The notes below the pieces were generated by a model. The model was given only the letters and a program-made list of their open reading frames with translations. It did no database searches and was not told the origin of the DNA. Of a DNA stretch of 63,816 nt, positions 1 to 63,816 are shown piece after piece. The stretch's first letter is position 1. Every line of letters starts with the position of its first letter. This stretch comes from an uncultured Halomicronema sp. (GTDB lineage Bacteria; Cyanobacteriota; Cyanobacteriia; Phormidesmidales; Phormidesmidaceae): positions 1 to 63,816 of the forward strand of contig CALCCA010000098.1 in the NCBI GenBank assembly GCA_937899725.1, written 5' to 3'. Both the position numbers and the translations under genes were made by a program.

Positions 1-299
1 GCCTAATTAGCTGGCATTTTCCTGCCACGGCTGCATAGTTGACCCGGTAGAGCCAGAATTGCTCAGCTAGTGATTCGCATTTCTACGGGATTTCTTCCAG
101 ATTCGGCTTAGTGAGAGCCTACAGATTTTTCAAAAATTAGTTAAACGAGGCGTTCAAAAAAGCTCTTTTTTGGCGCTAGCTGATATTGACCGATCGTCAG
201 ATTTCAGCATCTTTTTCGCTGAATAATTTCAGCTAGCACGAGTCCTCAGGATTGTGATCCCGCGTTGAGATGACCATGAAAAGTTTTCGAGGTTTCCCG

Positions 300-1202
300 A
301 TGATGAATTCGACCGCTAAGATGAATCTGTACGGCTATTCACCTCAGCCAAAAACAGCCAGAAGAATTCAGAGGCAGACATTTTTGGCTCCTCTTTTACA
401 GTTTTTGCCGGCTCAAAATAATCGTCGTTTTCACGCTTACTGTGTGGGCTTACCTCGTAGCGGCACACATTCCTTTGGGTATATGTTTGGCTCGCGTTAT
501 TCGTCCAAACATGAACCCGCGAAAAAGACTACAATCAGCCATCTTCTCCGTCATCTGAGTGGAACGTATACCGAGAGTCAGTGGAAGGCATTGCTGCGAT
601 GCCGCGATCTCAAACTGGGGCTTGAGCTGGAGTCATCCCATTACTTGCATCACACGATGGCAATATTGGCTGAGATGTATCCCGAGGCAAAGTTCATTCA
701 TACCGTCCGTGAACCTCTTTCCTGGCTGGCTTCTGAGATTAATCAGAACCTCGAAACCTGTGAAAATCCCATGTGGAGAGCGATAGAACGGGCGCGCTAC
801 GAACGTTATGGGTTTCGGTATGCACCAGAGGAAAAAGTCCTGGCAGCTTTAGACGCAGTTTGGCCAGTTGCGAGCTACTTGAGCTACTGGCGTGACCACA
901 ACGAATTAATCATGAGGGTTATTCCTAAAGATCGATTGCTCGTGCTGAGAACCCATGAAATCAAGCACAGTATTGACCGAATTGCCCATTTTCTGAACAT
1001 CCATCCAGAGACAATCAACACGTCTGCTTCCCATTCAGGCAAAAATTCCAGCAAAAAGTTTGATTTATATGCTCATGTCGATATGGATTTTGTCCAAAAA
1101 AAGGTGGATTTACACTGCGGGCCTCTAGTTGAACAGTTATTCGACAAAGTACCTCAGTTCTACTTGCCTGACAAAACTCTTCAGCCCCTAACTCTATCGT
1201 AG
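300..1202 (+). CDS. Sulfotransferase-family protein (upstream tandem copy)
   Basis: Predicted PAPS-dependent sulfotransferase, which would move sulfate from PAPS to a hydroxyl or amino group of a glycan or small molecule. The 5'-phosphosulfate loop is visible as GLPRSGTHS, and a 3'-phosphate-binding segment as TVREPLSWLASE. It is strongly similar along its length to the gene at 1964, sharing MNLYGYSP near the N-terminus, SHYLHHT, PEAKFIHTVREP, SYLSYWRDHNE, DRLLVLRT and KxFDLYAHV, so the two are a tandem duplication. The frame is open from 270. I chose ATG 300 because it gives the same N-terminal length as the paralogue and has GAGG upstream; ATG 270 or 321 is possible. No signal peptide or membrane segment is seen. 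The substrate is unknown; the sulfated-polysaccharide locus downstream makes a glycan plausible. Confidence 0.8.
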   Translation: MMNSTAKMNLYGYSPQPKTARRIQRQTFLAPLLQFLPAQNNRRFHAYCVGLPRSGTHSFGYMFGSRYSSKHEPAKKTTISHLLRHLSGTYTESQWKALLRCRDLKLGLELESSHYLHHTMAILAEMYPEAKFIHTVREPLSWLASEINQNLETCENPMWRAIERARYERYGFRYAPEEKVLAALDAVWPVASYLSYWRDHNELIMRVIPKDRLLVLRTHEIKHSIDRIAHFLNIHPETINTSASHSGKNSSKKFDLYAHVDMDFVQKKVDLHCGPLVEQLFDKVPQFYLPDKTLQPLTLS

Positions 1203-1418
1203 GATTGGCCATGTCAAAGCTGACTGTCGAAAGTCTCACCGATGTTGGAATTTTCGGCAGTCAATCAGGCCTTTCCCTTCGCTGTTATGGAGCTTTTTGA
1301 GCGATGCATGCTGAGCTTAGAGTGGGTAAGTTTCACAACCTATTTTTGTAATCCTCAAGCAATTTAAAGGTCTTGACAGTCTTGAATTGCTTGGTATAAG
1401 TAGAAAGCCCTAATTATC

Positions 1419-1498
1419 GTAGGGTGTGTCATCGCCTAGCGTGACGCACCAAAGCCAATCCTGGCGGTGCGTTGGGCTGTCACCACAACGCACCCTAC
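1419..1498. repeat. 80-bp MITE/REP-like inverted repeat
   Basis: The element begins GTAGGGTG and ends CACCCTAC, with further complementarity inside (GCGTGACGCACC and GGTGCGTTGGG; CAACGCACCCTAC at the right end). Elements with GTAGGGTGCGT termini are common short intergenic repeats in cyanobacteria. It has no coding capacity. The transcript would fold into a long hairpin on either strand. Confidence 0.65.
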
Positions 1499-1526
1499 AG
1501 TAATGTTTATTTATGGCTACCTACTT

Positions 1527-1654
1527 AGCAGAATTCGGAATATAGAATACCCTGCGGGAAGGACAAGCCCTACGGAATTCGGAGTTGTAAAGCTTGCTAG
1601 CTAATTATTTTAGCTATCTGGGATGACTTGATTAAACTGCCGCTTGCTGTAGTG
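1527..1654. repeat. Dispersed intergenic repeat, copy 1
   Basis: Starts with GCAGAATTCGGAAT and ends with a segment reading GATGACTTGATTAAACTGCC followed by GCTTGCTGTAG. The same two blocks in the same order recur at 57469-57568, and the end block plus a CGGAAGTCGG-like start recur at 62764-62853. All three lie in non-coding DNA. Family identity is unknown. Confidence 0.5.
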
Positions 1655-1727
1655 AGCAACTAGAGATCGAACAAATGCTCAGAATCGCGGAGTCTGAGCC
1701 AACTGCTAGGGCGGCAATGCAGTTCCT

Positions 1728-1757
1728 ACCCAATCAGTAACTCTATACTGATTGGGT
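1728..1757. repeat. Perfect 12-bp stem hairpin
   Basis: ACCCAATCAGTA pairs perfectly with TACTGATTGGGT across a 6-nt loop (ACTCTA). No T-run follows on either strand, so a simple Rho-independent terminator is unlikely. It is the first of two strong structures in the 240 bp before the second sulfotransferase and may be part of its leader or a REP-like element. Confidence 0.6.
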
Positions 1758-1867
1758 GAAGAACTCGAGCTGACAAATTTCATGAATTAGGCTGAGTCAT
1801 CCTTGAAACCGATAATCGGCTCTCAGGTGAAATGCTCTCTGTGGCCATACATTATTGCTGGAGTCCT

Positions 1868-1892
1868 ATCACCGATTGACTCAATCGGTGAT
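1868..1892. promoter_or_regulatory. 25-bp near-perfect palindrome upstream of the second sulfotransferase
   Basis: ATCACCGATTGA and TCAATCGGTGAT are perfect 12-bp arms around a single central C, followed by TTTTG. As DNA it could bind a dimeric repressor. As RNA the stem plus short U-run could act as a weak terminator or attenuator about 70 nt before ATG 1964. The role is inferred from structure and position only. Confidence 0.45.
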
Positions 1893-1963
1893 TTTGAGGT
1901 GGGAAATCTTTAAGCTTTGGGTACTATGCAGGGTGACCAGAAAGTGCTTGGTTGTTGAGACTG

Positions 1964-2815
1964 ATGGCAAATATGAAACCTGCGATGAATCTGTACGGCT
2001 ATTCACCCAAGCCTCAAAAAGCAAAGTTGATGCGGAAACAAGCATTTTGGGCTTCTTGGTCGCAGTTTCTGCCGATGCAAAACAGTCGTCGTTTTCAGGC
2101 TTATTGTGTCGGTCTGCCTCGCAGTGGTACACACTCCCTCGGGTATATGTTTGCTGCTCATTACTCATCTCAGCATGAGCCGATGGATGATGATACGATT
2201 CCCCACATTCTCCGCTTCCTAGCGGGTGACTACTCTGAAGGTCAGTGGAAAGCGTTATTGCGGTGGCGCGATCGCCAACTCGGTCTTGAGATGGAAGCTT
2301 CTCACTACTTACATCACACGGTATCCGTTCTGGCTGAGCTTTATCCTGAAGCCAAGTTTATTCATACTGTCCGTGAACCCTTCTCGTGGTTGGCTTCTGA
2401 GATCAATCAAAACCTCAAGACTCGTTCGGCAACTCTCAAATGGCGTGCTCTAGAGCGTGCTCGCTATGGTCGTTATGACTTCGAGTATGAACCTGAAGAG
2501 ACAGCGCTCAAAACTTTGGATGAAATCTGGCCCGTATCTAGCTATTTGAGCTACTGGCGTGACCATAACGAATGCGTTCTGAAATCAGTACCTGCCGATC
2601 GACTGTTAGTGCTGAGAACTCAGGATATTCGGGAAAGTATTGATAAGATTGCCGAGTTCTTGAATATCAGCCCTGAGACGATCGATGTCTCTGCTTCTCG
2701 GTCTGGGACGAATCCCAGCAAGGATTTTGATCTATACGCACATGTCAGTCCAGACTTTGTGAGAGAAAAAATAGACCGACACTGCGGTGTGCTGGTGCAA
2801 AAATTATTTGGTTAG
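1964..2815 (+). CDS. Sulfotransferase-family protein (downstream tandem copy)
   Basis: Second member of the tandem pair. The PAPS-binding loop GLPRSGTHS and the segment TVREPFSWLASE are both intact, as are the shared blocks SHYLHHT, SYLSYWRDHNE and DRLLVLRT. The product ends about 18 residues earlier than the upstream paralogue, right after QKLFG. ATG 1964 (MANMKPAMNLYG) aligns with the start chosen for the first copy; TTG 1952 and ATG 1985 are alternatives. Two hairpins precede it, so it may be regulated separately from the first copy. It is probably soluble and cytosolic. The acceptor is unknown. Confidence 0.8.
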   Translation: MANMKPAMNLYGYSPKPQKAKLMRKQAFWASWSQFLPMQNSRRFQAYCVGLPRSGTHSLGYMFAAHYSSQHEPMDDDTIPHILRFLAGDYSEGQWKALLRWRDRQLGLEMEASHYLHHTVSVLAELYPEAKFIHTVREPFSWLASEINQNLKTRSATLKWRALERARYGRYDFEYEPEETALKTLDEIWPVSSYLSYWRDHNECVLKSVPADRLLVLRTQDIRESIDKIAEFLNISPETIDVSASRSGTNPSKDFDLYAHVSPDFVREKIDRHCGVLVQKLFG

Positions 2816-3222
2816 GAGGCTCAACGTCATCAATGAGCCAGAGGATGGTAGCGAGCAGATTTGTCGACCGGCCCCAATCATCTGTGTAGTGGTTGAACGC
2901 TGGCAAATGCCCGCCTACCGTCATGGAAGCACGGATTAAAACTGCGATCGCACGGCCAAGCTCAAATCTCAACCGGCATAGCAACAGCCTGGTGCATGAG
3001 ATGGGCATAAGAAGAAAGCCTCCTTTCCAAAGCCTTTAACATTAAATGCACTTGGCTTGGGCAACACGCTCACGCGCCTGACTGGCAATTGGGGTGTTAA
3101 GAGAAACTGAGGGCCACCCAGATTGTGGCGCGATTAGGGGTAGTCTAGCGGAGCATTTACTGGGGGTGGCGATCGCGTCACCGCTGTTGCCGTGTTTTTA
3201 GTTGTTACATTTCCTAAGCCCC
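2816..3222. other. Intergenic region before thyX
   Basis: About 400 bp with two HIP1 sites and no convincing open frame. A minus-strand frame at 2745-3008 overlaps the sulfotransferase 3' end and has no recognisable features. I see no clear terminator. Confidence 0.6.
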
Positions 3223-3945
3223 ATGGATCGCTTTACCGTTGAGGTTATTTCTCAAACCCCCAACCCTCAGCAAACCATCTACGCTGCCATGCACCAAGAC
3301 TACGCTGAGGGGTTTGTTGCCCATGAGCGCGATACCTGGCCCGGTGAAGCGCAGGCTGGCGAGGTCGTGATCAAAAATTTGCTCAAGGGCGGGCGTGGTC
3401 ACTTTGGCCCCTTAGAGCATCCTCAAATTGTGTTGAACGTGGGCTGGTTTCCCCACAGCACGATGCAGCAGATCCGTACCCATCGCGTTGGTCTGAGCTT
3501 TGATGTGCAAAGTTTTCGCTATACGGGCAGCCGTATTCTCGATGTGGTGATGGGCAAACGCGAGGTGGACGAAGTCTTCTATTTACGGCCTGTCGGCGCT
3601 TACAGCGATCGCCAGGGCAAAAAATATGACTACACCGCTGCAGAACGCCAGCGCGATTTGGATTGGTGTCTGCAAGCCTGCCATCGCTATCAAGAAAAAA
3701 TTGAGGCAGGCTTTGCCGAAGAACATGCTCGGGGGCTGATCCCCTTTGATGTGCGCCAGCATTGGGTGGTGTCGGCCAATCCGCGATCGCTGATGCACCT
3801 GCTCGACCTGCGCTGGAAGGCCGACGCTCAGCTCGAAGCCCAGAAAATGTGTGAAGCAATTTGGCCCCATTTCGAAGCCTGGGTACCGGCGATCGCCGCC
3901 TGGTATGAAGAAAATCGCCTGAAGAAAGCTCGCCTCGCTCCGTAA
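3223..3945 (+). CDS. thyX: FAD-dependent thymidylate synthase ThyX
   Basis: Flavin-dependent thymidylate synthase, making dTMP from dUMP with methylene-tetrahydrofolate, FAD and NADPH. The family signature is visible as RTHRVGLSFDVQSFRYTG, a form of the RHR-x7-8-S motif that binds dUMP and FAD. C-terminal blocks such as LIPFDVRQHWVVSANPRSLMHLLDLR are typical of the family. Length (about 240 aa) fits. The frame is open from TTG 3202, but ATG 3223 (MDRFTVEV) is the natural family start. It stands alone, with no folate or nucleotide genes around it. Confidence 0.93.
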   Translation: MDRFTVEVISQTPNPQQTIYAAMHQDYAEGFVAHERDTWPGEAQAGEVVIKNLLKGGRGHFGPLEHPQIVLNVGWFPHSTMQQIRTHRVGLSFDVQSFRYTGSRILDVVMGKREVDEVFYLRPVGAYSDRQGKKYDYTAAERQRDLDWCLQACHRYQEKIEAGFAEEHARGLIPFDVRQHWVVSANPRSLMHLLDLRWKADAQLEAQKMCEAIWPHFEAWVPAIAAWYEENRLKKARLAP

Positions 3946-4073
3946 ATGCCCGGTGCTGCGTCGGGGATGTGTAAAGGATAGTTGCCAACCCACCTATTCC
4001 AGAATGGTTTTCGCCACAGTGAGAAGGCGGTGTCATTCAGCACCCCGCCTCCTCTCTAGCAGGACTCCTCAAG

Positions 4074-5351
4074 ATGCTTGCGTATCAGCGGTTCCGAAAT
4101 GCGGGTCTTTTAGCACTAACGCTATTGCTCATAGCGCTGGGCGCGACGATTTACCCCGGCAACGCGCAAGTCTCGACGACGTCTCTCACCGTTGAGGAGC
4201 GGGTCAATATCGCCCTAGCGCAGGCCCAAGTTGAGGTCGGAGCCACTCAATTGGCCGCAGCGCTGAGCGTTCAGATCGAAGATGATGAACTGCGCTTTGG
4301 CACCGGCTTTTTGCAATTTGCCAATGCCGTCGAAAATCTGGGGCAGTCCTGGTATCAATATGGCCTGCGATCGCAAGGCGCGTTGACAGGGATCTTCCCG
4401 ATCTTGCGATTGCCCGTGCCCGATAATCCGACCCCTACCCCGATGAATAACGCTCAGGCTCGCCAGGTACTAGAGCAGTTTGAGGCCGATATTTTGCTGG
4501 CAGAAGCCACCCTGGCCCCGATCGCCGATAACACCGTGAAGCTGGGGGTCAATTTAGGACAGGCTTATCTTGATTTCGATGCCGATAGTGAAGGTTCTGA
4601 TCCCGAAGCGCTGTGGCGCATTTATGGCGATCTCACCTGGACGCAAATCACTGAAGCGCAAGCTGCTAACTTTCGCATCACGCTGGATGCGGGTGATGTG
4701 CAGTGGCTGCGGGGCTATTGCCACTTGTTAGCGGCACTGCTCGACTTTTATCTAGCCCACGATGACTCGATGCTGTTCGACCATACGGCCCATCTATTTT
4801 TCCAAAATCCTGAGATTCCCTACCCCTTTCTCCGAGAACGGCCCCCTGAGGAAGTCTTTCCGGATGCGTTTTTAGATGCGATCGCCCTGGTGCATCTGAT
4901 TAACTTGCCAGTTATTGATCGCGATCGCCCGGCAGCAGCGCTGGGCCATTTGCAACAGGTGACGGCCTTGAGCCGCCAAACCTGGGATCTTTACCGCCAA
5001 GAGACTGATGACGACCACGAGTGGATTCCGAATCCTAACCAGACGGGGGTGATTCCGGGCGTACCGGTAACGCCAGAGATGATTGACCAATGGCTGGCCT
5101 TTTTGGATGAAGCGGACACCATCTTAGCGGGCGATCGATTGCTGCCCTTTTGGCGAGGCACCGAGCCAGTAGGCTTGAACTTGCAGCGCATATTCACTGA
5201 GCCCGAAACCTTTGATGCCGTTCGCTGGGCGCAAGGCACGGCCGCTGTATCCTATTTAGAAACCGGAACGCTCACCAACCCCGATTTTTGGTGGCAACTG
5301 ATGGCCGCCTTTGACGGTCGTTTCCTTTTCTTTGCTCTTTGGTTTAATTAG
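4074..5351 (+). CDS. Exported protein of unknown function
   Basis: I do not recognise the family. Residues 1-32 look like a signal peptide: RFRN followed by a hydrophobic core LLALTLLLIALGATIY and a likely cleavage after GNA-Q. The mature 390 residues are acidic, rich in Ala, Leu and Asp, and look mostly helical, with no cysteine pair or clear catalytic motif. The C-terminus ends in aromatic residues (RFLFFALWFN). ATG 4074 has AGGACT about 8 nt upstream. It follows thyX by about 130 bp on the same strand. A periplasmic or thylakoid-lumen location is inferred from the signal peptide only. Confidence 0.7.
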   Translation: MLAYQRFRNAGLLALTLLLIALGATIYPGNAQVSTTSLTVEERVNIALAQAQVEVGATQLAAALSVQIEDDELRFGTGFLQFANAVENLGQSWYQYGLRSQGALTGIFPILRLPVPDNPTPTPMNNAQARQVLEQFEADILLAEATLAPIADNTVKLGVNLGQAYLDFDADSEGSDPEALWRIYGDLTWTQITEAQAANFRITLDAGDVQWLRGYCHLLAALLDFYLAHDDSMLFDHTAHLFFQNPEIPYPFLRERPPEEVFPDAFLDAIALVHLINLPVIDRDRPAAALGHLQQVTALSRQTWDLYRQETDDDHEWIPNPNQTGVIPGVPVTPEMIDQWLAFLDEADTILAGDRLLPFWRGTEPVGLNLQRIFTEPETFDAVRWAQGTAAVSYLETGTLTNPDFWWQLMAAFDGRFLFFALWFN

Positions 5352-5512
5352 CCCAAAGGCCCCGTATCTACTCTTCCATTCAGAAAGACAATTTCTTTTG
5401 TCTATTTGTTGGTAAATTCAAATTGAAGAACGATTAATTCATCAAATTTCTTCAAAAATAGGGAAATCTATTATCGCATCTCGTAGATTTCACTATATTC
5501 GCAACCAATATC

Positions 5513-6481
5513 GTGGCTAATATCGATATCACAGTGGCAATTTGTACCTATAACGGCGAAAGTCGTGTACCAGAGGTGCTCAATGCTCTAAATGCTCAAA
5601 CAGACATCGATTCAATCTCGTGGGATGTGTTGATAATTGACAATGCCAGCCAAGACAATACTGGCGAGATTGTTCAGCAATATCAAAACAGTACAGCCTG
5701 CCCTTATCTTCTACGTTGTATATCTGAGCCTAAGAAAGGACTAGCCTTTGCCCGACAGCGAGCGATAGAAGAGGCTCAGGGAGGAATTATCGCTTTCTTA
5801 GACGACGATAATATTCCGACATCCAGCTGGATAAAGCAGGTTGCCGATTTTGCTAGTCAACATCCTGAAGCAGGCGCTTTCGGCGGTAAAGTGCATGGGC
5901 AGTTTGAAACAGCTCCCCCTGAGAACTTTGAAAAGATTGCTACGTTCTTAGCACTCACAGACCGTGGAGAACAAGCCCATTGCTACAGACCTCAAAAACG
6001 GATGCTACCGCCTGGTGCAGGATTAGTTGTTCGACGGCAAGCTTGGCTTGATAACGTGCCAGAGCAAACTCTATTGAAGGGGCGCATCAATAATTCCTTT
6101 GTCGCTGGCGAAGACTTAGAAGTTTTAGCCCATATCCAGAAAGCCGGCTGGGAAATCTGGTACAACCCCAAAATGCTTATTCATCACAAAATCCCCAAAC
6201 ATCGACTAGACAAAAAATATTTACTCAGCATTGCTTGGGGCACGGGGCTCTGTCGCCATCATATCCGTATGGCCCGCTATGAATCCTGGCAAAAAATAAT
6301 ACTGACACCATGCCATATTGCAAATGATATTTTTGTTTTCTTAGTGTCCGTTTTTCATTTTTTGTCATCTCCTAAGAAAAAGCTTCTGGGTGACTTCGAC
6401 TTGATTTATCGCTTAGCCACAGTTCTCAGTCCTTTCTATTTCTTTTCGATTTTTTTTGTTGGTCATAAAAATGGAGATTAG
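5513..6481 (+). CDS. HpsE-like GT2 glycosyltransferase (hormogonium polysaccharide type)
   Basis: Family-2 GT-A glycosyltransferase. It shows the nucleotide-sugar fold start (TVAICTYNGESRVPEVLNAL), the block GLAFARQRAIEEAQGGIIAF, the metal-binding DDDN, and the acceptor-side motif AGEDLEVLAHIQKAGW. This pattern, including PENFEKIATFLAL and PPGAGLVVRR, matches my memory of HpsE, needed for hormogonium polysaccharide in Nostoc. The C-terminal 50 residues are hydrophobic and may sit on the membrane. Start is GTG 5513, with no strong ribosome site. It lies outside the main polysaccharide locus. HpsE identity is by recognition, not alignment. Confidence 0.75.
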   Translation: MANIDITVAICTYNGESRVPEVLNALNAQTDIDSISWDVLIIDNASQDNTGEIVQQYQNSTACPYLLRCISEPKKGLAFARQRAIEEAQGGIIAFLDDDNIPTSSWIKQVADFASQHPEAGAFGGKVHGQFETAPPENFEKIATFLALTDRGEQAHCYRPQKRMLPPGAGLVVRRQAWLDNVPEQTLLKGRINNSFVAGEDLEVLAHIQKAGWEIWYNPKMLIHHKIPKHRLDKKYLLSIAWGTGLCRHHIRMARYESWQKIILTPCHIANDIFVFLVSVFHFLSSPKKKLLGDFDLIYRLATVLSPFYFFSIFFVGHKNGD

Positions 6482-6638
6482 AGTGAGCCACTGCCTGCAG
6501 AAGAGTTGAGTGGTTCGATGTTAATCAACGACACCTTAAATTAACAAGACAATGCCTTGAACTGACAAGGCGAGACTTTATAAGGATTTAATCCGTTACG
6601 AAATACTAGGCACCCTTAAAACCGCTTAACTTTATGTC

Positions 6639-7592
6639 ATGATGCCAAGCATATCTATCATCCTTAATACTTATAATAGTGCTCGGTTTCTCTTAGAAAC
6701 AGTCGATACTGTTTTAAATCAAACTTTCCAAGACTTTGAGCTTATCGTCATTGATGACGGATCACAGGATCACTCATTGGCCCTCGTTTCTTCTGTCAAT
6801 GATTCTAGAATCAAAGTATTTCCATACGCTAATGCGGGAATTGCGGCAAGCCGAAATCGAGGCTTGCAGCATGCGACAGCCGAGTTTGTGGCCTTTCTGG
6901 ATCATGATGATCTATGGCATGAGAAAAAGCTGGAAAACCAATGGCAAGCATTGAAAGCAAGACCAAGTGCCGCATTTGCTTACAGCTGGTTGAAAACTAT
7001 TGACGAATCAGGGGATTTTATTCGGACATACCCGCCTGTTCGTCATAGCGATAATGCCTATGAAAAACTCTTAGTCAAGAACTTCCTTCATACTGCTTCC
7101 AATCCTCTAATCCGTCGCAAAGAGTTAATAGAGATTGGCGGATTTGATGAAGCAATTTATGGTGCTGATGACTGGGATGTTTTCATCCGACTCGCGACCA
7201 ATTCTCCGATCGCCGTCAGTCCTCATCATGAAATCTATTATCGTATTGTCAAAGGCTCTGGCTCTGCCAATGTTGACAAGATTGAACAAGGCTGTCTGCA
7301 AGTTGTTCATAAGGCATTTCAAGCTGCGCCCTTGAAGTTTCAATCCATTAAACCAAGAACCCTCGGTACGATTTATCAGTATCTTTGTTTCAGAACTTTG
7401 GAAGAGATGGCTGACCGCAGGAGTGGATTTAAATCGCTACACTATTGGCAGAAATCCTATAAGAATAATTCCAAACTTTGGGGGATTGTCCCAACCTCTA
7501 AGGTTTTTTTAAAGGCTATATTGGTGATGCTCTTCTCGCCGATTGTCATCAGTTATATTCTTTCTCGAATCAACCGCAACCCCCAAGATTAA
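6639..7592 (+). CDS. GT2 glycosyltransferase
   Basis: GT-A family-2 enzyme: N-terminal SIILNTYNSARFLLETVDTVLNQ, then FELIVIDDGSQDHS, the NRGLQHA segment and a catalytic-metal motif LDHDDLW (DHDD in place of the usual D-x-D-D). FDEAIYGADDWDVFIRLA is the typical acceptor-loop region. About 35 hydrophobic C-terminal residues suggest membrane association. It is 157 bp after the HpsE-like gene on the same strand and may be co-transcribed. The sugar and acceptor cannot be inferred. Confidence 0.8.
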   Translation: MMPSISIILNTYNSARFLLETVDTVLNQTFQDFELIVIDDGSQDHSLALVSSVNDSRIKVFPYANAGIAASRNRGLQHATAEFVAFLDHDDLWHEKKLENQWQALKARPSAAFAYSWLKTIDESGDFIRTYPPVRHSDNAYEKLLVKNFLHTASNPLIRRKELIEIGGFDEAIYGADDWDVFIRLATNSPIAVSPHHEIYYRIVKGSGSANVDKIEQGCLQVVHKAFQAAPLKFQSIKPRTLGTIYQYLCFRTLEEMADRRSGFKSLHYWQKSYKNNSKLWGIVPTSKVFLKAILVMLFSPIVISYILSRINRNPQD

Positions 7593-7727
7593 AGGGTTCA
7601 ACAGGCAGGGTAAAGCAGGGATAGATCTTGATTGCTCAGGAATGTCCTTTGAATCAGTAATGTCTCAAAGTAGGCTGCTTTCTAAATAGATAGAATATCG
7701 TGTTTGTTGATTTGACAGGATACAAGA

Positions 7728-7755
7728 AAGGGTATCGAAAAACTTCGATACCCTT
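7728..7755 (-). terminator. Hairpin between converging GT2 and PEP-CTERM genes
   Basis: AAGGGTATCGAA and TTCGATACCCTT form a perfect 12-bp stem with a 4-nt loop, 37 nt past the stop of the minus-strand PEP-CTERM gene. The T-run is short on either strand. It lies between convergent genes and could serve both. Confidence 0.6.
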
Positions 7756-7792
7756 ATCGATTCAATGAGTCTCAGGTTTGAGAAACGTCGAA

Positions 7793-8491
7793 CTAGGCAG
7801 ATTGCTTCTTGCGGTTCATCAAGGAGCCAGCAGACACTAGGCCAAAGGCTGCGAGGCCTAATAGGCTAGCAGGCTCAGGCACTGATGCTGCGGCTACCTC
7901 GAAAGCGATCAGCGTTTCTTTGGAAGCATCACCTGTAACCTGGTTGGACAACTTGACGCTATCAAAAACACCAGCGAAGTTTACAAAGGCATCAAAGTGG
8001 TAGCTGCCTTGCTTATCTGCGTCGTTTGTAGACAGTCCAACGGCCTGTGCGATGTCTGTTCCATCAAAGATACCGACAGAGGCACCGCCTGAGAAAAACT
8101 CGATCACGTTGAAAGTATCAACCGAACCCCAGAAAAACTCGAACATACCATCGAGACCCGAAACCTCAATGAGATTAGTGACCCCAACTGGCTGCGCCCC
8201 GATGCTCGCAACGTTGTATGAAACAACAGAATCAGAGTCATCGTTAGTGTCAAAGTTGCCAGACTTTTGCTCATCGTCGGTGCCTGGTGTTTTAGTGAAT
8301 TGATCAATAGAACCAGAGGTCACTAGACCCTCATCGACAGTGTAGCCAGCGCTTGCTAAGTCAGTACAAAGAGCCGTGGGGCATTGGTTTCCAGTAACCG
8401 TGAAGTTAACTGCATGGGCTGGGGCTACGGACATGGCAACAGCAGCACCTGCAACCAAACCGGGTAAAATCGCAATTTTGTTGATATTCAT
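7793..8491 (-). CDS. PEP-CTERM surface-sorted protein
   Basis: Exported protein with an N-terminal signal peptide (about 27 aa, ending PAHA) and a C-terminal sorting tripartite signal: VPEPASLLG, a hydrophobic helix and the basic tail MNRKKQSA. PEP-CTERM proteins are handled by exosortases and are linked with exopolysaccharide-producing bacteria. The middle region (about 175 aa) is Ser/Asp/Gly-rich and beta-like, with two cysteines in NQCPTALC. No enzymatic motif is seen. It converges with the GT2 gene over a shared hairpin. No exosortase gene is in the window. Confidence 0.85.
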   Translation of the reverse strand: MNINKIAILPGLVAGAAVAMSVAPAHAVNFTVTGNQCPTALCTDLASAGYTVDEGLVTSGSIDQFTKTPGTDDEQKSGNFDTNDDSDSVVSYNVASIGAQPVGVTNLIEVSGLDGMFEFFWGSVDTFNVIEFFSGGASVGIFDGTDIAQAVGLSTNDADKQGSYHFDAFVNFAGVFDSVKLSNQVTGDASKETLIAFEVAAASVPEPASLLGLAAFGLVSAGSLMNRKKQSA

Positions 8492-9479
8492 ATCAGGATG
8501 ACCTTGAGGAATGTTTAGAATGACTACCGTTCGGCAAAGTTGCTAACGCAACCTTGGATGCTAGGGAACCTTTCAACGCAATTGGGTGTAACCACTGCAA
8601 GAAGAATCATCCCCGTCTGTATCTATGTAATTGCATGTGACTTTTATGTGCATTAATTTACCTAGTCTTTTACGTAAACTTTATCGTAAAGGCCTTGCTT
8701 GTAAGGATATATAGAATCGAGATTGAGATTTCCGTATCAGCGAAACTACTGAGGCTGTACGCCCCAAAAGCTCTCATAGTCATGATTCTGGAAGAATATA
8801 TGTTGTGTGAACGAAGGTGCTAGGCCACGCCAGTAAGATTCTCTAGCGGCTTCAGTCAAGGGGAGCGCCAAATTCTTTGGGCTTGTATATATATAGACGT
8901 CAGCTTGGCTGTGCTGCTCACTTATGTGAGTGTGATCATGGCTCTTGACCAACCTCAATGTCCCTAGCGAAGCGGCACTGCTTTCGACGGGGGCTCAAAA
9001 CGCACAGTGAGCAGCAGTATGGGACGTCTAGATGCCAGTGATGGGGCCTGCTTGAGAATAGCGTCACTGATCGCAGTGGGAGCAATACCAAACCCCTACG
9101 GAAACTTGCTTGTCTTGGAAATATTATTGAGGCGCTGTTCTCTTATGGTCGTCTCGGCTGTGTGCGCTAGCGACCTCTTGAGCCATCTTGGGTGTCGCCC
9201 TCTGTAGCGCTGGCCACTTTGCTAAGGACACCTAGGAGCACTCTGATCCTTTGCGCATCGACAAAGTGACTTTGCAGTCTTGTTCTAACCGGACTGGCGA
9301 CTGCTCCGTAGTGCGTCAACGATATGACTGCAGACTGCGATCGCTGACCAGTGACGGAATCTCTTCATCAGCGATCGCCCTTGCTTAAAACACGGATATC
9401 ACTCGCTCCCTTGCCGAGCTTGACGGAGCGCTGTCAGGCAACCTTGCACCATTGTGTGAATGTGCCCTGCGGCTCAGCT
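8492..9479. other. Long intergenic region with palindromic motif
   Basis: Nearly 1 kb without a credible gene; small frames at 8746-8958 (minus) and 9007-9207 (plus) lack protein character. At 8669-8678 is the perfect palindrome TTTACGTAAA, followed by a related half-site TCGTAAA at 8684-8690. It sits about 180 bp upstream of the PEP-CTERM start and is a candidate operator for it. The rest is unexplained. Confidence 0.5.
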
Positions 9480-11552
9480 CTACAGCTCAACCCCCAGCTG
9501 GTGAAACATAAAGGCATAGATGTCAGCGGTTTCTTCCAGGCCCTTGGTGAGGCTGCTCGCTCCGTGCCCCGATTTAGTGCCGATGCGAATCAGGGTGGGA
9601 TTGTCGCCGCTGTGTTGAGCCTGCAGCGTCGCCGCATATTTAAAGGAATGAGCCGGCACCACGCGATCGTCATGATCGGCGGTGACGATGAACGTCGCCG
9701 GATAGGGCTCGTCAGTGCGAATATTGTGCAGCGGCGAATAGCCATAGAGGGTAGCAAACTCTGCGGCATTATTTTCGCTGGAGCCGAATTCGGCGATCCA
9801 GTTCCAACCCACCGTGAATTTTTGAAACCGCAGCATATCCATGACGCCCACGCCGGGCAGCCCGACCCGAAAGAGATCAGGCCGCTGGTTCATCACTGCG
9901 CCGACCAGCAGCCCGCCGTTCGATCGCCCCTCAATCGCCAATCGCTCAGAATTCGTATACCCTTCACCGATCAGGTATTCTGCCGCCGCGATAAAGTCTT
10001 GAAATGCCTGGGGGCGATGTTCACGAATGGCGGCCTCATGCCAGGTGCGACCATATTCGCCGCCGCCGCGAATGTTGGCGATCGCGACGATCATGCCTTG
10101 CTCTAACAGCGGGAGCCACTTGGCGTTAAAGGCGGGCACCAGTGAGTAATTGAAGCCACCATAGGCATAGAGATAGGTGGGGGTGTTACCCGTAAATTTC
10201 AGCCCCTTTTGATGAATCAGAAACATGGGGATTTGGGTGCCATCGCTGCTGGGATAAAACACCTGTCGAGTTTCATAGTCGGCAGCCTCAAAAGCGATTG
10301 CCGGTGCCCGAAAAATGGTGGATTCGCCGGTTGAAATGTCGTAGCGATAAATCGTGGGCGGGGTCGTGTGAGAGGTGAAGATATAGAAGGTGAAATCATC
10401 GTCGGCCTGCCCGTCAAAGCCGTTGACAGTGCCGAGGCCCGATAGGGCAATTTCGCGATCAAGCTTACCCTCAGGGCTGTAGACGCAGACGCGCGTCGTG
10501 ACATCTTTGAGATAGGTGGCAAACAACTTGCCCCCGACAAAGCTCACACCTTCCAACGGTTCTGGTTGTTCGGGAATGATCGTCTGCCACTGGTCAGCCG
10601 CTGGATTTTGGGGATCAATCAGCACGAGTCGACGATTGGGCGCAGCTTGGTCAGTGAGGATCAATAGGCGATCGCCCAGGCTATCGACAATTTCAAAACT
10701 CTCGTCAGTAATCGTGTCGATCAGCGGCGAAAATTCTGTGTCCCCGGCAGCTAAATCTTGTACATACAGCGCGTTGCCTAGTTTAGGCTGACCGCGATCG
10801 CTAATCGATAGGATCAAAAATCGCTCATCATCCGTAAGGCCCACAAAGTGAAAGCGCAGCGGCTGGTGTGGGTCTTCATACACCAGCTCATCTGCGGCTT
10901 GGGCTGTGCCGAGGCGATGGTAGTAAACCTTATGAAACTCATTGCGAGACGACAGCTCTGTGCCGTCTGCCGGTGCGTCGTAGCGATTGTAATAGAAGCC
11001 TTCCCCCCGCCACTCCGGATAAGACACCTTGACCCACTCCAACGTTTCGGGCAGCGTTTCCCCCGTCTCGACATTGAGGATGCGATAGCGCTGCCAGTCA
11101 GAACTGCCCTCTGATAAGCCGTACACCGCATATTTACCATCTTTGGAGGGATTGAAGACCGTGAGCGAGGTCGTTTGGTCGTCAGAAAAGGTATTGGGGT
11201 CGAGCAAAACGCGCGGTTGCCCTGCCAGACCATCCTGCACGTAGACCACGCTCTGATCTTGCAAGCCGTCATTTTTGAAGAAAAAGAAGCGATCGCCGCG
11301 TTTTTCGGGGGCGGAATAGCGGGGATAATCCATCACTTCACGCAGCCGCGCTTTGATCGCCTCTCGATAGGGAATCTGCGCCAAAAAGTCAAAGGTCAAT
11401 TTATTTTGTGCGGCTACCCAATCTGCAGTTTCAGGTGAGCAATCATCCTCCAGCCAGCGATAGGGATCGGCAACTGGGGTGCCAAAGTAGGTATCGACCT
11501 GATCAACGGTTGCAGTCGTGGGGTAGGTCAGCTTTTGGGGGGTGTCAGCCAT
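9480..11552 (-). CDS. Prolyl oligopeptidase family serine peptidase (S9A)
   Basis: Cytosolic-type prolyl oligopeptidase cleaving short peptides after proline. The N-terminus (PVADPYRWLEDD) and the seven-bladed propeller region are typical. The catalytic domain shows GGFNYS, NIRGGGEYGRTWHEA, the nucleophile motif EGRSNGGLL, the acid in ADHDDRVVPAHS and the histidine in KSGHGAS. The 690-residue length matches the family. The frame continues upstream to 11594, but ATG 11552 (MADTPQKLTYP) fits the family start. No signal peptide is seen. It lies about 220 bp downstream of the CocE-like gene on the same strand; both act on peptide or ester substrates. Confidence 0.92.
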   Translation of the reverse strand: MADTPQKLTYPTTATVDQVDTYFGTPVADPYRWLEDDCSPETADWVAAQNKLTFDFLAQIPYREAIKARLREVMDYPRYSAPEKRGDRFFFFKNDGLQDQSVVYVQDGLAGQPRVLLDPNTFSDDQTTSLTVFNPSKDGKYAVYGLSEGSSDWQRYRILNVETGETLPETLEWVKVSYPEWRGEGFYYNRYDAPADGTELSSRNEFHKVYYHRLGTAQAADELVYEDPHQPLRFHFVGLTDDERFLILSISDRGQPKLGNALYVQDLAAGDTEFSPLIDTITDESFEIVDSLGDRLLILTDQAAPNRRLVLIDPQNPAADQWQTIIPEQPEPLEGVSFVGGKLFATYLKDVTTRVCVYSPEGKLDREIALSGLGTVNGFDGQADDDFTFYIFTSHTTPPTIYRYDISTGESTIFRAPAIAFEAADYETRQVFYPSSDGTQIPMFLIHQKGLKFTGNTPTYLYAYGGFNYSLVPAFNAKWLPLLEQGMIVAIANIRGGGEYGRTWHEAAIREHRPQAFQDFIAAAEYLIGEGYTNSERLAIEGRSNGGLLVGAVMNQRPDLFRVGLPGVGVMDMLRFQKFTVGWNWIAEFGSSENNAAEFATLYGYSPLHNIRTDEPYPATFIVTADHDDRVVPAHSFKYAATLQAQHSGDNPTLIRIGTKSGHGASSLTKGLEETADIYAFMFHQLGVEL

Positions 11553-11772
11553 GGCCACAAATCTCTCAGCGGGCGATCGCTCTCTATTGTGCACGATGAG
11601 ACTGAGCGACGGGCATTCTCCTGCCGCCCGGTGGCTTACGGTGCTAGTTCCCTACTCTCGGTCGGTGGAGTATACGGATTCTCTAAACCTAAACTATAAA
11701 TCTGGCTCCCCTGCCCCTCAGCTCCCCGGCATTTTCCACATTGTCTTGGGAGTACGAGTACGAGCATTGAGG

Positions 11773-13431
11773 TCAACTCAGCGGCAGCAAGATTTGGGTC
11801 GCCTCATGACTCGCTTGCAGGCTAATAGTCGTGATTTTGGCATTGATCAAGCGGCTGTCTTTGTCAGCCTCGCCCGTCCCCGGATTGACCGCATAGGCCG
11901 GAAAGCAAGCCGCGCTAATGCTCAGTCTGAGTGCCTGGCCCACTGGCAGCGCAAAGCAGGTCGATTGCAGGATGAGACGGCAGGTTACCCATTGCTGAGC
12001 GGGTCTCTCAAAGCGGCCATAGCCCTGAGTCAGCGGATAAACGGTGCCATTGGCCAAAACTTCGGACAGGGTGATGCTCAAGTCAAAGGTGGGGCGATCG
12101 CACTGACAGTGCAGGGCCACTTCGATTTGCCCTGCCACTGATAAGTCAGCAGTCAGGGGAGCCGACGTGTAGGTCAACACATCGCTGCGACTATCGATCG
12201 CGGCTCGGTTAAATGTACCGGCGGGTATTGCCGCATGACCGCCCCAGGACGGCACCGGTCGCCACGGGTCATGCACCCAGGTATCGATGTTGGGGAGGGC
12301 AGAGGTGGCTGGGCGATCGGCGGCAGCATGAGGGAAAAGGAGTTTGCCGTCCTCTTGATCCAGCCCCGCCAAACCACTGCTGGTCAACTGACAGTGCTGA
12401 ATTGCCGGTGGCCAGCTGGACAGCGATCGCCAGCAGTTGGCACCCATGGCAAACAGATGTAGGGGCGTTGGCTGCCAGCTGGGCGGAGCGTCATCCTGCA
12501 GCCAGTGAGCGAACCACTCAACTTGTAGACGATCAACCGGACTGTTGGCTGCTGGCCCAAAGTCTCGTCCGCCGACCTGACGCCCCCAAGGAATATGTCC
12601 CCAAGGGCCAATCCACAAAGGTTGAGGATATTGACTACGCGCGACCAGTTCGCGATGCAGCCGCAGATCACCCCGCAGATAGGGGTCAAACCAACCGCCG
12701 ATATGCAGCATGGGCAAATCTACTTGATCAAGCGGCGGTGTGATGCCCTGCCAATAGTCAGAGTCGGGGGGCTGCCTGAGCCAATCGTGCAAGAACGAGT
12801 CTGGGGCATATTGCTGGAGCACCGCCGGACAAGCGGGTGTTTCGTCATGGATGGGTAACTGCCGCGAGGCTTGATACAAATGGTGAAACGCTGCAGCATC
12901 GCCGCGCAAACGCGCCGTTTCAGCCGCGAGTTGAATGGCCCACCCGACCCCCGCCTGCAATAAGAAAGCCCCATTTTCGTAGGCCCAGTCTTCACGCGGA
13001 TGGTAGCCGACCATGGCGGGAGCGATCGCCTTCAAGGCTGGGGGCCGGGCGGCGGCGGCAAAGAGCTGCGTCATGCCCTGGTAAGAAAAGCCATACATGC
13101 CCACCCGGCCGCTGCTTTGCGGCAAGGTGGCGGCCCAGGCCACTGCGTCAAACCCGTCGTCAATTTCATGTTCAAACAGGTTAAATTCGCCTTCCGAAGT
13201 GCCCCGACCTCGCACATCTTGAATGACGACGATAAACCCCTGGGCGGCATACCAAGTCGGGTGGGCGTAGACGACAGTCGAGGCAATGGCGCGTCCGTAG
13301 GGTTGCCGCATGAGTAAGACGGGAAACAGGCCGGCCGCATCAGGGCGATAGATATCGGCCTCTAGTCGCACGTGATCGCGCGTCCACATTGCTCCGCTTT
13401 CCTGCGGAAGGACGGCATATCGTCTTGCCAT
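11773..13431 (-). CDS. CocE/NonD family alpha/beta hydrolase
   Basis: X-Pro dipeptidyl-peptidase (S15)/cocaine-esterase-type hydrolase. The N-terminal alpha/beta fold shows VRLEADIYRP and PVLLMRQPYGR, the oxyanion/nucleophile motif GMYGFSYQGMTQ, the acid in GGWFDPYLRGD and the catalytic histidine in GPWGHIPWG. The C-terminal jelly-roll region (from about residue 380) contains LTADLSVAGQIEVALH, as in the X-Pro dipeptidyl-peptidase C-terminal domain. Length is normal (552 aa). No signal peptide is present. It may act as an esterase, amidase or glutaryl-acylase-like enzyme; the substrate cannot be told from sequence. Confidence 0.88.
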   Translation of the reverse strand: MARRYAVLPQESGAMWTRDHVRLEADIYRPDAAGLFPVLLMRQPYGRAIASTVVYAHPTWYAAQGFIVVIQDVRGRGTSEGEFNLFEHEIDDGFDAVAWAATLPQSSGRVGMYGFSYQGMTQLFAAAARPPALKAIAPAMVGYHPREDWAYENGAFLLQAGVGWAIQLAAETARLRGDAAAFHHLYQASRQLPIHDETPACPAVLQQYAPDSFLHDWLRQPPDSDYWQGITPPLDQVDLPMLHIGGWFDPYLRGDLRLHRELVARSQYPQPLWIGPWGHIPWGRQVGGRDFGPAANSPVDRLQVEWFAHWLQDDAPPSWQPTPLHLFAMGANCWRSLSSWPPAIQHCQLTSSGLAGLDQEDGKLLFPHAAADRPATSALPNIDTWVHDPWRPVPSWGGHAAIPAGTFNRAAIDSRSDVLTYTSAPLTADLSVAGQIEVALHCQCDRPTFDLSITLSEVLANGTVYPLTQGYGRFERPAQQWVTCRLILQSTCFALPVGQALRLSISAACFPAYAVNPGTGEADKDSRLINAKITTISLQASHEATQILLPLS

Positions 13432-14019
13432 GGTCTTAGCCCTATATTGCTTTGACTAGAGTGTAAAGAGCGGTCGCCGGTGCCTGGCCGGTGAGGTCGA
13501 GCTTCACGCTTCCTCTAGGGGGAGTAGTGCTCGACGCAGGGGCACTGGAGGCCGCCGGGGTCTGACAGTGACTCGGTGTTTGTCAAGGTATTCTCACTCC
13601 ATCAGGCTGGTGGCGGCGACCAACTAGAGGGCATCGGCCATGAGGCTACGGGCACACTGACTGTGAGGTGTCGTATTACTCAAACCGCGATATTGCTCTA
13701 ACCGCTCTCAGGCTCTAGCTGAAACCCTTGAGGCAAAGGGGCTGAAGTCAAGTCAAAGATTCTTGTCAAGCGTGCGACTTTTGCGTGTTTTCTGGGAAAT
13801 CTTGATTAACGAATCTGTCTTCTTGTCGATAATTTTGACCTCACCATTTCCGGTGCATAATTGGAGGCGGATCAGACTACGCTGTGAGTACTTAAGGCTT
13901 TTGTGAAGGTGATCACTGGCGCCTTCCAACTGACCTCAGCAGGCCTTGGCTGAAGCCGTTGATCTCTCAACACAGCTAGGTGTCAGGCAGAACATGATTG
14001 GCATAGGACTTTTTAGATA
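13432..14019. other. Divergent intergenic region between CocE-like and PP2C genes
   Basis: About 590 bp between divergently transcribed genes, so it should contain both promoters. I see no gene and no convincing structured RNA. Near the right end AGGA lies about 12 nt before ATG 14020. Confidence 0.5.
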
Positions 14020-15150
14020 ATGCACATTCTGGTGATTCATTCAGAGTATAAAACTCGTCGTCGTCTTTATCAGTTGCTCACTGCTGAAGGCTATGACGTC
14101 ACCCTCTGGATGGATGATCCTGAGACGATCGATCTAGCTCAGTTAAACGAGCCCACGCTAATTATTGAGGAATGGAAACAAGAAGCCAAGGCTGGGGGTC
14201 TCTCTGCTTGGCTGAGCCATAAAGCCGGCACTGACGTTCCTCCTATTTTTTGTCTGATGCTGATTCCTCAAAACAGTCTGGCGCAATATACGTCTGTGCT
14301 GGCCAACGGTGCAGATGACTGGCTATCGCATCCGGTTGACCCTGTCGAGCTAAGGGCGCGGGTGCTCGCGGGCAAACACATTTTAAAAATCAAGCAAGAG
14401 CTGCAAGATCAAACTCGGCTGCTGAGAGCTGAGCTGGCCGAAGCCGAGGCCTATGTGCGATCGCTGCTCCCCAATGACCTGACCGAAAAAGTGCCGATCA
14501 ATGCGCGGTTTATTCCCTCTCGGTTGCTGGGGGGCGACTGCTACGACTTCTACTGGCTCGACCCTGATTATTTGGTGATTTATCTGCTGGATGTCTCTGG
14601 TCATGGGCTGGGCTCTGCTCTGCTGTCGACGTCGGTGCTCAATATGCTGCGATCGCAGTCGCTGCCCGACGTCAACTTTTATCGACCGGAAAAGGTGCTC
14701 CAAGCACTCAACGAAACGTTCCAGATGAACGACCAAAATGAGAAGTATTTCACCATGTGGTATGGCGTCTACAATCGCGCCAATCGGCAACTGCTCTATG
14801 CGAGTGCCGGCCACCCCCCCGCCGTGTTGATTTATAGCCAAGACCAGCAGCCGCAAACCATCGAGCCGCTGAAAACCTCAGGCCTGCCCATTGGCATGTT
14901 GCCAGACATTCAATACCACTGGCAGCGGTGTTTTATTCCCCCGGCCAGTCGGCTGTATCTCTTTAGCGATGGCGTTTATGAGATCAAGCAGCACGACCAG
15001 ACCATGATGAATCTGAATGACTTTTTGGATATTTTGTCAACTCATACTGCTGATCAAACAATTGATGACATTTTGAAGCAAGTCAACGATCGCACCATGG
15101 ATCGAACCTTCTCAGATGATTTGTCGCTGCTCGAAGTTCATCTAGATTAA
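14020..15150 (+). CDS. Pseudo-receiver fused to SpoIIE/PP2C-type phosphatase
   Basis: Two domains: a CheY-like receiver (about 1-120), a helical linker and an RsbU/SpoIIE-type Ser/Thr phosphatase (about 150-374). Phosphatase motifs are intact: GGDCYDFYW, DVSGHGLGSAL, SAGHPPAVL, LFSDGVYE and FSDDLSLLEV. Such enzymes usually dephosphorylate anti-sigma-factor antagonists in partner-switching cascades. The receiver is degenerate: the acidic pocket reads HSE (residues 7-9), the phospho-acceptor position is Glu50/51 in LIIEEW, and the conserved lysine is His104 (LSHPVDP). Classical Asp phosphorylation is therefore unlikely. No anti-sigma or STAS partner gene lies nearby. Confidence 0.9.
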   Translation: MHILVIHSEYKTRRRLYQLLTAEGYDVTLWMDDPETIDLAQLNEPTLIIEEWKQEAKAGGLSAWLSHKAGTDVPPIFCLMLIPQNSLAQYTSVLANGADDWLSHPVDPVELRARVLAGKHILKIKQELQDQTRLLRAELAEAEAYVRSLLPNDLTEKVPINARFIPSRLLGGDCYDFYWLDPDYLVIYLLDVSGHGLGSALLSTSVLNMLRSQSLPDVNFYRPEKVLQALNETFQMNDQNEKYFTMWYGVYNRANRQLLYASAGHPPAVLIYSQDQQPQTIEPLKTSGLPIGMLPDIQYHWQRCFIPPASRLYLFSDGVYEIKQHDQTMMNLNDFLDILSTHTADQTIDDILKQVNDRTMDRTFSDDLSLLEVHLD

Positions 15151-15253
15151 GCACTTGACTGCGGCTGCGGCATCGCTTGCTGGGTGGTCGGCTCGGGGGG
15201 CACACTCAATCGGCGCGACTGGGTTAACGGCTGCCCTGAGCGCGATGAACCAG

Positions 15254-15278
15254 AAAAAAACTCGCCATTTATGGCGAG
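15254..15278 (-). terminator. Rho-independent terminator (minus strand)
   Basis: Read on the minus strand, CTCGCCAT and ATGGCGAG form a tight stem followed at once by seven T residues (the A-run at 15254-15260). It is about 110 nt beyond the stop of the small membrane-protein gene and also bounds the converging phosphatase gene. Confidence 0.75.
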
Positions 15279-15390
15279 CTACTAGAGTGTATTGAGCCGG
15301 AACAAGATTAAACCGAGGGGGCGACTCGTTGGGATGAAGCGGGCACAGCGGCAGCAGCGGCAAGCAAATGCCGTGAAGCCTGACGGGAGT

Positions 15391-15561
15391 TCACGATGTC
15401 AGCTGGTCAATGATGACTGCGACTGTGGCGGCAAATAGGGTGATGGCGATCGCCACCCACGGACTTTGCCCTTGAGCAACTGCCAAAGAGGTGATGATGC
15501 CTGCCCCTAAAGCGGCAGTAACCAATGATCCCCAAACATCTTTTTCTTGTTTCTTATACAT
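15391..15561 (-). CDS. Small membrane protein, unknown
   Basis: About 56 residues from ATG 15561 (MYKKQEKDVWG); the frame opens five codons earlier. It is predicted to have a charged N-terminal segment and two short hydrophobic helices, LVTAALGAGIITSLAVA and WVAIAITLFAATVAVII, separated by QGQSP, ending DQLTS. The amino-acid pattern and a strong terminator downstream make it a likely real gene. I do not recognise a function. Confidence 0.6.
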   Translation of the reverse strand: MYKKQEKDVWGSLVTAALGAGIITSLAVAQGQSPWVAIAITLFAATVAVIIDQLTS

Positions 15562-16374
15562 AGAAGCTATGGGCAAAAAGAGTGTAAACAGCCTTCAACG
15601 TATCACCTTGAAATGGCAGATCTATCTTTGTTCTGAGCAGATGATACTAAGGTTAAACTTGAGATAAACTTCTTAACAAAGTACCGTTTGGCGGCAAGAC
15701 TCGCTGGTTAAATTGCCCGTTTGCCACGAGTCTACATTTAGCAACGCGATGATTTCAGGTCTCTCTACTGAAACAACATCTCTAGAAGGAAAGCGTTTTC
15801 TGTCCTGGGCTGACACGCTTCCCACTTGGCGATCGGGATACTTTTTGAGCCGCACCCTGAGCTGACATTTTGGTTAAGGCGATCGCGACGGGCAAAATTT
15901 TAACGCTTGACTATCAGACAGCGTTTTCTCTGAGCTGTGCCATACAGCCTAGGACCGGTCTGTCCGGAGCAATACTACGTTGCACGGTTACCTAGCTTGC
16001 CCCCTGCACCGTGAATCTGGGTGCCCCAATTATTGAGCGCTAGTCAGGGACTTTTTCGTTAACGCGATCGCGAGCCGGTACGGCCAGCAATCTGGCAGCA
16101 ATAATGTGAATTTTGATAAAACCCCCAAAAATAATGAGCAGCCGTTAGAACATGGCGGGCAAAATTTGAATAGGCATCAGCGATTAATAAAATCCGCCGG
16201 CGCTAACCATGAAAGCCCAAAATGTGGATGAAACATCATCTGTTAGGCTTGTTCACTGCAGCGTATTCAGATTATTTAAAGTATCAGTGATAGTGACGAT
16301 TGCCTTAAGTAACCTCATGTGAACGAGCTTCATTAGTTTTTGACAATTTATCCTTTGGAGACATTTTTTTAATT
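15562..16374. other. Intergenic region before the phycobiliprotein-like gene
   Basis: About 810 bp without a credible gene; a 60-codon minus frame at 15673-15855 has no protein character. Three HIP1 sites are present. GGAG lies about 15 nt before ATG 16375. I see no defined regulatory structure. Confidence 0.5.
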
Positions 16375-16836
16375 ATGCTTTCAACCTTTAGTCAAACGGC
16401 TGCTCACGCGGATGGTCGGTTTCTCAATGATCAAGAACTACAAGGCTTAGAGGCCTATGTCGAATCTTTTGCGGCGCGCACTCAGACCTATCAGACGTTG
16501 AGCAGTCAAGCGGATGAATTGGTGCTTCGGTCTTTGCGTAAGCTGGCTCAGACCCATCGTCAAGAAGTGGTCACCCACAGTGCCAAATGCAAGCGCGATA
16601 TGGATTTTGCCCTGAAAGAAATTGCACGGGCCGTGCTGTTAGATGAGTCCGAGGGGTTCAAGCAAGATTTCTCTTTATGGATGGAAAATATCACCCGAGC
16701 CGTTCATACCAATAATGCGGCGTCGCGAGCCTACCGTTGCCTCCAGGCAGAGATTTGCACAGCCCTCCCCGCTAACCATGCCGCATTAGTGACGCCGTAC
16801 CTAGATGAGCTGATCACAGCATTTTCTGGACACTGA
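16375..16836 (+). CDS. Orphan phycobilisome-family (phycobiliprotein-like) globin
   Basis: A 153-residue all-helical protein of the phycobilisome alpha/beta family. The N-terminus resembles the subunit start (LSTFSQTAAHADGRFLND). The chromophore-site motif Cys-x-Arg-Asp is present as KCKRDM (Cys72, Arg74, Asp75), at the place of Cys82/84 in allophycocyanin and phycocyanin. It is shorter than a standard subunit (about 161 aa), and helix sequences such as FALKEIARAVLLDE diverge from rod or core subunits, so it is probably not a structural antenna protein. No partner subunit, lyase or linker gene is adjacent. The next gene is a GAF-containing histidine kinase on the same strand. A bilin-binding or bilin-handling role is inferred. 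Confidence 0.72.
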   Translation: MLSTFSQTAAHADGRFLNDQELQGLEAYVESFAARTQTYQTLSSQADELVLRSLRKLAQTHRQEVVTHSAKCKRDMDFALKEIARAVLLDESEGFKQDFSLWMENITRAVHTNNAASRAYRCLQAEICTALPANHAALVTPYLDELITAFSGH

Positions 16837-16982
16837 TTTCCGGCAGGCGTGACGCCGTGAGCTAGGCGCAACTAGGTCGATTTGCCCTCGGCTTAACCTG
16901 GTCCTGAGCCGTCGCCCCTGTTGGTGTGAGCTTGGCCCAGAGTTGGCCAACTCAGTTGCCGAAACCCAATGTCGAGGTCTCG

Positions 16983-17020
16983 TGAGCATCGCTCAATCTT
17001 TGCCGATTGAGCGATGCTCA
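16983..17020. repeat. Perfect 16-bp stem hairpin after the phycobiliprotein-like gene
   Basis: TGAGCATCGCTCAATC pairs perfectly with its complement at 17005-17020 across the 6-nt loop TTTGCC. It is about 150 nt past the stop of the globin gene and has no T-run. It could be a REP-like element, an mRNA-stabilising 3' structure or part of the kinase leader. The surrounding 16837-17304 holds nothing else I can identify. Confidence 0.65.
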
Positions 17021-17304
17021 TAGATGACTGAATAGGGCTAGACAGACCGCTGCCGTTCATCGCGCGATCGCTGTTGACGCTGCCTGTGGGCATTCGCGGG
17101 CTAACCCTTAAAATTGGCGTAAGCAAGATTTGATGCCGCCCTCTCGCTCCCTCAAGCTGGCTTGCTGCTGCTCCTCAATCGGGAGAGTTATGATGAATTA
17201 CTGGCTGTTTTGTGAGTTTATGAGAGCCATTTGACTCAGTTCGTGAGGTCAGCAGTTGTCTCGGTTGAGAACCTGATCGGAGTCCCAGAGCATCTCAGCC
17301 TTTA

Positions 17305-20300
17305 ATGACGTGCTCACGAGCTGTGACGGCTGCTCGCGAGCTGGCCGTGCCCCTTGTGTCTGCCCTCTCAAGTGCTTTGGATAAGTCAGACGCCATGCCC
17401 CCTGATCCAATGAGACGAATGATCGAAGAGACCACAGCCGCGTCTTCGGTGACCTCTGAGCTATTGTGTCAGACATTAGATGCGATGCCGACAGCCGTCT
17501 ACATCAAGACCAGGGAGCACCGCCTGGTATTTGTGAATGATGCTTGTTGTCAGCTCTTGGGGCGATCGCGCCGGGAGCTGCTCACCGTTTCTGAGGTAGA
17601 AATTTTATCGACAGCGCCGGGCCAGAGCCTGTCGCATCAAGACGAAGCCGTTTGGCAAGGGCAATTAGCAACCGCCGCGACTGAAGCTGCGATCCTAGTC
17701 GTGCCGATATCAGCCGCCGCAAACGGGCCGTCGCTGACTCGCCGCACCCAGCTCGCCGCTGATGGTCAAGCGCTGCTGTGTTTTTTGGAGCCGGTAGTAA
17801 CGCCGCCACTGACCGCTAGCACTGCCAACCCTTCACTCTGGCAAATGCCTCAACTGCAGGCGCTTTTAGCCAACGTGCCCGCTGTGATTTATCAGCTCTG
17901 TCGGCAGCCGGGTGGGCAGCTGCAGTTCACCTTTGTCAGTCCCGGTGCCGATGAAATTTTTGGCGTCGCGTCTAGAGCCATTCTGGTGAACGCGGAGCAA
18001 ATTTTGCAGTTGTTGCACCCGCTTGACCGCCCCACGTTTGACGACTCTTTAGCCGCTTCAGCCGCAACGTTGACACCCTGGTATTGGGAAGGCCGCTACT
18101 ACCAGCCTGATGGCAAAGTGGGTTGGATTCAAACCGCCGCCCGTCCCCAGCCTTTGCCGGGGGGGGCAGTCGTTTGGGACGGCTCGATTATGGATGTGAC
18201 GAGTCGCAAACAAGTGGCCGCAGCCACTATTGAACAAGCGGTGATGGCTCAGGCGCTAGCGGATAATGAAACGCGTTTTCGCACCCTCACCGCAGCGATT
18301 CCGGGGGCGATTGTGCAGCTCCGGGTGCACAATCGCGACTACGCGATCGATTTTGTCAGCGATCGCATCGAAGCCATTACCGGCCTCCCGCCCGCGTTGC
18401 TCATGGCCGATGCCCACGCCTGGTTTGAGCAAATGCATCCGGCTGACTATCAGCAGCTACAGGCAACTATCAATACCGCTGTCACGACAGTGAGTGCGTG
18501 GCACTTTGAAGGGCGACTTACGACCCGCTCGGGGGAAACCCGGTGGTGGCGAATTGATGCGCTGCCAGGGCCGCAAGCGGGGGGCGACATCGTTTTTTAT
18601 GGCGTCGTGCTAGATGTGACTGACCGTAAAACGATTGAAGAAGCCTACCAAGAACACGATCGCCAGTTACGGATGGCGCTGCAGGTCTCGGGCATGGGGG
18701 TTTGGACTTGGGATATGGCCACCGATCAAATGGCGTGGACGACGGAACCCGGTACGTTGTTTGAGGTCTCGGCGGTCAGCTTTTGCGACACCTTTGATGC
18801 CTATCTGCAAAATGTGCACCCGAGCGATCGCGACTTGGTCAAAGCCGCCGTGAGCCAAGCCGTCAAAGATGGGCAAGACTATCAAATCGAATACCGGCTG
18901 CTGTTGGGTGACGATACTGTGCTTTGGATTGGTGAACGGGGCGGGGTGTGGCGAAACCTTGATGGGATGCTGTTGGGCCTCATGGGCACAGTGCTGGATA
19001 TCACCGATCGCATGACGGCAAGTGCCGCCCTGAAGGAAAGTGAGGAACGCAATCGCACGTTAATCAACAACATTCCAGGGGCAGTCTATCGCTGCAAAGC
19101 GGATAAAGACTGGACGCTGATTTTTCAGAGTGATGCGATCTTTGACGTGACTGGCTATGCCATTGATCATCCGATTCATCACGAAGACTGGCGACTGATT
19201 CATCCCGATGATCTTGATCGCGTCGATCACGACATTACTGCCGCGATCGCTCAGCGCCAGCCCTTCGAGGTGGAATATCGCTTGCTACATGCCGATGGTG
19301 GCATTCGCTGGGTGCTCGAAACCGGTCAGCCGATCACGGACGCGACGGGTACCGTCCAGTTAATTGACGGCGTGTTGACAGACATTACCCGTCGTAAGCA
19401 ATCGGAGACCCGTCTACAAGATCTCGCGAGTCGCGAGGGGCTGATCAACCGCATCTCGACTCAAATCCGGGAGTCTTTGGAACTACAGCCCATTTTGCAA
19501 ACGACGGTGCAAGCGGTACGGCAACAGCTGGCCACTGATCGCGTTGTGGTCTATCGCTTTTGCCCCGATTGGACGGGGGAAGTGATTGTCGAAGATGTGG
19601 CATCGTCCTGGCGGTCAACCCTGGGGGAAATCGGCACCGACAATTGTTTTCCGGGCGGCTTGGCCCAGTATTACGAAGCGGGCCAAGGCCGCGCGATTGA
19701 TGATATTTATCAGACTGGGTTTGACCCCTGCCACCTGCAGTATCTGGAAACCCTGCAGGTGCGCGCCAACCTGATTGTGCCAATCCTCCTGAAAAAGCAG
19801 CTGTGGGGGCTTTTGATCGCCCATGAATGCCGCGGCCCTCGCCATTGGACCGATAGCGAGATCGAGCTACTGGCCGCGCTGGCGGGGCAGGTGGGGTTGG
19901 CCATTGGGCAGGCTGACCTGTTTCAACAGGCGACGGAAAACGCGACTCGGGCGCGACAACAAGCCGCCGACCTAACCGCGACCCTGGCAGAACTCCAGCG
20001 GACTCAAGCCAAACTGGTACAGACCGAAAAGATGTCAAGTCTGGGGCAGCTAGTCGCGGGTGTAGCCCATGAAATCAACAATCCCGTCAGCTTTATTGAT
20101 GGCAACATTTTGCATGCCGCCGACTATGCTCAAGACTTGCTTAAGTTGACTGAGCAGTATCAGGTGACCTATCCCAATCCTCCAGAAGCGTTAGCACAGC
20201 TAATTGCCCAGGTCGATCTCGAGTTCCTCGCTGCTGACTTTCCCAAACTGTTGAACTCAATGCGGGTGGGGGCAGACCGCATTAAGAGCATCGTGGCTTC

Positions 20301-20835
20301 CCTCCGCACCTTCTCGCGCATGGATGAAGCCGAAATCAAGGCCGTCAATATTCATGATGGGCTAGACAGCACGCTGATGATTCTGCAGCATCGTCTCAAA
20401 GCGGATGGCGGTCGTCCCCAAATTACCCTGACCCGACGCTACGACGATTTACCTCTAGTGGAATGCTATGCCGGCAAGCTCAACCAAGTATTTATGAACT
20501 TGATTAGCAATGCGATTGATGCGATCGAAGAGCAGATCGCTGCTGACAATCAAGGGCCGCTGCCAACCATCAGCATTACGACCGAGGCGCTGTCACCGGA
20601 GCAGATTCGCATCAGCATTAGTGACACCGGCTCAGGCATGACTGCAGCCAAACGCCAGCGCATTTTTGAACCCTTTTATACGACGAAACCAATTGGCAAA
20701 GGAACGGGCATTGGTCTTTCGATCAGCTATCAAATCGTGACCGAGCATCATCACGGCACGTTAGAGTGTGAATCGCAAGCCGGGCAGGGCACCACCTTTC
20801 ACGTTACGATTCCGGTGCAGCAGGGCACCACCTAA
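17305..20835 (+). CDS. PAS5-GAF sensor histidine kinase with DXCF-type cyanobacteriochrome GAF
   Basis: Large soluble kinase of 1176 residues. Approximate order: PAS 50-150, PAS 184-302, PAS 322-442, PAS 452-568, PAS 581-699, GAF 712-872, coiled coil, HisKA and HATPase. The H-box is LVAGVAHEINNP (His922). The ATPase shows NLISNAIDAI, ISDTGSGM and FEPFYTTKPIGKGTGIGLS. The GAF has the phytochrome-class signature DIYQTGFDPCH with the canonical bilin cysteine Cys809 followed by His810, and also DNCF (Cys781), the second cysteine of DXCF cyanobacteriochromes, which typically sense blue versus green/teal light. No receiver or DNA-binding domain is attached. Start is uncertain: GTG-like or ATG starts at 17305, 17395 or 17410 only trim the N-terminus. 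Confidence 0.88.
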   Translation: MTCSRAVTAARELAVPLVSALSSALDKSDAMPPDPMRRMIEETTAASSVTSELLCQTLDAMPTAVYIKTREHRLVFVNDACCQLLGRSRRELLTVSEVEILSTAPGQSLSHQDEAVWQGQLATAATEAAILVVPISAAANGPSLTRRTQLAADGQALLCFLEPVVTPPLTASTANPSLWQMPQLQALLANVPAVIYQLCRQPGGQLQFTFVSPGADEIFGVASRAILVNAEQILQLLHPLDRPTFDDSLAASAATLTPWYWEGRYYQPDGKVGWIQTAARPQPLPGGAVVWDGSIMDVTSRKQVAAATIEQAVMAQALADNETRFRTLTAAIPGAIVQLRVHNRDYAIDFVSDRIEAITGLPPALLMADAHAWFEQMHPADYQQLQATINTAVTTVSAWHFEGRLTTRSGETRWWRIDALPGPQAGGDIVFYGVVLDVTDRKTIEEAYQEHDRQLRMALQVSGMGVWTWDMATDQMAWTTEPGTLFEVSAVSFCDTFDAYLQNVHPSDRDLVKAAVSQAVKDGQDYQIEYRLLLGDDTVLWIGERGGVWRNLDGMLLGLMGTVLDITDRMTASAALKESEERNRTLINNIPGAVYRCKADKDWTLIFQSDAIFDVTGYAIDHPIHHEDWRLIHPDDLDRVDHDITAAIAQRQPFEVEYRLLHADGGIRWVLETGQPITDATGTVQLIDGVLTDITRRKQSETRLQDLASREGLINRISTQIRESLELQPILQTTVQAVRQQLATDRVVVYRFCPDWTGEVIVEDVASSWRSTLGEIGTDNCFPGGLAQYYEAGQGRAIDDIYQTGFDPCHLQYLETLQVRANLIVPILLKKQLWGLLIAHECRGPRHWTDSEIELLAALAGQVGLAIGQADLFQQATENATRARQQAADLTATLAELQRTQAKLVQTEKMSSLGQLVAGVAHEINNPVSFIDGNILHAADYAQDLLKLTEQYQVTYPNPPEALAQLIAQVDLEFLAADFPKLLNSMRVGADRIKSIVASLRTFSRMDEAEIKAVNIHDGLDSTLMILQHRLKADGGRPQITLTRRYDDLPLVECYAGKLNQVFMNLISNAIDAIEEQIAADNQGPLPTISITTEALSPEQIRISISDTGSGMTAAKRQRIFEPFYTTKPIGKGTGIGLSISYQIVTEHHHGTLECESQAGQGTTFHVTIPVQQGTT

Positions 20836-21113
20836 CGCGGTCTGGCTCAGTCGTGAGTCGGTCGCTCAGCCAGTCCCAGTCGAGGACTCTCATGACCGTC
20901 GGGTGCGTCATCGCTTGGTTTCGCCATCAGCCCAAAGCTTCGGACATCCCGTCGGGTGGGCAATGTCCACCGGTCATCGATGGCGGCCTGTTTCTTCAAT
21001 TGACTGGATGATGGCTGGCGATATGACGCACCGAGGTTGACCTCAGAGGTGTGATAGCAGGGCTTATCTGACAACGTCGCATCGCCAGCCTTGAACTGGG
21101 GGGGCTTCGTGGG

Positions 21114-21650
21114 TTAACGCGCGGCCCCAGCGGTGGCACTTGCAGCCTGGTCAGCCGCCTGATTTTCTGTGTTAGTCCCTTGCACGATCAAGACAGAACT
21201 TGTCGCATGGTGCATGACGTAATTGCTGACGCTGCCGAGCAGGAACTCGGTGAGGCCTGAGCGGCCACGATTGCCAACCATAATCAGATCGGCATGCCAG
21301 CTCTTGGCGACATCACAAATAATTCGACCGGGATCGCCTGCCGTTTGCGTAAACTCGGCTTTAAGGCCCTGATCGGTTGCTTCCGCGGCAAACGCTTGGA
21401 GTGCTGCGAGCCCCTCTTGCTCGTAAGCAGCCCAGCGTTTTTGATAGGTATCCCAAGCGACGCTGTCGGCGATGGGATAATAGGTATGGTAGGCCCGCAC
21501 GGGCAGCCCTGGACTATTGTCTTCGTAGGCTGAAAGCGCGTGCACGATCATCAAATCGGCTTTTGCTGCCTTTGCCATCTCAATCGCCTTACCGAGCAGA
21601 TAAGTCCGAAAGGGAGAATGATCTAGCGCGACTAGAATCTTGCGATACAT
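21114..21650 (-). CDS. Universal stress protein (UspA family)
   Basis: Single Usp domain of about 178 residues. The N-terminus MYRKILVALDHSPFR carries the family's first strand and Asp. The C-terminal nucleotide-binding pattern is ADLIMVGNRGRSGLTEFLLGSVSNYVMHHATSSVLIV, the G-x2-G-x9-G-S/T motif of ATP-binding Usp proteins. ATG 21650 fits the family; the open frame extends to 21713. The last 20 residues are a low-complexity Ala-rich tail. Role: probable stress or energy-state response. It stands alone. Confidence 0.9.
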   Translation of the reverse strand: MYRKILVALDHSPFRTYLLGKAIEMAKAAKADLMIVHALSAYEDNSPGLPVRAYHTYYPIADSVAWDTYQKRWAAYEQEGLAALQAFAAEATDQGLKAEFTQTAGDPGRIICDVAKSWHADLIMVGNRGRSGLTEFLLGSVSNYVMHHATSSVLIVQGTNTENQAADQAASATAGAAR

Positions 21651-21946
21651 AACAGCCTCCATGAAAATCCACAGCATTGGGGAGAGCCGCAATACCGGGT
21701 GACACTGGCCCATTAGGGGCGCTTTGGTCTGCCGTTGTGTGGGAGATCTGCAGACCGGTAGCTTAAACCAGAGGTATCACTGGCCCGTTCAGAAAAGCAT
21801 GGCTGATCAGCCAAGATGCTTCCTTATCTTGATCTTAAAGGAGGCATCACGGTTTTATGAGAGTGCTTAACATGCGATCGCATCTCTCAACGAAATCATA
21901 ATTGTTGTCTCTCGCGAAGCTTTACCCCATCGGCCATGACTTGAGG

Positions 21947-22423
21947 CTATGGTTTGAGCGCTTCATCTAAAACTTGACGAGCCGTTTCGGCCTGCGAGCG
22001 CGCATCGCGATACTTCAAATTACTCTGAGCAAAGCTCTTGAGCGTTTTGAAGCCGTCTTTCAGCTCAGTTACCTGAGCTTCGGTGATGGGCTCATCGATA
22101 AAGAGCAAATCGATCAATTTTCTGATTTGCAGGGCATCTTCTCGCGAGTCCTGCATTTTCATCTTCAACGTGGCTAAGTGGCTCAAGACTTGCACAGCCT
22201 CGACGACTGCGTCTTCTTGGCTTTTGACATCCGAATTCGTTTCAGGCGTTTTCACTTCAATAAACTGTTGAGGGTCAAATCCGTTAGCCAGATTAGTCGG
22301 CAATTTGCCATCATCCATCAGGTCTACCAGTTGATCCATCGCTTTTTCCCGGGCTTTGCGAGAATCTTTACCGGCCACCGCTAAGATCACCTCTGGACTC
22401 TGAGCCAGCGTATATTGCACCAT
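21947..22423 (-). CDS. Conserved-looking cyanobacterial protein of unknown function
   Basis: About 158 residues from ATG 22423 (MVQYTLAQSPEVILAVAG); the frame opens 20 codons earlier. It is predicted to be soluble and largely helical, rich in Lys, Glu and Asp. Charged helices include KDSRKAREKAMDQLVDLM and MQDSREDALQIRKLIDLL. No catalytic motif or membrane segment is visible. It lies about 245 bp downstream of psb29 on the same strand, so co-transcription is possible. I recall similar proteins only in cyanobacteria and cannot assign a function. Confidence 0.65.
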   Translation of the reverse strand: MVQYTLAQSPEVILAVAGKDSRKAREKAMDQLVDLMDDGKLPTNLANGFDPQQFIEVKTPETNSDVKSQEDAVVEAVQVLSHLATLKMKMQDSREDALQIRKLIDLLFIDEPITEAQVTELKDGFKTLKSFAQSNLKYRDARSQAETARQVLDEALKP

Positions 22424-22667
22424 GGTGGTTGCTCGATAGTTCTTATGAACTATTTTAGGATAAACCACTTTGACGCTCGTCAACGCGGCTGACTGTAAAG
22501 CGTTACATCGGAACCGGCCATTACCTGAGCGATCGCCCGTTGCGCCAGCATGTTTCTATGCTCAATGTGATTAGCCTACCCTGGCCTCGCCAACCCCGAA
22601 ACTAGGATAGACCATAAGTATTAGGAGGCGGTTCCGTACTCGGGTCTGTCCGGTCGATTGATAGTGA

Positions 22668-23462
22668 CTAAGGCTGATCTGTCGGCTCTTCACCTTCGCC
22701 TGCCGGAGTCGGTACGGGAGTTGTCGGTTCACCTTCACTTTCAGGAGTCGCTTCGCCCGCCGCTGGTTTCTCTTCTGGCTGGTCTTTAGCGAGTTTGGCT
22801 TGGGCTCGTTCTTCTCGTTTTTTGCGCTCAGCTTCTAAAACCTCTGCCATGAGGGCCTTCGCCTGCCCCATCTTTTCGAGGTTGCTGCGATAGAGCTCAA
22901 TGTCTTTCTGCAGCTTATCAAAGGAAATCGACAGAGATTCTGCGGCTTCTTTCATAAAGCCCATCACCTGCTCTTTGTCTGCTGCTAAGTCAGGCGCAAT
23001 GTTTTGCACCAGAGTGTAAAAGCCAATGCCAAACGCGCGGCTGTATTTGAAGCGATCGCGCTCGGCCACTCCCTTCAACATGCCCGATAGCCCCTCTGCT
23101 CCGGCAGCGTCTATCTGACCCAGCGTGCTTTTCAGGTCATCTAGCGACACTCCTTCCGCTGCACTCAGAGCCAATTGAGCATCGTTGCGATATTGCTCAG
23201 GGGTAGACTCAACCGCGAGACATAATGCCGTAAAGAGATTGCTAATGTCCTCTTCCGGGCGATAGCCCTCCATGAAGGTGTCATAGGTGGTGACAATTCC
23301 GAGAGCATAAATCGGGTCATAGACAAAACTGTCGCTGACAGAGAGAAGGTGCATCTCCACCATGAGTTCCTCGATTACTCGGCGATAGACCGACGTAACG
23401 GGACGGTTGAAATTTTTATAAAAAGCGCGTTTGGTGTCAGAAACAGTGCGGACGTTGCTCAC
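22668..23462 (-). CDS. thf1: Photosystem II biogenesis protein Psb29 / Thf1
   Basis: Thylakoid formation protein 1 (Psb29), needed for photosystem II repair and stability of FtsH protease complexes. The N-terminal half is the conserved domain: VRTVSDTKRAFYKNFNRPV, YRRVIEELMVEMHLL, FVYDPIYALGIVTTYD and FMEGYRPEEDI. The middle contains RDRFKYSRAFGIGFYTL. A coiled-coil-like stretch (residues 185-225) is followed by a Pro/Glu/Thr-rich tail (PEEKPAAGEATPESEGEP). Length of 264 aa is near normal, the tail being variable. Start ATG 23462 fits the family. It is a core photosynthesis gene and marks the conserved left flank of the polysaccharide locus. Confidence 0.95.
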   Translation of the reverse strand: MSNVRTVSDTKRAFYKNFNRPVTSVYRRVIEELMVEMHLLSVSDSFVYDPIYALGIVTTYDTFMEGYRPEEDISNLFTALCLAVESTPEQYRNDAQLALSAAEGVSLDDLKSTLGQIDAAGAEGLSGMLKGVAERDRFKYSRAFGIGFYTLVQNIAPDLAADKEQVMGFMKEAAESLSISFDKLQKDIELYRSNLEKMGQAKALMAEVLEAERKKREERAQAKLAKDQPEEKPAAGEATPESEGEPTTPVPTPAGEGEEPTDQP

Positions 23463-23875
23463 AGAACTTTGCCGAGAATACAGCTATACCATTCTCACCT
23501 TTAGAAGTCGGTTTGCCAAGTTGAAAAGCAAAGTCGCCGCAATTCTCAGATTGAATTTACGGCGCGATTTTAGAGCCCAGCAGGGTTTGAGGTTGAGGGG
23601 CTGAGACAAAAAACAAGGCCCCTGCCAGCCAGTGGCAGGATGGCAACCTTGAGACATCGTTCTCCGCTTGGCTGGATCGGCTCGCCAATCATTACTCAGG
23701 CTGAGCACGGCTGAAATGAGAGATCTAACGGATTTTAGAGAATCCTTGATTCCACTTTTCGATGCGTCGGCTCAGCTGACGTCTCACTCAAGACGAACGC
23801 ACAGTAAATTCGGCAAAATGAGCTGCGCTAGAGGCTCGACCTTCCTAAACAGACATGGTATTGTCATAAATCCAA
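23463..23875. other. Intergenic region between thf1 and tRNA-Val
   Basis: About 410 bp with no gene. At 23621-23639 CCTGCCA and TGGCAGG form a hairpin; on the minus strand a six-T run lies 7 nt beyond it (23608-23613). The gap makes it a weak terminator candidate that could block read-through into thf1. The promoter of tRNA-Val is presumably in the right part. Confidence 0.45.
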
Positions 23876-23947
23876 GGGCGATTAGCACAGTGGTAGCGCG
23901 CTTCCTTCACACGGAAGAGGTCACTGGTTCGAACCCAGTATCGCCCA
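23876..23947 (+). tRNA. tRNA-Val(CAC)
   Basis: A 72-nt cloverleaf. Acceptor GGGCGAT pairs perfectly with ATCGCCC, discriminator A. D-arm region GCACAGTGGTAGCGC. The anticodon stem CTTCC/GGAAG encloses loop TTCACAC with anticodon CAC (Val). The T-arm is ACTGG-TTCGAAC-CCAGT. CCA is not encoded. A degenerate same-strand copy of the 3' half lies at 57804-57851, on the far side of the polysaccharide locus, which suggests this gene served as an integration site. Confidence 0.95.
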
Positions 23948-24195
23948 TCGGCAGTCTCAAAAGTGGCCACGAGCCCCTTCGTAAGAAGCGCAATTGTAGT
24001 GCCCGTACTAGAGCATTGCTCATGCTGAAACCACGTCCAAGTTGAGAACTATTGGTTTGGAGTGATCGTCCGACCTCTCCTTGGCAAGGGGAAGTGCCAG
24101 CGGCAGTGAGGTTTTGTCAGATGCAAAGCTCCAAGTCTGAATCTGCATGAGGTTGATCTCAAGTCCCGACGGCTAGGAGTTTGCCTCAGAACGGT

Positions 24196-25281
24196 TTAAC
24201 GGCTGCTTGTGGCGCTTGGTTTCGCCGGTTCCTTGGATAGCTCACGGGACTTCTCTTGAGTGCGTGCAATCGCTTGGGATTGTAGGGTGCTGATGATGCG
24301 ATCAATATCCAATGTGGCAGACTCAGATAAAAGATTTTGAGGAATGGCGATCGGAGATGACAGCATCAAGTTGCCAGAGCGAGCCAAAGTCGCCCCTGAA
24401 TTCTGGTGCAGAGCGGTATTGGGCGCTAGGCGACCACGGTTTTGTGAGGCCATATGGGGGGCTTGGGGTGCCACTGAAGGGTTTTCTGGTGATGCGGCAA
24501 CGCTGGGAGAGCCCGGCGCCGTCACTTCGGCAGGACTTTGAGGTGCGGCTTCCAGAGCGATGGGCTCGTCTTGAGTCGTCTCAGGCGTTATGGCGCCACG
24601 GTCTTGTGAGGCGATATGAGGGGCTCTCGGCGCAGCTGAGCTGAACTCTGGTGACTCTGCAACCCTCGGAGAGACCGTCGCCGTGATGGCCGGCGGTGTC
24701 GAAGATAAGACCTGAGGTGCTGACAAATTGTCACTGGGGGATACCTGAGTTGCCGGGGGAGGGGCAGGCAACTCGGACAGTTGCTGTTGCCTGTAAGCTC
24801 CACTGGCAACGTCTGGCTGGTTGGAACTGTAAGTAAAACGAGGTGAGGATAAAAGGCCGTCATGCCTTCTACCCATGGATGGCGGTTGCGCTGTCGCCGG
24901 AATCGCCTGCACCGTTGACGGCGATTCCGGTGTCAAGCTCGGCGTCGCCGAAATCTCTAGGTCAGGAAACTGCGGCTGAAAATCTTTTAGTGTTGGCAGT
25001 TGAGCGGCATCTGCCGCCGCTCCAGACTGAATGGCAGATTGAGCATCCGCGCCATTCAATAACAAGGAACCGATACCGACAGTCAAGGCCAGGGCCCCCA
25101 GACCTTTGCTGCCAGCTTCTAGCAACTGAGGCGAGAGCGATTTAGACGACACAGGCGATTGAAATAAGGGTTTAGACGCCCGGGGGTAGCCCGTAACCAG
25201 ATAAGGATTGGGATAAGCAAGACGGGCAGAAGCCGTTGATCGGTTCACTTTGGGTGAGAAGGATGAGGCAACAGAAGTCAT
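24196..25281 (-). CDS. Pro/Ser/Ala-rich membrane-anchored protein of the polysaccharide locus
   Basis: I do not recognise this 361-residue protein. Residues about 50-75 contain one hydrophobic segment (GLGALALTVGIGSLLL). The remainder is a low-complexity Pro/Ser/Ala/Gln region predicted to be disordered. Internal repeats are visible: SPEFSSAAPRAPHIASQDRG and SPENPSVAPQAPHMASQNRG, with a weaker related stretch earlier. The C-terminus ends in a charged helix. It lies 75 bp downstream of the Wzc-like gene and after the Wza-like gene on the same strand, so it is probably the third gene of an export operon. A cell-wall-spanning or scaffold role is only a guess. Confidence 0.6.
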   Translation of the reverse strand: MTSVASSFSPKVNRSTASARLAYPNPYLVTGYPRASKPLFQSPVSSKSLSPQLLEAGSKGLGALALTVGIGSLLLNGADAQSAIQSGAAADAAQLPTLKDFQPQFPDLEISATPSLTPESPSTVQAIPATAQPPSMGRRHDGLLSSPRFTYSSNQPDVASGAYRQQQLSELPAPPPATQVSPSDNLSAPQVLSSTPPAITATVSPRVAESPEFSSAAPRAPHIASQDRGAITPETTQDEPIALEAAPQSPAEVTAPGSPSVAASPENPSVAPQAPHMASQNRGRLAPNTALHQNSGATLARSGNLMLSSPIAIPQNLLSESATLDIDRIISTLQSQAIARTQEKSRELSKEPAKPSATSSR

Positions 25282-25355
25282 AGGTTTCAGAGTTGAGAAT
25301 TACGGTGAATTGACTTAAATGAAAAACTCTATTTATCCAAACAATTTTAAAGACA

Positions 25356-27578
25356 TTAGGAGTCTTTGGCGAATGCAAACAGATTTTGCTTTGGCAGTAA
25401 CGGAAGTTTAGGAGGAATTTCTTTGGCAATGAAACCAAGCAGCGGCAAATTAGATATCCAGACTTTTTCAAGCGTTTCTTCTAACTTGTAGGACTTGACC
25501 GCACCCAGATGAGAAAGCAATGCTAGACCATTTGTTTCTGCGGCAATTAACCCAGTGTCGACATATTGAGTAAAAGGAGGACAGTTGAAGATGACCAAGT
25601 CAAATTCTGCTTGGGCTTGTTTGATGAGTTTTTTGATTTGATGGGATAACAGCAGCTTAGCTGGGTCGCGGGCCGTTTTGCCAGTCGTGATGACAAACAA
25701 ATTGTGCTCTATGGGCGACCGGTGATAAACCTCTTTTAAGCTAAGGTCTTGGGCCAAAAGATTACTCAATCCCCTGTCGTTAGGTAACCCTAAAGCCTTG
25801 TTTAGATAAGCCCCCTCTAAGTCAGCATCGATCAGCAAGACTCGATGTCCCATTTGCGCTGCCATCCAGGCAAGATAAGTCGCTGTGGTTGAATCAGCTA
25901 ATTCTTCATCGACAGAACTCAACGCTAAAGAGTAAAACGAACCTTCTTCATTCGCTTGCTGGATGTTGATAACCAGCGAGCGGAAAGATTCTCTCAGGTC
26001 AAAAATGTCATCATTTGGCAAAGCGCCGTTACCTGCACTTTTGTCGGCAGATTTTGGCTTGTTTAAGCCTGAGGTGGAGCTAGGAATAACGGGCGGAAAC
26101 AGGGTCAGCAAGTATTTTTCGTCATAGCCTCGCCCCACTGCTTGGTTATAAGGAATCAATCCTAAAATGGGCACTGGTGTAATCCGCTTGATATCTTTGG
26201 GAGAATATAAAACCCCTTTTTGAGCATCGAGCAGAAAGGCTAAACCAGTACCCAGAAGGACTCCCAAAATACCTCCTAGAACCAGGCTATTGGTCAGACT
26301 TTCTGTGGTTGCTGAGAGGGTGGGGGGCGTGACCAGTTCCCAGGGTAGCTCTCGTTGAGCCGCTTCAATCTGTAGTGTTTCTCGGCGCTCTAAAAGTTGA
26401 CCCAGGTTATTATTAGCGATCGCCAAATCCCTCTCTAAATCGGTGAACTGGCGACTCACACTGGCTAAGATGTCGACATCAACATTGAGCGAATTGAGGG
26501 TTGCTTCCAGGGAGGCCTTCTGGGTATTTAACAGCTCAATTTCGGTCAGCAGTTCGCGCTGCACGTTATTCCCCTCACGAGCCAGCAGGTTTAAGAGGTT
26601 ATTGCGTTCCTCAATCAAGACCTGCATGTCCTCGTTTGTATCTAAAAATAGGGTCGAAGCTGCTGCGATTTGGCTATCCAAATCCAGTAAATTAGAAATT
26701 AAAGCTTGATAGCGACCACTATCACTTAGCGCCGGTGAAACTGAGGTGTCTTGAGGCTGCTGGGCTAGTTCCTGCCGCAGATCGTCGTACAAATTGACTC
26801 GTTGTTCGAGTTCGACCAGCAGCGCTAGATATTGACTATCAAAATTGTTGATCTGCTCATTCAACTGTCCTCCCCGCGCTTCCGGGGTGATCAAATTATT
26901 GTCTTGGCGGAGGACTTCCAATTCCGCTTCCAGGGTTTCCACCCCCTGCTGCACGTCCGGCAACTTTTCATTGAGAAAATCCAGCCCCTGACTGATATCT
27001 CTCTGGCGGGAGGCCAGACCATAGTCTAAGAAAGTTTTAGAGATTAATTCCGCCAGGTAGCGGGTCTCTTCACGGGATGCGCCCTGCACTGCGGCATTGA
27101 CAATCCTGGAATCTTCAGTCGTCCCTAGATTCAAGCGCCCTCGAATCGAGGAGTAGCAACGCCGTTGGTGTTCTTCCTCAGAAATCTCGGGGTTCGACGA
27201 AGCGGGAGTGCAGTCCGCAACCTCCTCTTCCATCGACTTATCCACAACCGACTGTAGCACTCCCGGCCCAGTGAGAATGCGAGCCTGGTCTTCCAGCGAT
27301 AAAGAAGTTTGCTTTTGGCTGGGTGTGGTTTCTGTGATCGACGTTTGGATGACCTCGGTTTCCGCACTGAGGGGCTGAATCAAAATCTCAAACCTGGCGG
27401 TATAGGTAGGCGGGCTGAAATAGGCTCTCGCCCCTGCCGCTCCGGCACAGGCGGTGGTGACAGCGGCAATCAGCCCGATATGCCGCTTCAGGGTAGATAA
27501 AATGCCGCCTAAATCGATACCTCCTTCTAGGTTGGCATTTGCCGGTTGATTAGGATTAGTGGCGATAGAAGACTGCAT
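25356..27578 (-). CDS. Wzz/BY-kinase-like polysaccharide co-polymerase with degenerate ATP site
   Basis: Inner-membrane chain-length/export regulator of the Wzc/GumC class. Residues 33-55 form TM1, followed by a large coiled-coil periplasmic region and a second TM near residues 435-455 (LVLGGILGVLLGTGLAFLL). A cytosolic BY-kinase-like domain follows. Walker A' is present (VLLIDADLEGAYL), as is a Walker-B-like strand (FDLVIFNCPPF). The expected Walker A (G-x4-GK-S/T) reads SSVDEELADSTTAT and has no lysine, and no C-terminal tyrosine cluster is seen. It probably scaffolds the export channel without kinase activity. The frame opens at GTG 27593; ATG 27578 has AGGAG upstream. It forms an operon with the Wza-like gene (about 40 bp gap). 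Confidence 0.87.
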   Translation of the reverse strand: MQSSIATNPNQPANANLEGGIDLGGILSTLKRHIGLIAAVTTACAGAAGARAYFSPPTYTARFEILIQPLSAETEVIQTSITETTPSQKQTSLSLEDQARILTGPGVLQSVVDKSMEEEVADCTPASSNPEISEEEHQRRCYSSIRGRLNLGTTEDSRIVNAAVQGASREETRYLAELISKTFLDYGLASRQRDISQGLDFLNEKLPDVQQGVETLEAELEVLRQDNNLITPEARGGQLNEQINNFDSQYLALLVELEQRVNLYDDLRQELAQQPQDTSVSPALSDSGRYQALISNLLDLDSQIAAASTLFLDTNEDMQVLIEERNNLLNLLAREGNNVQRELLTEIELLNTQKASLEATLNSLNVDVDILASVSRQFTDLERDLAIANNNLGQLLERRETLQIEAAQRELPWELVTPPTLSATTESLTNSLVLGGILGVLLGTGLAFLLDAQKGVLYSPKDIKRITPVPILGLIPYNQAVGRGYDEKYLLTLFPPVIPSSTSGLNKPKSADKSAGNGALPNDDIFDLRESFRSLVINIQQANEEGSFYSLALSSVDEELADSTTATYLAWMAAQMGHRVLLIDADLEGAYLNKALGLPNDRGLSNLLAQDLSLKEVYHRSPIEHNLFVITTGKTARDPAKLLLSHQIKKLIKQAQAEFDLVIFNCPPFTQYVDTGLIAAETNGLALLSHLGAVKSYKLEETLEKVWISNLPLLGFIAKEIPPKLPLLPKQNLFAFAKDS

Positions 27579-27619
27579 CAGCTTGGCTGTCACTCCTGAA
27601 TTTTCGAAATGAAGATGAG

Positions 27620-29131
27620 TTAGTCAAACAGGTTAAAAGGGGCTCTCAAAATAAAGAGAAAGTCAGCAAGTGGGCTGGTGATCGCGCCCAACGTATCGGA
27701 GAAATCGGCTAACCCCGAGGTGCCGACAATAATAATGTCGTTGTTTTGCAGGACTGGGTTGCCGTCTTCACTAATTCCTTGAGCAAAGTCAACATTCAGT
27801 TCTCTTTGCGTGACGGTACCGTCGGGGTTGAGTCTCACCAGGCCAACCACGTCCTCTCGGGCTCGGTTATTAAACCCGCCTGCGGCCAATAAGCCTTGAT
27901 TTAAAGGAGTATTAGGAGGAACTTCGATTTGACCAGGCCGGGTGACTTCTCCAACCACATTGATCCGAATGGAGTTGGGCGAGAAGGTGGCGGCGGCGGT
28001 TTGAGACGCCTCTTCTGCCGGTATGGCTGCAGTCGCTGTCGGAATGACGACGGTATCGCCTTCTTGCAAAATCGCATTTTGCTTTAGATCGCCAGTTTGT
28101 AGCAAACTCCACAAATCAACGGTGAAAGACTCTTGATCGCCGTAGCGAGGCGTTCGGCGCACTTCGACTTGGCGAATGTTAGCCAAGGGCTTAATGCCCC
28201 CTGCCACCTGAATGGCATCGGTCACGGTCACCGCATTACCATCACCCCCTTCCCCACCGGGCACACCGGCATCGCCGGTGCGGGTAGCGCCGCCTCTCAG
28301 TCGATAAGGACCAGGCCGAAAGACTTCGCCAACCACGGCAATGTTAATCGGCTCGGTGACATCAGCATAGAAGTTGGCATCGGCTACCAAAGCACTTTCG
28401 TCTAAGGGCACCAGAGTGGAAGGGATAAAAACACTATCCCCGTCGCGCAGCACAATATCCTGACTCAGGTTCCCAGTCGTCAGTAATTCCCAAAGATTGG
28501 CCTCAAGGACTCGCGTCTGGCCCCCCTCGCGACGGGTGATTTGCACGTTTCTCAGGTCAGCACTGGGGGTAATCCCTTCCGCCGTTTGCAGGAGGCGGGT
28601 CAGGGTCGGATAGCTGCCGTCGTCGCCTCCTAACACATAGGAACCGGGGCGGTTGATTTCGCCCGCAATGCCAATTTCTAAGGGGCGACGGCTAACCAGA
28701 TTAAGGGTAACGATGGGACGGCGCAAAAGTTGGCTGTAGGCATTAGAAATCGCCGCTGTGGCCTGTTCGATGGTGAGTCCATCCACGGCGATTGCCCCCA
28801 CACGGGCCAAGTTCAAGCGACCATCCACCTGAACTTCATAGGTGCCACTGTATTCTGGCAAACGGAATAGTACCAACTCAATCTGGTCTCCAGCGCCTAA
28901 AACATAGGAGTTCTCGACGATAGGGGTAGAGGAAGATCTGACGGGGGCAGCAGATTCACTTTGAGCCGGTAGTGATGATGACTCGAGTTGTGCTCTGCCA
29001 CTGGGCATATCTTGAGCCAGAGTCGTTTGGGGCAACAGGGCCCCGCAGCTAGCCCAGGCGACGCAAGTACTCATCAGTGCCAATGAAGGTTTAGTCCCCC
29101 ATCTCAGATAGTCCATCCAAGCATTAGCCAT
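27620..29131 (-). CDS. Wza-like polysaccharide export protein (Poly_export/SLBB)
   Basis: Outer-membrane polysaccharide export protein. An N-terminal export signal (hydrophobic core near residues 15-40, ending LAQ) precedes the Poly_export domain (YVLGAGDQIELVLFRLPEYSG). At least three SLBB/soluble-ligand beta-grasp repeats follow, marked by IAGEINRPGSYVL, VVGEVFRPGPYRL and VVGEVTRPGQIEV. No lipobox cysteine is obvious. Length (503 aa) suits cyanobacterial homologues. ATG 29131 has GAGAGG about 8 nt upstream. It is first gene of the minus-strand export operon and divergent from the transferase operon across a 1.5-kb spacer. Confidence 0.92.
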   Translation of the reverse strand: MANAWMDYLRWGTKPSLALMSTCVAWASCGALLPQTTLAQDMPSGRAQLESSSLPAQSESAAPVRSSSTPIVENSYVLGAGDQIELVLFRLPEYSGTYEVQVDGRLNLARVGAIAVDGLTIEQATAAISNAYSQLLRRPIVTLNLVSRRPLEIGIAGEINRPGSYVLGGDDGSYPTLTRLLQTAEGITPSADLRNVQITRREGGQTRVLEANLWELLTTGNLSQDIVLRDGDSVFIPSTLVPLDESALVADANFYADVTEPINIAVVGEVFRPGPYRLRGGATRTGDAGVPGGEGGDGNAVTVTDAIQVAGGIKPLANIRQVEVRRTPRYGDQESFTVDLWSLLQTGDLKQNAILQEGDTVVIPTATAAIPAEEASQTAAATFSPNSIRINVVGEVTRPGQIEVPPNTPLNQGLLAAGGFNNRAREDVVGLVRLNPDGTVTQRELNVDFAQGISEDGNPVLQNNDIIIVGTSGLADFSDTLGAITSPLADFLFILRAPFNLFD

Positions 29132-29385
29132 GTTAGAAACCTCTCAGATAGAAAATCTGAATCTCCTCTTCTTTATGCAGGCCTGAATTTTTAAATCCGT
29201 ACAGATTTTGCGGAGCCTAGATCAGCTCTGGAATAGCTTGCCTAAGCTCAAAATAGTGTCGCAAGCAACAAAGGCTTGGCGATCGCGATCTGGTCAGTTA
29301 GTTGAAAGCAAAGCATGGATGCCAGCTAATGGAGCACTGTTCAACCCAAACGAAGCACTATTGTGCTCAATTAATAGAAAGATTT

Positions 29386-29504
29386 CTCCTGGCATTGATA
29401 CCAGCTGCTATTGATGGTTGGCAATATCAAAACCACTCATAATAAAGGCCCAACAGCGAAATGCCATCATAAACATCAAGTAATTTTTTGGTTAAGTCAA
29501 ACGT
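29386..29504. repeat. 119-bp imperfect direct repeat, copy 1
   Basis: Begins CTCCTGGCATTGATACCAG and ends GGTTAAGTCAAACGT. Matches the block 324 bp further right along its whole length with scattered substitutions and no net length change. Confidence 0.75.
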
Positions 29505-29649
29505 AACTGTCCAAGGACTTAACGAAGATTAGTTGGTTCAGTCGTGTTGGTCTCAATCTGCTACTGGAAGCAAGGTTGAAATCCTTGAGACTCGTTCTTT
29601 CTCTGGCTTGTTCCCAGCCGCTGGGACGGTTACAGTCAAAGGCTAATAG

Positions 29650-29686
29650 TATCAGCTTATACATTACTGGATTTGTGACCATCACT
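29650..29686. repeat. 37-bp direct repeat module, copy 1
   Basis: Similar to 29835-29871: both share the skeleton ATCAGC-TAT-ATT-CTGG-TTT-TG-CC-CACT with alternating changes. In copy 2 the module follows the 119-bp repeat almost directly; in copy 1 about 145 bp separate them. Confidence 0.6.
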
Positions 29687-29709
29687 GGTGCTCGTGAGTG
29701 AAAATTTTG

Positions 29710-29828
29710 CTCCTGCCATTGATACCAGTTTCTATTGATAGTTGGCAGTATCAAAATCACTGCTAATAAAGGCTCAACAGCGAAATTCCATCATAAATAT
29801 CAAATAATTCTCTAGTTAAGCTAAACGT
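29710..29828. repeat. 119-bp imperfect direct repeat, copy 2
   Basis: Begins CTCCTGCCATTGATACCAG and ends AGTTAAGCTAAACGT; direct repeat of 29386-29504, same orientation. Confidence 0.75.
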
Positions 29829-29834
29829 TCATGG

Positions 29835-29871
29835 CATCAGCCTATGTATTGCTGGGTTTCTGGCCGCCACT
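29835..29871. repeat. 37-bp direct repeat module, copy 2
   Basis: Second copy of the 29650-29686 module, lying 6 bp after the end of the second 119-bp repeat. Confidence 0.6.
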
Positions 29872-30198
29872 TCACATAAACTTCATGAAATTATTGCGGA
29901 TCAATATGAAGTTTTCAGAATTGAATAGTGTGGCCAGTTGGTCTCTAATGAGTATCTCAGACTGGTTTCGTCATTTTGAAATGCTCTGATGGCAACGTCA
30001 GGAAGATGCTCACTACAGGAATAATGCTGTACCCTTCCAATAATTTTGCTTGCTAAAAAGCGAGTCAGTTTCAAGCAAGCTACCAGGATATTTGACGCTC
30101 TTTTCTCTATTCGCCTTGAGGGTTATGGCAAAACCATTCTTTCTCTTCTGCCAGCAGGTACTCGAAGTTTTGATGGCAGCAGTTTCTTTCTTTGGTTT

Positions 30199-30241
30199 AA
30201 TTGAATACATTTTTTGTTGATTCAATTGAATACATTTTTTG
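30199..30241. promoter_or_regulatory. Two perfect 18-bp direct repeats (candidate operator)
   Basis: AATTGAATACATTTTTTG occurs at 30199-30216 and 30224-30241, 25 bp start to start, close to 2.4 helical turns. The pair lies about 380 bp upstream of the WecG-like start. It is a candidate tandem site for a transcription factor. Confidence 0.45.
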
Positions 30242-30281
30242 ACGGGAACAAAAATAGCTGAGTCAAGTCACGTATATTGCC

Positions 30282-30309
30282 AGCATTTATTTATTGACAA
30301 ATAAATGCT
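30282..30309. promoter_or_regulatory. AT-rich 11-bp-stem hairpin in the control region
   Basis: AGCATTTATTT pairs perfectly with AAATAAATGCT across ATTGAC. There is no upstream gene on this strand to terminate and no T-run, so a DNA-level operator or a leader-RNA structure is likelier than a terminator. Confidence 0.5.
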
Positions 30310-30620
30310 GTGGGTCTAATTTTGCTCAAATGCTTTGCAGCCAATAATGACAATTAAAAGCGGTGTTTTATCCGTCTTCGAAGATTCGACAGCAATAGCC
30401 GTGAAAGCCTGAACTTGACAAAAGGTGTTAACTTAAGCAGAATTCAAAAAGCGAATTTAATGACGATTCAATTCGCTCCTTTTTTGAACTATCCGCTGCT
30501 GTTGAATCAATGTTTTTTAGGAAGCATATATGCTGTTTCCTAAGCTCACTTTTGCGTGAGATTTTGTCGAAGATCCTATCGGGGCATCTACCATTTCTGT
30601 CCTCACATGCCCTAAGGATT

Positions 30621-31418
30621 ATGACAAACACAACATTTCGCTCCTGCGAACAGGTACTTGGATTTCCGATAGCTGCAGATCCGTTTCCTCATCAAATTGA
30701 ATGCATTATGCGGTGGGGCAAACAGCGACTAAGTCGGTTTGTGTGTGCGGCTAATGTTCACATGCTGATGGAAGGCCGTAGGAGCCCGACTTTTGCTCAG
30801 GTATTGCACCATGCAGACTTGTTGACTCCTGATGGCATGCCGATTGTTTGGGCCATGAACCTGCTAACTAAAAGTTCTCACGAGCGAGTTTGCGGGATGG
30901 ATCTGATGAGAGCCCTGTGTGCCCAAGCTTCAGAGAATGACATCAAGGTCTACTTTATGGGAACTGACCCACCAACCTTGAGTGATATGCACGAGCGACT
31001 TCAGGTGGAGTTTCCCGATTTGGCAATTGCCGGCATGAAACCATTGCCTTTTCGTCCTTTGACTACGGAGGAAGACAAGCAAGTGGTTGAGGAAATTAAC
31101 AATAGCCAAGCGGGGATTGTATTTGTTGCTTTGGGTTGTCCCAAACAAGAGATTTGGATGCACCAGCATGTCAGGCAAATTCAGGCTGTCATGGTCGGCG
31201 TTGGGGGGGCTTTCCCGATGTACGCTGGCATTCAAAAACGGGCCCCCCAATGGGTACAGTCGAAGGGGTTGGAATGGTTATTTCGCTTAATACAAGAGCC
31301 CGGTCGATTGTGGAAGCGCTATTCAACGACAATTCCACCTTTTCTGGTTCTATCGGCAAAGCAGATCGTCTCTTACCGATTAAGGAGGCGCTTAGAGCGG
31401 GTTTTTAATAAGACCTGA
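30621..31418 (+). CDS. WecG/TagA/CpsF-family glycosyltransferase (GT26)
   Basis: Membrane-surface glycosyltransferase that adds an early sugar to a lipid-linked acceptor. The family signature is present: VCAANVHMLMEGRRSP, the catalytic-region LTPDGMPIVW, FMGTDPPTLSDM, GIVFVALGCPKQEIWM and GVGGAFPMYAGIQKRAPQW. Length is 265 residues. The frame opens at 30510, but ATG 30621 (MTNTTF) has AAGGATT just upstream and fits the family. It is the first gene of the plus-strand half, preceded by the repeat-rich control region. Confidence 0.9.
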   Translation: MTNTTFRSCEQVLGFPIAADPFPHQIECIMRWGKQRLSRFVCAANVHMLMEGRRSPTFAQVLHHADLLTPDGMPIVWAMNLLTKSSHERVCGMDLMRALCAQASENDIKVYFMGTDPPTLSDMHERLQVEFPDLAIAGMKPLPFRPLTTEEDKQVVEEINNSQAGIVFVALGCPKQEIWMHQHVRQIQAVMVGVGGAFPMYAGIQKRAPQWVQSKGLEWLFRLIQEPGRLWKRYSTTIPPFLVLSAKQIVSYRLRRRLERVFNKT

Positions 31419-31987
31419 TCGGGCAAATTTGAGTCCGCGAAAAACAGCCATAAAAGTCTCGACCATGAAGTGGACAACTTCTATTTTCGACTTAATGAAT
31501 ATCTTTGATGCTGACAACGATTGTCAGCGTTTATTGGATTTCCTGGAGACTGCTTTATTTCTTTCTTTCCTTGAAGGATTTGAGCGTGCCCTTAATTTTT
31601 AAGTCAGGAAACTAAAAAAAGTATCATCGGTAGAATCATTGAGTCAAGAAGTCAACTCTATCCTGAAAGCTACTTCACTAAAATTGCCTTGCAAGAACAT
31701 GAAATTTGAGAGAGCAAAAACATGAGCAATACGAGGTGTAAGCGTAGTCACGGGCTCTTTTGCCTACTATTCTTTCATTGTCCTTGTTTAGAAACTTAGA
31801 CTCTTCGATCGAGGTGAGTAAGGCATCGATTAATAAACTCAAGGGGTGCTGTCAGACGTTGAAGAATTGAGTCAAGGATTTAGCTTTTGGAGCATACGCA
31901 CACTGACAGGATATTCATCAAAAATCACCTGTTTACCGCAATCTACCGTAGTCCCTGGTTCGATGTAAGTCCTTTGGATAGACCGTC
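31419..31987. other. Gap between the WecG-like and initiating-transferase genes
   Basis: About 570 AT-rich bp without a credible gene. A short inverted repeat TGACAA-CGA-TTGTCA lies near 31511. The gap suggests a separate promoter for the next gene. Confidence 0.5.
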
Positions 31988-32683
31988 ATGTTATTTCCCT
32001 TCTCAGTTCTGTACTCTCATGCCCATAACCTTCATCCATGCCTTGTGGTGCCAGAATATTTGGCTTTAGGTTCTCCTCACCCTTCCATCAGATCCTTGAC
32101 TAAGCGATCGCTCGATATCTTAGGCGCGCTAGTCGGGTTATTAGCTTTATTGCTATTGCTGCTTCCCATCGCGATCGCTATCAAATGGGATAGCCAAGGC
32201 CCGATTTTTTATAGCCAACTGCGATGTGGATATCATGGCAGACCCTTTCGCATGTGGAAATTTCGCTCTATGGTGACTGATGCCGACGCGATCAAGCATT
32301 TGGTCGAAAATCAGGCTCAGGGGTTGATCTTTAAGAATGAGGATGATCCTCGGATTACTCGTGTCGGTAAGTTTTTGCGCCGTCGCAGTCTGGACGAATT
32401 TCCTCAGTTTTGGAATGTGCTTAAAGGGGATATGAGTTTAGTCGGAACCCGCCCCCCAACTCTCGATGAGGTTCGTCAATATGAACAGCACCACTGGCAG
32501 CGGCTCAATGTCAAACCTGGCTTGACGGGTAAATGGCAGGCTCAAGGTCGTTCAACCATTAAAGACTTCGAAAGTATCGTCAGTATGGATGTGGAATACC
32601 AGACTCGATGGTCGGTCTTGTATGACTTACAACTCATCTGGGAAACAGTCGTCGTTCTATTGTCGAAGCAGGGGGCGTATTAA
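31988..32683 (+). CDS. Initiating phosphoglycosyl transferase (bacterial sugar transferase)
   Basis: Polyprenyl-phosphate sugar-1-phosphate transferase that starts the repeat unit. A short form with a single membrane hairpin (LGALVGLLALLLLLLPIAIAI), then the catalytic domain: KRSLDI, FRMWKFRSMVTDAD, TRVGKFLRRRSLDEFPQFWNVLKGDMSLVGTRPP and KPGLTGKWQAQGRS. The catalytic Asp-Glu appears as LDEFPQ. It lacks the long N-terminal domain of WcaJ/WbaP. The start is uncertain: ATG 31988, or GTG 32045 nearer the conserved domain. The sugar is unknown. Confidence 0.9.
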   Translation: MLFPFSVLYSHAHNLHPCLVVPEYLALGSPHPSIRSLTKRSLDILGALVGLLALLLLLLPIAIAIKWDSQGPIFYSQLRCGYHGRPFRMWKFRSMVTDADAIKHLVENQAQGLIFKNEDDPRITRVGKFLRRRSLDEFPQFWNVLKGDMSLVGTRPPTLDEVRQYEQHHWQRLNVKPGLTGKWQAQGRSTIKDFESIVSMDVEYQTRWSVLYDLQLIWETVVVLLSKQGAY

Positions 32684-33462
32684 ATTCTGCTCCTCTGATA
32701 ACGCTCCTCAAATTTTTGCCACAGCATCTCTTTTTTAAGCACCGAGTCGGGGCCATGGTAACTGTTAGACTTTATCCTTAAGGTGGCAATTACCCGAGAT
32801 TCCCTTGGTTTCAAGGAATGTTCAAACTCGCAATAGCAACTCAGAGCACTCAAATGCTCTTTTGTAAACTTTAAGCTGTAGCGGCAAGGAGTTCTTGGAT
32901 TTTGTAAAATATCTTCTGACAACTTTATCCTTCTAGAGGATTAGCAGTTAGTGAATAGTGGAAGGCTAGGCTGAATAGCAACAAGCTTTTTGAGGAGGTC
33001 AGCATTTAATCAAGTGATCAATTCTAAAGGAGAGAGAGTAGCTTTTGAGATCAGCTTTCTCACACTAATTAATCGCTTTAATGATTGAGAAAATTGAATG
33101 AGTTTACTTACTGACAGCTTTGCGTAAATGAATCTTACTGAATTTCAGCCTTATGGAGACTTTTCAGTGTAATGGATAGATCTTATGGAGATAAATTTTC
33201 GGAAAATCCGGAAAAACTTGCGGATCAGATTGATGTTTGTGAGTATTAATAGAAAGTAACGCATTAGAGATTCACAGAATAGTGAGCTACGGTTTTGCGT
33301 TACAGACTCTACAGGATTAATTACTTCCATCATCCGCTTAGGAATCGCAATAGGATCGGAAAGACTTGAGAGGTCATTATTCAATTTTTTGAATCTTAGA
33401 CTGCCTAATCTAAATACCCTGAGTTGCTAGATTGTGGAGTTTTGAATTTTTGGAGACAGTTA
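32684..33462. other. Gene-poor stretch after the initiating transferase
   Basis: About 780 bp. Minus-strand frames of 80 codons (32680-32922) and 77 codons (33151-33384) exist but have no recognised domain and no clear ribosome site; the first could be a gene remnant. I see no repeat or terminator. Confidence 0.45.
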
Positions 33463-33891
33463 ATGACCAGAAGATGCGATCGCAATCGCAAACGTTCGAA
33501 GCGTCGAGCGATTCACTGTCCCATTCACCAGTGTTATCTAGACAGTGTCAGCTTGAAATACCCGCTCTTTGCGGAGCAGGCAGAGCAACTACAGGCGCGA
33601 GGGATGAGTTCGAAGCGATCGCGCTTGGTGATCTCGAGTTATGGCACGGTTCCCATGCCAGGAGAATGGCTCGAAAATTTTTGGTGCAACGAGTGTCAAC
33701 AATCGCAGTGGTATCACGTCTGTAAAACAGATGAAAGAACCTATGAATTGAGATCGGCTCCTAGAGAGCTATGGCAACAGGTGCCGAATGTCATTCCTCC
33801 GGCAGGAAATCCCACTGTGGGCGAATTTACCCGTCGCCAGGCCCGATTCACCAGCCTCAATGGAGCTAGGGATTTTGGGTGTAGGGGCTGA
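33463..33891 (+). CDS. Putative zinc-ribbon-like cyanobacterial protein, unknown function
   Basis: A 142-residue soluble protein with a basic start (MTRRCDRNRKRSKRRA). Cys/His pairs could bind zinc: CPIHQCYLD near residue 20 and FWCNECQQSQWYHVC near residue 75. The C-terminus has GEFTRRQAR and ends FGCRG. Cyanobacterial proteins with this layout are familiar to me as conserved hypotheticals; I know no function. ATG 33463 is chosen over the frame opening at 33424 because conserved sequence begins there. A nucleic-acid or adaptor role is only a guess. Confidence 0.65.
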   Translation: MTRRCDRNRKRSKRRAIHCPIHQCYLDSVSLKYPLFAEQAEQLQARGMSSKRSRLVISSYGTVPMPGEWLENFWCNECQQSQWYHVCKTDERTYELRSAPRELWQQVPNVIPPAGNPTVGEFTRRQARFTSLNGARDFGCRG

Positions 33892-34531
33892 ATTTCTGTT
33901 TGATGAAGTCTTTACAGGTTTTGGAACCCCAGCATATGGATTGAGGTCAATAGAGAGATATCCGGGGTGAGCATTTTAGTCTTGTAAAGACCATTAACAA
34001 CTGCATATTTCATATTTTCTAATGTGTGAGTAGGCTTCGATGGTCTCAGGATCTCAGTCTCTCTGCTCTGCCAGGGTGGTTTAAACTCGGGTTGTCGATT
34101 AGCCGTAGATGAGAATTGAAAAGACTGCAAGCCAATCTACGATTTTGGGACGAGGAAAGCAGAACATGTTAGCTCTCTTGCGGAGCTGCCTGGCAACGAG
34201 CTGGATATCTTTTGTGGTGTTAGATCAGTAGGTTTTGGGACTGTATGGCAGGTGGATTTAGGGCAATCTTCGCGTTTGGTTTAGAGAGGGTGGGCTTAGG
34301 CATTCTTTTGCTCTCAGTTTTTCGACTCGTTGAGCAGTGCCTATACCTTCAGAGAGATAACAAAATAGGGGTACTCAGGCTGGCATTGGCGATCTTTTAA
34401 TCTATGAAGATATCGGGTAACCTCTGACAAAATTGGAACATGGTTATTGGTCTTTTTATCTAAAGCTGGGATCGTCTCAATTTTGACAGAACATTGCTCA
34501 AATATCTGCAGCAAAGCTGGTATTCGAATTC
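33892..34531. other. Intergenic region before the ABC exporter
   Basis: About 640 bp with no convincing gene, repeat or structure. A 72-codon minus frame (33912-34130) has no protein character. Confidence 0.5.
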
Positions 34532-36412
34532 ATGTATCTCTTACCTATAAGAATGACTTTACCAATAATGGCATCCGGTAAGCGCCTGCTGAAGCAGGGC
34601 ATCAAATCTACTAGTTTTTGGCGCGACAATGCGCTAGTGTTGCGCGAGTTGAAGCTGATGCGTGGCATGGTAGCGGCGGCGATTGTGTTTTCTGTGCTGG
34701 GAGCTTTCTCGGAAGGTAGCACAGTCGGCATTATTGCTTCGTTTTTGCAGGGATTGACCAACCCGAATGAACCACCGTTGCAAACGGGCTGGCAATGGTT
34801 CGACATCAACGTCCTGGCGACCCAGGTAGATCCGGCGGCGCGGATTTATCGTCTGTCGGCCTTGATTTTGATGCTGATCTGGTTGAGGGGACTGTTTGCC
34901 TACACGGCCCAAATCGCGTCAAAGTCGGTGACGTTCAACCTGGTGGAAAACCTGCGCCAACGCATTTTCGATCAGCTGCAGCAAGTCAGGCTGAGTTTTT
35001 ACACTCAAACCCGAGGTAGCGACCTAGCCAGTAGTGTCACCACTGAGGTCAACCAAATACAGCAAATTTTTAGTGTCTTTACGATCTTTTTGACCCAGGG
35101 CACGACGCTGCTGGCCTATTTGGGGGCAATGTTAATGCTGTCATGGCAGCTAACGCTAGCTTCAATTTTATTGTTTGGGCTGATGTCAGTCGGCATTACG
35201 AATCTGACCCGCCGCGTGCGTGAATTTGGCTTTGAGGTACCTAAGGCGAATAAGCAAATGATGGGTGTGTTGCTGTCGTTTATTAATGGCATTCGCACGG
35301 TACATGCTTCGGGTACCCAGGCCTATGAGCGCCAACGCTTTGTCAAGGCTACGGAGTCAGTCCGTCAAGCCCAGCTCAATCTAGAGAGGATGGCGGCTTT
35401 AGTAAACCCATTGGTTCAGGCTGCTTCTGCCACCATGCTGATTGCCATGGTGGCAATTACGTTCAACTTTTTGATTGTGAACGGGCAGATGCAGGCGTCG
35501 TCGGTGCTGACATTTTTGTTTGCGCTGACTCGACTAACCCCCTTTGTATCAGCACTGAATAGCGCTAAAACTAGGTTCAATGGTCTACAGGGGTCAATGC
35601 ATAGTGTCAACACCTTGCTGCGGGAAGACAACAAACCCTATTTGCAAGATGGCTTAGTCGAATTCAGTCAGCTGCGGCGATCAATTGATTTAATCGGTGT
35701 CGATTTTGGCTATGACTCCAATGAGCCGGTGTTGCACGACATCACGCTGTCGATTAAGCAGGGAGAAACCACGGCGCTGGTCGGTTCTTCCGGAGCCGGT
35801 AAAACGACACTGGCGGATTTGATTCCCCGGTTTTATGAGCCGACACAGGGGCAGTTGTTAGTCGATGGGGTGGCACTCAGCGACTTGCAAATTAACTCAT
35901 TTCGGCAACAAATGGCGATCGTGAGCCAGGATACGTATGTATTTCACGACACTGTGCGGGCGAATATTGCCTACGGCGTAGAGGGAGCCACTGATAGCAA
36001 GATTGTCGAGGCGGCGCGACAGGCGAATGCCCTGGAATTTATTTTGGCTTTGCCGGAGCAGTTTGAAACAATTTTGGGCGATCGCGGCGTGCGACTCTCT
36101 GGCGGGCAGCGGCAGCGGATCGCCATTGCTCGGGCCTTGCTGCGAAATCCCCAGATTCTGATTTTGGATGAGGCCACCAGTGCGCTGGATTCGGTCACTG
36201 AAAAGCTGATCCAAGAGTCTTTAGAGCGACTATCACAAGGCCGAACTGTAATTGCGATCGCCCATCGTTTATCCACAATTGCCGGCGCTGAAAAAGTCGT
36301 GGTTTTGGATAAGGGGCGGGTGGTTGAGCAAGGTAGCTATCAAGAGCTGTTAGATCAACAGGGTGCACTGTGGAAATACCACCAGATGCAATTTGAAATG
36401 ATCCCAGGCTAA
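34532..36412 (+). CDS. HepA/MsbA-like ABC exporter (TMD-NBD fusion)
   Basis: Half-transporter with about six membrane helices (residues 45-340) and a C-terminal ATPase. Walker A is GSSGAGKTTL, the Q-loop is in IVSQDTYVFHDTVRANI, the signature is RLSGGQRQRIAIARAL, Walker B is ILILDEATSALD and the H-loop is IAIAHRLST. Length of 626 aa is normal. It resembles HepA, needed for the heterocyst polysaccharide layer, and MsbA-type flippases, so it probably exports or flips a lipid-linked glycan. No Wzx flippase is in the locus, which raises its likely importance. ATG 34568 is an alternative start. A decayed copy of its 3' end lies at 39405-39561. Confidence 0.9.
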   Translation: MYLLPIRMTLPIMASGKRLLKQGIKSTSFWRDNALVLRELKLMRGMVAAAIVFSVLGAFSEGSTVGIIASFLQGLTNPNEPPLQTGWQWFDINVLATQVDPAARIYRLSALILMLIWLRGLFAYTAQIASKSVTFNLVENLRQRIFDQLQQVRLSFYTQTRGSDLASSVTTEVNQIQQIFSVFTIFLTQGTTLLAYLGAMLMLSWQLTLASILLFGLMSVGITNLTRRVREFGFEVPKANKQMMGVLLSFINGIRTVHASGTQAYERQRFVKATESVRQAQLNLERMAALVNPLVQAASATMLIAMVAITFNFLIVNGQMQASSVLTFLFALTRLTPFVSALNSAKTRFNGLQGSMHSVNTLLREDNKPYLQDGLVEFSQLRRSIDLIGVDFGYDSNEPVLHDITLSIKQGETTALVGSSGAGKTTLADLIPRFYEPTQGQLLVDGVALSDLQINSFRQQMAIVSQDTYVFHDTVRANIAYGVEGATDSKIVEAARQANALEFILALPEQFETILGDRGVRLSGGQRQRIAIARALLRNPQILILDEATSALDSVTEKLIQESLERLSQGRTVIAIAHRLSTIAGAEKVVVLDKGRVVEQGSYQELLDQQGALWKYHQMQFEMIPG

Positions 36413-36848
36413 GGAAAAATGTTTGCTCTAACTATACGAAGACAGCCATTACCGGTGCTTTACCATCAGTTTTTACTGACCTTATCTTCATATAGCGATC
36501 CTGCATAAACCGTGAAAAACCTTATGGTAAAAATCTTGCCCATTTGACTTTCATGAACCAATTCAGATCTCTATGGGCGCAAATAAAAATATCTTGATGT
36601 CAAAATTTTAAACTATTCATCGCTAAAAGCTCAGGTCATTTGAGTTCGGTGACAGGAGAAATTATCTTGAGCTTGATGAAAAGCAATGTCATTGTGTAGT
36701 AAATTTTTCTATCAGGAAATCAAACGAATGAGTTCGAATTTCTTTGCACCAAGATCACAAGATAAAAATACCGATGTTTAGATCTTAATATTTTTGATAA
36801 ATTCAAATCATCCAAAAACTGTTTTTCATGATTATAGGAAGTTTCAAA
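36413..36848. other. AT-rich junction after the ABC exporter
   Basis: About 430 bp, strongly AT-rich, no gene. It opens the HIP1-free block that runs to about 43.2 kb. AGGAAG lies 9 nt before ATG 36849. Confidence 0.5.
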
Positions 36849-37832
36849 ATGCAAGCAGATGTCACAATTGTAGTCGTACCAAGAGAAAGATTCAGCTATT
36901 CAGAAGAATCTCTCGAAAGTATCTATGACCATACAAAAATCCCCTTTGAACTAGTCTACATAGATGGAAAATCACCCAAGAGTATTTATAAACACCTCAA
37001 GTCTCAAGCAGAAGAAAAAGGATTTAAGCTGATCCGTAAGAATCGATATCTTTCACCGAATGAAGCGCGCAACATTGGGATTCAAGCCGTAGATACTAAG
37101 TACTTGGTATTTGTTGACAATGATGTAGTCGTTTCAAGTGGATGGTTAAAAGCACTCGTCAATTGTGCAGAGAGCAACCAGTCCGCAGTTGTCGGGCCAT
37201 TGCAGTGTGAAGGATTGCCCTTACATCAAACTGTGCACTGTGCAGGTGGAGAAGCCCACGTCGTTGTCGATGTCAAGGGTCGTCGGCTGATGCGTGAAAA
37301 GATGTACTTTCATCGGCAACCGCTTGAGAAGGTTCGACATAGACTAACCCAGCGCGAAACCGAACTCATTGAATTCCATTGCATGCTTGTACGACGCGAT
37401 ATTTTTGAACAAGTAGGTTTGCTCGATGAGTCTATGCTGAATATCAAAGAGCACGTAGATTTTTGTATGCAAGTGGCAAAGCTTGACGGAAAAGTGTATT
37501 TTGAGCCCGATTGCGTAGTCACCTATGTCTATGCACCTCCCATTGAAAGAACTGATCTGGCTTACTACATGCTGCGATGGGGAGACGATTGGACAGTCAA
37601 AACGCTAGAGCACTTTCGCGAGAAATGGAATTTACTAGAAAATCAATACTTCAAGAAAGAGTACAAAAAGATGGCTTGGAGAAGACACAAGACTATTCTA
37701 AAACCCTTTAGTAATTATTTTGGTGAGAATAAGATAATGCGAAAATTGCTCTATAAGCTTCTCATCGAAGTTGACAAAAAGCTCAACCCTTACCTTAGCA
37801 ATTCTTACTTGAAGTCGAAAGAGAATAGCTAA
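36849..37832 (+). CDS. GT2 glycosyltransferase
   Basis: Family-2 GT-A enzyme with VTIVVVPRERFSYSEESLESIY, the segment LSPNEARNIGIQAVDTKYLVFVDNDVVVSSGWL (DND metal motif), an acceptor region IEFHCMLVRRDIFEQVGLLDES and a basic C-terminal 80 residues. The start MQADVTIV is chosen at ATG 36849 because AGGAAG is well placed; the frame opens at 36828. Codon use is AT-rich compared with glycosyltransferases after 47 kb, which suggests separate acquisition. Confidence 0.8.
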   Translation: MQADVTIVVVPRERFSYSEESLESIYDHTKIPFELVYIDGKSPKSIYKHLKSQAEEKGFKLIRKNRYLSPNEARNIGIQAVDTKYLVFVDNDVVVSSGWLKALVNCAESNQSAVVGPLQCEGLPLHQTVHCAGGEAHVVVDVKGRRLMREKMYFHRQPLEKVRHRLTQRETELIEFHCMLVRRDIFEQVGLLDESMLNIKEHVDFCMQVAKLDGKVYFEPDCVVTYVYAPPIERTDLAYYMLRWGDDWTVKTLEHFREKWNLLENQYFKKEYKKMAWRRHKTILKPFSNYFGENKIMRKLLYKLLIEVDKKLNPYLSNSYLKSKENS

Positions 37833-38093
37833 GATACTCTACAATGCATAAGCCTTTTATCGATTGCTTTTGACCTACAGCTCTCCAGATTCTAGTAAAA
37901 TATATGACCTTTTCACAGAACAAATTGAAGGATTATATCTTTCTCAAAGGTGGAAAGCAATATTCTCAAGAGAGTTACTGTGTCAATGGGTAACTCTCTT
38001 AGAAAAGCTAGTACAAATCGAAACATGCTGGCTTTCTAGAAGATCTATACTTTTACATTGACTTCAAAGAGTCTAATTAGATGAATTTTTATC

Positions 38094-39329
38094 ATGAATA
38101 TTGCTTTCGTGGTAGGCAAATTTCCCAGTCTATCGATCACCTTTATCATCAACCAGATCGTTGGATTAATTGAAAGAGGTCATAAGGTTGATATTTTCTC
38201 AACTGCGCATGAAGAGGGTGAGATTGCTTTTCATCCTGAGATTGAAAAATATCATATCTTAGAAAGTACAACATATCTCCCACTTGTTTCGCGTAGTCCA
38301 TTTAGACAATCAATAAAAGGTCTCTGCCGTGTAGGCACTCATTTTTTAAGGGCTCCCAAATTCTATTCTGAGATATTTTTTTCGCCTCTAAAATATCATT
38401 CTAGAATTTCATTTTTAATGCAGAATTATTCAGAGGTTTTTTATGATAGAAAATGCCAATATGACATTATCCATTGCCATTTTCTGACTCATGGGTTGGA
38501 TAGCTTGGCGATCAAAAAGCTGACCAAAAATGAGGCAAAAATTATCGTCACATTTCATGGATATGACGTCAATGTTCCTGATAATATTAGATGTTCTCCT
38601 TTGGTGCGAGATCTGGTATTCCAAGAGGCCGATCTGTACACCTCTAATACTAGTTATACTGCAATGAAGGCAATAAAACTGGGCTGTCCGTCTGATAAAA
38701 TTCAAATTTTGCCGGTTGGCCTTGATTTATCAAAATATAAATTTTCTCCACCTAAATACCAGCCTGGAGAAACCATAAGACTCTTATCAGTTGGACGTCT
38801 CGTTGAGAAGAAGGGCCTGGCATTCTCGATACAAGCTTTTGCCAAAGTCGCTCTTGAGCACCCTAATATTGAATATCAGATCGTAGGTGATGGCCCCCTC
38901 AGAGATAGACTTGAACGCTTAAGTCATGACCTGGGAGTAGCAGAAAAAATCACATTTCTCGGAGGTAAGACTCAAGACATTGTTCGGGGCATATACCAAA
39001 AATCACACATTTTTATGTTGCCTAGTGTCACTGCTCCAAATGGCGACATGGAAGGACAAGCATTAGTTTTACAAGAAGCTCAAGCAATCGGATTGCCAGT
39101 GATATCTACATTGCATAATGGTATTCCTGATGGAGTATTGGATGGTCAGTCGGGTTTCCTCGTGCCTGAGCGCGATGTTGACTCTCTAGCTGAGAAGCTT
39201 CTCTATTTGATTAAACATCCAGAAACTTGGCATCAAATGGGTACTGTTGGCAGAAAGTTTATTGAGAAAAAATATGATCTCAATATGTTGAATGACCGAT
39301 TGGTTGAACTGTACAGAAGCTGTTTGTAA
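38094..39329 (+). CDS. GT4 glycosyltransferase
   Basis: GT-B fold, family 4. The N-terminal domain shows VVGKFPSLSITFIINQIVGLIERGH and YDIIHCHFLTHGLDSLAI. The C-terminal nucleotide-sugar domain shows LLSVGRLVEKKGLAFSI, YQIVGDGPLRDRLE, PSVTAPNGDMEGQALVLQEAQAIGLPVI (E-x7-E) and SGFLVPERD. The pattern resembles colanic-acid-type GT4 enzymes. AT-rich. It lies inside the segment bounded by the ABC exporter 3' end and its relic. Confidence 0.87.
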   Translation: MNIAFVVGKFPSLSITFIINQIVGLIERGHKVDIFSTAHEEGEIAFHPEIEKYHILESTTYLPLVSRSPFRQSIKGLCRVGTHFLRAPKFYSEIFFSPLKYHSRISFLMQNYSEVFYDRKCQYDIIHCHFLTHGLDSLAIKKLTKNEAKIIVTFHGYDVNVPDNIRCSPLVRDLVFQEADLYTSNTSYTAMKAIKLGCPSDKIQILPVGLDLSKYKFSPPKYQPGETIRLLSVGRLVEKKGLAFSIQAFAKVALEHPNIEYQIVGDGPLRDRLERLSHDLGVAEKITFLGGKTQDIVRGIYQKSHIFMLPSVTAPNGDMEGQALVLQEAQAIGLPVISTLHNGIPDGVLDGQSGFLVPERDVDSLAEKLLYLIKHPETWHQMGTVGRKFIEKKYDLNMLNDRLVELYRSCL

Positions 39330-39404
39330 AGGTTTGGTCAAGAGGCGCTATGACTAAAGAAAGCTGGACTTGTGTCTCGATGACTGTTTCTTTCTATGAC
39401 GATC

Positions 39405-39561
39405 GCGATCGCCCACCGTTTATCAACCATTGCAGGTGCTGCAAAAGTAGTGATTTGGACAAAGGGCGGGTGGTTGAGCAAGGTAGCTGTCAAGAGCTGT
39501 CAGATCAACAGGGCGCGCTATGGAATACCACCAGATGCAGCTTGAAATGATCCGAGGCTAA
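39405..39561 (+). pseudogene. Relic of an ABC-exporter 3' end
   Basis: About 157 bp closely match 36254-36412, the last 53 codons of the intact ABC exporter, in the same orientation: GCGATCGCCCA, GGGCGGGTGGTTGAGCAAGG, AGAGCTGTCAGATCAACAGG and the terminal TAA. Several single-base deletions break the frame. No upstream ABC domain remains. With the intact gene it brackets two glycosyltransferase genes (36.85-39.33 kb). Confidence 0.85.
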
Positions 39562-39712
39562 AAACCATCAATACTTCCCGAAATCCAGGAGTAATTACTC
39601 TGTTGCATCCTGACTATTAGCCCATTAGCGGAATTGTTGTTTCCAACTTTGAAGGAGCTGAGAATCAGCTCTGGAAAGATAATGCTTAGCAGATAAAAAC
39701 AGGTTTAGTGAC

Positions 39713-40603
39713 ATGAGTCTAAAAACAGATAAAAAACCAATTTTAATCGTTGGTTTACCAAGAAGTGGCACCACTTGGCTTGCTTCTGTAATGAACACAG
39801 CCAAGGGAGTTAAATATTTTTATGAACCGTTTAATAAAGATCATGTCGCGGCAGCCAAAGATCACTGGCTTAAGTACCTTCGGGATGATGATGAAGACCC
39901 AGAGTTTTCTGGGCTTTGGCAATGCATTTTTTCTGGCCGTCTAAATGACGACTGGGTAAAGCGTAAAATGGCTTGGCCCTATAACAGATTAGATGGAAAC
40001 CTCAGTTTTTTGCCAGGTAGGGTTCTGGTTAAAGATGTTTACTCCACAATGTCACTGTCTTGGATTAGCAAAAGATTTTCTCCAAGGGTGGTGATAATTA
40101 CTCGCCACCCCTGTGCATTGGCTTACAGCTGGGCAAACACTTTTGAAAAAACTAGACAGAGTGGGAGAATTGAAGCCCTGGAAAGATTGATTAATCAGCA
40201 GAAGCTCATGGATGATTTTTTGAGCCCTTTTGCAGATTGTCTGAGGGGACAGGATGACTTCTTTCATAATCTAGGACTGTTCTATGGAGCTAATCATTTT
40301 GTTTTAGAAAAACAGCGGGTCGCTAATCCTGATTGGATTTTTATTAGGCATGAAGACTTATGTAAAAACCCACTGCGAGCGTATCAAAATCTTTTTGAAA
40401 ACCTCAGTCTGAAATGGACTTCGGCAACTGATTCTCTTATTAGCCGATCCACAAGCATAAACAGTGGAAAGGCCTATTCTCCTTTTAGAGAGTCTGCGAA
40501 AGAACCAGAAAAATGGAAAAATCAGTTGCATAAAGCCGACGCCGAAAAAGTACTTAAAGCTACCCAGTTGTTTGATGTCCCTTGTGATTTTATTGAAGCT
40601 TAA
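39713..40603 (+). CDS. Sulfotransferase
   Basis: PAPS-dependent sulfotransferase of 296 residues. The 5'-PSB loop is ILIVGLPRSGTTWLASVM; the 3'-phosphate site is VVIITRHPCALAYSWANTF. Later blocks include WIFIRHEDLCKNPLRAYQNLFE and a region GKAYSPFRES typical of the family's C-terminal PAPS contact. No membrane segment. It starts a run with a pyruvyl transferase and a GT4, so it probably adds sulfate to the polysaccharide repeat unit. Confidence 0.87.
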   Translation: MSLKTDKKPILIVGLPRSGTTWLASVMNTAKGVKYFYEPFNKDHVAAAKDHWLKYLRDDDEDPEFSGLWQCIFSGRLNDDWVKRKMAWPYNRLDGNLSFLPGRVLVKDVYSTMSLSWISKRFSPRVVIITRHPCALAYSWANTFEKTRQSGRIEALERLINQQKLMDDFLSPFADCLRGQDDFFHNLGLFYGANHFVLEKQRVANPDWIFIRHEDLCKNPLRAYQNLFENLSLKWTSATDSLISRSTSINSGKAYSPFRESAKEPEKWKNQLHKADAEKVLKATQLFDVPCDFIEA

Positions 40604-40658
40604 AGACTACTTCGGATTTCAAGTATTCCTCGTATCATAGGTATCAAAGGCAGCTGCT

Positions 40659-41888
40659 ATGAAAAAGATAAAGAAAGCTATTAAAGCTCTGGTGTTTGAC
40701 TTTTATTGTTTCAGATTGAAGTTAAGCAGAAAGATTGGACTTCACAGAATAGATAGTCAGGCCGTCTTGATTCTTCCACCGGCAGACGCGGGCTCACTTG
40801 GCGACCAAGCCATGATGGAAGCAACTATAAGCCATTTAACGGTGGAAGGGGTTGAAGAAATAACTTCAATTGCTTATAAATCGGCAGAAGATTGTTCATC
40901 TTTCTACGGCGGGATAAAATCTGTAGTCTGTACAGAAAGATATGAATTTGCGAAGTTAGCGAGCAAGTATACAGATTTCTTTTGTCTTGGTGCGGATGTT
41001 ATGGATGGTCATTACAGTGAAGGTGGTTCATTGCTGAGACTGCAACTAACATCAATAGCAAGTAAAGTTGGTCTAAACGCATCCATCTTAGGATTTAGTT
41101 TTAATGAAAACCCTAGGGCATCTGTAGTTAAAGCGTTGTCATCACTGAGTCATGAAATTGGACTATATGCGAGGGATCCAATTTCTAGAGATCGTCTAGC
41201 TTGTGTATTAAATAGACCCGTTAATTTAGTGGCAGACTTAGCATTTTTACTGAAACCAGATAATAGCTCGGAGAGAATGTCTTCAGTAATTGAATGGATT
41301 ATCAATGAGAAAAATAAAGACAGATCTGTTATAGGCATCAATGCCAACCATGTTTTGCTCAATGATGCAAAAGGCAAAGATATTCATGATCTTTGTAAGA
41401 TTTATATTGATGTTGTTACTAAATTCTCGGAAGACAACGATTATAGCTTTGTCTTAATTCCACATGACTTTAGAAGCAAAAATGGTGTTGGCGATATTCA
41501 ATTCGCAGAGTTGATTTTGGATGGTTTACCACAACATATCAAGACACACAGCATTGCCATCCCGGTTCCATATACGGCCTCAGAGATTAAGTTTTTGTGT
41601 GGAAATCTAGATCTTGTGCTAACTGGGAGAATGCATTTAGCCATTGCTGCACTGGGCCAGTGTACTCCTACTGCCTGCATAACTTATCAAGGCAAATTTG
41701 AAGGACTATTCAAGCACTTTGAAATTGATGATATGGCGATCACCCCTGAAGAAGCGTTGCAGCCAAGCAAGTTTCTCCAGTTCTTGAATTCCGCTATGAG
41801 TAAGAGAAGTGAGGTGAGGAATCAAATTTCTAAGAAACTCCCGGAAATCCATAAGAAGTCAATGCTGAACTTTTCAAATCATTCTTAA
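40659..41888 (+). CDS. Polysaccharide pyruvyl transferase family protein
   Basis: Member of the CsaB/WcaK pyruvyltransferase family, which forms pyruvate ketals on sugars from phosphoenolpyruvate. Typical features: an N-terminal ILPPADAGSLGDQAMMEA, a central LGADVMDGHYSEGG, and the C-terminal LVLTGRMHLAIAALGQCTPTACI with the conserved GRMH. Length is 409 aa. It lies 55 bp after a sulfotransferase, probably in one transcript. Together they predict two acidic decorations on the polymer. Confidence 0.87.
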   Translation: MKKIKKAIKALVFDFYCFRLKLSRKIGLHRIDSQAVLILPPADAGSLGDQAMMEATISHLTVEGVEEITSIAYKSAEDCSSFYGGIKSVVCTERYEFAKLASKYTDFFCLGADVMDGHYSEGGSLLRLQLTSIASKVGLNASILGFSFNENPRASVVKALSSLSHEIGLYARDPISRDRLACVLNRPVNLVADLAFLLKPDNSSERMSSVIEWIINEKNKDRSVIGINANHVLLNDAKGKDIHDLCKIYIDVVTKFSEDNDYSFVLIPHDFRSKNGVGDIQFAELILDGLPQHIKTHSIAIPVPYTASEIKFLCGNLDLVLTGRMHLAIAALGQCTPTACITYQGKFEGLFKHFEIDDMAITPEEALQPSKFLQFLNSAMSKRSEVRNQISKKLPEIHKKSMLNFSNHS

Positions 41889-41937
41889 ATCATGTGACTT
41901 GTTGAGATATCAATAATTATCTGGATGATTGGGTCAT

Positions 41938-43095
41938 ATGCAAATTGGATACTTACACATTGGAACTTTCGATCACGGAGTTACCCGCTATGGTCAATCT
42001 CTAGCCCGAGAAGCTAAAAAATGTGACAACATCGAAGTGATTGAAGCTGGGCTTGAGCTAGGAGATGACTGGAAGGTTAATACCAAAAAAATAATACAGT
42101 CAGCCAATCAGCTATCTCAAGCAGATATCGTTCACTTTCAATTTAGTCAATGGATTTGGGGTAAAAAGTTAAGGTTGTTTTATTTATGGCTTTTTATCAC
42201 TAGCTGTAAATGTCCTACCGTGGCAACTCTCCACGATATTTATGTAAAAGAGTTTTCACTCAATCATAGGCAAGCAATTCTTAATCTTGAATTCAAAAAA
42301 ATTGCAAAATCTCTACGAGCAAAGTTGGCTTGGAATAATTTCTTCTATCGGATTCTTTTAAGCTTTTTGCAGACTGCTTTTGTCTGTACTAGACAAGAGC
42401 AGGAGAGATTGCGGTCAATGACAGGCCATAGCTTGAAACAAAAGATAAAAAATATCCCTCATTTTGTAGAGCAAAGAGAAAAGAAGATCGATCTACACGC
42501 AGCTCGAAAATCTCTAAAGCTAGACAATTATAAAGTTGTGACCTTGTTAGGATGGATTCACAAGCGTAAAGGCCATGACATTGCTGTTGAAGCACTTGGA
42601 ATGTTGCCAGAACACTTTATAATGATATTCGCCGGCAAATTTAATGAACGCTCAACTGGTTTTGCCGATGGGCTGGTTAAACGGGCGGAGCAACTGGGTG
42701 TTTCAGATAGACTGCGCATTACCGGATATTTATCTGAAGGCGAACTAGAACAATACCTATTTGCCACAGATATTGCCTTATGTCCGTTCAGAAACTGCTC
42801 TGCTTCGGGATCACTGTCTACATGGATTTCTGTACAACATCCTCGGATTTTGGCGACAGACCTACCGCAGATTCAGGAATATAACTCTATTTCTCCTAAC
42901 TCACTCAAGCTGCTTGAATCGCTTAGTCCTAAAGCGATTGTAAAATCAGTTCTTGAGTTGGAAAATAGTTCTTTAGTTGATCAGGCTCTTGCGGTAGAAA
43001 TGCTCCAAAGAAAACTAGAAATGTCCATCATATTTGATGAGCATTTAAGGCTTTACAGCATTTCCTTGCTGGGTGAGAGGCAGTCGCTGGCCTAA
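41938..43095 (+). CDS. GT4-like glycosyltransferase
   Basis: GT-B enzyme of 386 residues. N-terminal ADIVHFQFSQWIWGKK and VATLHDIYVKEF; C-terminal VVTLLGWIHKRKGHDIAVEAL, IIFAGKF-like strand, RLRITGYLSEGELEQYLFATDIALCPFRNCSASGSLSTWI. The usual E-x7-E is weak. ATG 41938 (MQIGYLHIG) is chosen; the frame opens at TTG 41929. AT-rich and HIP1-free, the last gene of the foreign-looking block. Confidence 0.8.
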   Translation: MQIGYLHIGTFDHGVTRYGQSLAREAKKCDNIEVIEAGLELGDDWKVNTKKIIQSANQLSQADIVHFQFSQWIWGKKLRLFYLWLFITSCKCPTVATLHDIYVKEFSLNHRQAILNLEFKKIAKSLRAKLAWNNFFYRILLSFLQTAFVCTRQEQERLRSMTGHSLKQKIKNIPHFVEQREKKIDLHAARKSLKLDNYKVVTLLGWIHKRKGHDIAVEALGMLPEHFIMIFAGKFNERSTGFADGLVKRAEQLGVSDRLRITGYLSEGELEQYLFATDIALCPFRNCSASGSLSTWISVQHPRILATDLPQIQEYNSISPNSLKLLESLSPKAIVKSVLELENSSLVDQALAVEMLQRKLEMSIIFDEHLRLYSISLLGERQSLA

Positions 43096-43195
43096 GAACA
43101 GGGGCTTCAGGCTATTTTTTAGACCTCACTAGCTTCAGGAACGCTGTATGACCGATTAGTGCATACCTGAATCCATCAATCTAGTGACGTTACTC

Positions 43196-44269
43196 ATGAA
43201 AGTCAGTATTGCGCCAAAATTGGCAGGCATCAATCCTTATCAAGATCAGCTCATTAATCATCTGTCAAACTTATCCGCAAACATTCAAAGCGTCGAATGG
43301 TACAGAGCTTTTTTGCCTAGTGCCGTATCTGATTGGCAACCAGATGTCGTTCATCTGCATTGGATTCACCAATATCTTGACACCCCCAGTAGGCTTAAAT
43401 CTTTTGTTAGGTTTAGTAAGTTTGCTGCAGGGCTATTCATCCTTGGGTTTCAGGGGAAAAAGATAGTCTGGACAGCTCATAACCTTAAAAGCCACGATAG
43501 CAAGCATCCTGCTCTTGATGACCTTTCTACCCAGATAGTTGTCAAACTATCGAATGCTGTTATTGCTCATTCGGAAGCAGCCAAACAAGAAATCATTACT
43601 CAGTATGGTGTTAAGTGTCCTGGTAAAATTTTTGTCATTCCCCACGCTAACTATATTGGCCAATACCCCAAAACCTGCACTCAGACTCAAGCTCGAGAAC
43701 AGCTAAAAATTCCCAACTTAACCTTTGTATTTCTGTTCTTTGGTTTAATCCGCGCTTATAAAGGCGTCCCCGAAATCCTTGCCGCCTTTGACCAACTGCC
43801 TAAAGACCAAAATATTCACCTGATGATCGCTGGCTCTGCTAAGGATAGCGACCTGATAGCCGAAATCAAACAGCACACCCAAGCTGACCCCCGCATCAAG
43901 CTGGAAGCCCGCTTTATCCCCGATGATGAAGTTCAGGTCTATATGAATGCCAGTGACGTCGTGCTGCTGCCCTACCGCCAGTTTTTGACCTCTGGAGCTG
44001 TACTCCTCGCCATGTCCTTTGCAAAAGCCTGTGTTGCCCCCGATCAAGGCTGCATACCGGAAGTATTAGACGATCAAGGCGCTTTTTTGTACGATCCCGA
44101 TCAGCCCGACAGCCTCTTGCACGCGATGCAAGCTGCCCTGGCCCAAAAAGAGACGATCGCCCAAATGGGGCAACACAATTACACCAAGGCACAGGAATGG
44201 AGTTGGGAATTTGTCGCCCAGAAAAACCTAGACGTCTATGAAAGCTGTCTGCATCGGGGGAAGCCATGA
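43196..44269 (+). CDS. GT-B glycosyltransferase
   Basis: N-terminal domain with PDVVHLHWIHQYLDTP and KIVWTAHNLKSHDSKHP; C-terminal domain with VFLFFGLIRAYKGVPEIL, HLMIAGSAKDSD and DVVLLPYRQFLTSGAVLLAMSFAKACVA. The arrangement resembles GT4 mannosyl- or glucuronosyl-type enzymes acting on lipid-linked intermediates. ATG 43196 is preferred over GTG 43184. Its stop overlaps the next start by 4 nt (ATGA), so translation is coupled. HIP1 sites and higher GC resume within or just after this gene. Confidence 0.85.
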   Translation: MKVSIAPKLAGINPYQDQLINHLSNLSANIQSVEWYRAFLPSAVSDWQPDVVHLHWIHQYLDTPSRLKSFVRFSKFAAGLFILGFQGKKIVWTAHNLKSHDSKHPALDDLSTQIVVKLSNAVIAHSEAAKQEIITQYGVKCPGKIFVIPHANYIGQYPKTCTQTQAREQLKIPNLTFVFLFFGLIRAYKGVPEILAAFDQLPKDQNIHLMIAGSAKDSDLIAEIKQHTQADPRIKLEARFIPDDEVQVYMNASDVVLLPYRQFLTSGAVLLAMSFAKACVAPDQGCIPEVLDDQGAFLYDPDQPDSLLHAMQAALAQKETIAQMGQHNYTKAQEWSWEFVAQKNLDVYESCLHRGKP

Positions 44270-45159
44270 CTCAGCCCTTTGTTTCAATCATGATCCCGGT
44301 CTACAACGATCGCGATCGCCTTACCCTCTGTCTGGCAGCCCTAGAGCACCAGACCTACCCCAAAGATCAATACGAAGTCATCGTCATCGACAATGGCTCA
44401 GATCATTCCCTCGATGATCTAGCTAACCAATATCTGCAAGTGCGCCTCACCTCAGAGAGCCAACCGGGCTCTTACGCTGCCCGCAACCGGGGACTGCAGA
44501 TGGCCCGTGGCCAACTCCTGGGCTTCACCGACTCCGACTGCATTCCTGCCCCAGACTGGATCGCAAACGGCATTGCTCGCTTTCTCGCTACCGAAAACTG
44601 CGGCCTCGTCGCGGGTAAGATTCAGCTTTTCTTCCAACAACAGGATCGCCCTACTGTCGTCGAACTCTTCGATAGTCGCAACTTCTTGCAGCAGCACCGC
44701 TATATTGCCGAAGACCACTACGGAGCCACTGCCAACCTCTTCACCTCCAGAGCGATCTTTGATGCCGTTGGTCTTTTCAACGCCCAGCTCAAGTCCGGCG
44801 GCGATCGCGAATGGGGTCAGCGAGTCTACGCGGCTGGCTACCAGCAGGTCTACGCCGACGATGTTTGCATTGCTCATCCCGCCCGCCACTCCTGGCCTGA
44901 AATCGCCAAAAAAATTAGCCGCGTCATCGAAGGCCGCTACAAAATTGATGCTCGACAATCGGAGCCCATCAACCGCTTTATCAAACGCATAGTCTGGCAA
45001 ACTAGACCCCCCATTCGAGACATCAGTCGCGTATTTTCAGACCAGGAAATTACCAGCCTAGATCACCGGATTGGGCTGAGCCTGGTCTTTGTGGCCATTC
45101 GGTATCTCAGCCTTTGGAAAGAAGTTCAACTCTATCTGCAAGCCCGCCTGGTTTCATGA
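44266..45159 (+). CDS. GT2 glycosyltransferase
   Basis: Family-2 enzyme: VSIMIPVYNDRDRLTLCLAAL, YEVIVIDNGSDHS, GSYAARNRGLQMARGQLLGFTDSDCIPAPDW (DSD metal motif) and GGDREWGQRVYAAGYQQVYADD. The C-terminus has amphipathic and hydrophobic segments. ATG 44266 overlaps the upstream stop; the next gene starts 19 nt after its end. GC-richer than the 36-43 kb genes. Confidence 0.87.
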   Translation: MTQPFVSIMIPVYNDRDRLTLCLAALEHQTYPKDQYEVIVIDNGSDHSLDDLANQYLQVRLTSESQPGSYAARNRGLQMARGQLLGFTDSDCIPAPDWIANGIARFLATENCGLVAGKIQLFFQQQDRPTVVELFDSRNFLQQHRYIAEDHYGATANLFTSRAIFDAVGLFNAQLKSGGDREWGQRVYAAGYQQVYADDVCIAHPARHSWPEIAKKISRVIEGRYKIDARQSEPINRFIKRIVWQTRPPIRDISRVFSDQEITSLDHRIGLSLVFVAIRYLSLWKEVQLYLQARLVS

Positions 45160-45178
45160 GTTCTTTAGGCCACCACCC

Positions 45179-46153
45179 ATGACCCTCTCTAATACACCCA
45201 CGGGTTTATCCCCAACATCTCCCCTCGTAAGTGTGGTCGTCCCCACCTTTAATCGGGCAGATGTCTTGCCACGCACCCTGCAGAGCGTATTGAGTCAAAC
45301 GTTCTCCGACATTGAGCTGATTGTGGTGGATGATGGCTCCACAGATCGCACTGCGGAGGTGATCCACAATCTCAAAGATGACCGCCTCCAATACATTCAA
45401 CTTCCGCAAAATTGTGGCGGTAACTATGCCCGAAATCAGGGCATTCAAGCCTCCCGAGCAGACTTTGTGGCGTTCTTAGATAGCGACGATGAATGGCTAC
45501 CGCAAAAGCTGGAAAAGCAGCTTGCTCTCATTAACCAAGACCCCAGCGTTTCAGTGATTTATTGCCAATATGATGAGCACCAAGAAATGTCTGGACAGCG
45601 AACACTCAATCCAGCCCCCTACGAAGGGGATGTCTTTCAACCACTGCTCAATGGCTGGTGCCCGGCTCTGTCGACCTTTTTGATCAGGCGTACGGCTCTG
45701 CAAGCTATCAAGGGTTTTGATGAAAGCCTCCCGAGTTTTCAAGACTACGATCTGTTTCTCCGATTGGCGCAAGCGGCCAACAAGTTTGCGGCTGTTCAAA
45801 CTCCCCTAGTGACCAAATACGTCCATAACAGTCATCAAGTTAGCGGCAACTGGCAGGCCAAAAAGCAGGGGCTAGAGCTGTTTCAAGCTCGTTGGGGGGC
45901 CACCATGAAAACCCACGTCGGGGAACAAACTTATCAGCGTTGGGTCGCTAAGCATATGGCTTTTGTTAAGCTCAGGCAGCTGCAGGCACAAATGAACAGC
46001 CATCAGCGACTGGCGGCTTTGGGGTGCTGGTTAGACATGATTGAATTTTTGCCTTGGTCCAGAAAAACCATGCTTAAAGGCTTAGCCTTTTGCCTCTTGG
46101 GCAGCGATGGCTATGGCAAAATCACCAACTGGCAGAAAGGGCTGGCGAAGTGA
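45179..46153 (+). CDS. GT2 glycosyltransferase
   Basis: Family-2 enzyme starting at ATG 45179 (MTLSNTPTG; the frame opens at 45089 inside the previous gene). Motifs: VSVVVPTFNRADVLPRTLQSVLSQTF, IELIVVDDGSTDRT, GGNYARNQGIQASRADFVAFLDSDDEW (DSDD), and FDESLPSFQDYDLFLRLAQ. 324 residues, probably cytosolic-face membrane-associated. Part of a tightly packed run. Confidence 0.87.
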   Translation: MTLSNTPTGLSPTSPLVSVVVPTFNRADVLPRTLQSVLSQTFSDIELIVVDDGSTDRTAEVIHNLKDDRLQYIQLPQNCGGNYARNQGIQASRADFVAFLDSDDEWLPQKLEKQLALINQDPSVSVIYCQYDEHQEMSGQRTLNPAPYEGDVFQPLLNGWCPALSTFLIRRTALQAIKGFDESLPSFQDYDLFLRLAQAANKFAAVQTPLVTKYVHNSHQVSGNWQAKKQGLELFQARWGATMKTHVGEQTYQRWVAKHMAFVKLRQLQAQMNSHQRLAALGCWLDMIEFLPWSRKTMLKGLAFCLLGSDGYGKITNWQKGLAK

Positions 46154-46409
46154 AGACTGCCTGAAATTCAATCTTTTTAGTTAGGGGGATCTACCTCTCC
46201 TGCGCTTGAGTGCATTCGAATTGTGTATCGCTAGTCCTGAACCGCGGACAAGCTGCTCGCCCTAAAGGGATTGATGAATTTGCAACTCTGGGATGCCCCC
46301 TTCTCTCTATCTACCGTCATCGGGTGGACATTACCGAACAGCCTTGATTCAGTGACATTTGCTGCGAACTCTTGCTCTTTTCTACAGAAGGCTTTGTCAA
46401 GTTTCAGCC

Positions 46410-47261
46410 ATGAAATTTTCCCTGCTTTTAGCGACCCTGCATCGCACTGCCGAGATTAGTTACTTTCTCAAGTCCTTGGATGCCCAGACCTATCGAGATT
46501 TTGAATTAATCGTGATTGATCAAAATCTCGACGATCGCTTAGTTGATATCCTGGCTCCTTATCAAGACAAATTTCCCATTTCTCATCTGCGCTCACCCAA
46601 AGGCCTCTCCCTCGCCCGTAATGTCGGCATTCAGCAGATTTCCGGTAGCCTAGTGGCCTTTCCCGACGATGACTGTGCCTATCCCCCCGACTTGCTAGAG
46701 CGAGTTCACCACTTTTTTGCCGAAAGCTCTCAGCAAGATGGCTTGACTGGCCGCCCGGCTGGCAATGCCTCAATCTGGGATCGCCAGAGCGGCCCCATCA
46801 CCCCTATTAATCTTTGGCGCAGAGGCATCTCGTACACCATTTTTCTCCGCCGCCCCGTCATTGAAAAAGTGGGGGGCTTTGATGAAAGCTTAGGTGTCGG
46901 AGCGGGCACCCCCTGGGGGTCTGGCGAAGAGTCTGATTATCTCCTGCGGGCGATACAGAACGGCTTTCAGCTCCACTATGATCCCAACCTCACGGTTGTT
47001 CACCCCGTTAAACTCCCCGAGGCTGAACTCCCTGTCCCCTTGCCTCAGGCTCCCCGAGACTTTACCAAAACCTACGCCTACGCCATGGGGCGGGGGCGCT
47101 TGCTCCGCAAACATCGCTATCCCTTCTGGTTTGTGATCTACAACTGGCTACGCCCCAGCGTCGGTCTCGCGATCGCTCTAGTGCGGGGGCGCAGAGATAA
47201 CATGCGCTCCTACTGGGCCACCCTACAGGGGCGCTTGCAAGGTTGGCTGGGCTGGGCCTAG
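46410..47261 (+). CDS. GT2 glycosyltransferase
   Basis: Family-2 enzyme of 283 residues starting at ATG 46410 (MKFSLLLATLHRT). Motifs: FELIVIDQNLDDR, GLSLARNVGIQQISGSLVAFPDDDCAYPPDLL (DDDC at the metal site), GGFDESLGVGAGTPWGSGEESDYLLRA. The region TPWGSGEESDY is characteristic of a subset of GT2 enzymes from capsule loci. Two C-terminal hydrophobic stretches suggest membrane contact. 256 bp precede it without another gene. Confidence 0.85.
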   Translation: MKFSLLLATLHRTAEISYFLKSLDAQTYRDFELIVIDQNLDDRLVDILAPYQDKFPISHLRSPKGLSLARNVGIQQISGSLVAFPDDDCAYPPDLLERVHHFFAESSQQDGLTGRPAGNASIWDRQSGPITPINLWRRGISYTIFLRRPVIEKVGGFDESLGVGAGTPWGSGEESDYLLRAIQNGFQLHYDPNLTVVHPVKLPEAELPVPLPQAPRDFTKTYAYAMGRGRLLRKHRYPFWFVIYNWLRPSVGLAIALVRGRRDNMRSYWATLQGRLQGWLGWA

Positions 47262-47492
47262 GGTGCGTCATTCATCAAACTCAGAAATCTTCAAGCTCCA
47301 GCATGATCGCGCCCGCATTCACTCAACAGGCTCGGGGCGATGTCTCTCTCTACCAGGATTCGACCGCCAAATGATGAAGCCCCTAGTTGCTCCAGTTATG
47401 CGTTTTGCGATCGCTTACGGATTCCTGGGCGATCGCTCCGAAACTGTTAATGGCCGTTGCCACCCTCATCCTCCTAAAACCGTCCCCGCTCT

Positions 47493-48641
47493 ATGAGACT
47501 CTACCTCTACCTGCGCAACTTCCCTGCCGAGGGGCGAAATTTCAACAACCGGTACGCGGGCCTGATTAAATCCGTTCACGGCCTCGCCAGTGGTTTAGCC
47601 GCCACCGGCGTCGACGTCACCATTCTCAGCGAAGCGTCTCCGACCCACACCACTGTGCATCAAAGCCCTGCCGGTTACACGATTCGGTGCTTTGCCCAGC
47701 CCGTGCAGCATCGCCCGACCTTCAAACTCTCTCCCGATTTGCGCCGGTATCTGCGTCAAACCCTGCACCCCTCTGATCTGGTCATTCTCAACGGCATCTT
47801 GCACCCTACCCTCTCTAGCCTCTCTCGTTTATTGCGACGACAGCGAGTGCCCTACATCGTGGCCCCCCACGACCCCTACACCCCCGAATTTTTTCGCCGC
47901 AGTCGTCACAAAAAGTGGCCCTACTGGTACTTGCTAGAGCGCCCCATGCTGCAACAGGCGATCGGCATTCAGGTGCTCGATCAGCGCCATCAGCAGTGCC
48001 TCCAGCGCCTGGACATCACCACCCCCGTCATCGCCACTCCCAACGGTTTTCATCCCGAAGATAGCCACTTCGAGCCTGCCCCCTGGCAACCGGGCAACCC
48101 CATCAGGCTCATGTTTCTCGGGCGCTTTGATGCCTACAACAAAGGACTCGATCTCTTGGTCGAGGCCGTTCACGACCTCTCGCACCGTCATCCCCTGCAG
48201 CTCACCTTTCAGGGCTCCACCGGCGACGATCGCGCCGCCCTCGAAGCTCGGGTCGCTGAGTTGCATCTGCAACACCAGGTGAAGTTCCTCGACCCTGACT
48301 ACACCCAGGCCCCCTCTCAACTCATTCAGCAGCATGATGTGTTTTGCGTGCCCTCACGGTTTGAGGGCTTTAGCCTGGCCGCTTTGGAAGCCATGCTGGC
48401 CGGGCGAGTGCTGCTAGTTTCCGAGATTGCCGGGGTGGCCCCCCACATCAAAGCCAGTGACTGTGGGGTGGTAGTGCAACCTGCGGTGGCCTCGATCAAA
48501 GCCGGGTTAGAGCAGCTCTTGCAGCGACGCGATGACTGGGTGGAGATGGGCGATCGCGGGCGGCGGTATGTATTAGAAGAGCTTTGCTGGAAAACCATCG
48601 CCACCACTGCTTTAACCCACTATCAAACTCTCGTTGCGTAG
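47493..48641 (+). CDS. GT4 glycosyltransferase
   Basis: GT-B family 4 of 382 residues. N-terminal YLYLRNFPAEGRNFNNRYAG and SDLVILNGILHPT, central PYIVAPHDPYTPEFF, then IRLMFLGRFDAYNKGLDLLVEAV, VKFLDPDYTQ and VPSRFEGFSLAALEAMLAGRVLLVSE (E-x7-E). GC-rich with HIP1. The next gene starts 8 nt after its stop. Confidence 0.88.
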   Translation: MRLYLYLRNFPAEGRNFNNRYAGLIKSVHGLASGLAATGVDVTILSEASPTHTTVHQSPAGYTIRCFAQPVQHRPTFKLSPDLRRYLRQTLHPSDLVILNGILHPTLSSLSRLLRRQRVPYIVAPHDPYTPEFFRRSRHKKWPYWYLLERPMLQQAIGIQVLDQRHQQCLQRLDITTPVIATPNGFHPEDSHFEPAPWQPGNPIRLMFLGRFDAYNKGLDLLVEAVHDLSHRHPLQLTFQGSTGDDRAALEARVAELHLQHQVKFLDPDYTQAPSQLIQQHDVFCVPSRFEGFSLAALEAMLAGRVLLVSEIAGVAPHIKASDCGVVVQPAVASIKAGLEQLLQRRDDWVEMGDRGRRYVLEELCWKTIATTALTHYQTLVA

Positions 48642-48649
48642 GTCTAACG

Positions 48650-49732
48650 ATGGAAGTACCGCCCATGGAGCAGCCGCAAACGGCAAACGCGCTAACGGTC
48701 AGCATCATTATTAACAACTACAACTACGATCGCTTCCTAGCTCAAGCCATCGACAGCGCCCTCAATCAGACTTACGACAACATCGAAGTGATTGTGGTGG
48801 ATGATGGCTCCACCGACGCATCACGCCAGCTCATCGCTGGCTATGGCGAGGCGATCAAGCCCGTGCTGCAGCCCAACAGTAAACAGGGCATCGCCTTTAA
48901 TAACGGCTTCAATCACAGCACCGGCGACATCATCATTTTTCTCGACGCTGACGACTATTTGGAACCCCAAGCCGCCGCCACCATCGTGGCCGCCTGGCAG
49001 CCCGGTCTCGCCAAAATTCATTATCGGTTGCGGGTCGTTGATGCCCAAAGTCAGCCTAGCGGCGTCTCATACCCCCAGGCCAATCAGCTCTCTCAGGGCG
49101 ACTTGACTCAGATCGTGATCAACTTCGGCTCCTACGCGGGCGTGCCCACCAGTGGCAATGCCCTGAGCCGCACCGCGATGACTCATGTATTGCCGATTCC
49201 CGACGCCTTTAAGACGACTGCCGATGACTATCTCTCGGTGCTTATGCCGCTGTATGGCCAGGTCGAGGCAATTGAAGAACCCTTGGGCAACTACCGCATT
49301 CACACCAATAACCAGTGGGCCTTAGCGACCTTTAGCTGCGATCGCTTCCGGCGGTTCATTCGCCACGACATGCAGCGCTGCGAGTTGCTGAAATATCGGG
49401 CCGCAGCGCTGGGCTACACCGTTCCCCCTGATCTGGAATATCGGTTCTTTGGTCGAGTGTGGTCCCGGCTCGCTTCCCTCAAGCTAGAACCAGAACATCA
49501 TCCCGTGGCTACTGATCGGGCGATCGTCCTGAGCTATTGGGGCATTCGCGCCATCCTGAAATATTCTGGCTTCAACAGCTCTAAAAAACTGCTGTATAGC
49601 CTGTGGTTTGTCTGGGTGGGAATGATGCCCCGCCCGCTGGCAAAACCCGCCATTGTGTGGTTGTTAGCCCCCCAGTTTAGACCCAAACCGATTCAACGGG
49701 TTTTGACCCGGTTTCGGACGGCGATTAGTTGA
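48650..49732 (+). CDS. GT2 glycosyltransferase
   Basis: Family-2 enzyme: TVSIIINNYNYDRFLAQAIDSALNQTY, IEVIVVDDGSTDASRQLI, GIAFNNGFNHSTGDIIIFLDADDYLEP (DADD). ATG 48650 or 48665 fits; the frame opens inside the previous gene. The C-terminal 60 residues hold one hydrophobic segment. It is last in a coupled run; 215 bp follow before the next gene, including a short hairpin. Confidence 0.87.
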   Translation: MEVPPMEQPQTANALTVSIIINNYNYDRFLAQAIDSALNQTYDNIEVIVVDDGSTDASRQLIAGYGEAIKPVLQPNSKQGIAFNNGFNHSTGDIIIFLDADDYLEPQAAATIVAAWQPGLAKIHYRLRVVDAQSQPSGVSYPQANQLSQGDLTQIVINFGSYAGVPTSGNALSRTAMTHVLPIPDAFKTTADDYLSVLMPLYGQVEAIEEPLGNYRIHTNNQWALATFSCDRFRRFIRHDMQRCELLKYRAAALGYTVPPDLEYRFFGRVWSRLASLKLEPEHHPVATDRAIVLSYWGIRAILKYSGFNSSKKLLYSLWFVWVGMMPRPLAKPAIVWLLAPQFRPKPIQRVLTRFRTAIS

Positions 49733-49855
49733 GGCGCTGGCGAAATCAGCTAGCTAGAAATTGTTTGCCATCACTATTTTTTGTTCACTCTTGATTCTAA
49801 AACTGGCTCTGAATTGATTATGGGTGCATGCCACTTTTGTTTCCTATTCCTGCTC

Positions 49856-49872
49856 GCGGGCAAGATGCCCGC
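49856..49872. repeat. Short GCGGGC/GCCCGC palindrome
   Basis: GCGGGC-AAGAT-GCCCGC. Short GC-rich palindromes of this type recur in cyanobacterial intergenic DNA. It sits 76 nt before the next sulfotransferase gene, with no T-run. Confidence 0.45.
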
Positions 49873-49947
49873 CTTAACATTGATAGATTTACAAACCTGG
49901 GATGTGCCCACTGATTGCTTTACCGGCTTATCAAGAGATTCGTCTTT

Positions 49948-50841
49948 ATGACCTTACCTAACTTTTTGATTATTGGCTCAGCTAAGGGGGGCACCAGTTC
50001 TCTCCACTATTACCTCCGGCAGCATCCGCAAATCTTTATGCCTGATCTCAAAGAGCCCAGATTTTTTGCTTTAGAAGGGGGGATCCTAAACTTTCAAAAT
50101 CCTGACTCAGCCATTAATTATAACTCAATTACCACCCTAAGAGAATATGAAAGCTTGTTTGCTAATGTGACTAACGAACTTGGCATTGGTGAAGCTTCCC
50201 CGCTTTATCTTTACAGTGAAAAGGCGGCTAGGCGCATCAAACACTATGTTCCTGATGCGAAGCTCATGGTCATTTTAAGAAATCCGGTAGACAGAGCCTT
50301 TTCCTGCTATACCCACTTGCTACGAGAGGGCTATGAAACGCTTTCTTTCGAAGCCGCTCTGAAAGCAGAATCAGAAAGAAGACAAAATAACTGGGCACAC
50401 CTCTGGCACTACCGAGAAGCTGGATACTACTATCGCCAACTCAAACCCTATTTTGAGCTGTTTAATCCGGAGCAGATCAAGATCTATCTGTTTGATGAAT
50501 TCAAACAAGATAATCATGCCGTGTTAACCGATATTTACGACTTTTTGGGCGTTGATCGCGACTTTGTGCCTGACATGACCCGACAGAATGTTTCTGGCAT
50601 GCCTAAGAGCCGTAGGCTACAAAAATTCTTTTCGCAAAAAAATGTATTTAGGAGCACGATTCAAGCGGTTATGCCGAAAGAGATTAGGCATACTGTCGCC
50701 GCAAAAATCAAAGCCTGGAACATTGGTAAAAAACCAAAACTCAACCCAGAAACCCGTCATCAACTCATGCTCGAATACAGAGACGATATCCTCCAATTGC
50801 AAACGCTGATTGCTAAAGATTTGACTTCGTGGATTCAGTAA
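49948..50841 (+). CDS. Sulfotransferase (heparan-sulfate N-deacetylase/sulfotransferase-like)
   Basis: PAPS-dependent sulfotransferase of about 297 residues. 5'-PSB motif IIGSAKGGTSSLHYYLRQHP, followed by KEPRFFALEGG. 3'-PB motif AKLMVILRNPVDRAFSCYTHLLREG, as in carbohydrate (NST/HS2ST-like) sulfotransferases. The later segment YYRQLKPYFELFNPEQIKIYLFDEF is typical of that group. ATG 49948 (MTLPNFLIIG) fits better than the frame opening at 49915. A different subfamily from the twin copies at 0.3-2.8 kb. Likely target: the polysaccharide repeat unit. Confidence 0.9.
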   Translation: MTLPNFLIIGSAKGGTSSLHYYLRQHPQIFMPDLKEPRFFALEGGILNFQNPDSAINYNSITTLREYESLFANVTNELGIGEASPLYLYSEKAARRIKHYVPDAKLMVILRNPVDRAFSCYTHLLREGYETLSFEAALKAESERRQNNWAHLWHYREAGYYYRQLKPYFELFNPEQIKIYLFDEFKQDNHAVLTDIYDFLGVDRDFVPDMTRQNVSGMPKSRRLQKFFSQKNVFRSTIQAVMPKEIRHTVAAKIKAWNIGKKPKLNPETRHQLMLEYRDDILQLQTLIAKDLTSWIQ

Positions 50842-51010
50842 TCTACCAGTTTAGGGTGCTTCTCAAATAATCTGAATTATCCATCACTGCTTACATTCAT
50901 GCGGGATTTCATATTACGTCAGTTTGGTCAGCAGGATTGCCGGTGTACTAAGAAGATACGCCGCTTATTAGCTGCACAGAGTGCTTGCCACATCTAGAAA
51001 ATAGACGATT

Positions 51011-51037
51011 CTTTGCTTCGTTTTGCTTCGTTTTGCT
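51011..51037. repeat. 10-bp tandem repeat before a GT4 gene
   Basis: TTTTGCTTCG occurs 2.7 times (first copy CTTTGCTTCG) ending 24 nt before ATG 51062. Slippage here could change the spacing of promoter or leader elements. Confidence 0.6.
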
Positions 51038-51061
51038 GATATTACACTCATTGGAACTGTT

Positions 51062-52312
51062 ATGACTAAACCCTTTCGCCTGGGGGTCGTTTTTACCCAT
51101 CCCACTCAACACCATGCGCCTTTATGGCGGGAGTTGAATCAACAACCGGGGCTATCGGTTCATACCTTTTATCTGTGCAATGAAAACCAAATTGGTGGCG
51201 ATCGCCAACTCGGTAGCACTGAACCTTGGGATGTTGACCTACTCAGCGGCTATCCTCACGAGTTTTTAAAGACCTGGACCGGTAAAACGGCTTCCACGAC
51301 GACCAAAGGGCTGTTGAATCCGGCGCTAATCAACCGATTGACCCGAGCCCAGGTCGACGCCGTCTTTTTGCCCAGCTTTTATACGCTCTCCTACCGCCTG
51401 ACCATTCTCCTGTGTAAGCTGCGGGGCATTCCCCTGATCATGCAAAACGACGCCACGGTCATTACCGATGCCCAACAGAGCTCGCTGCGTCGGTTGTCTA
51501 AGGCCGCGCTGTATCCCTGGATGTATAACCTGGCCGACCACTGGATTTCGAGTGGCGACCACAATGAGATTTACCTGCGTCACTATGGCGTTTCCCCGGA
51601 TGTTGTGGTGCGGGGCTGCTACCCGGTCGATCGCGATCGCTACGAAACCACCATTGCCCAAAACCAGGACGAGATTCAACGCCTGCGTCAAAGCCTTAGT
51701 TGGGACGAGCACACGATTCTCTACTGCTTTACCGGCAAATACATTGAGCGCAAGAATCCCTTTGAGTTTATCGAGGCCATTGCCCGAGCTCACCAGCAAG
51801 ATGCTCGGATACGCGGCGTCATGATTGGCGGTGGGGAACTGGCCCCCGCGATTGATCGACGACTGGCTGAAATGAAGGGCGAAGTCGTAAATATCGGGTT
51901 TGTCAACCAGAGCAAGCTGCCGCTGCACTATGCCGCGATGGATGTCTTTGTGTCGACCTCCCGGAGCGATCCGCATCCGCTGGTGATTTCCGAGGCGATG
52001 GCCGCAGGATGCCCGCCGATTTTGAGCGATCGCTGCGGTAACTGGGGCTATAGCGACACCGTCCAACACCGCTATAACGGGCTCGTATACCCCTCTGGCC
52101 AAGGGGAAGCATTGACTCAGGCGATCTTGGCCCTGACCAATCCTCAAACCCGCTACCTTTACAGCGATCGGGCGAGGGAAATTTTTGCCGGGCAAGACCT
52201 CAAGCTTGAGCTGCAGGCCTTCCTGGCAGTCATTAAGCAGATTCAAGCCCGCTCAAACCCGGCAAAACTGACTCCTCAGGCGGCTCCCCAAACCCCGATT
52301 AGCACCCTCTAA
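51062..52312 (+). CDS. GT4 glycosyltransferase
   Basis: GT-B family 4 of 416 residues from ATG 51062 (MTKPFRLGVVFTHPTQHHAP); the frame opens at 51023. C-terminal domain: LYCFTGKYIERKNPFEFIEAIA, GVMIGGGELAPAID, VVNIGFVNQSKLPLHYAAMDVFVSTSRSDPHPLVISEAMAAGCPPIL (E-x7-type pattern). The C-terminal 30 residues are Pro/Ala/Thr-rich. It opens a packed four-gene GT4 run with gaps of 5 bp or less. Confidence 0.88.
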   Translation: MTKPFRLGVVFTHPTQHHAPLWRELNQQPGLSVHTFYLCNENQIGGDRQLGSTEPWDVDLLSGYPHEFLKTWTGKTASTTTKGLLNPALINRLTRAQVDAVFLPSFYTLSYRLTILLCKLRGIPLIMQNDATVITDAQQSSLRRLSKAALYPWMYNLADHWISSGDHNEIYLRHYGVSPDVVVRGCYPVDRDRYETTIAQNQDEIQRLRQSLSWDEHTILYCFTGKYIERKNPFEFIEAIARAHQQDARIRGVMIGGGELAPAIDRRLAEMKGEVVNIGFVNQSKLPLHYAAMDVFVSTSRSDPHPLVISEAMAAGCPPILSDRCGNWGYSDTVQHRYNGLVYPSGQGEALTQAILALTNPQTRYLYSDRAREIFAGQDLKLELQAFLAVIKQIQARSNPAKLTPQAAPQTPISTL

Positions 52313-52317
52313 AACCC

Positions 52318-53445
52318 ATGCGAGTTGCCATTGTTCGACGAGCCTTAAATGCCTCGTTCAGTATGGATGTTTATGCCGATGGTCTGGTCAAAGGGCTGAG
52401 AGAGGCACGACCCGAGTGGTCCATTGTGGAACTGACCCCGACCTTTGCCGAGTATCGCGGCTCTCCCATCCAGCGCGCCAGCAAATACTATCAACGCTAC
52501 TGGGCCTGGCCTCAAGAACTGCAGCGCCAGGCTGATATCGATCTGTTCCACGTGGTTGACCATAGTGATGGGCATTTGGTCTACGGTTTGCGCCAGCAGC
52601 AGCGGCGGGTCATCGTCACCTGCCACGATTTGATCAACTACAAACAGTCAGAAAATATCAGTCAACAGGCTCAGCTACCGCTGCTCAGCACCTGGATCTG
52701 GCGCTACGCGGTGCGCGGTATCCGTCAGGCCGATCGCATTATTACCGTTTCCCACCACACTGCTAAAGATGTGATGGACATTTTTGGCGTCGCCCCTGAC
52801 GCCTTGCAAACCGCCCATAACGGGATTGATGCCCAGTTTCGGCCCCTCCCCCAACCCCAGATTGAGGCAGTGCGATCGCGGTACCACTTGGCCGCTCAGA
52901 CCTTCTGCTTGCTCAATGTCGGCTCTAATCACCCCCGCAAAAACATCTTCACGGTGCTCAAGGTACTAAACGCCCTGCATCAAGAAGGGCACCGAGTTCA
53001 CTTTTTGAAAGCGGGAGCAGATTTTACGACCGAACAAAAAACCTATATCTCTCAGCAAAACCTTACGGATTGGGTCACTTATGTGGGGAAACCAGATAAA
53101 GCAGCCCTGGTGCAGTTGTACAACGCCGTCGATGTGCTCGTGGCGCCTTCGCTTTACGAAGGGTTTGGCATTACTCCGGCCGAAGCGATGGCCTGTGGGA
53201 CTCCCGTGATTGCCTCGAACACGACGGCTCTACCAGAAGTCGTGGGCCATGCTGGCATCTTAGTCCCGCCGACCGATATCCCAGCGATCGCGGCGGCAGT
53301 CAAGCGGCTGCAGCAAGACCCCACCGAATATCAAAAATTAGTCGTTGCCGGGTGCGATCGCGCCAGGTTGTTTACCTGGCAGCTCCATGCCGAAAGCGTG
53401 GCGGCAGTTTACGAAAACATACTTGAGTCGATAGACAATCTATGA
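52318..53445 (+). CDS. GT4 glycosyltransferase
   Basis: GT-B family 4 of 375 residues. N-terminal DIDLFHVVDHSDGHLVYGL and IVTCHDLINYKQSE; C-terminal FCLLNVGSNHPRKNIFTVLKVL, WVTYVGKPDKAALVQLYNAVDVLVAPSLYEGFGITPAEAMACGTPVIAS with the E-x7-E pattern. It starts 5 nt after the previous stop, and its own stop overlaps the next ATG (ATGA). Confidence 0.9.
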   Translation: MRVAIVRRALNASFSMDVYADGLVKGLREARPEWSIVELTPTFAEYRGSPIQRASKYYQRYWAWPQELQRQADIDLFHVVDHSDGHLVYGLRQQQRRVIVTCHDLINYKQSENISQQAQLPLLSTWIWRYAVRGIRQADRIITVSHHTAKDVMDIFGVAPDALQTAHNGIDAQFRPLPQPQIEAVRSRYHLAAQTFCLLNVGSNHPRKNIFTVLKVLNALHQEGHRVHFLKAGADFTTEQKTYISQQNLTDWVTYVGKPDKAALVQLYNAVDVLVAPSLYEGFGITPAEAMACGTPVIASNTTALPEVVGHAGILVPPTDIPAIAAAVKRLQQDPTEYQKLVVAGCDRARLFTWQLHAESVAAVYENILESIDNL

Positions 53446-54683
53446 AGGCGCTTAAGATTCTCATCTCTGCCTACGCTTGCCGTCCCAATATGGGCTCTGA
53501 ACCTGGGGTCGGTTGGCATCTGGTGAAAGAACTGGCCAAACATCATCAGGTTTGGGTGTTGACGCGGTCTGAGAACCGGCCAGCCATCGAGTCCGAGCTC
53601 GCTCAACAGCCGATGCCTAATTTGAATTTTGTCTATTGTGCCCCCCCTTTCGTGGCCGCCTGGTTGCCGCCAGCGCACGTTCCTCACTACTACTTTTGGC
53701 AGATTGGGGCCTTCTTCGCCGCCAAAAAATTGATGCAAGCGGTGGCCATTGACCTCATCCATCACGTTACCTACGTCAGATATTCCACCCCCAGCTTTTT
53801 GGCGCTACTGCCGCAGCCGTTTATTTGGGGTCCTGTCGGTGGTGGCGAAGTGGCCCCCAAGGCATTTTGGCCAGACTTTAGCTTCCAAGCCAAACTCTAT
53901 GAGTACCTCAGAACCATCGCTCACCAAATCGGTGCATTAGACCCCTTTACCCGCATGACTGCCCGCCGCAGTCTGCTGGCCAGGGCGACCACCCAGGATA
54001 CCGCCCACCAACTGCACGCGATCGGGGCCACCGCAGTCGAGGTTTATTCTGAGTCGGGTTTATCGGCAGAGGAGATCCAGCAATTGTCTGAATGCCCACC
54101 GCCTCCTGACACCTCGATTCGTTTCATCAGCATGGCTAGGCTCCTGCACTGGAAGGGGTTGCACCTCAGTATCCAGGCTTTTGCCACGGCCCGCTTACCG
54201 GATTCTGCCGAGTATTGGATTTTGGGAGAAGGGCCGGAGAAAGCGAACCTGCAGAACTTAGCCCAAAAACTGGGCGTGGGCGATCGGGTCAAATTTCTGG
54301 GCCGATTGCCTCGACCCGAAACGTTACGCCATCTCAGTCAATGTCACGTACTGGTGCATGCCAGTCTGCACGACTCTGGCGGCTGGGTATGCCTCGAAGC
54401 GATGGCCACCGGTCGCCCGGTCATCTGTCTTGATTTAGGGGGGCCGAGCATTCAAGTCACTGACCAAACCGGAGTAAAAGTCCCGGCCCACACCCTCGAT
54501 CAAACGGTTGATGGCCTCTCTAACGCCATGACTCGCTTAGCGGCAGACGCCAATCTTAGAACCCAGATGGGCCAAGCGGGTCAACAACGAGTGCAGGAAC
54601 AGTTCTCCTGGGAAGTCAAAGGCAGGGCCCTGACACAGCTCTATACAAAAATCTGTAGGAACCCTCAGTCATGCGCATTTTAA
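53442..54683 (+). CDS. GT4 glycosyltransferase
   Basis: GT-B family 4 of 413 residues. It starts KILISAYACRPNMGSEPGVGWHLVKELAK, a pattern seen in a distinct GT4 group with the GSEPGVGW acceptor loop. FIWGPVGGGEVAP follows, then LHWKGLHLSIQAFA, YWILGEGPEKANL and VHASLHDSGGWVCLEAMATGRPVICL. Translation is coupled at both ends (4-nt overlap upstream, 13-nt overlap downstream). Confidence 0.9.
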   Translation: MKALKILISAYACRPNMGSEPGVGWHLVKELAKHHQVWVLTRSENRPAIESELAQQPMPNLNFVYCAPPFVAAWLPPAHVPHYYFWQIGAFFAAKKLMQAVAIDLIHHVTYVRYSTPSFLALLPQPFIWGPVGGGEVAPKAFWPDFSFQAKLYEYLRTIAHQIGALDPFTRMTARRSLLARATTQDTAHQLHAIGATAVEVYSESGLSAEEIQQLSECPPPPDTSIRFISMARLLHWKGLHLSIQAFATARLPDSAEYWILGEGPEKANLQNLAQKLGVGDRVKFLGRLPRPETLRHLSQCHVLVHASLHDSGGWVCLEAMATGRPVICLDLGGPSIQVTDQTGVKVPAHTLDQTVDGLSNAMTRLAADANLRTQMGQAGQQRVQEQFSWEVKGRALTQLYTKICRNPQSCAF

Positions 54684-55849
54684 GTATTCATAATCAATAT
54701 CAAATTCGCGGTGGAGAAGATGAATCGCGAGAACTAGAAGAGCGTCTGCTGCGAGACCATGGCCATATCGTTGATGTCTATGAAGAAACCAACCACGATA
54801 TTCAAAACTATAGTTCTCTTCACCTGACCCTCAAAACGATTTGGTCTCAGCAATCGTACGATGTCGTGCGGCAGCAGCTAAGACAACACCGATACGATCT
54901 GATTCATGTGCAAAATTTCTTTCCCCTCATTTCTCCTTCTGTCTACTATGCCGCTCAGGCGGAGGGCGTTCCCGTCGTACAAACATTGCGAAATTATCGA
55001 TTGGTGTGCCCCAATGCCCTCTTTTTTCGGGACGGAAAAGTTTGTGAAGACTGCGTGGGTAAACCCATTCCCTATCCAGGGGTTGTTCATGGCTGTTACA
55101 AAAAAAATCGACTGGCTAGCGCAGCGGTAGCCGCGATGATTAGCAGCCATCGAGCCCTGAAAACCTGGCTTAATCAGGTCAACGTTTTTATTGCTTTGAC
55201 CCAGTTTGCCAAGCAAAAATTGGTCGCAGGCGGTCTACCGGCTGAGAAAATTCTGGTTAAGCCCAACTTTATTTATCCCGATCCAGGGGTAGGCAGTGGC
55301 CAGGGCAATTTTGCTCTTTATGTCGGCAGACTTTCAGTTGAGAAAGGATTAGATACCTTACTTGAGGCCTGGCAAACACTCCCCCAACCTTTCTCTTTAA
55401 AGATCGTGGGCGATGGTCCCTTAGCTGATCTGGTCCAACAGACTGCCAGTGCCGTCCCGACTATTGAATGGTTAGGACGAAAACCCATGGCCGAAGTTCA
55501 TCGCCTGATGGGCGAGGCCAGTGTCCTAATTTTTCCTTCAAAGTGGTATGAAACGTTTGGCCGAGTCGCCATCGAAGCTTTCGCGAAGGGCACTCCCGTG
55601 ATTGCCTCTCGGATTGGTGCGATCGCCGAACTTATTGACGACGGCAAGACCGGTTTATATTTTGAACCCGCTAACGCTCAGCAGTTAGCGCAAAAGGTTT
55701 CTTGGTTTTTGAATAACCCGGCGAACCATTTAGCCATGCGACAAGCTGCCCGGCAACGCTTTTTAGATCACTATACTGAAGAGACTAACTATCAGCAGCT
55801 CATAAGCATATATGAAAAAGTTCAGAACCGCCAACTTTTAGCCCTCTGA
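54671..55849 (+). CDS. GT4 glycosyltransferase with cysteine-rich insert
   Basis: GT-B family 4 of 392 residues. N-terminal NQYQIRGGEDESRELEERLL and DLIHVQNFFPLISPSVYYAA; a cysteine cluster LRNYRLVCPNALFFRDGKVCEDCVG with a later HGCY, characteristic of one GT4 subgroup; C-terminal ALYVGRLSVEKGLDTLLEAW, KIVGDGPLADLV and FPSKWYETFGRVAIEAFAKGTPVIAS. AGGAA precedes ATG 54671 inside the upstream gene. The next gene starts 16 nt after its stop. Confidence 0.9.
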   Translation: MRILSIHNQYQIRGGEDESRELEERLLRDHGHIVDVYEETNHDIQNYSSLHLTLKTIWSQQSYDVVRQQLRQHRYDLIHVQNFFPLISPSVYYAAQAEGVPVVQTLRNYRLVCPNALFFRDGKVCEDCVGKPIPYPGVVHGCYKKNRLASAAVAAMISSHRALKTWLNQVNVFIALTQFAKQKLVAGGLPAEKILVKPNFIYPDPGVGSGQGNFALYVGRLSVEKGLDTLLEAWQTLPQPFSLKIVGDGPLADLVQQTASAVPTIEWLGRKPMAEVHRLMGEASVLIFPSKWYETFGRVAIEAFAKGTPVIASRIGAIAELIDDGKTGLYFEPANAQQLAQKVSWFLNNPANHLAMRQAARQRFLDHYTEETNYQQLISIYEKVQNRQLLAL

Positions 55850-55865
55850 GCAATTCATACCTACT

Positions 55866-57251
55866 ATGCTTAATGCCACTAGCAAAAACCAGTATCGCAT
55901 ATCTAAAGAGAAAGGCTATCTAGCAAGTTCTGGGCTGTTATTGATTGCTTTTTCCAGCACTTTTTTCCCAAGAATTGTGCAATCTATTGGGGCTCCTGCG
56001 CCAATAAATTTTATCCATTTCTTTGTCATTCCGATTGCCTGCGTTTATGTCCTGGCAGTTTGCCGGGTTTCTGACAAAAAGCATCTTGGCATCGTTAGAT
56101 CTCTGATTCAGTGGCTCTATATATTTCTCGGTGTTATCACTGCTAGCGCCCTGCTCAATAAAGCAGGAGCAGTTAATATCTTTCTTAACTACATGATCCA
56201 GGCAGAACCTTTTTTGTTTCTTGCTGCCGTAGTTTGTATCCCTTTTAGCAGAGAGAGACTCGAATTTTTCAGAAGCTGGATAATCAAGTTTGGCATTATT
56301 CACCTGTGCTTAGCATTAATCCAGTGGGTCGGTTTAACGGTAGGCGTTATCAACTTCACTGATTTAACGTTGCAGGATAATATTCAGGGGGTCTTTTATG
56401 TTTCTTCTGGAGGGCATGTCGTCGGGGCTACAGTCTCTTTGATTTTTGGTCTCTATTACTATGTCAGTGCCCCCAAGCATCTGATTAAACTTCGCCTATG
56501 TGTTTTAATTGCAGCCTTTACCCACGTTTTAATATCAGATGCCAAACAAGTCGTCATGGTGGGTATGGTTGCTTGGTGTTTGCTAATTTTGAGCCGAGCA
56601 AAAGATCTGAAAGTCACTATTAAATATATAACGCTGGCTTCAGTATCAATCTATGCATTTTATTGGGCTATCTATAACATTGAATTTTTAAGATCTTACC
56701 GTACCTGGATACGACCAGAAATTTACGGCCCCAATGGCGATGCTACTTTACAAAAATGGTTGCCCATTGAGAGTATTATTGGCCATTTCACCTCTATATG
56801 GCATTGGTTCCTCGGGTTAGGGCCGGGTCATACCGTGGGTCGAATTGGCGGTTGGATGATTCGAGACTACTCAAGTCTCCTGAACCCTCTGGGGGCCACC
56901 ACCCATCCAGTCGTCCAACCGATTTGGGACTACTGGCGTGACAGCTATTTAGACTCCAGCTTCTTTTCTCCGTTCTGGGGCTGGGCTGGCATTTGGGGCG
57001 ATGGAGGCTTCGTTGGACTCGCAGTTTACTTGTGTCTGTGGGGAATTGTTTGGTACAGAGTGTGTGAAGATGATCTATCAAGATTCTTAGTCTTAAATGT
57101 ACTGGTTAACGGGTTTATTTTTACCTTGATGGAAGAACCCGGCTTTATGTTAACCACAGCCGCTTTTCTCGGTCTGAGATGGCAAGAACTCAATCTTCGA
57201 TCATCTCCCCAACGGCAAGTGACCACCAGACTCATACCGTCTGCGCCTTAA
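55866..57251 (+). CDS. Wzy/O-antigen-ligase-like polysaccharide polymerase
   Basis: Integral membrane protein of 461 residues with about ten hydrophobic helices and a large loop between residues about 265 and 370. The loop holds GHFTSIWHWFLGLGPGHTVGR, ATTHPVVQPIWDYW and GWAGIWGDGGFVGLAVYL, the usual layout of Wzy polymerases and WaaL-type ligases (one big periplasmic loop between late helices). Last gene of the plus-strand transferase run. It probably links repeat units at the periplasmic face. Polymerase versus ligase cannot be told from sequence. Confidence 0.82.
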   Translation: MLNATSKNQYRISKEKGYLASSGLLLIAFSSTFFPRIVQSIGAPAPINFIHFFVIPIACVYVLAVCRVSDKKHLGIVRSLIQWLYIFLGVITASALLNKAGAVNIFLNYMIQAEPFLFLAAVVCIPFSRERLEFFRSWIIKFGIIHLCLALIQWVGLTVGVINFTDLTLQDNIQGVFYVSSGGHVVGATVSLIFGLYYYVSAPKHLIKLRLCVLIAAFTHVLISDAKQVVMVGMVAWCLLILSRAKDLKVTIKYITLASVSIYAFYWAIYNIEFLRSYRTWIRPEIYGPNGDATLQKWLPIESIIGHFTSIWHWFLGLGPGHTVGRIGGWMIRDYSSLLNPLGATTHPVVQPIWDYWRDSYLDSSFFSPFWGWAGIWGDGGFVGLAVYLCLWGIVWYRVCEDDLSRFLVLNVLVNGFIFTLMEEPGFMLTTAAFLGLRWQELNLRSSPQRQVTTRLIPSAP

Positions 57252-57261
57252 CTTTTTGGAC

Positions 57262-57465
57262 GTTGCTGAATAGGGAGATGCTTTTCTAAGGTGACCTCAG
57301 AAGACCCTTTGAGGAATTACCTATACAGTGCCCTTGGTGTAATTCCTCTAGTACCCATAACAATTGTCGTCAGCCAGGTAAGCAACACTACCCCAAAAAG
57401 AGCACCCTCTTTTGAGTCCTTACTGTTCTGTGCCGAGACAGTTTCAGCTTTTTCAGCAAACCCTA
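57262..57465. mobile_element. Relic IS/MITE of about 200 bp
   Basis: The right end (57448-57465) read in reverse is TAGGGTTTGCTGAAAAAG, differing by one base from TAGGGCTTGCTGAAAAAG at 63763-63780. The left side (about 57265) has GTTGCTGAATAGGG, an imperfect inverted match sharing TTGCTGAA. No transposase frame is present. Interpretation as a non-autonomous or decayed IS is inferred. Confidence 0.45.
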
Positions 57466-57468
57466 CAG

Positions 57469-57568
57469 CAGAATTCGGAATGAAGAAGTCGGAAGTCAGA
57501 ATTAAAAAGCTGATCTGATGGTGATTGCAGGTATGGGGGTAACCTGATCAAATTGCGGCTTGCTATAT
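57469..57568. repeat. Dispersed intergenic repeat, copy 2
   Basis: Starts GCAGAATTCGGAAT, continues with GAAGTCGGAAGTCAGAAT and ends CCTGATCAAATTGCGGCTTG. Same block order as 1527-1654; the end block also recurs at 62764-62853. Confidence 0.5.
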
Positions 57569-57623
57569 CTATTTTTGACTAAACCAAGGCCATAAGAAAG
57601 CTGTCGTTTTGCTCTAGGGATAA

Positions 57624-57700
57624 AACCTCACCTGGCCTCTCCTAAACCCTCCGGGTAGGCTTCGCCAAAAGTAAGGAGAGGTGCCGTAGGCGGTGAGGTT
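57624..57700. repeat. 77-bp imperfect inverted repeat
   Basis: AACCTCACC...CCTCTCCT on the left is complementary to AGGAGAGG...GGTGAGGTT on the right, with CTCCGGGTAGGCTTCGCC between. A non-coding intergenic repeat resembling short palindromic elements of cyanobacteria. Confidence 0.6.
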
Positions 57701-57803
57701 AAGCTGAATATGAAAACTCCAGTTCTAAATCTGGATGGGGTTTATCAATATTTCTCACCCAAGCTGAAATCCCTGCAAATCAATGATTCCATGGTGATCA
57801 GAT

Positions 57804-57851
57804 GCTTCCTTCCCACGGAAGAGGTCACTGGTGTGAATCCCGTACCGCCCA
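57804..57851 (+). pseudogene. Decayed 3' half of a tRNA-Val(CAC)-like gene
   Basis: From GCTTCC to CGCCCA this 48-bp stretch matches the 3' half of the tRNA-Val gene at 23900-23947 except at about six positions. The anticodon loop reads TTCCCAC rather than TTCACAC, and the T-arm is TGTGAAT instead of TTCGAAC. The 5' acceptor strand (GGGCGAT) and a proper D-arm are absent upstream. It is in the same orientation as the intact tRNA, 34 kb away, flanking the polysaccharide locus. Confidence 0.7.
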
Positions 57852-57961
57852 TGTTTTATCATCAGCTTGGCGGACGGCAGGGTGCGCTCTCTCACGGGAA
57901 AAGTGGGTGGCTCCGCTGTTGGAATCACATTCCTGATGTCATCTTTTTGGGGATGGACTAG

Positions 57962-57999
57962 AAAAAATCCACCCGTGACAAGTGCCACGAGTGGATTTT
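57962..57999 (-). terminator. Rho-independent terminator of the cupin gene
   Basis: On the minus strand AAAATCCAC-CGTG pairs with CACG-GTGGATTTT around GGCACTTGT, ending in six T residues (A-run 57962-57967). It starts 34 nt after the cupin stop codon. Confidence 0.85.
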
Positions 58000-58032
58000 G
58001 AGGAATTGGCGGAAGTTTTGGAATTGATGCCG

Positions 58033-58458
58033 TTACTTCTTCTCAGTGCGCGAATAATCATCTTGATAGCGCACGATATCGTCTTCTCCGAGATATTCAC
58101 CATTCTGAACTTCGATGAGAATCAGGGGGATGACACCAGAATTCTCTAACCGGTGAGACGTACAGGGGGGCACATAGGTCGATTGATTCGTCGAAAGCAG
58201 GGTTTCCCGCTCGCCACAGGTCACCTTCGCCGTACCAGAAACGACAATCCAATGCTCACTCCGGTGGTGATGCATTTGCAGGCTTAAGCGATGACCAGGC
58301 TTAACTTCGATGCGCTTAATTTTGTAGCCTCTGCCTTCTTCGAGCACGGTAAACGAGCCCCAAGGGCGTAGTTCCGTGGCGGCAATTCTTTCGGGGCTAG
58401 CGGTAGCCTGCAGGGGCAGACTAGCCACAGATTCAGCCAATTCTTGCATTTTGGGCAC
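58033..58458 (-). CDS. Cupin, mannose-6-phosphate isomerase type II-like
   Basis: A 141-residue single-domain cupin equivalent to the C-terminal isomerase domain of ManC-type bifunctional enzymes (mannose-6-phosphate isomerase, PF01050-like). Motifs: LRPWGSFTVLEEGRGYKIKR, RLSLQMHHHRSEHWIVVSGTAKV (metal-binding HHHRSEHW) and TYVPPCTSHRLEN with IEVQNGEYLGEDDIVR. The start is probably GTG 58458, with GGAGG upstream; ATG 58449 is possible. It would interconvert fructose-6-P and mannose-6-P for GDP-mannose supply. It has its own terminator and lies just outside the tRNA-bounded locus. Confidence 0.88.
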   Translation of the reverse strand: MPKMQELAESVASLPLQATASPERIAATELRPWGSFTVLEEGRGYKIKRIEVKPGHRLSLQMHHHRSEHWIVVSGTAKVTCGERETLLSTNQSTYVPPCTSHRLENSGVIPLILIEVQNGEYLGEDDIVRYQDDYSRTEKK

Positions 58459-58746
58459 GACGACAAATCCTCCAAGCTTGATGCTATTACTACGATTGCT
58501 TAATCATGATGCGTCCCAAGCACTGGGTTTAGAATTCCCATCTGGGTCAACTGACCATCAACAACGGACGCTTGCAAAACACTCGCCCCCAAAAATGAGC
58601 TTGGCTCCAGCGCCTTTGCCAGGCTAGCTTTAGCAACCCGGCATCTGCATGCCAGATCTGCACAGCACACAAAAACTTTAAGCTAAAGGCATAAGGTATT
58701 AAGCCTTTTTGCCGGATCACTATAGACTAGGCTACTGCCTAGGTTG

Positions 58747-59361
58747 ATGAGTCTCACCACGATCATGCCTGAAAATAAACTTTCGACTCCTTCCTCTTTG
58801 TCGCTATTGCCGCAGTTTAGTTCCCAGTCTTTCGGCATCTCGCCGCTCATTCGCATCACCTTGCTGCTGCTGTATGTCGCTCTCACCTTACCCTTGCCGG
58901 CGCTAGCTACGGTGACCGAGGCCCCGGTGTCTGCGCGATGGTTACAAGTTGGCATCGTGGTCGGCGGCATCCTCCTCTATGGTGGGCTGAGTGAACGCGT
59001 CTTTGTTGATTCAAAGGGGATTGCGGTGCGATACCCGCGGTGGATTGGGTGGGTATTGCGGCGTCAGTGGCAGCTCAATTGGGACGATATCACCGCTTTG
59101 AAGCCCCGAACGACGGGACAAGGGGGGCTGGTTTATTACTTTACGAGTGATGGCCAGCAAGCTTATTTGCTGCCGATGCGCATTGCTGGGTTTGCGGACC
59201 TGCTGCGTTACGTCGAGGCTCACACCGCGATCGATACTCGTGATGTGAAGCCTTTAGCACAGCCCTGGATGTATCTCATTTTGGGTGGCCTGAGCTTACT
59301 GTTACTGGCAGTTGATGGGTGGACCCTCTGGACTGCGGCTCACTTTGCCGGGGTCAGCTGA
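58747..59361 (+). CDS. Membrane protein partner of an ABC ATPase, unknown
   Basis: About 204 residues with three to four hydrophobic segments: ISPLIRITLLLLYVALTLPL, LQVGIVVGGILLYGGL and a C-terminal MYLILGGLSLLLLAVDGWTLW. Between them is a beta-rich soluble part (RVFVDSKGIAVRYPRW, WDDITALKPR) resembling a PH-like membrane-protein fold. It is immediately followed by the ABC ATPase gene, whose GTG directly follows its TGA, so the two are coupled. It is not an obvious ABC permease. Function unknown. Confidence 0.65.
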   Translation: MSLTTIMPENKLSTPSSLSLLPQFSSQSFGISPLIRITLLLLYVALTLPLPALATVTEAPVSARWLQVGIVVGGILLYGGLSERVFVDSKGIAVRYPRWIGWVLRRQWQLNWDDITALKPRTTGQGGLVYYFTSDGQQAYLLPMRIAGFADLLRYVEAHTAIDTRDVKPLAQPWMYLILGGLSLLLLAVDGWTLWTAAHFAGVS

Positions 59362-60120
59362 GTGAACACCTTGTTTGAATTGGATGCTGTTGGCCTGATG
59401 GCAGGCCAAGGGATGCCCCCGATTTTAGACTCAATTACTTTACGCCTGTACCCTGGAGAATTTGTCGCGCTGGTGGGGCCTGCGGGTGCCGGGAAGTCGT
59501 CATTGTTCAAACTCATGAATCGGCTTCGCAGTGCTTCGTCGGGAGCCATTTACTTTAACCAACAGGCGATCGCCACAATCCCCGTTTGTGAGCTGCGCCA
59601 ACAGGTGATGTTGGCGGGGCAAGACAGCCGACTTTTAGGCATGACAGCGCGGCAAGCTTTGCACTATCCACTGATTCTGCAAAAGCTGTCAGCCAGCGAT
59701 CGCGAAGCCCGAGTGGCCGATTGCCTTGAGCGGCTGCAGCTCCCCCAAGAGTGGCTCAACAAAACTGAACTGGAACTTTCGGGCGGGCAACAACAGCAAA
59801 TTGCGATCGCGCGGGCGCTCGTCATGCAGCCCCAATTGCTGCTGCTAGACGAACCGACCGCCGCTCTCGACTTGGGGGCGGCTCATCGCATCTTGGCGGC
59901 GATTCAAGATCAGGTCAAGGAACAAAGACTCACCGTTGTGATGAGTAATCATCAGCTTGAAATCGCGCAAACGTTTGGCGATCGCCTGCTTTATTTAGAG
60001 CACGGGCGGCTCTTGCAAGACCAAGCGGCATCGACCGTGGACTGGCAACATTTGCGCGAAACCCTATTAAAAGCCGATGCTCAAGTCCGAGAAGACTGGG
60101 GTGATGACTCGGATCTTTAG
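59362..60120 (+). CDS. ABC transporter ATP-binding protein (YbbL/FetA-like)
   Basis: Stand-alone ATPase of 252 residues, start GTG 59362. Walker A is GPAGAGKSS, the Q-loop region is VMLAGQDSRLLGMTARQALHYPL, the signature LSGGQQQQIAIARALVMQP, Walker B LLLLDEPTAALD, H-loop VVMSNHQ. The sequence style resembles the YbbL/FetA subfamily. No conventional permease gene follows; the preceding 204-residue membrane protein is coupled to it. The stop is about 10 bp before recognisable recombinase sequence, so a downstream permease may have been lost. Confidence 0.85.
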   Translation: MNTLFELDAVGLMAGQGMPPILDSITLRLYPGEFVALVGPAGAGKSSLFKLMNRLRSASSGAIYFNQQAIATIPVCELRQQVMLAGQDSRLLGMTARQALHYPLILQKLSASDREARVADCLERLQLPQEWLNKTELELSGGQQQQIAIARALVMQPQLLLLDEPTAALDLGAAHRILAAIQDQVKEQRLTVVMSNHQLEIAQTFGDRLLYLEHGRLLQDQAASTVDWQHLRETLLKADAQVREDWGDDSDL

Positions 60121-60130
60121 ACCCGTCTGA

Positions 60131-61127
60131 GGAGGCGATCGCCTAGTACTGCGTGCCAACTTACCCCCCAAACCGCAAAGCAACCGCGTTGCCCCTTACC
60201 AGCAGCCGGCCTGCGCCAACCTGGACAGGTTACGCGAGGCTGAAAAACGCGCGCAGCTAGTTAGTGCTCAACTCGCGACATGCGAATTTAGCTGGGAGGA
60301 ATGGAGCGTGACCACTGAAGCCACCGTGCGATCGTGCGGTGAATGCATCGAGGCGATGAAAATCGACTCCACCGGCAACGGTGGCACCCTCGACACCTGG
60401 AACGGTGACTATATGAAGGTGCTCAGAAAGTTGCCCGTCGGTGCCCCTCTCACCGCTGATTTGCTGCAAGTGCTGGTGACGGCCACCAAAGCCAATAGTC
60501 GCAGTCGTCAACGGGCCGCGATTAGCCAAATTTGCGGGCGTGGAGTGGGACGGCTCCCATTTGCGCGGCAACTACAGTTCATCAAAGGTTGAGCAGCACG
60601 ACTTGTCCACCGATGAAGCGATCTCCCGGTATCGTGAACAGCTCTCTACCCCAGCTTGGCAATGGGTGTACGGCATGATGGCGACCTATGGGCTAAGAAA
60701 CCATGAATGTTTCCGTTTGGATCTCACTGATTTTCCGGTCGTGAGAGTGCTGGAAGCCACTAAGACCGGGATGCGTGAAGTGTGGCCATGCTATCCCGAA
60801 TGGTCTAGCGCCTGGTCGCTCGATAACGTGCAGCTCCCCCCCATTGACCTTGATCGCTCTAACGAAAAAATCGGTCACAGTGTTACCCGCTACCTGTCGC
60901 CAAAGCTGCCCTTTGTACCCTACGACTTGCGTCATGCTTGGGCGGTGAGAACACTACTGTTTGGCTGGCCAGTTGAACTCAGCGCCAGACAAATGGGTCA
61001 CAGTGTTGAGGTTCACACTCGCACGTATCAGCGTTGGATCAACCGCGAGAAAATTCAGGCAGTTTACGATCTGCTACTCAACCGCCGTGACTGCCCAAAG
61101 CCACCAAAAATCTATGACCGGAATTAG
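60131..61127 (+). pseudogene. Broken tyrosine recombinase (phage-type integrase) beside tRNA-Glu
   Basis: Reading from 60131, GGDRLVLRANLPPKP, NLDRLREAEKRAQLVSAQLA and FSWEEWS give a typical integrase N-terminal part. A +1 frameshift near 60515-60540 breaks the frame; the next frame resumes LAKFAGVEWDGSHLRGNYSS. The catalytic region is complete: YGLRNHE (Arg), LRHAWAVR (His-x-x-Arg), MGHSVEVHTRTYQRW (His, Tyr). The extreme N-terminus is missing and the QQPACAN region looks shortened. It ends 135 bp from the 3' end of tRNA-Glu, the usual place for an integrase in a tRNA-targeted element. Part of the product could be made if the frameshift is a sequencing error. Confidence 0.82.
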
Positions 61128-61262
61128 GACAAAATTTACAGGGTTATTCAGGGTTGATTAGGGTTTGTCAAGGGTGATTTACATTTAGAAACAAAGCCCA
61201 AAACTAAACCCCTGCAAGCGTTTAAGCGTTGCAAGGGTTGAAGCGTAATAGCCTAGAAATAA

Positions 61263-61335
61263 TACCCCCAGGGGAATTCGAATCCCCGTCGCCTCCGTGA
61301 AAGGGAGGTGTCCTAGGCCTCTAGACGATGGGGGC
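61263..61335 (-). tRNA. tRNA-Glu(TTC)
   Basis: Minus-strand 73-nt cloverleaf: acceptor GCCCCCA/TGGGGGT, discriminator A, anticodon stem CCTCC/GGAGG with loop CTTTCAC (anticodon TTC), T-arm GGGGA-TTCGAAT-TCCCC. CCA is not encoded. The 3' end faces the broken integrase. Confidence 0.95.
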
Positions 61336-61454
61336 AGGTTTTATTCAACGCTTCTCAATATAGACAACTGAGGTACGAGTGTCAAACAAACTGCCAAGGG
61401 CCTGCTTGCTAGTCTGTGCTGTACATTTTAGCTAACCCGAATCAGCAACGTACC

Positions 61455-61727
61455 CTACTTTACGCCGCTGGCGTTACGGAGTCTCATGAGCTGACGTCGC
61501 ATTTCAGGAGAGGCTTCCAACTCCGGAACTTCCTGAATGTCTACCTGGGTGTTGAGCGGCTCCAAATAGTCGTCACTGCCATAGGAGAAGGCATCCACCA
61601 AGAGTCTCAAGAGCTGCTCGCGATCACAGTGAGCCAGACTTTCTTCGATGAGTCTGAACTTGAGTGTGACCTCACATTCGTAAACGCCAACCGGCGAGGA
61701 GGCCGGTTGCTGGATTGCTGGATTCAT
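61455..61727 (-). CDS. Small conserved-looking protein, unknown function
   Basis: About 90 residues from MNPAIQQP (ATG 61727); the frame opens seven codons earlier. Soluble, acidic. The core VYECEVTLKFRLIEESLAHCDREQLLRLLVDAFSYGSDDYLE looks like a compact alpha/beta domain, and the tail SPEMRRQLMRLRN is basic. I recall similar short proteins in many cyanobacteria; no function is known to me. It lies 120 bp beyond tRNA-Glu on the same strand. Confidence 0.65.
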   Translation of the reverse strand: MNPAIQQPASSPVGVYECEVTLKFRLIEESLAHCDREQLLRLLVDAFSYGSDDYLEPLNTQVDIQEVPELEASPEMRRQLMRLRNASGVK

Positions 61728-61748
61728 ATCCGAAGAACAGTAAGTCAT

Positions 61749-62911
61749 CCTAGTTAGTTCGCCTTGATCGGATTAGTGATGGCTCCCTGTAAAAAGTACT
61801 TGGCTGTTGACCAAGAAGTCAGCCTGGCCAGACTTTTTGCTCGGGTTCCTAAATGTATGAAACCAACTTTCGATAGAAAAAAGACGTTTTTATCACTTGT
61901 TTCATGAGATTAATAAAGTCCCTTGCCATGCGCTTTACATAAACAGCAAACTCCCAGAATCTACTGAAACAGGCATCATAGAGAATTCATAGACCCTTTT
62001 GAAACTCACAAAATTTAAACAATTCCTCTAAAAATTCCGTGTCGCCCAATAATTAATGAAAACTTGATCACATCATATTTTCCTGGCTCAGCAAAAGTAC
62101 TTAAGAGACCTAGTTGCTTCTTGCAAATACCGATCAAAATACCTAGGTGTCAGCCCAGGTTCGGTGTGGATCAGTGTAATTTATTTTGATTTGTCTGTAT
62201 TTCTACTGGTTAAACTGGCGGATAAATACAAACTGAGCACCGAAGTCTCAACCGTTTAGGTCTGCTACACGCTGGGACTAATAGTGCCAGGTTTGGGATC
62301 AACTTGGTTGTTCGGCACTCGCTGATGGAAAAGCCGCGTGTGGCTAGTGCAGAGGGACTCAAGCACTGCTGTTCAATCGTTGGGTCATTTACCTTGTCGG
62401 TCATCGCTGTAGGTCAAGCTCAATCTAAGCTTGAGAGCTTGACTAAACAGCTTTACAGTGAGCATCTGGGGCAAAGTTTACAAAAGAAATCCCCAGCAGT
62501 AAATCTCAACCCAATGCGCATATCTCTAGGGCCGTCATTGATTTGCATCCGAGATAGTTTTCGGGGCCTGCTTCCCTCTTTAGAGCCGATGGGGGTGATA
62601 CGGGCGTGTTTCTCGTTCATTGAGTTAAGACGGCCCAAGAGTTGCTCTCGTTGGTTTTTCTAAGCCTGTTGCTTTTGAGTGAAAGGGCTTACAAAGACAG
62701 CGCTCCTAGACAAATGTGGTCTTTTGACTATAGGAGAAAACTTCAGAGTCGTCTCATAGCTGAATGCGGCGGCCGGAAGTCGGCATTGAAAGACTCGTCC
62801 GATATCCCGTTCAGCCATTCTGGGTGACTTGATCAAAGTACCGCTCGCTGTAGAGCTGATAATTTCGCGATCGCTCAGGCTAACCTGCAGATGATCATTC
62901 CGACAATGCAG
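61749..62911. other. Long gene-poor region
   Basis: About 1.16 kb without a convincing gene. Overlapping small frames on both strands (62210-62404, 62304-62663, 62453-62638) have no recognisable domain and no clear ribosome site. Contains a copy of the dispersed repeat at 62764-62853. Left part is AT-rich. Confidence 0.5.
62764..62853. repeat. Dispersed intergenic repeat, copy 3
   Basis: Contains CCGGAAGTCGG near its start and ends GGGTGACTTGATCAAAGTACC followed by GCTCGCTGTAG, matching the end blocks at 1618-1654 and 57540-57568. Confidence 0.5.
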
Positions 62912-63160
62912 CTACAGCACAGAGGTAATCAGCAATCCTAACAAGACGGTGAGGACGATCATTGACCAAGGCGATGCCCAAAATTCGCCTGATCCTCCTT
63001 TAGAACCCCCGCCCCCGCCCCCAGAACCTTGAATATCTTTAACCGCTGCTTTTATTCCTTTGAGTAGTGTGTCACCCGCGCTCGGTGGGGCCGGTGATCT
63101 TTCTGGTGCAAGGAGCGCTAGAAAAATGCATATGACAAATATGATCGCTAATGCTTCCAT
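62912..63160 (-). CDS. Small membrane protein with glycine-rich linker, unknown
   Basis: 82 residues: an N-terminal hydrophobic helix (ALAIIFVICIFLALLA), a Pro/Ser hinge, an amphipathic stretch (LLKGIKAAVKDIQ), a glycine run with Gly/Ser/Lys, and a C-terminal helix (SMIVLTVLLGLLITSVL). Start ATG 63160. The two-helix layout and absence of frame breaks support a real gene. Not recognised. Confidence 0.5.
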   Translation of the reverse strand: MEALAIIFVICIFLALLAPERSPAPPSAGDTLLKGIKAAVKDIQGSGGGGGGSKGGSGEFWASPWSMIVLTVLLGLLITSVL

Positions 63161-63816
63161 GGAAGGTTCGGGAACTCCGCATCATAGCTTTCAGGTACCT
63201 TCTGGTATTTTCCGCAGAAAATGACAAAAGTTTCGAAGATTTTGCGTGAAAAATAGCACTGATTCGTAAAAATTGGACTAAGCTGTAATTCCTCGAAAGC
63301 TTACGCTGCATTAACCCAAGAATCGGAATGTTTGGCAAAATGCCCGACCCCCTTACTCGTTGAGCGCAGCCTAAGTTTTTTGGTTGCTACGCATGGTGGG
63401 AGCATGGGTGCCCGGAGGAAAGATTAATTGCCCGGCCTAGGGCGCTAAAAATTGCGTCGCTACGTTTTCTTACGCCTGATCTGGGAGCAGAATTTTCTCT
63501 GAGGGGAAACTCCAATGCTCTTGATGCTTGTTTAGAAGGCTTTACTGATAGTGCCGACTAAGAACTAAGGGTTTGCATACTAGGGCGGTGCGTTGCCATA
63601 AATACTGTAGATGCGCGGGCAATTGCACGATAACGGTGGAGACTTTGAGCTGCGGTCAAGGTCTACTGCGTCAAGAAATCAGCAATCAAAGGAGGTTTCT
63701 GTCTAGCACTGCCAGAGCAATGTCCATCATCAGGTGCTTGATACGGACACAACTCCTCTAAATAGGGCTTGCTGAAAAAGTATAAATTTCACTAGCGGCA
63801 AGGGTTTGAGCCAAAA
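63161..63816. other. Gene-poor right end of the window
   Basis: About 650 bp without a credible gene; short frames near 63573 show no protein character. The last 54 bp look like an IS terminus. Confidence 0.5.
63763..63816 (+). mobile_element. Possible left end of an insertion sequence (cut by window edge)
   Basis: TAGGGCTTGCTGAAAAAG at 63763-63780 resembles termini of cyanobacterial IS elements, and its near-perfect reverse copy is at 57448-57465. The element, if present, continues beyond the window. Confidence 0.4.

Follow-up and report, generated by a model that had tools for sequence, protein, structure and literature searches.

The PAS-GAF histidine kinase encoded at positions 17305-20835 of the window, that is, the whole 63,816-nucleotide stretch analysed here, is probably a light sensor whose GAF domain belongs to the DXCF cyanobacteriochromes and, quite likely, passes through the full two-cysteine photocycle proposed below. 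As judged from the sequence, this reading, which was also that of the original prediction, is well supported because the GAF aligns with TePixJ at both cysteines, groups with cyanobacteriochrome GAFs in a tree, keeps its motifs in orthologs and occurs in a genome with bilin-synthesis genes. The features concerned, together with two genes upstream of the kinase, are as follows.

14020-15150, + strand: receiver-like plus SpoIIE/PP2C (RsbU-type) phosphatase, 376 aa (Pfam)
16375-16836, + strand: orphan phycobilisome-family globin, 153 aa (Pfam), with CKRD at 16588-16599 (aa 72-75)
17305-20835, + strand: PAS-GAF histidine kinase gene, ATG start, 1176 aa open reading frame
17455-19404, + strand: PAS-type array of probably five domains, about aa 51-700 (Pfam PAS_3, PAS_8, PAS_4, PAS)
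19450-19914, + strand: GAF domain, aa 716-870, probable DXCF cyanobacteriochrome (Pfam, TePixJ alignment, tree)
19639-19650, + strand: DNCF motif, aa 779-782, with Cys781 equivalent to TePixJ Cys494 (alignment)
19729-19734, + strand: Cys809-His810, equivalent to TePixJ Cys522-His523, expected site of ring-A attachment (alignment)
19915-20040, + strand: linker from GAF to kinase, aa 871-912, probably helical as judged by eye (sequence alone)
20068-20070, + strand: His922 of AHEINNP, expected phospho-acceptor (motif position; HisKA just below the cut-off)
20476-20820, + strand: HATPase_c, aa 1058-1172 (Pfam, E 8.9e-26)

Domain architecture

The Pfam matches agree with the predicted order of five PAS domains, a GAF domain and a histidine kinase. 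PAS_3 matches in four stretches and PAS_8 at aa 53-93, so that five PAS-type domains are a fair and probable count. There is a single GAF match (aa 726-867, E 1.4e-24), and HisKA scores slightly under its cut-off (26.4 versus 26.9 bits). The true start of the protein may lie somewhat downstream of the annotated ATG, because the alignment shows later starts for the full-length orthologs.

The two-cysteine motif and the bilin pocket

Both motifs named in the original prediction are present in the reading frame: DNCF with Cys781, and DPCH (aa 807-810) with Cys809 and His810, the two cysteines being 28 residues apart. A search of solved structures with phmmer gave 99 matches at E <= 0.001; among the best 60 of these 99, which were examined, the red/green-type structure 6BHN ranks first (E 2.9e-38), 6OAP second and TePixJ 3VV4 third (E 4.8e-32). 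That a red/green-type domain outranks TePixJ speaks against the DXCF reading. The alignment with 3VV4 is free of gaps and places Cys781 on Cys494, Cys809 on Cys522 and His810 on His523. The alignment with TePixJ that had been proposed as a check thus puts both cysteines on the bilin-ligating positions. In TePixJ, Cys522 is described as carrying ring A and Cys494 as bonding C10 of the bilin (PMC6955287), and the second cysteine of DXCF domains is also credited with acting in the isomerization of phycocyanobilin to phycoviolobilin (PMC11284453). Asp492, Phe495, Tyr503 and Asn535 of TePixJ are kept as well, and two of these, Asp492 and Asn535, are described as lying near the bilin.

Three positions differ: His498, Trp499 and Gln526 of TePixJ are Gly, Leu and Tyr in the kinase GAF, and the TePixJ paper describes His498 and Trp499 as holding the B-ring propionate. 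The same positions are likewise unlike TePixJ in three DXCF GAFs of Thermosynechococcus (L145, L146 and L149; L denotes loci and G genomes), so these changes speak only weakly against function. They do bear on the photocycle. The domain could be a DXCF-type bilin GAF in which phycocyanobilin is kept or only partly isomerized, or in which the second bond is weak, giving colours that depart from the classic pairs of blue/green or blue/teal; this would fit the three substitutions, the incomplete bilin isomerization described for Tlr0924 (PMC4067208) and the occurrence of DXCF GAFs in various lineages (PMC11284453). However, the DXCF motif is complete, typical DXCF GAFs are described as converting their bilin (PMC11284453), and the three Thermosynechococcus domains are also unlike TePixJ at these sites, so that a departure of this kind appears improbable, if well worth keeping in view. 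For the preferred reading, the blue and green/teal colours are an expectation from the class and not a result, since TePixJ His498 and Trp499 are replaced by Gly and Leu here.

The Gln found at TePixJ position 507 was considered as a sign against function and dropped; the only role described for Arg507 is a contact made by a symmetry-related molecule. An AlphaFold model for the kinase GAF with L082-L084 was of low confidence (mean pLDDT 45.4, pTM 0.34).

GAF domains of the genome and their phylogeny

The genome itself yielded 44 GAF matches, of which 20, including that of the window, passed the filters and 24 did not. Cysteines occupy both columns in eight of the 20, one of them (L005) with CL instead of CH; besides the kinase GAF, at least six GAFs of the genome carry both motifs (L002, L003, L047, L052, L057 and L058). 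The remark in the original prediction that both cysteines are absent from generic GAF kinases is therefore too simple for this genome.

A tree was built from 66 GAF domains, three rows having been removed beforehand: that of the window, 19 others from the same genome, 29 from relatives, 11 from the Thermosynechococcus genome G052, two from Nostoc and four PDB references. G052 is assigned to Thermosynechococcus by its PixJ GAF, which is 100% identical to 3VV4. The kinase GAF joins the G052 DXCF domains L145, L146 and L149 with moderate support, in a 28-row group (83/91, not starred). This lies apart from the XRG references, which form a separate clade (100/99) that does not contain the kinase GAF. 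TePixJ itself is placed no more closely than in a group of 53 rows (92/99, not starred), which also includes some GAFs that lack the cysteine pair (L050, L054 and L064). A single DXCF clade is not to be expected, because DXCF GAFs are described as having an early origin and as being spread across various lineages (PMC11284453).

By homology and motif, the domain is a GAF of the cyanobacteriochrome/phytochrome superfamily with the canonical Cys and His and a second Cys in Asp-Xaa-Cys-Phe. It has the DXCF Cys and reads GTDNCF where the XRG rows show W-x-D-x-x-L, the pattern by which the XRG motif is defined (PMC11284453). Elsewhere in the genome, a GAF in the XRG-side clade (L048, contig C73, about 77942-78433; 100/99) has a Cys-containing insert before TADTHF and may be a sensor of the insert-Cys type.

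Conservation and loss among orthologs

The nearest named record is an uncultured Halomicronema MAG, with a GAF 97% identical to that of the window; NCBI places Halomicronema in Nodosilineales. Eleven close orthologs were compared, namely the window and those of G002, G012, G005, G004, G015, G011, G021, G318, G001 and G003. Nine of them, the window counted, keep both D-x-C-F and C-H, down to about 67% identity. In the G001 ortholog (L018) Asp replaces the canonical Cys, and that of G003 (L020) has DICC and CY instead.

Rates of change were compared between the GAF and the rest of the protein, which is mostly PAS region, by Fisher's test in seven of the 21 ortholog pairs. The GAF has fewer differences than the rest between the window and G012 (32/155 versus 346/969, p 1.7e-4) and between G012 and G011 (41/155 versus 387/968, p 1.3e-3). 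It has more between G001 and G004 (31/155 versus 104/973, p 0.0019). No difference was found for window-G004 (p 0.09), window-G001 (0.78), window-G003 (0.47) or G012-G003 (1.0). Since the GAF is about as conserved as the kinase part alone, for example 75.5 versus 76.5% with G004, and thus not clearly more conserved, much of the contrast reflects a fast-changing PAS region. When changes are polarized by the window, raw counts give 12 in the GAF and 24 elsewhere for G001, and three and 22 for G004. These counts would fit a constraint on the GAF that hangs on the canonical Cys, from one loss event only.

In G002, the Halomicronema MAG (L071/L082), a stop codon within the GAF and additional frame breaks interrupt the kinase gene, and in G005 (L073) the gene is split into two frames; it is therefore either dispensable or mis-assembled in these genomes.

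A further alternative is a cyanobacteriochrome-derived GAF that no longer senses light, its cysteines being inherited remnants and the domain itself serving a structural role or binding another ligand. The canonical Cys is missing from G001, and outside the clade one or both cysteines are absent from near relatives (L022, with EH, and L031, with neither), so loss is possible in this part of the GAF tree. Retention of both motifs in nine of the 11 close orthologs across the identity range given above, and faster divergence of the GAF in the single lineage where the canonical Cys has gone, nevertheless make a loss in the window protein unlikely. A chance two-cysteine match in an ordinary GAF is scarcely credible: Asp and Cys do occur at the DXCF position in GAFs without the canonical CH (L050, L005), but the homology to TePixJ is gap-free, the orthologs conserve the motifs, and D-x-C-F-x26-C-[HY], found once among window reading frames of at least 60 aa, has an expectation of 2e-5 per protein of this length under a composition model that ignores homology.

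Bilin supply and proposed mechanism

The genome encodes one heme oxygenase (E 6.1e-90) and, from the ferredoxin-dependent bilin reductases, a single family member (E 9.7e-78). Bilin attachment, the photocycle, its colours, control of the kinase and the role of the PAS domains are inferred, and so is photosensing by the protein. In the DXCF scheme, Cys809 would hold a phycocyanobilin-derived chromophore through ring A, and the pocket would probably isomerize all or part of it to phycoviolobilin. During photoconversion, Cys781 would form and release a second bond, to C10, with a dark state expected to absorb blue or violet light and a photoproduct absorbing green or teal. The linker (aa 871-912) could then carry the light-induced change to the kinase that follows it.

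If spectra confirm this scheme, the Halomicronema group would gain a multi-PAS kinase with a blue/green-type light input. The sensing GAF would stand directly before the kinase, and an effect of light should be easily measured. The G001 protein, a natural variant without the canonical Cys, offers a ready test of the role of attachment.

Upstream genes and a possible module

The globin has a Phycobilisome domain by Pfam and scores far under the ApcA cut-off (35.5 versus 270 bits). In an alignment its CKRD falls on the CLRD of allophycocyanin alpha, and residues Lys71 to Asp75 are invariant in all five kinase-linked copies. Of the 291 genomes of the class, 158 have relatives at E <= 1e-14. The window globin is a candidate BBAG; in cyanobacteria these globins include slr0149, some of them have CXRD, and their functions are described as not yet known (PMC10151467). 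In the phosphatase, the receiver-like domain is below the Pfam cut-off (19.9 versus 30.2 bits) and degenerate in the window; at the Asp position of its Nostoc homologs the window has Glu and G004 and G001 have Asp.

Kinase, globin and phosphatase genes occur together in five of six genomes of the genus (G000, G001, G002, G004 and G005, the G002 contig covering no more than the final part of the phosphatase gene), the exception being G003. The kinase orthologs of G011 and G012 lack globin and phosphatase neighbours; in G015 and G021 the contigs are not long enough to show them, and G318 was left out. Phosphatase homologs at E <= 1e-60 are present in 32 of 39 related genomes, this one included, and the association with the kinase may therefore be mere linkage. 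In G003, G011 and G012 the best phosphatase homolog and the kinase are either on different contigs or far apart.

Among 29 globin neighbourhoods, a sensor-type protein lies within three reading frames in seven (L115, L119, L124, L126, L127, L133 and L178); the other 22 showed none within that distance by motif, HMM or Pfam, Pfam having been applied to six globin neighbours. For the globin relatives L119, L126 and L178, the gene upstream encodes a GGDEF-type sensor with GAF domains, and Pfam finds EAL for L119 and L126 only.

In this genus the three genes could form one light-signalling module, in which the DXCF sensor and a BBAG-type bilin-binding globin with CKRD jointly set the RsbU-type receiver-PP2C phosphatase, but this is doubtful. 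Were it true, it would be the first role for a globin family described as lacking known functions (PMC10151467). The window globin gives a concrete place to seek the function of phycobiliprotein-like orphan globins.

At two Nostoc loci (L083 and L084), a hybrid kinase with an EPCF/CH GAF adjoins a gene that is RsbW-like by eye and a receiver-PP2C gene, followed in L084 by a gene that is STAS-like by eye; the genes look like a partner-switching set. Their receiver-PP2C proteins are 42-43% identical to that of the window. This parallel is a lead only, because identity in the GAF is 45% and the kinases differ in type.

Comparison with known light sensors

Among the titles listed in a literature survey that covered DXCF cyanobacteriochromes, TePixJ, cyanobacteriochromes with partner switching or phosphatases, BBAGs, slr0149, Leptolyngbya and Halomicronema, none deals with the window kinase, which does not prove absence. 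The TePixJ GAF (PDB entries 3VV4, 4FOF and 4GLQ) has in common with the kinase GAF both ligating cysteines, His523, Asp492 and Asn535, in a motif region without gaps. The two domains are 38.3% identical and differ at TePixJ His498, Trp499 and Gln526, and TePixJ is labelled in the PDB as a methyl-accepting chemotaxis protein, in contrast to the histidine kinase of the window.

The Thermosynechococcus domains L145, L146 and L149, which from their map positions we take to be Tlr1999, Tlr0911 and Tlr0924, share with the kinase GAF the 28-row group and the DXCF motif at 39-44% identity. L145 and L149 have CY and L146 has CH, and other pocket positions differ. The red/green (XRG) GAFs of 6BHN, 3W2Z and 5DFX, presumably NpR6012g4 and Slr1393g3, have the canonical CH of the kinase GAF and are 37-44% identical to it, but they lack the DXCF Cys and Phe, with His or Tyr and Leu in their places, and form their own clade.

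BBAG globins such as slr0149 resemble the window globin in being phycobiliprotein relatives outside the main subunits, with a CXRD motif in some members (PMC10151467); a difference is that the window globin adjoins kinase and PP2C genes. The window kinase very probably adds a further member to a class that is already well known, and its gene neighbourhood is the only potentially surprising part.
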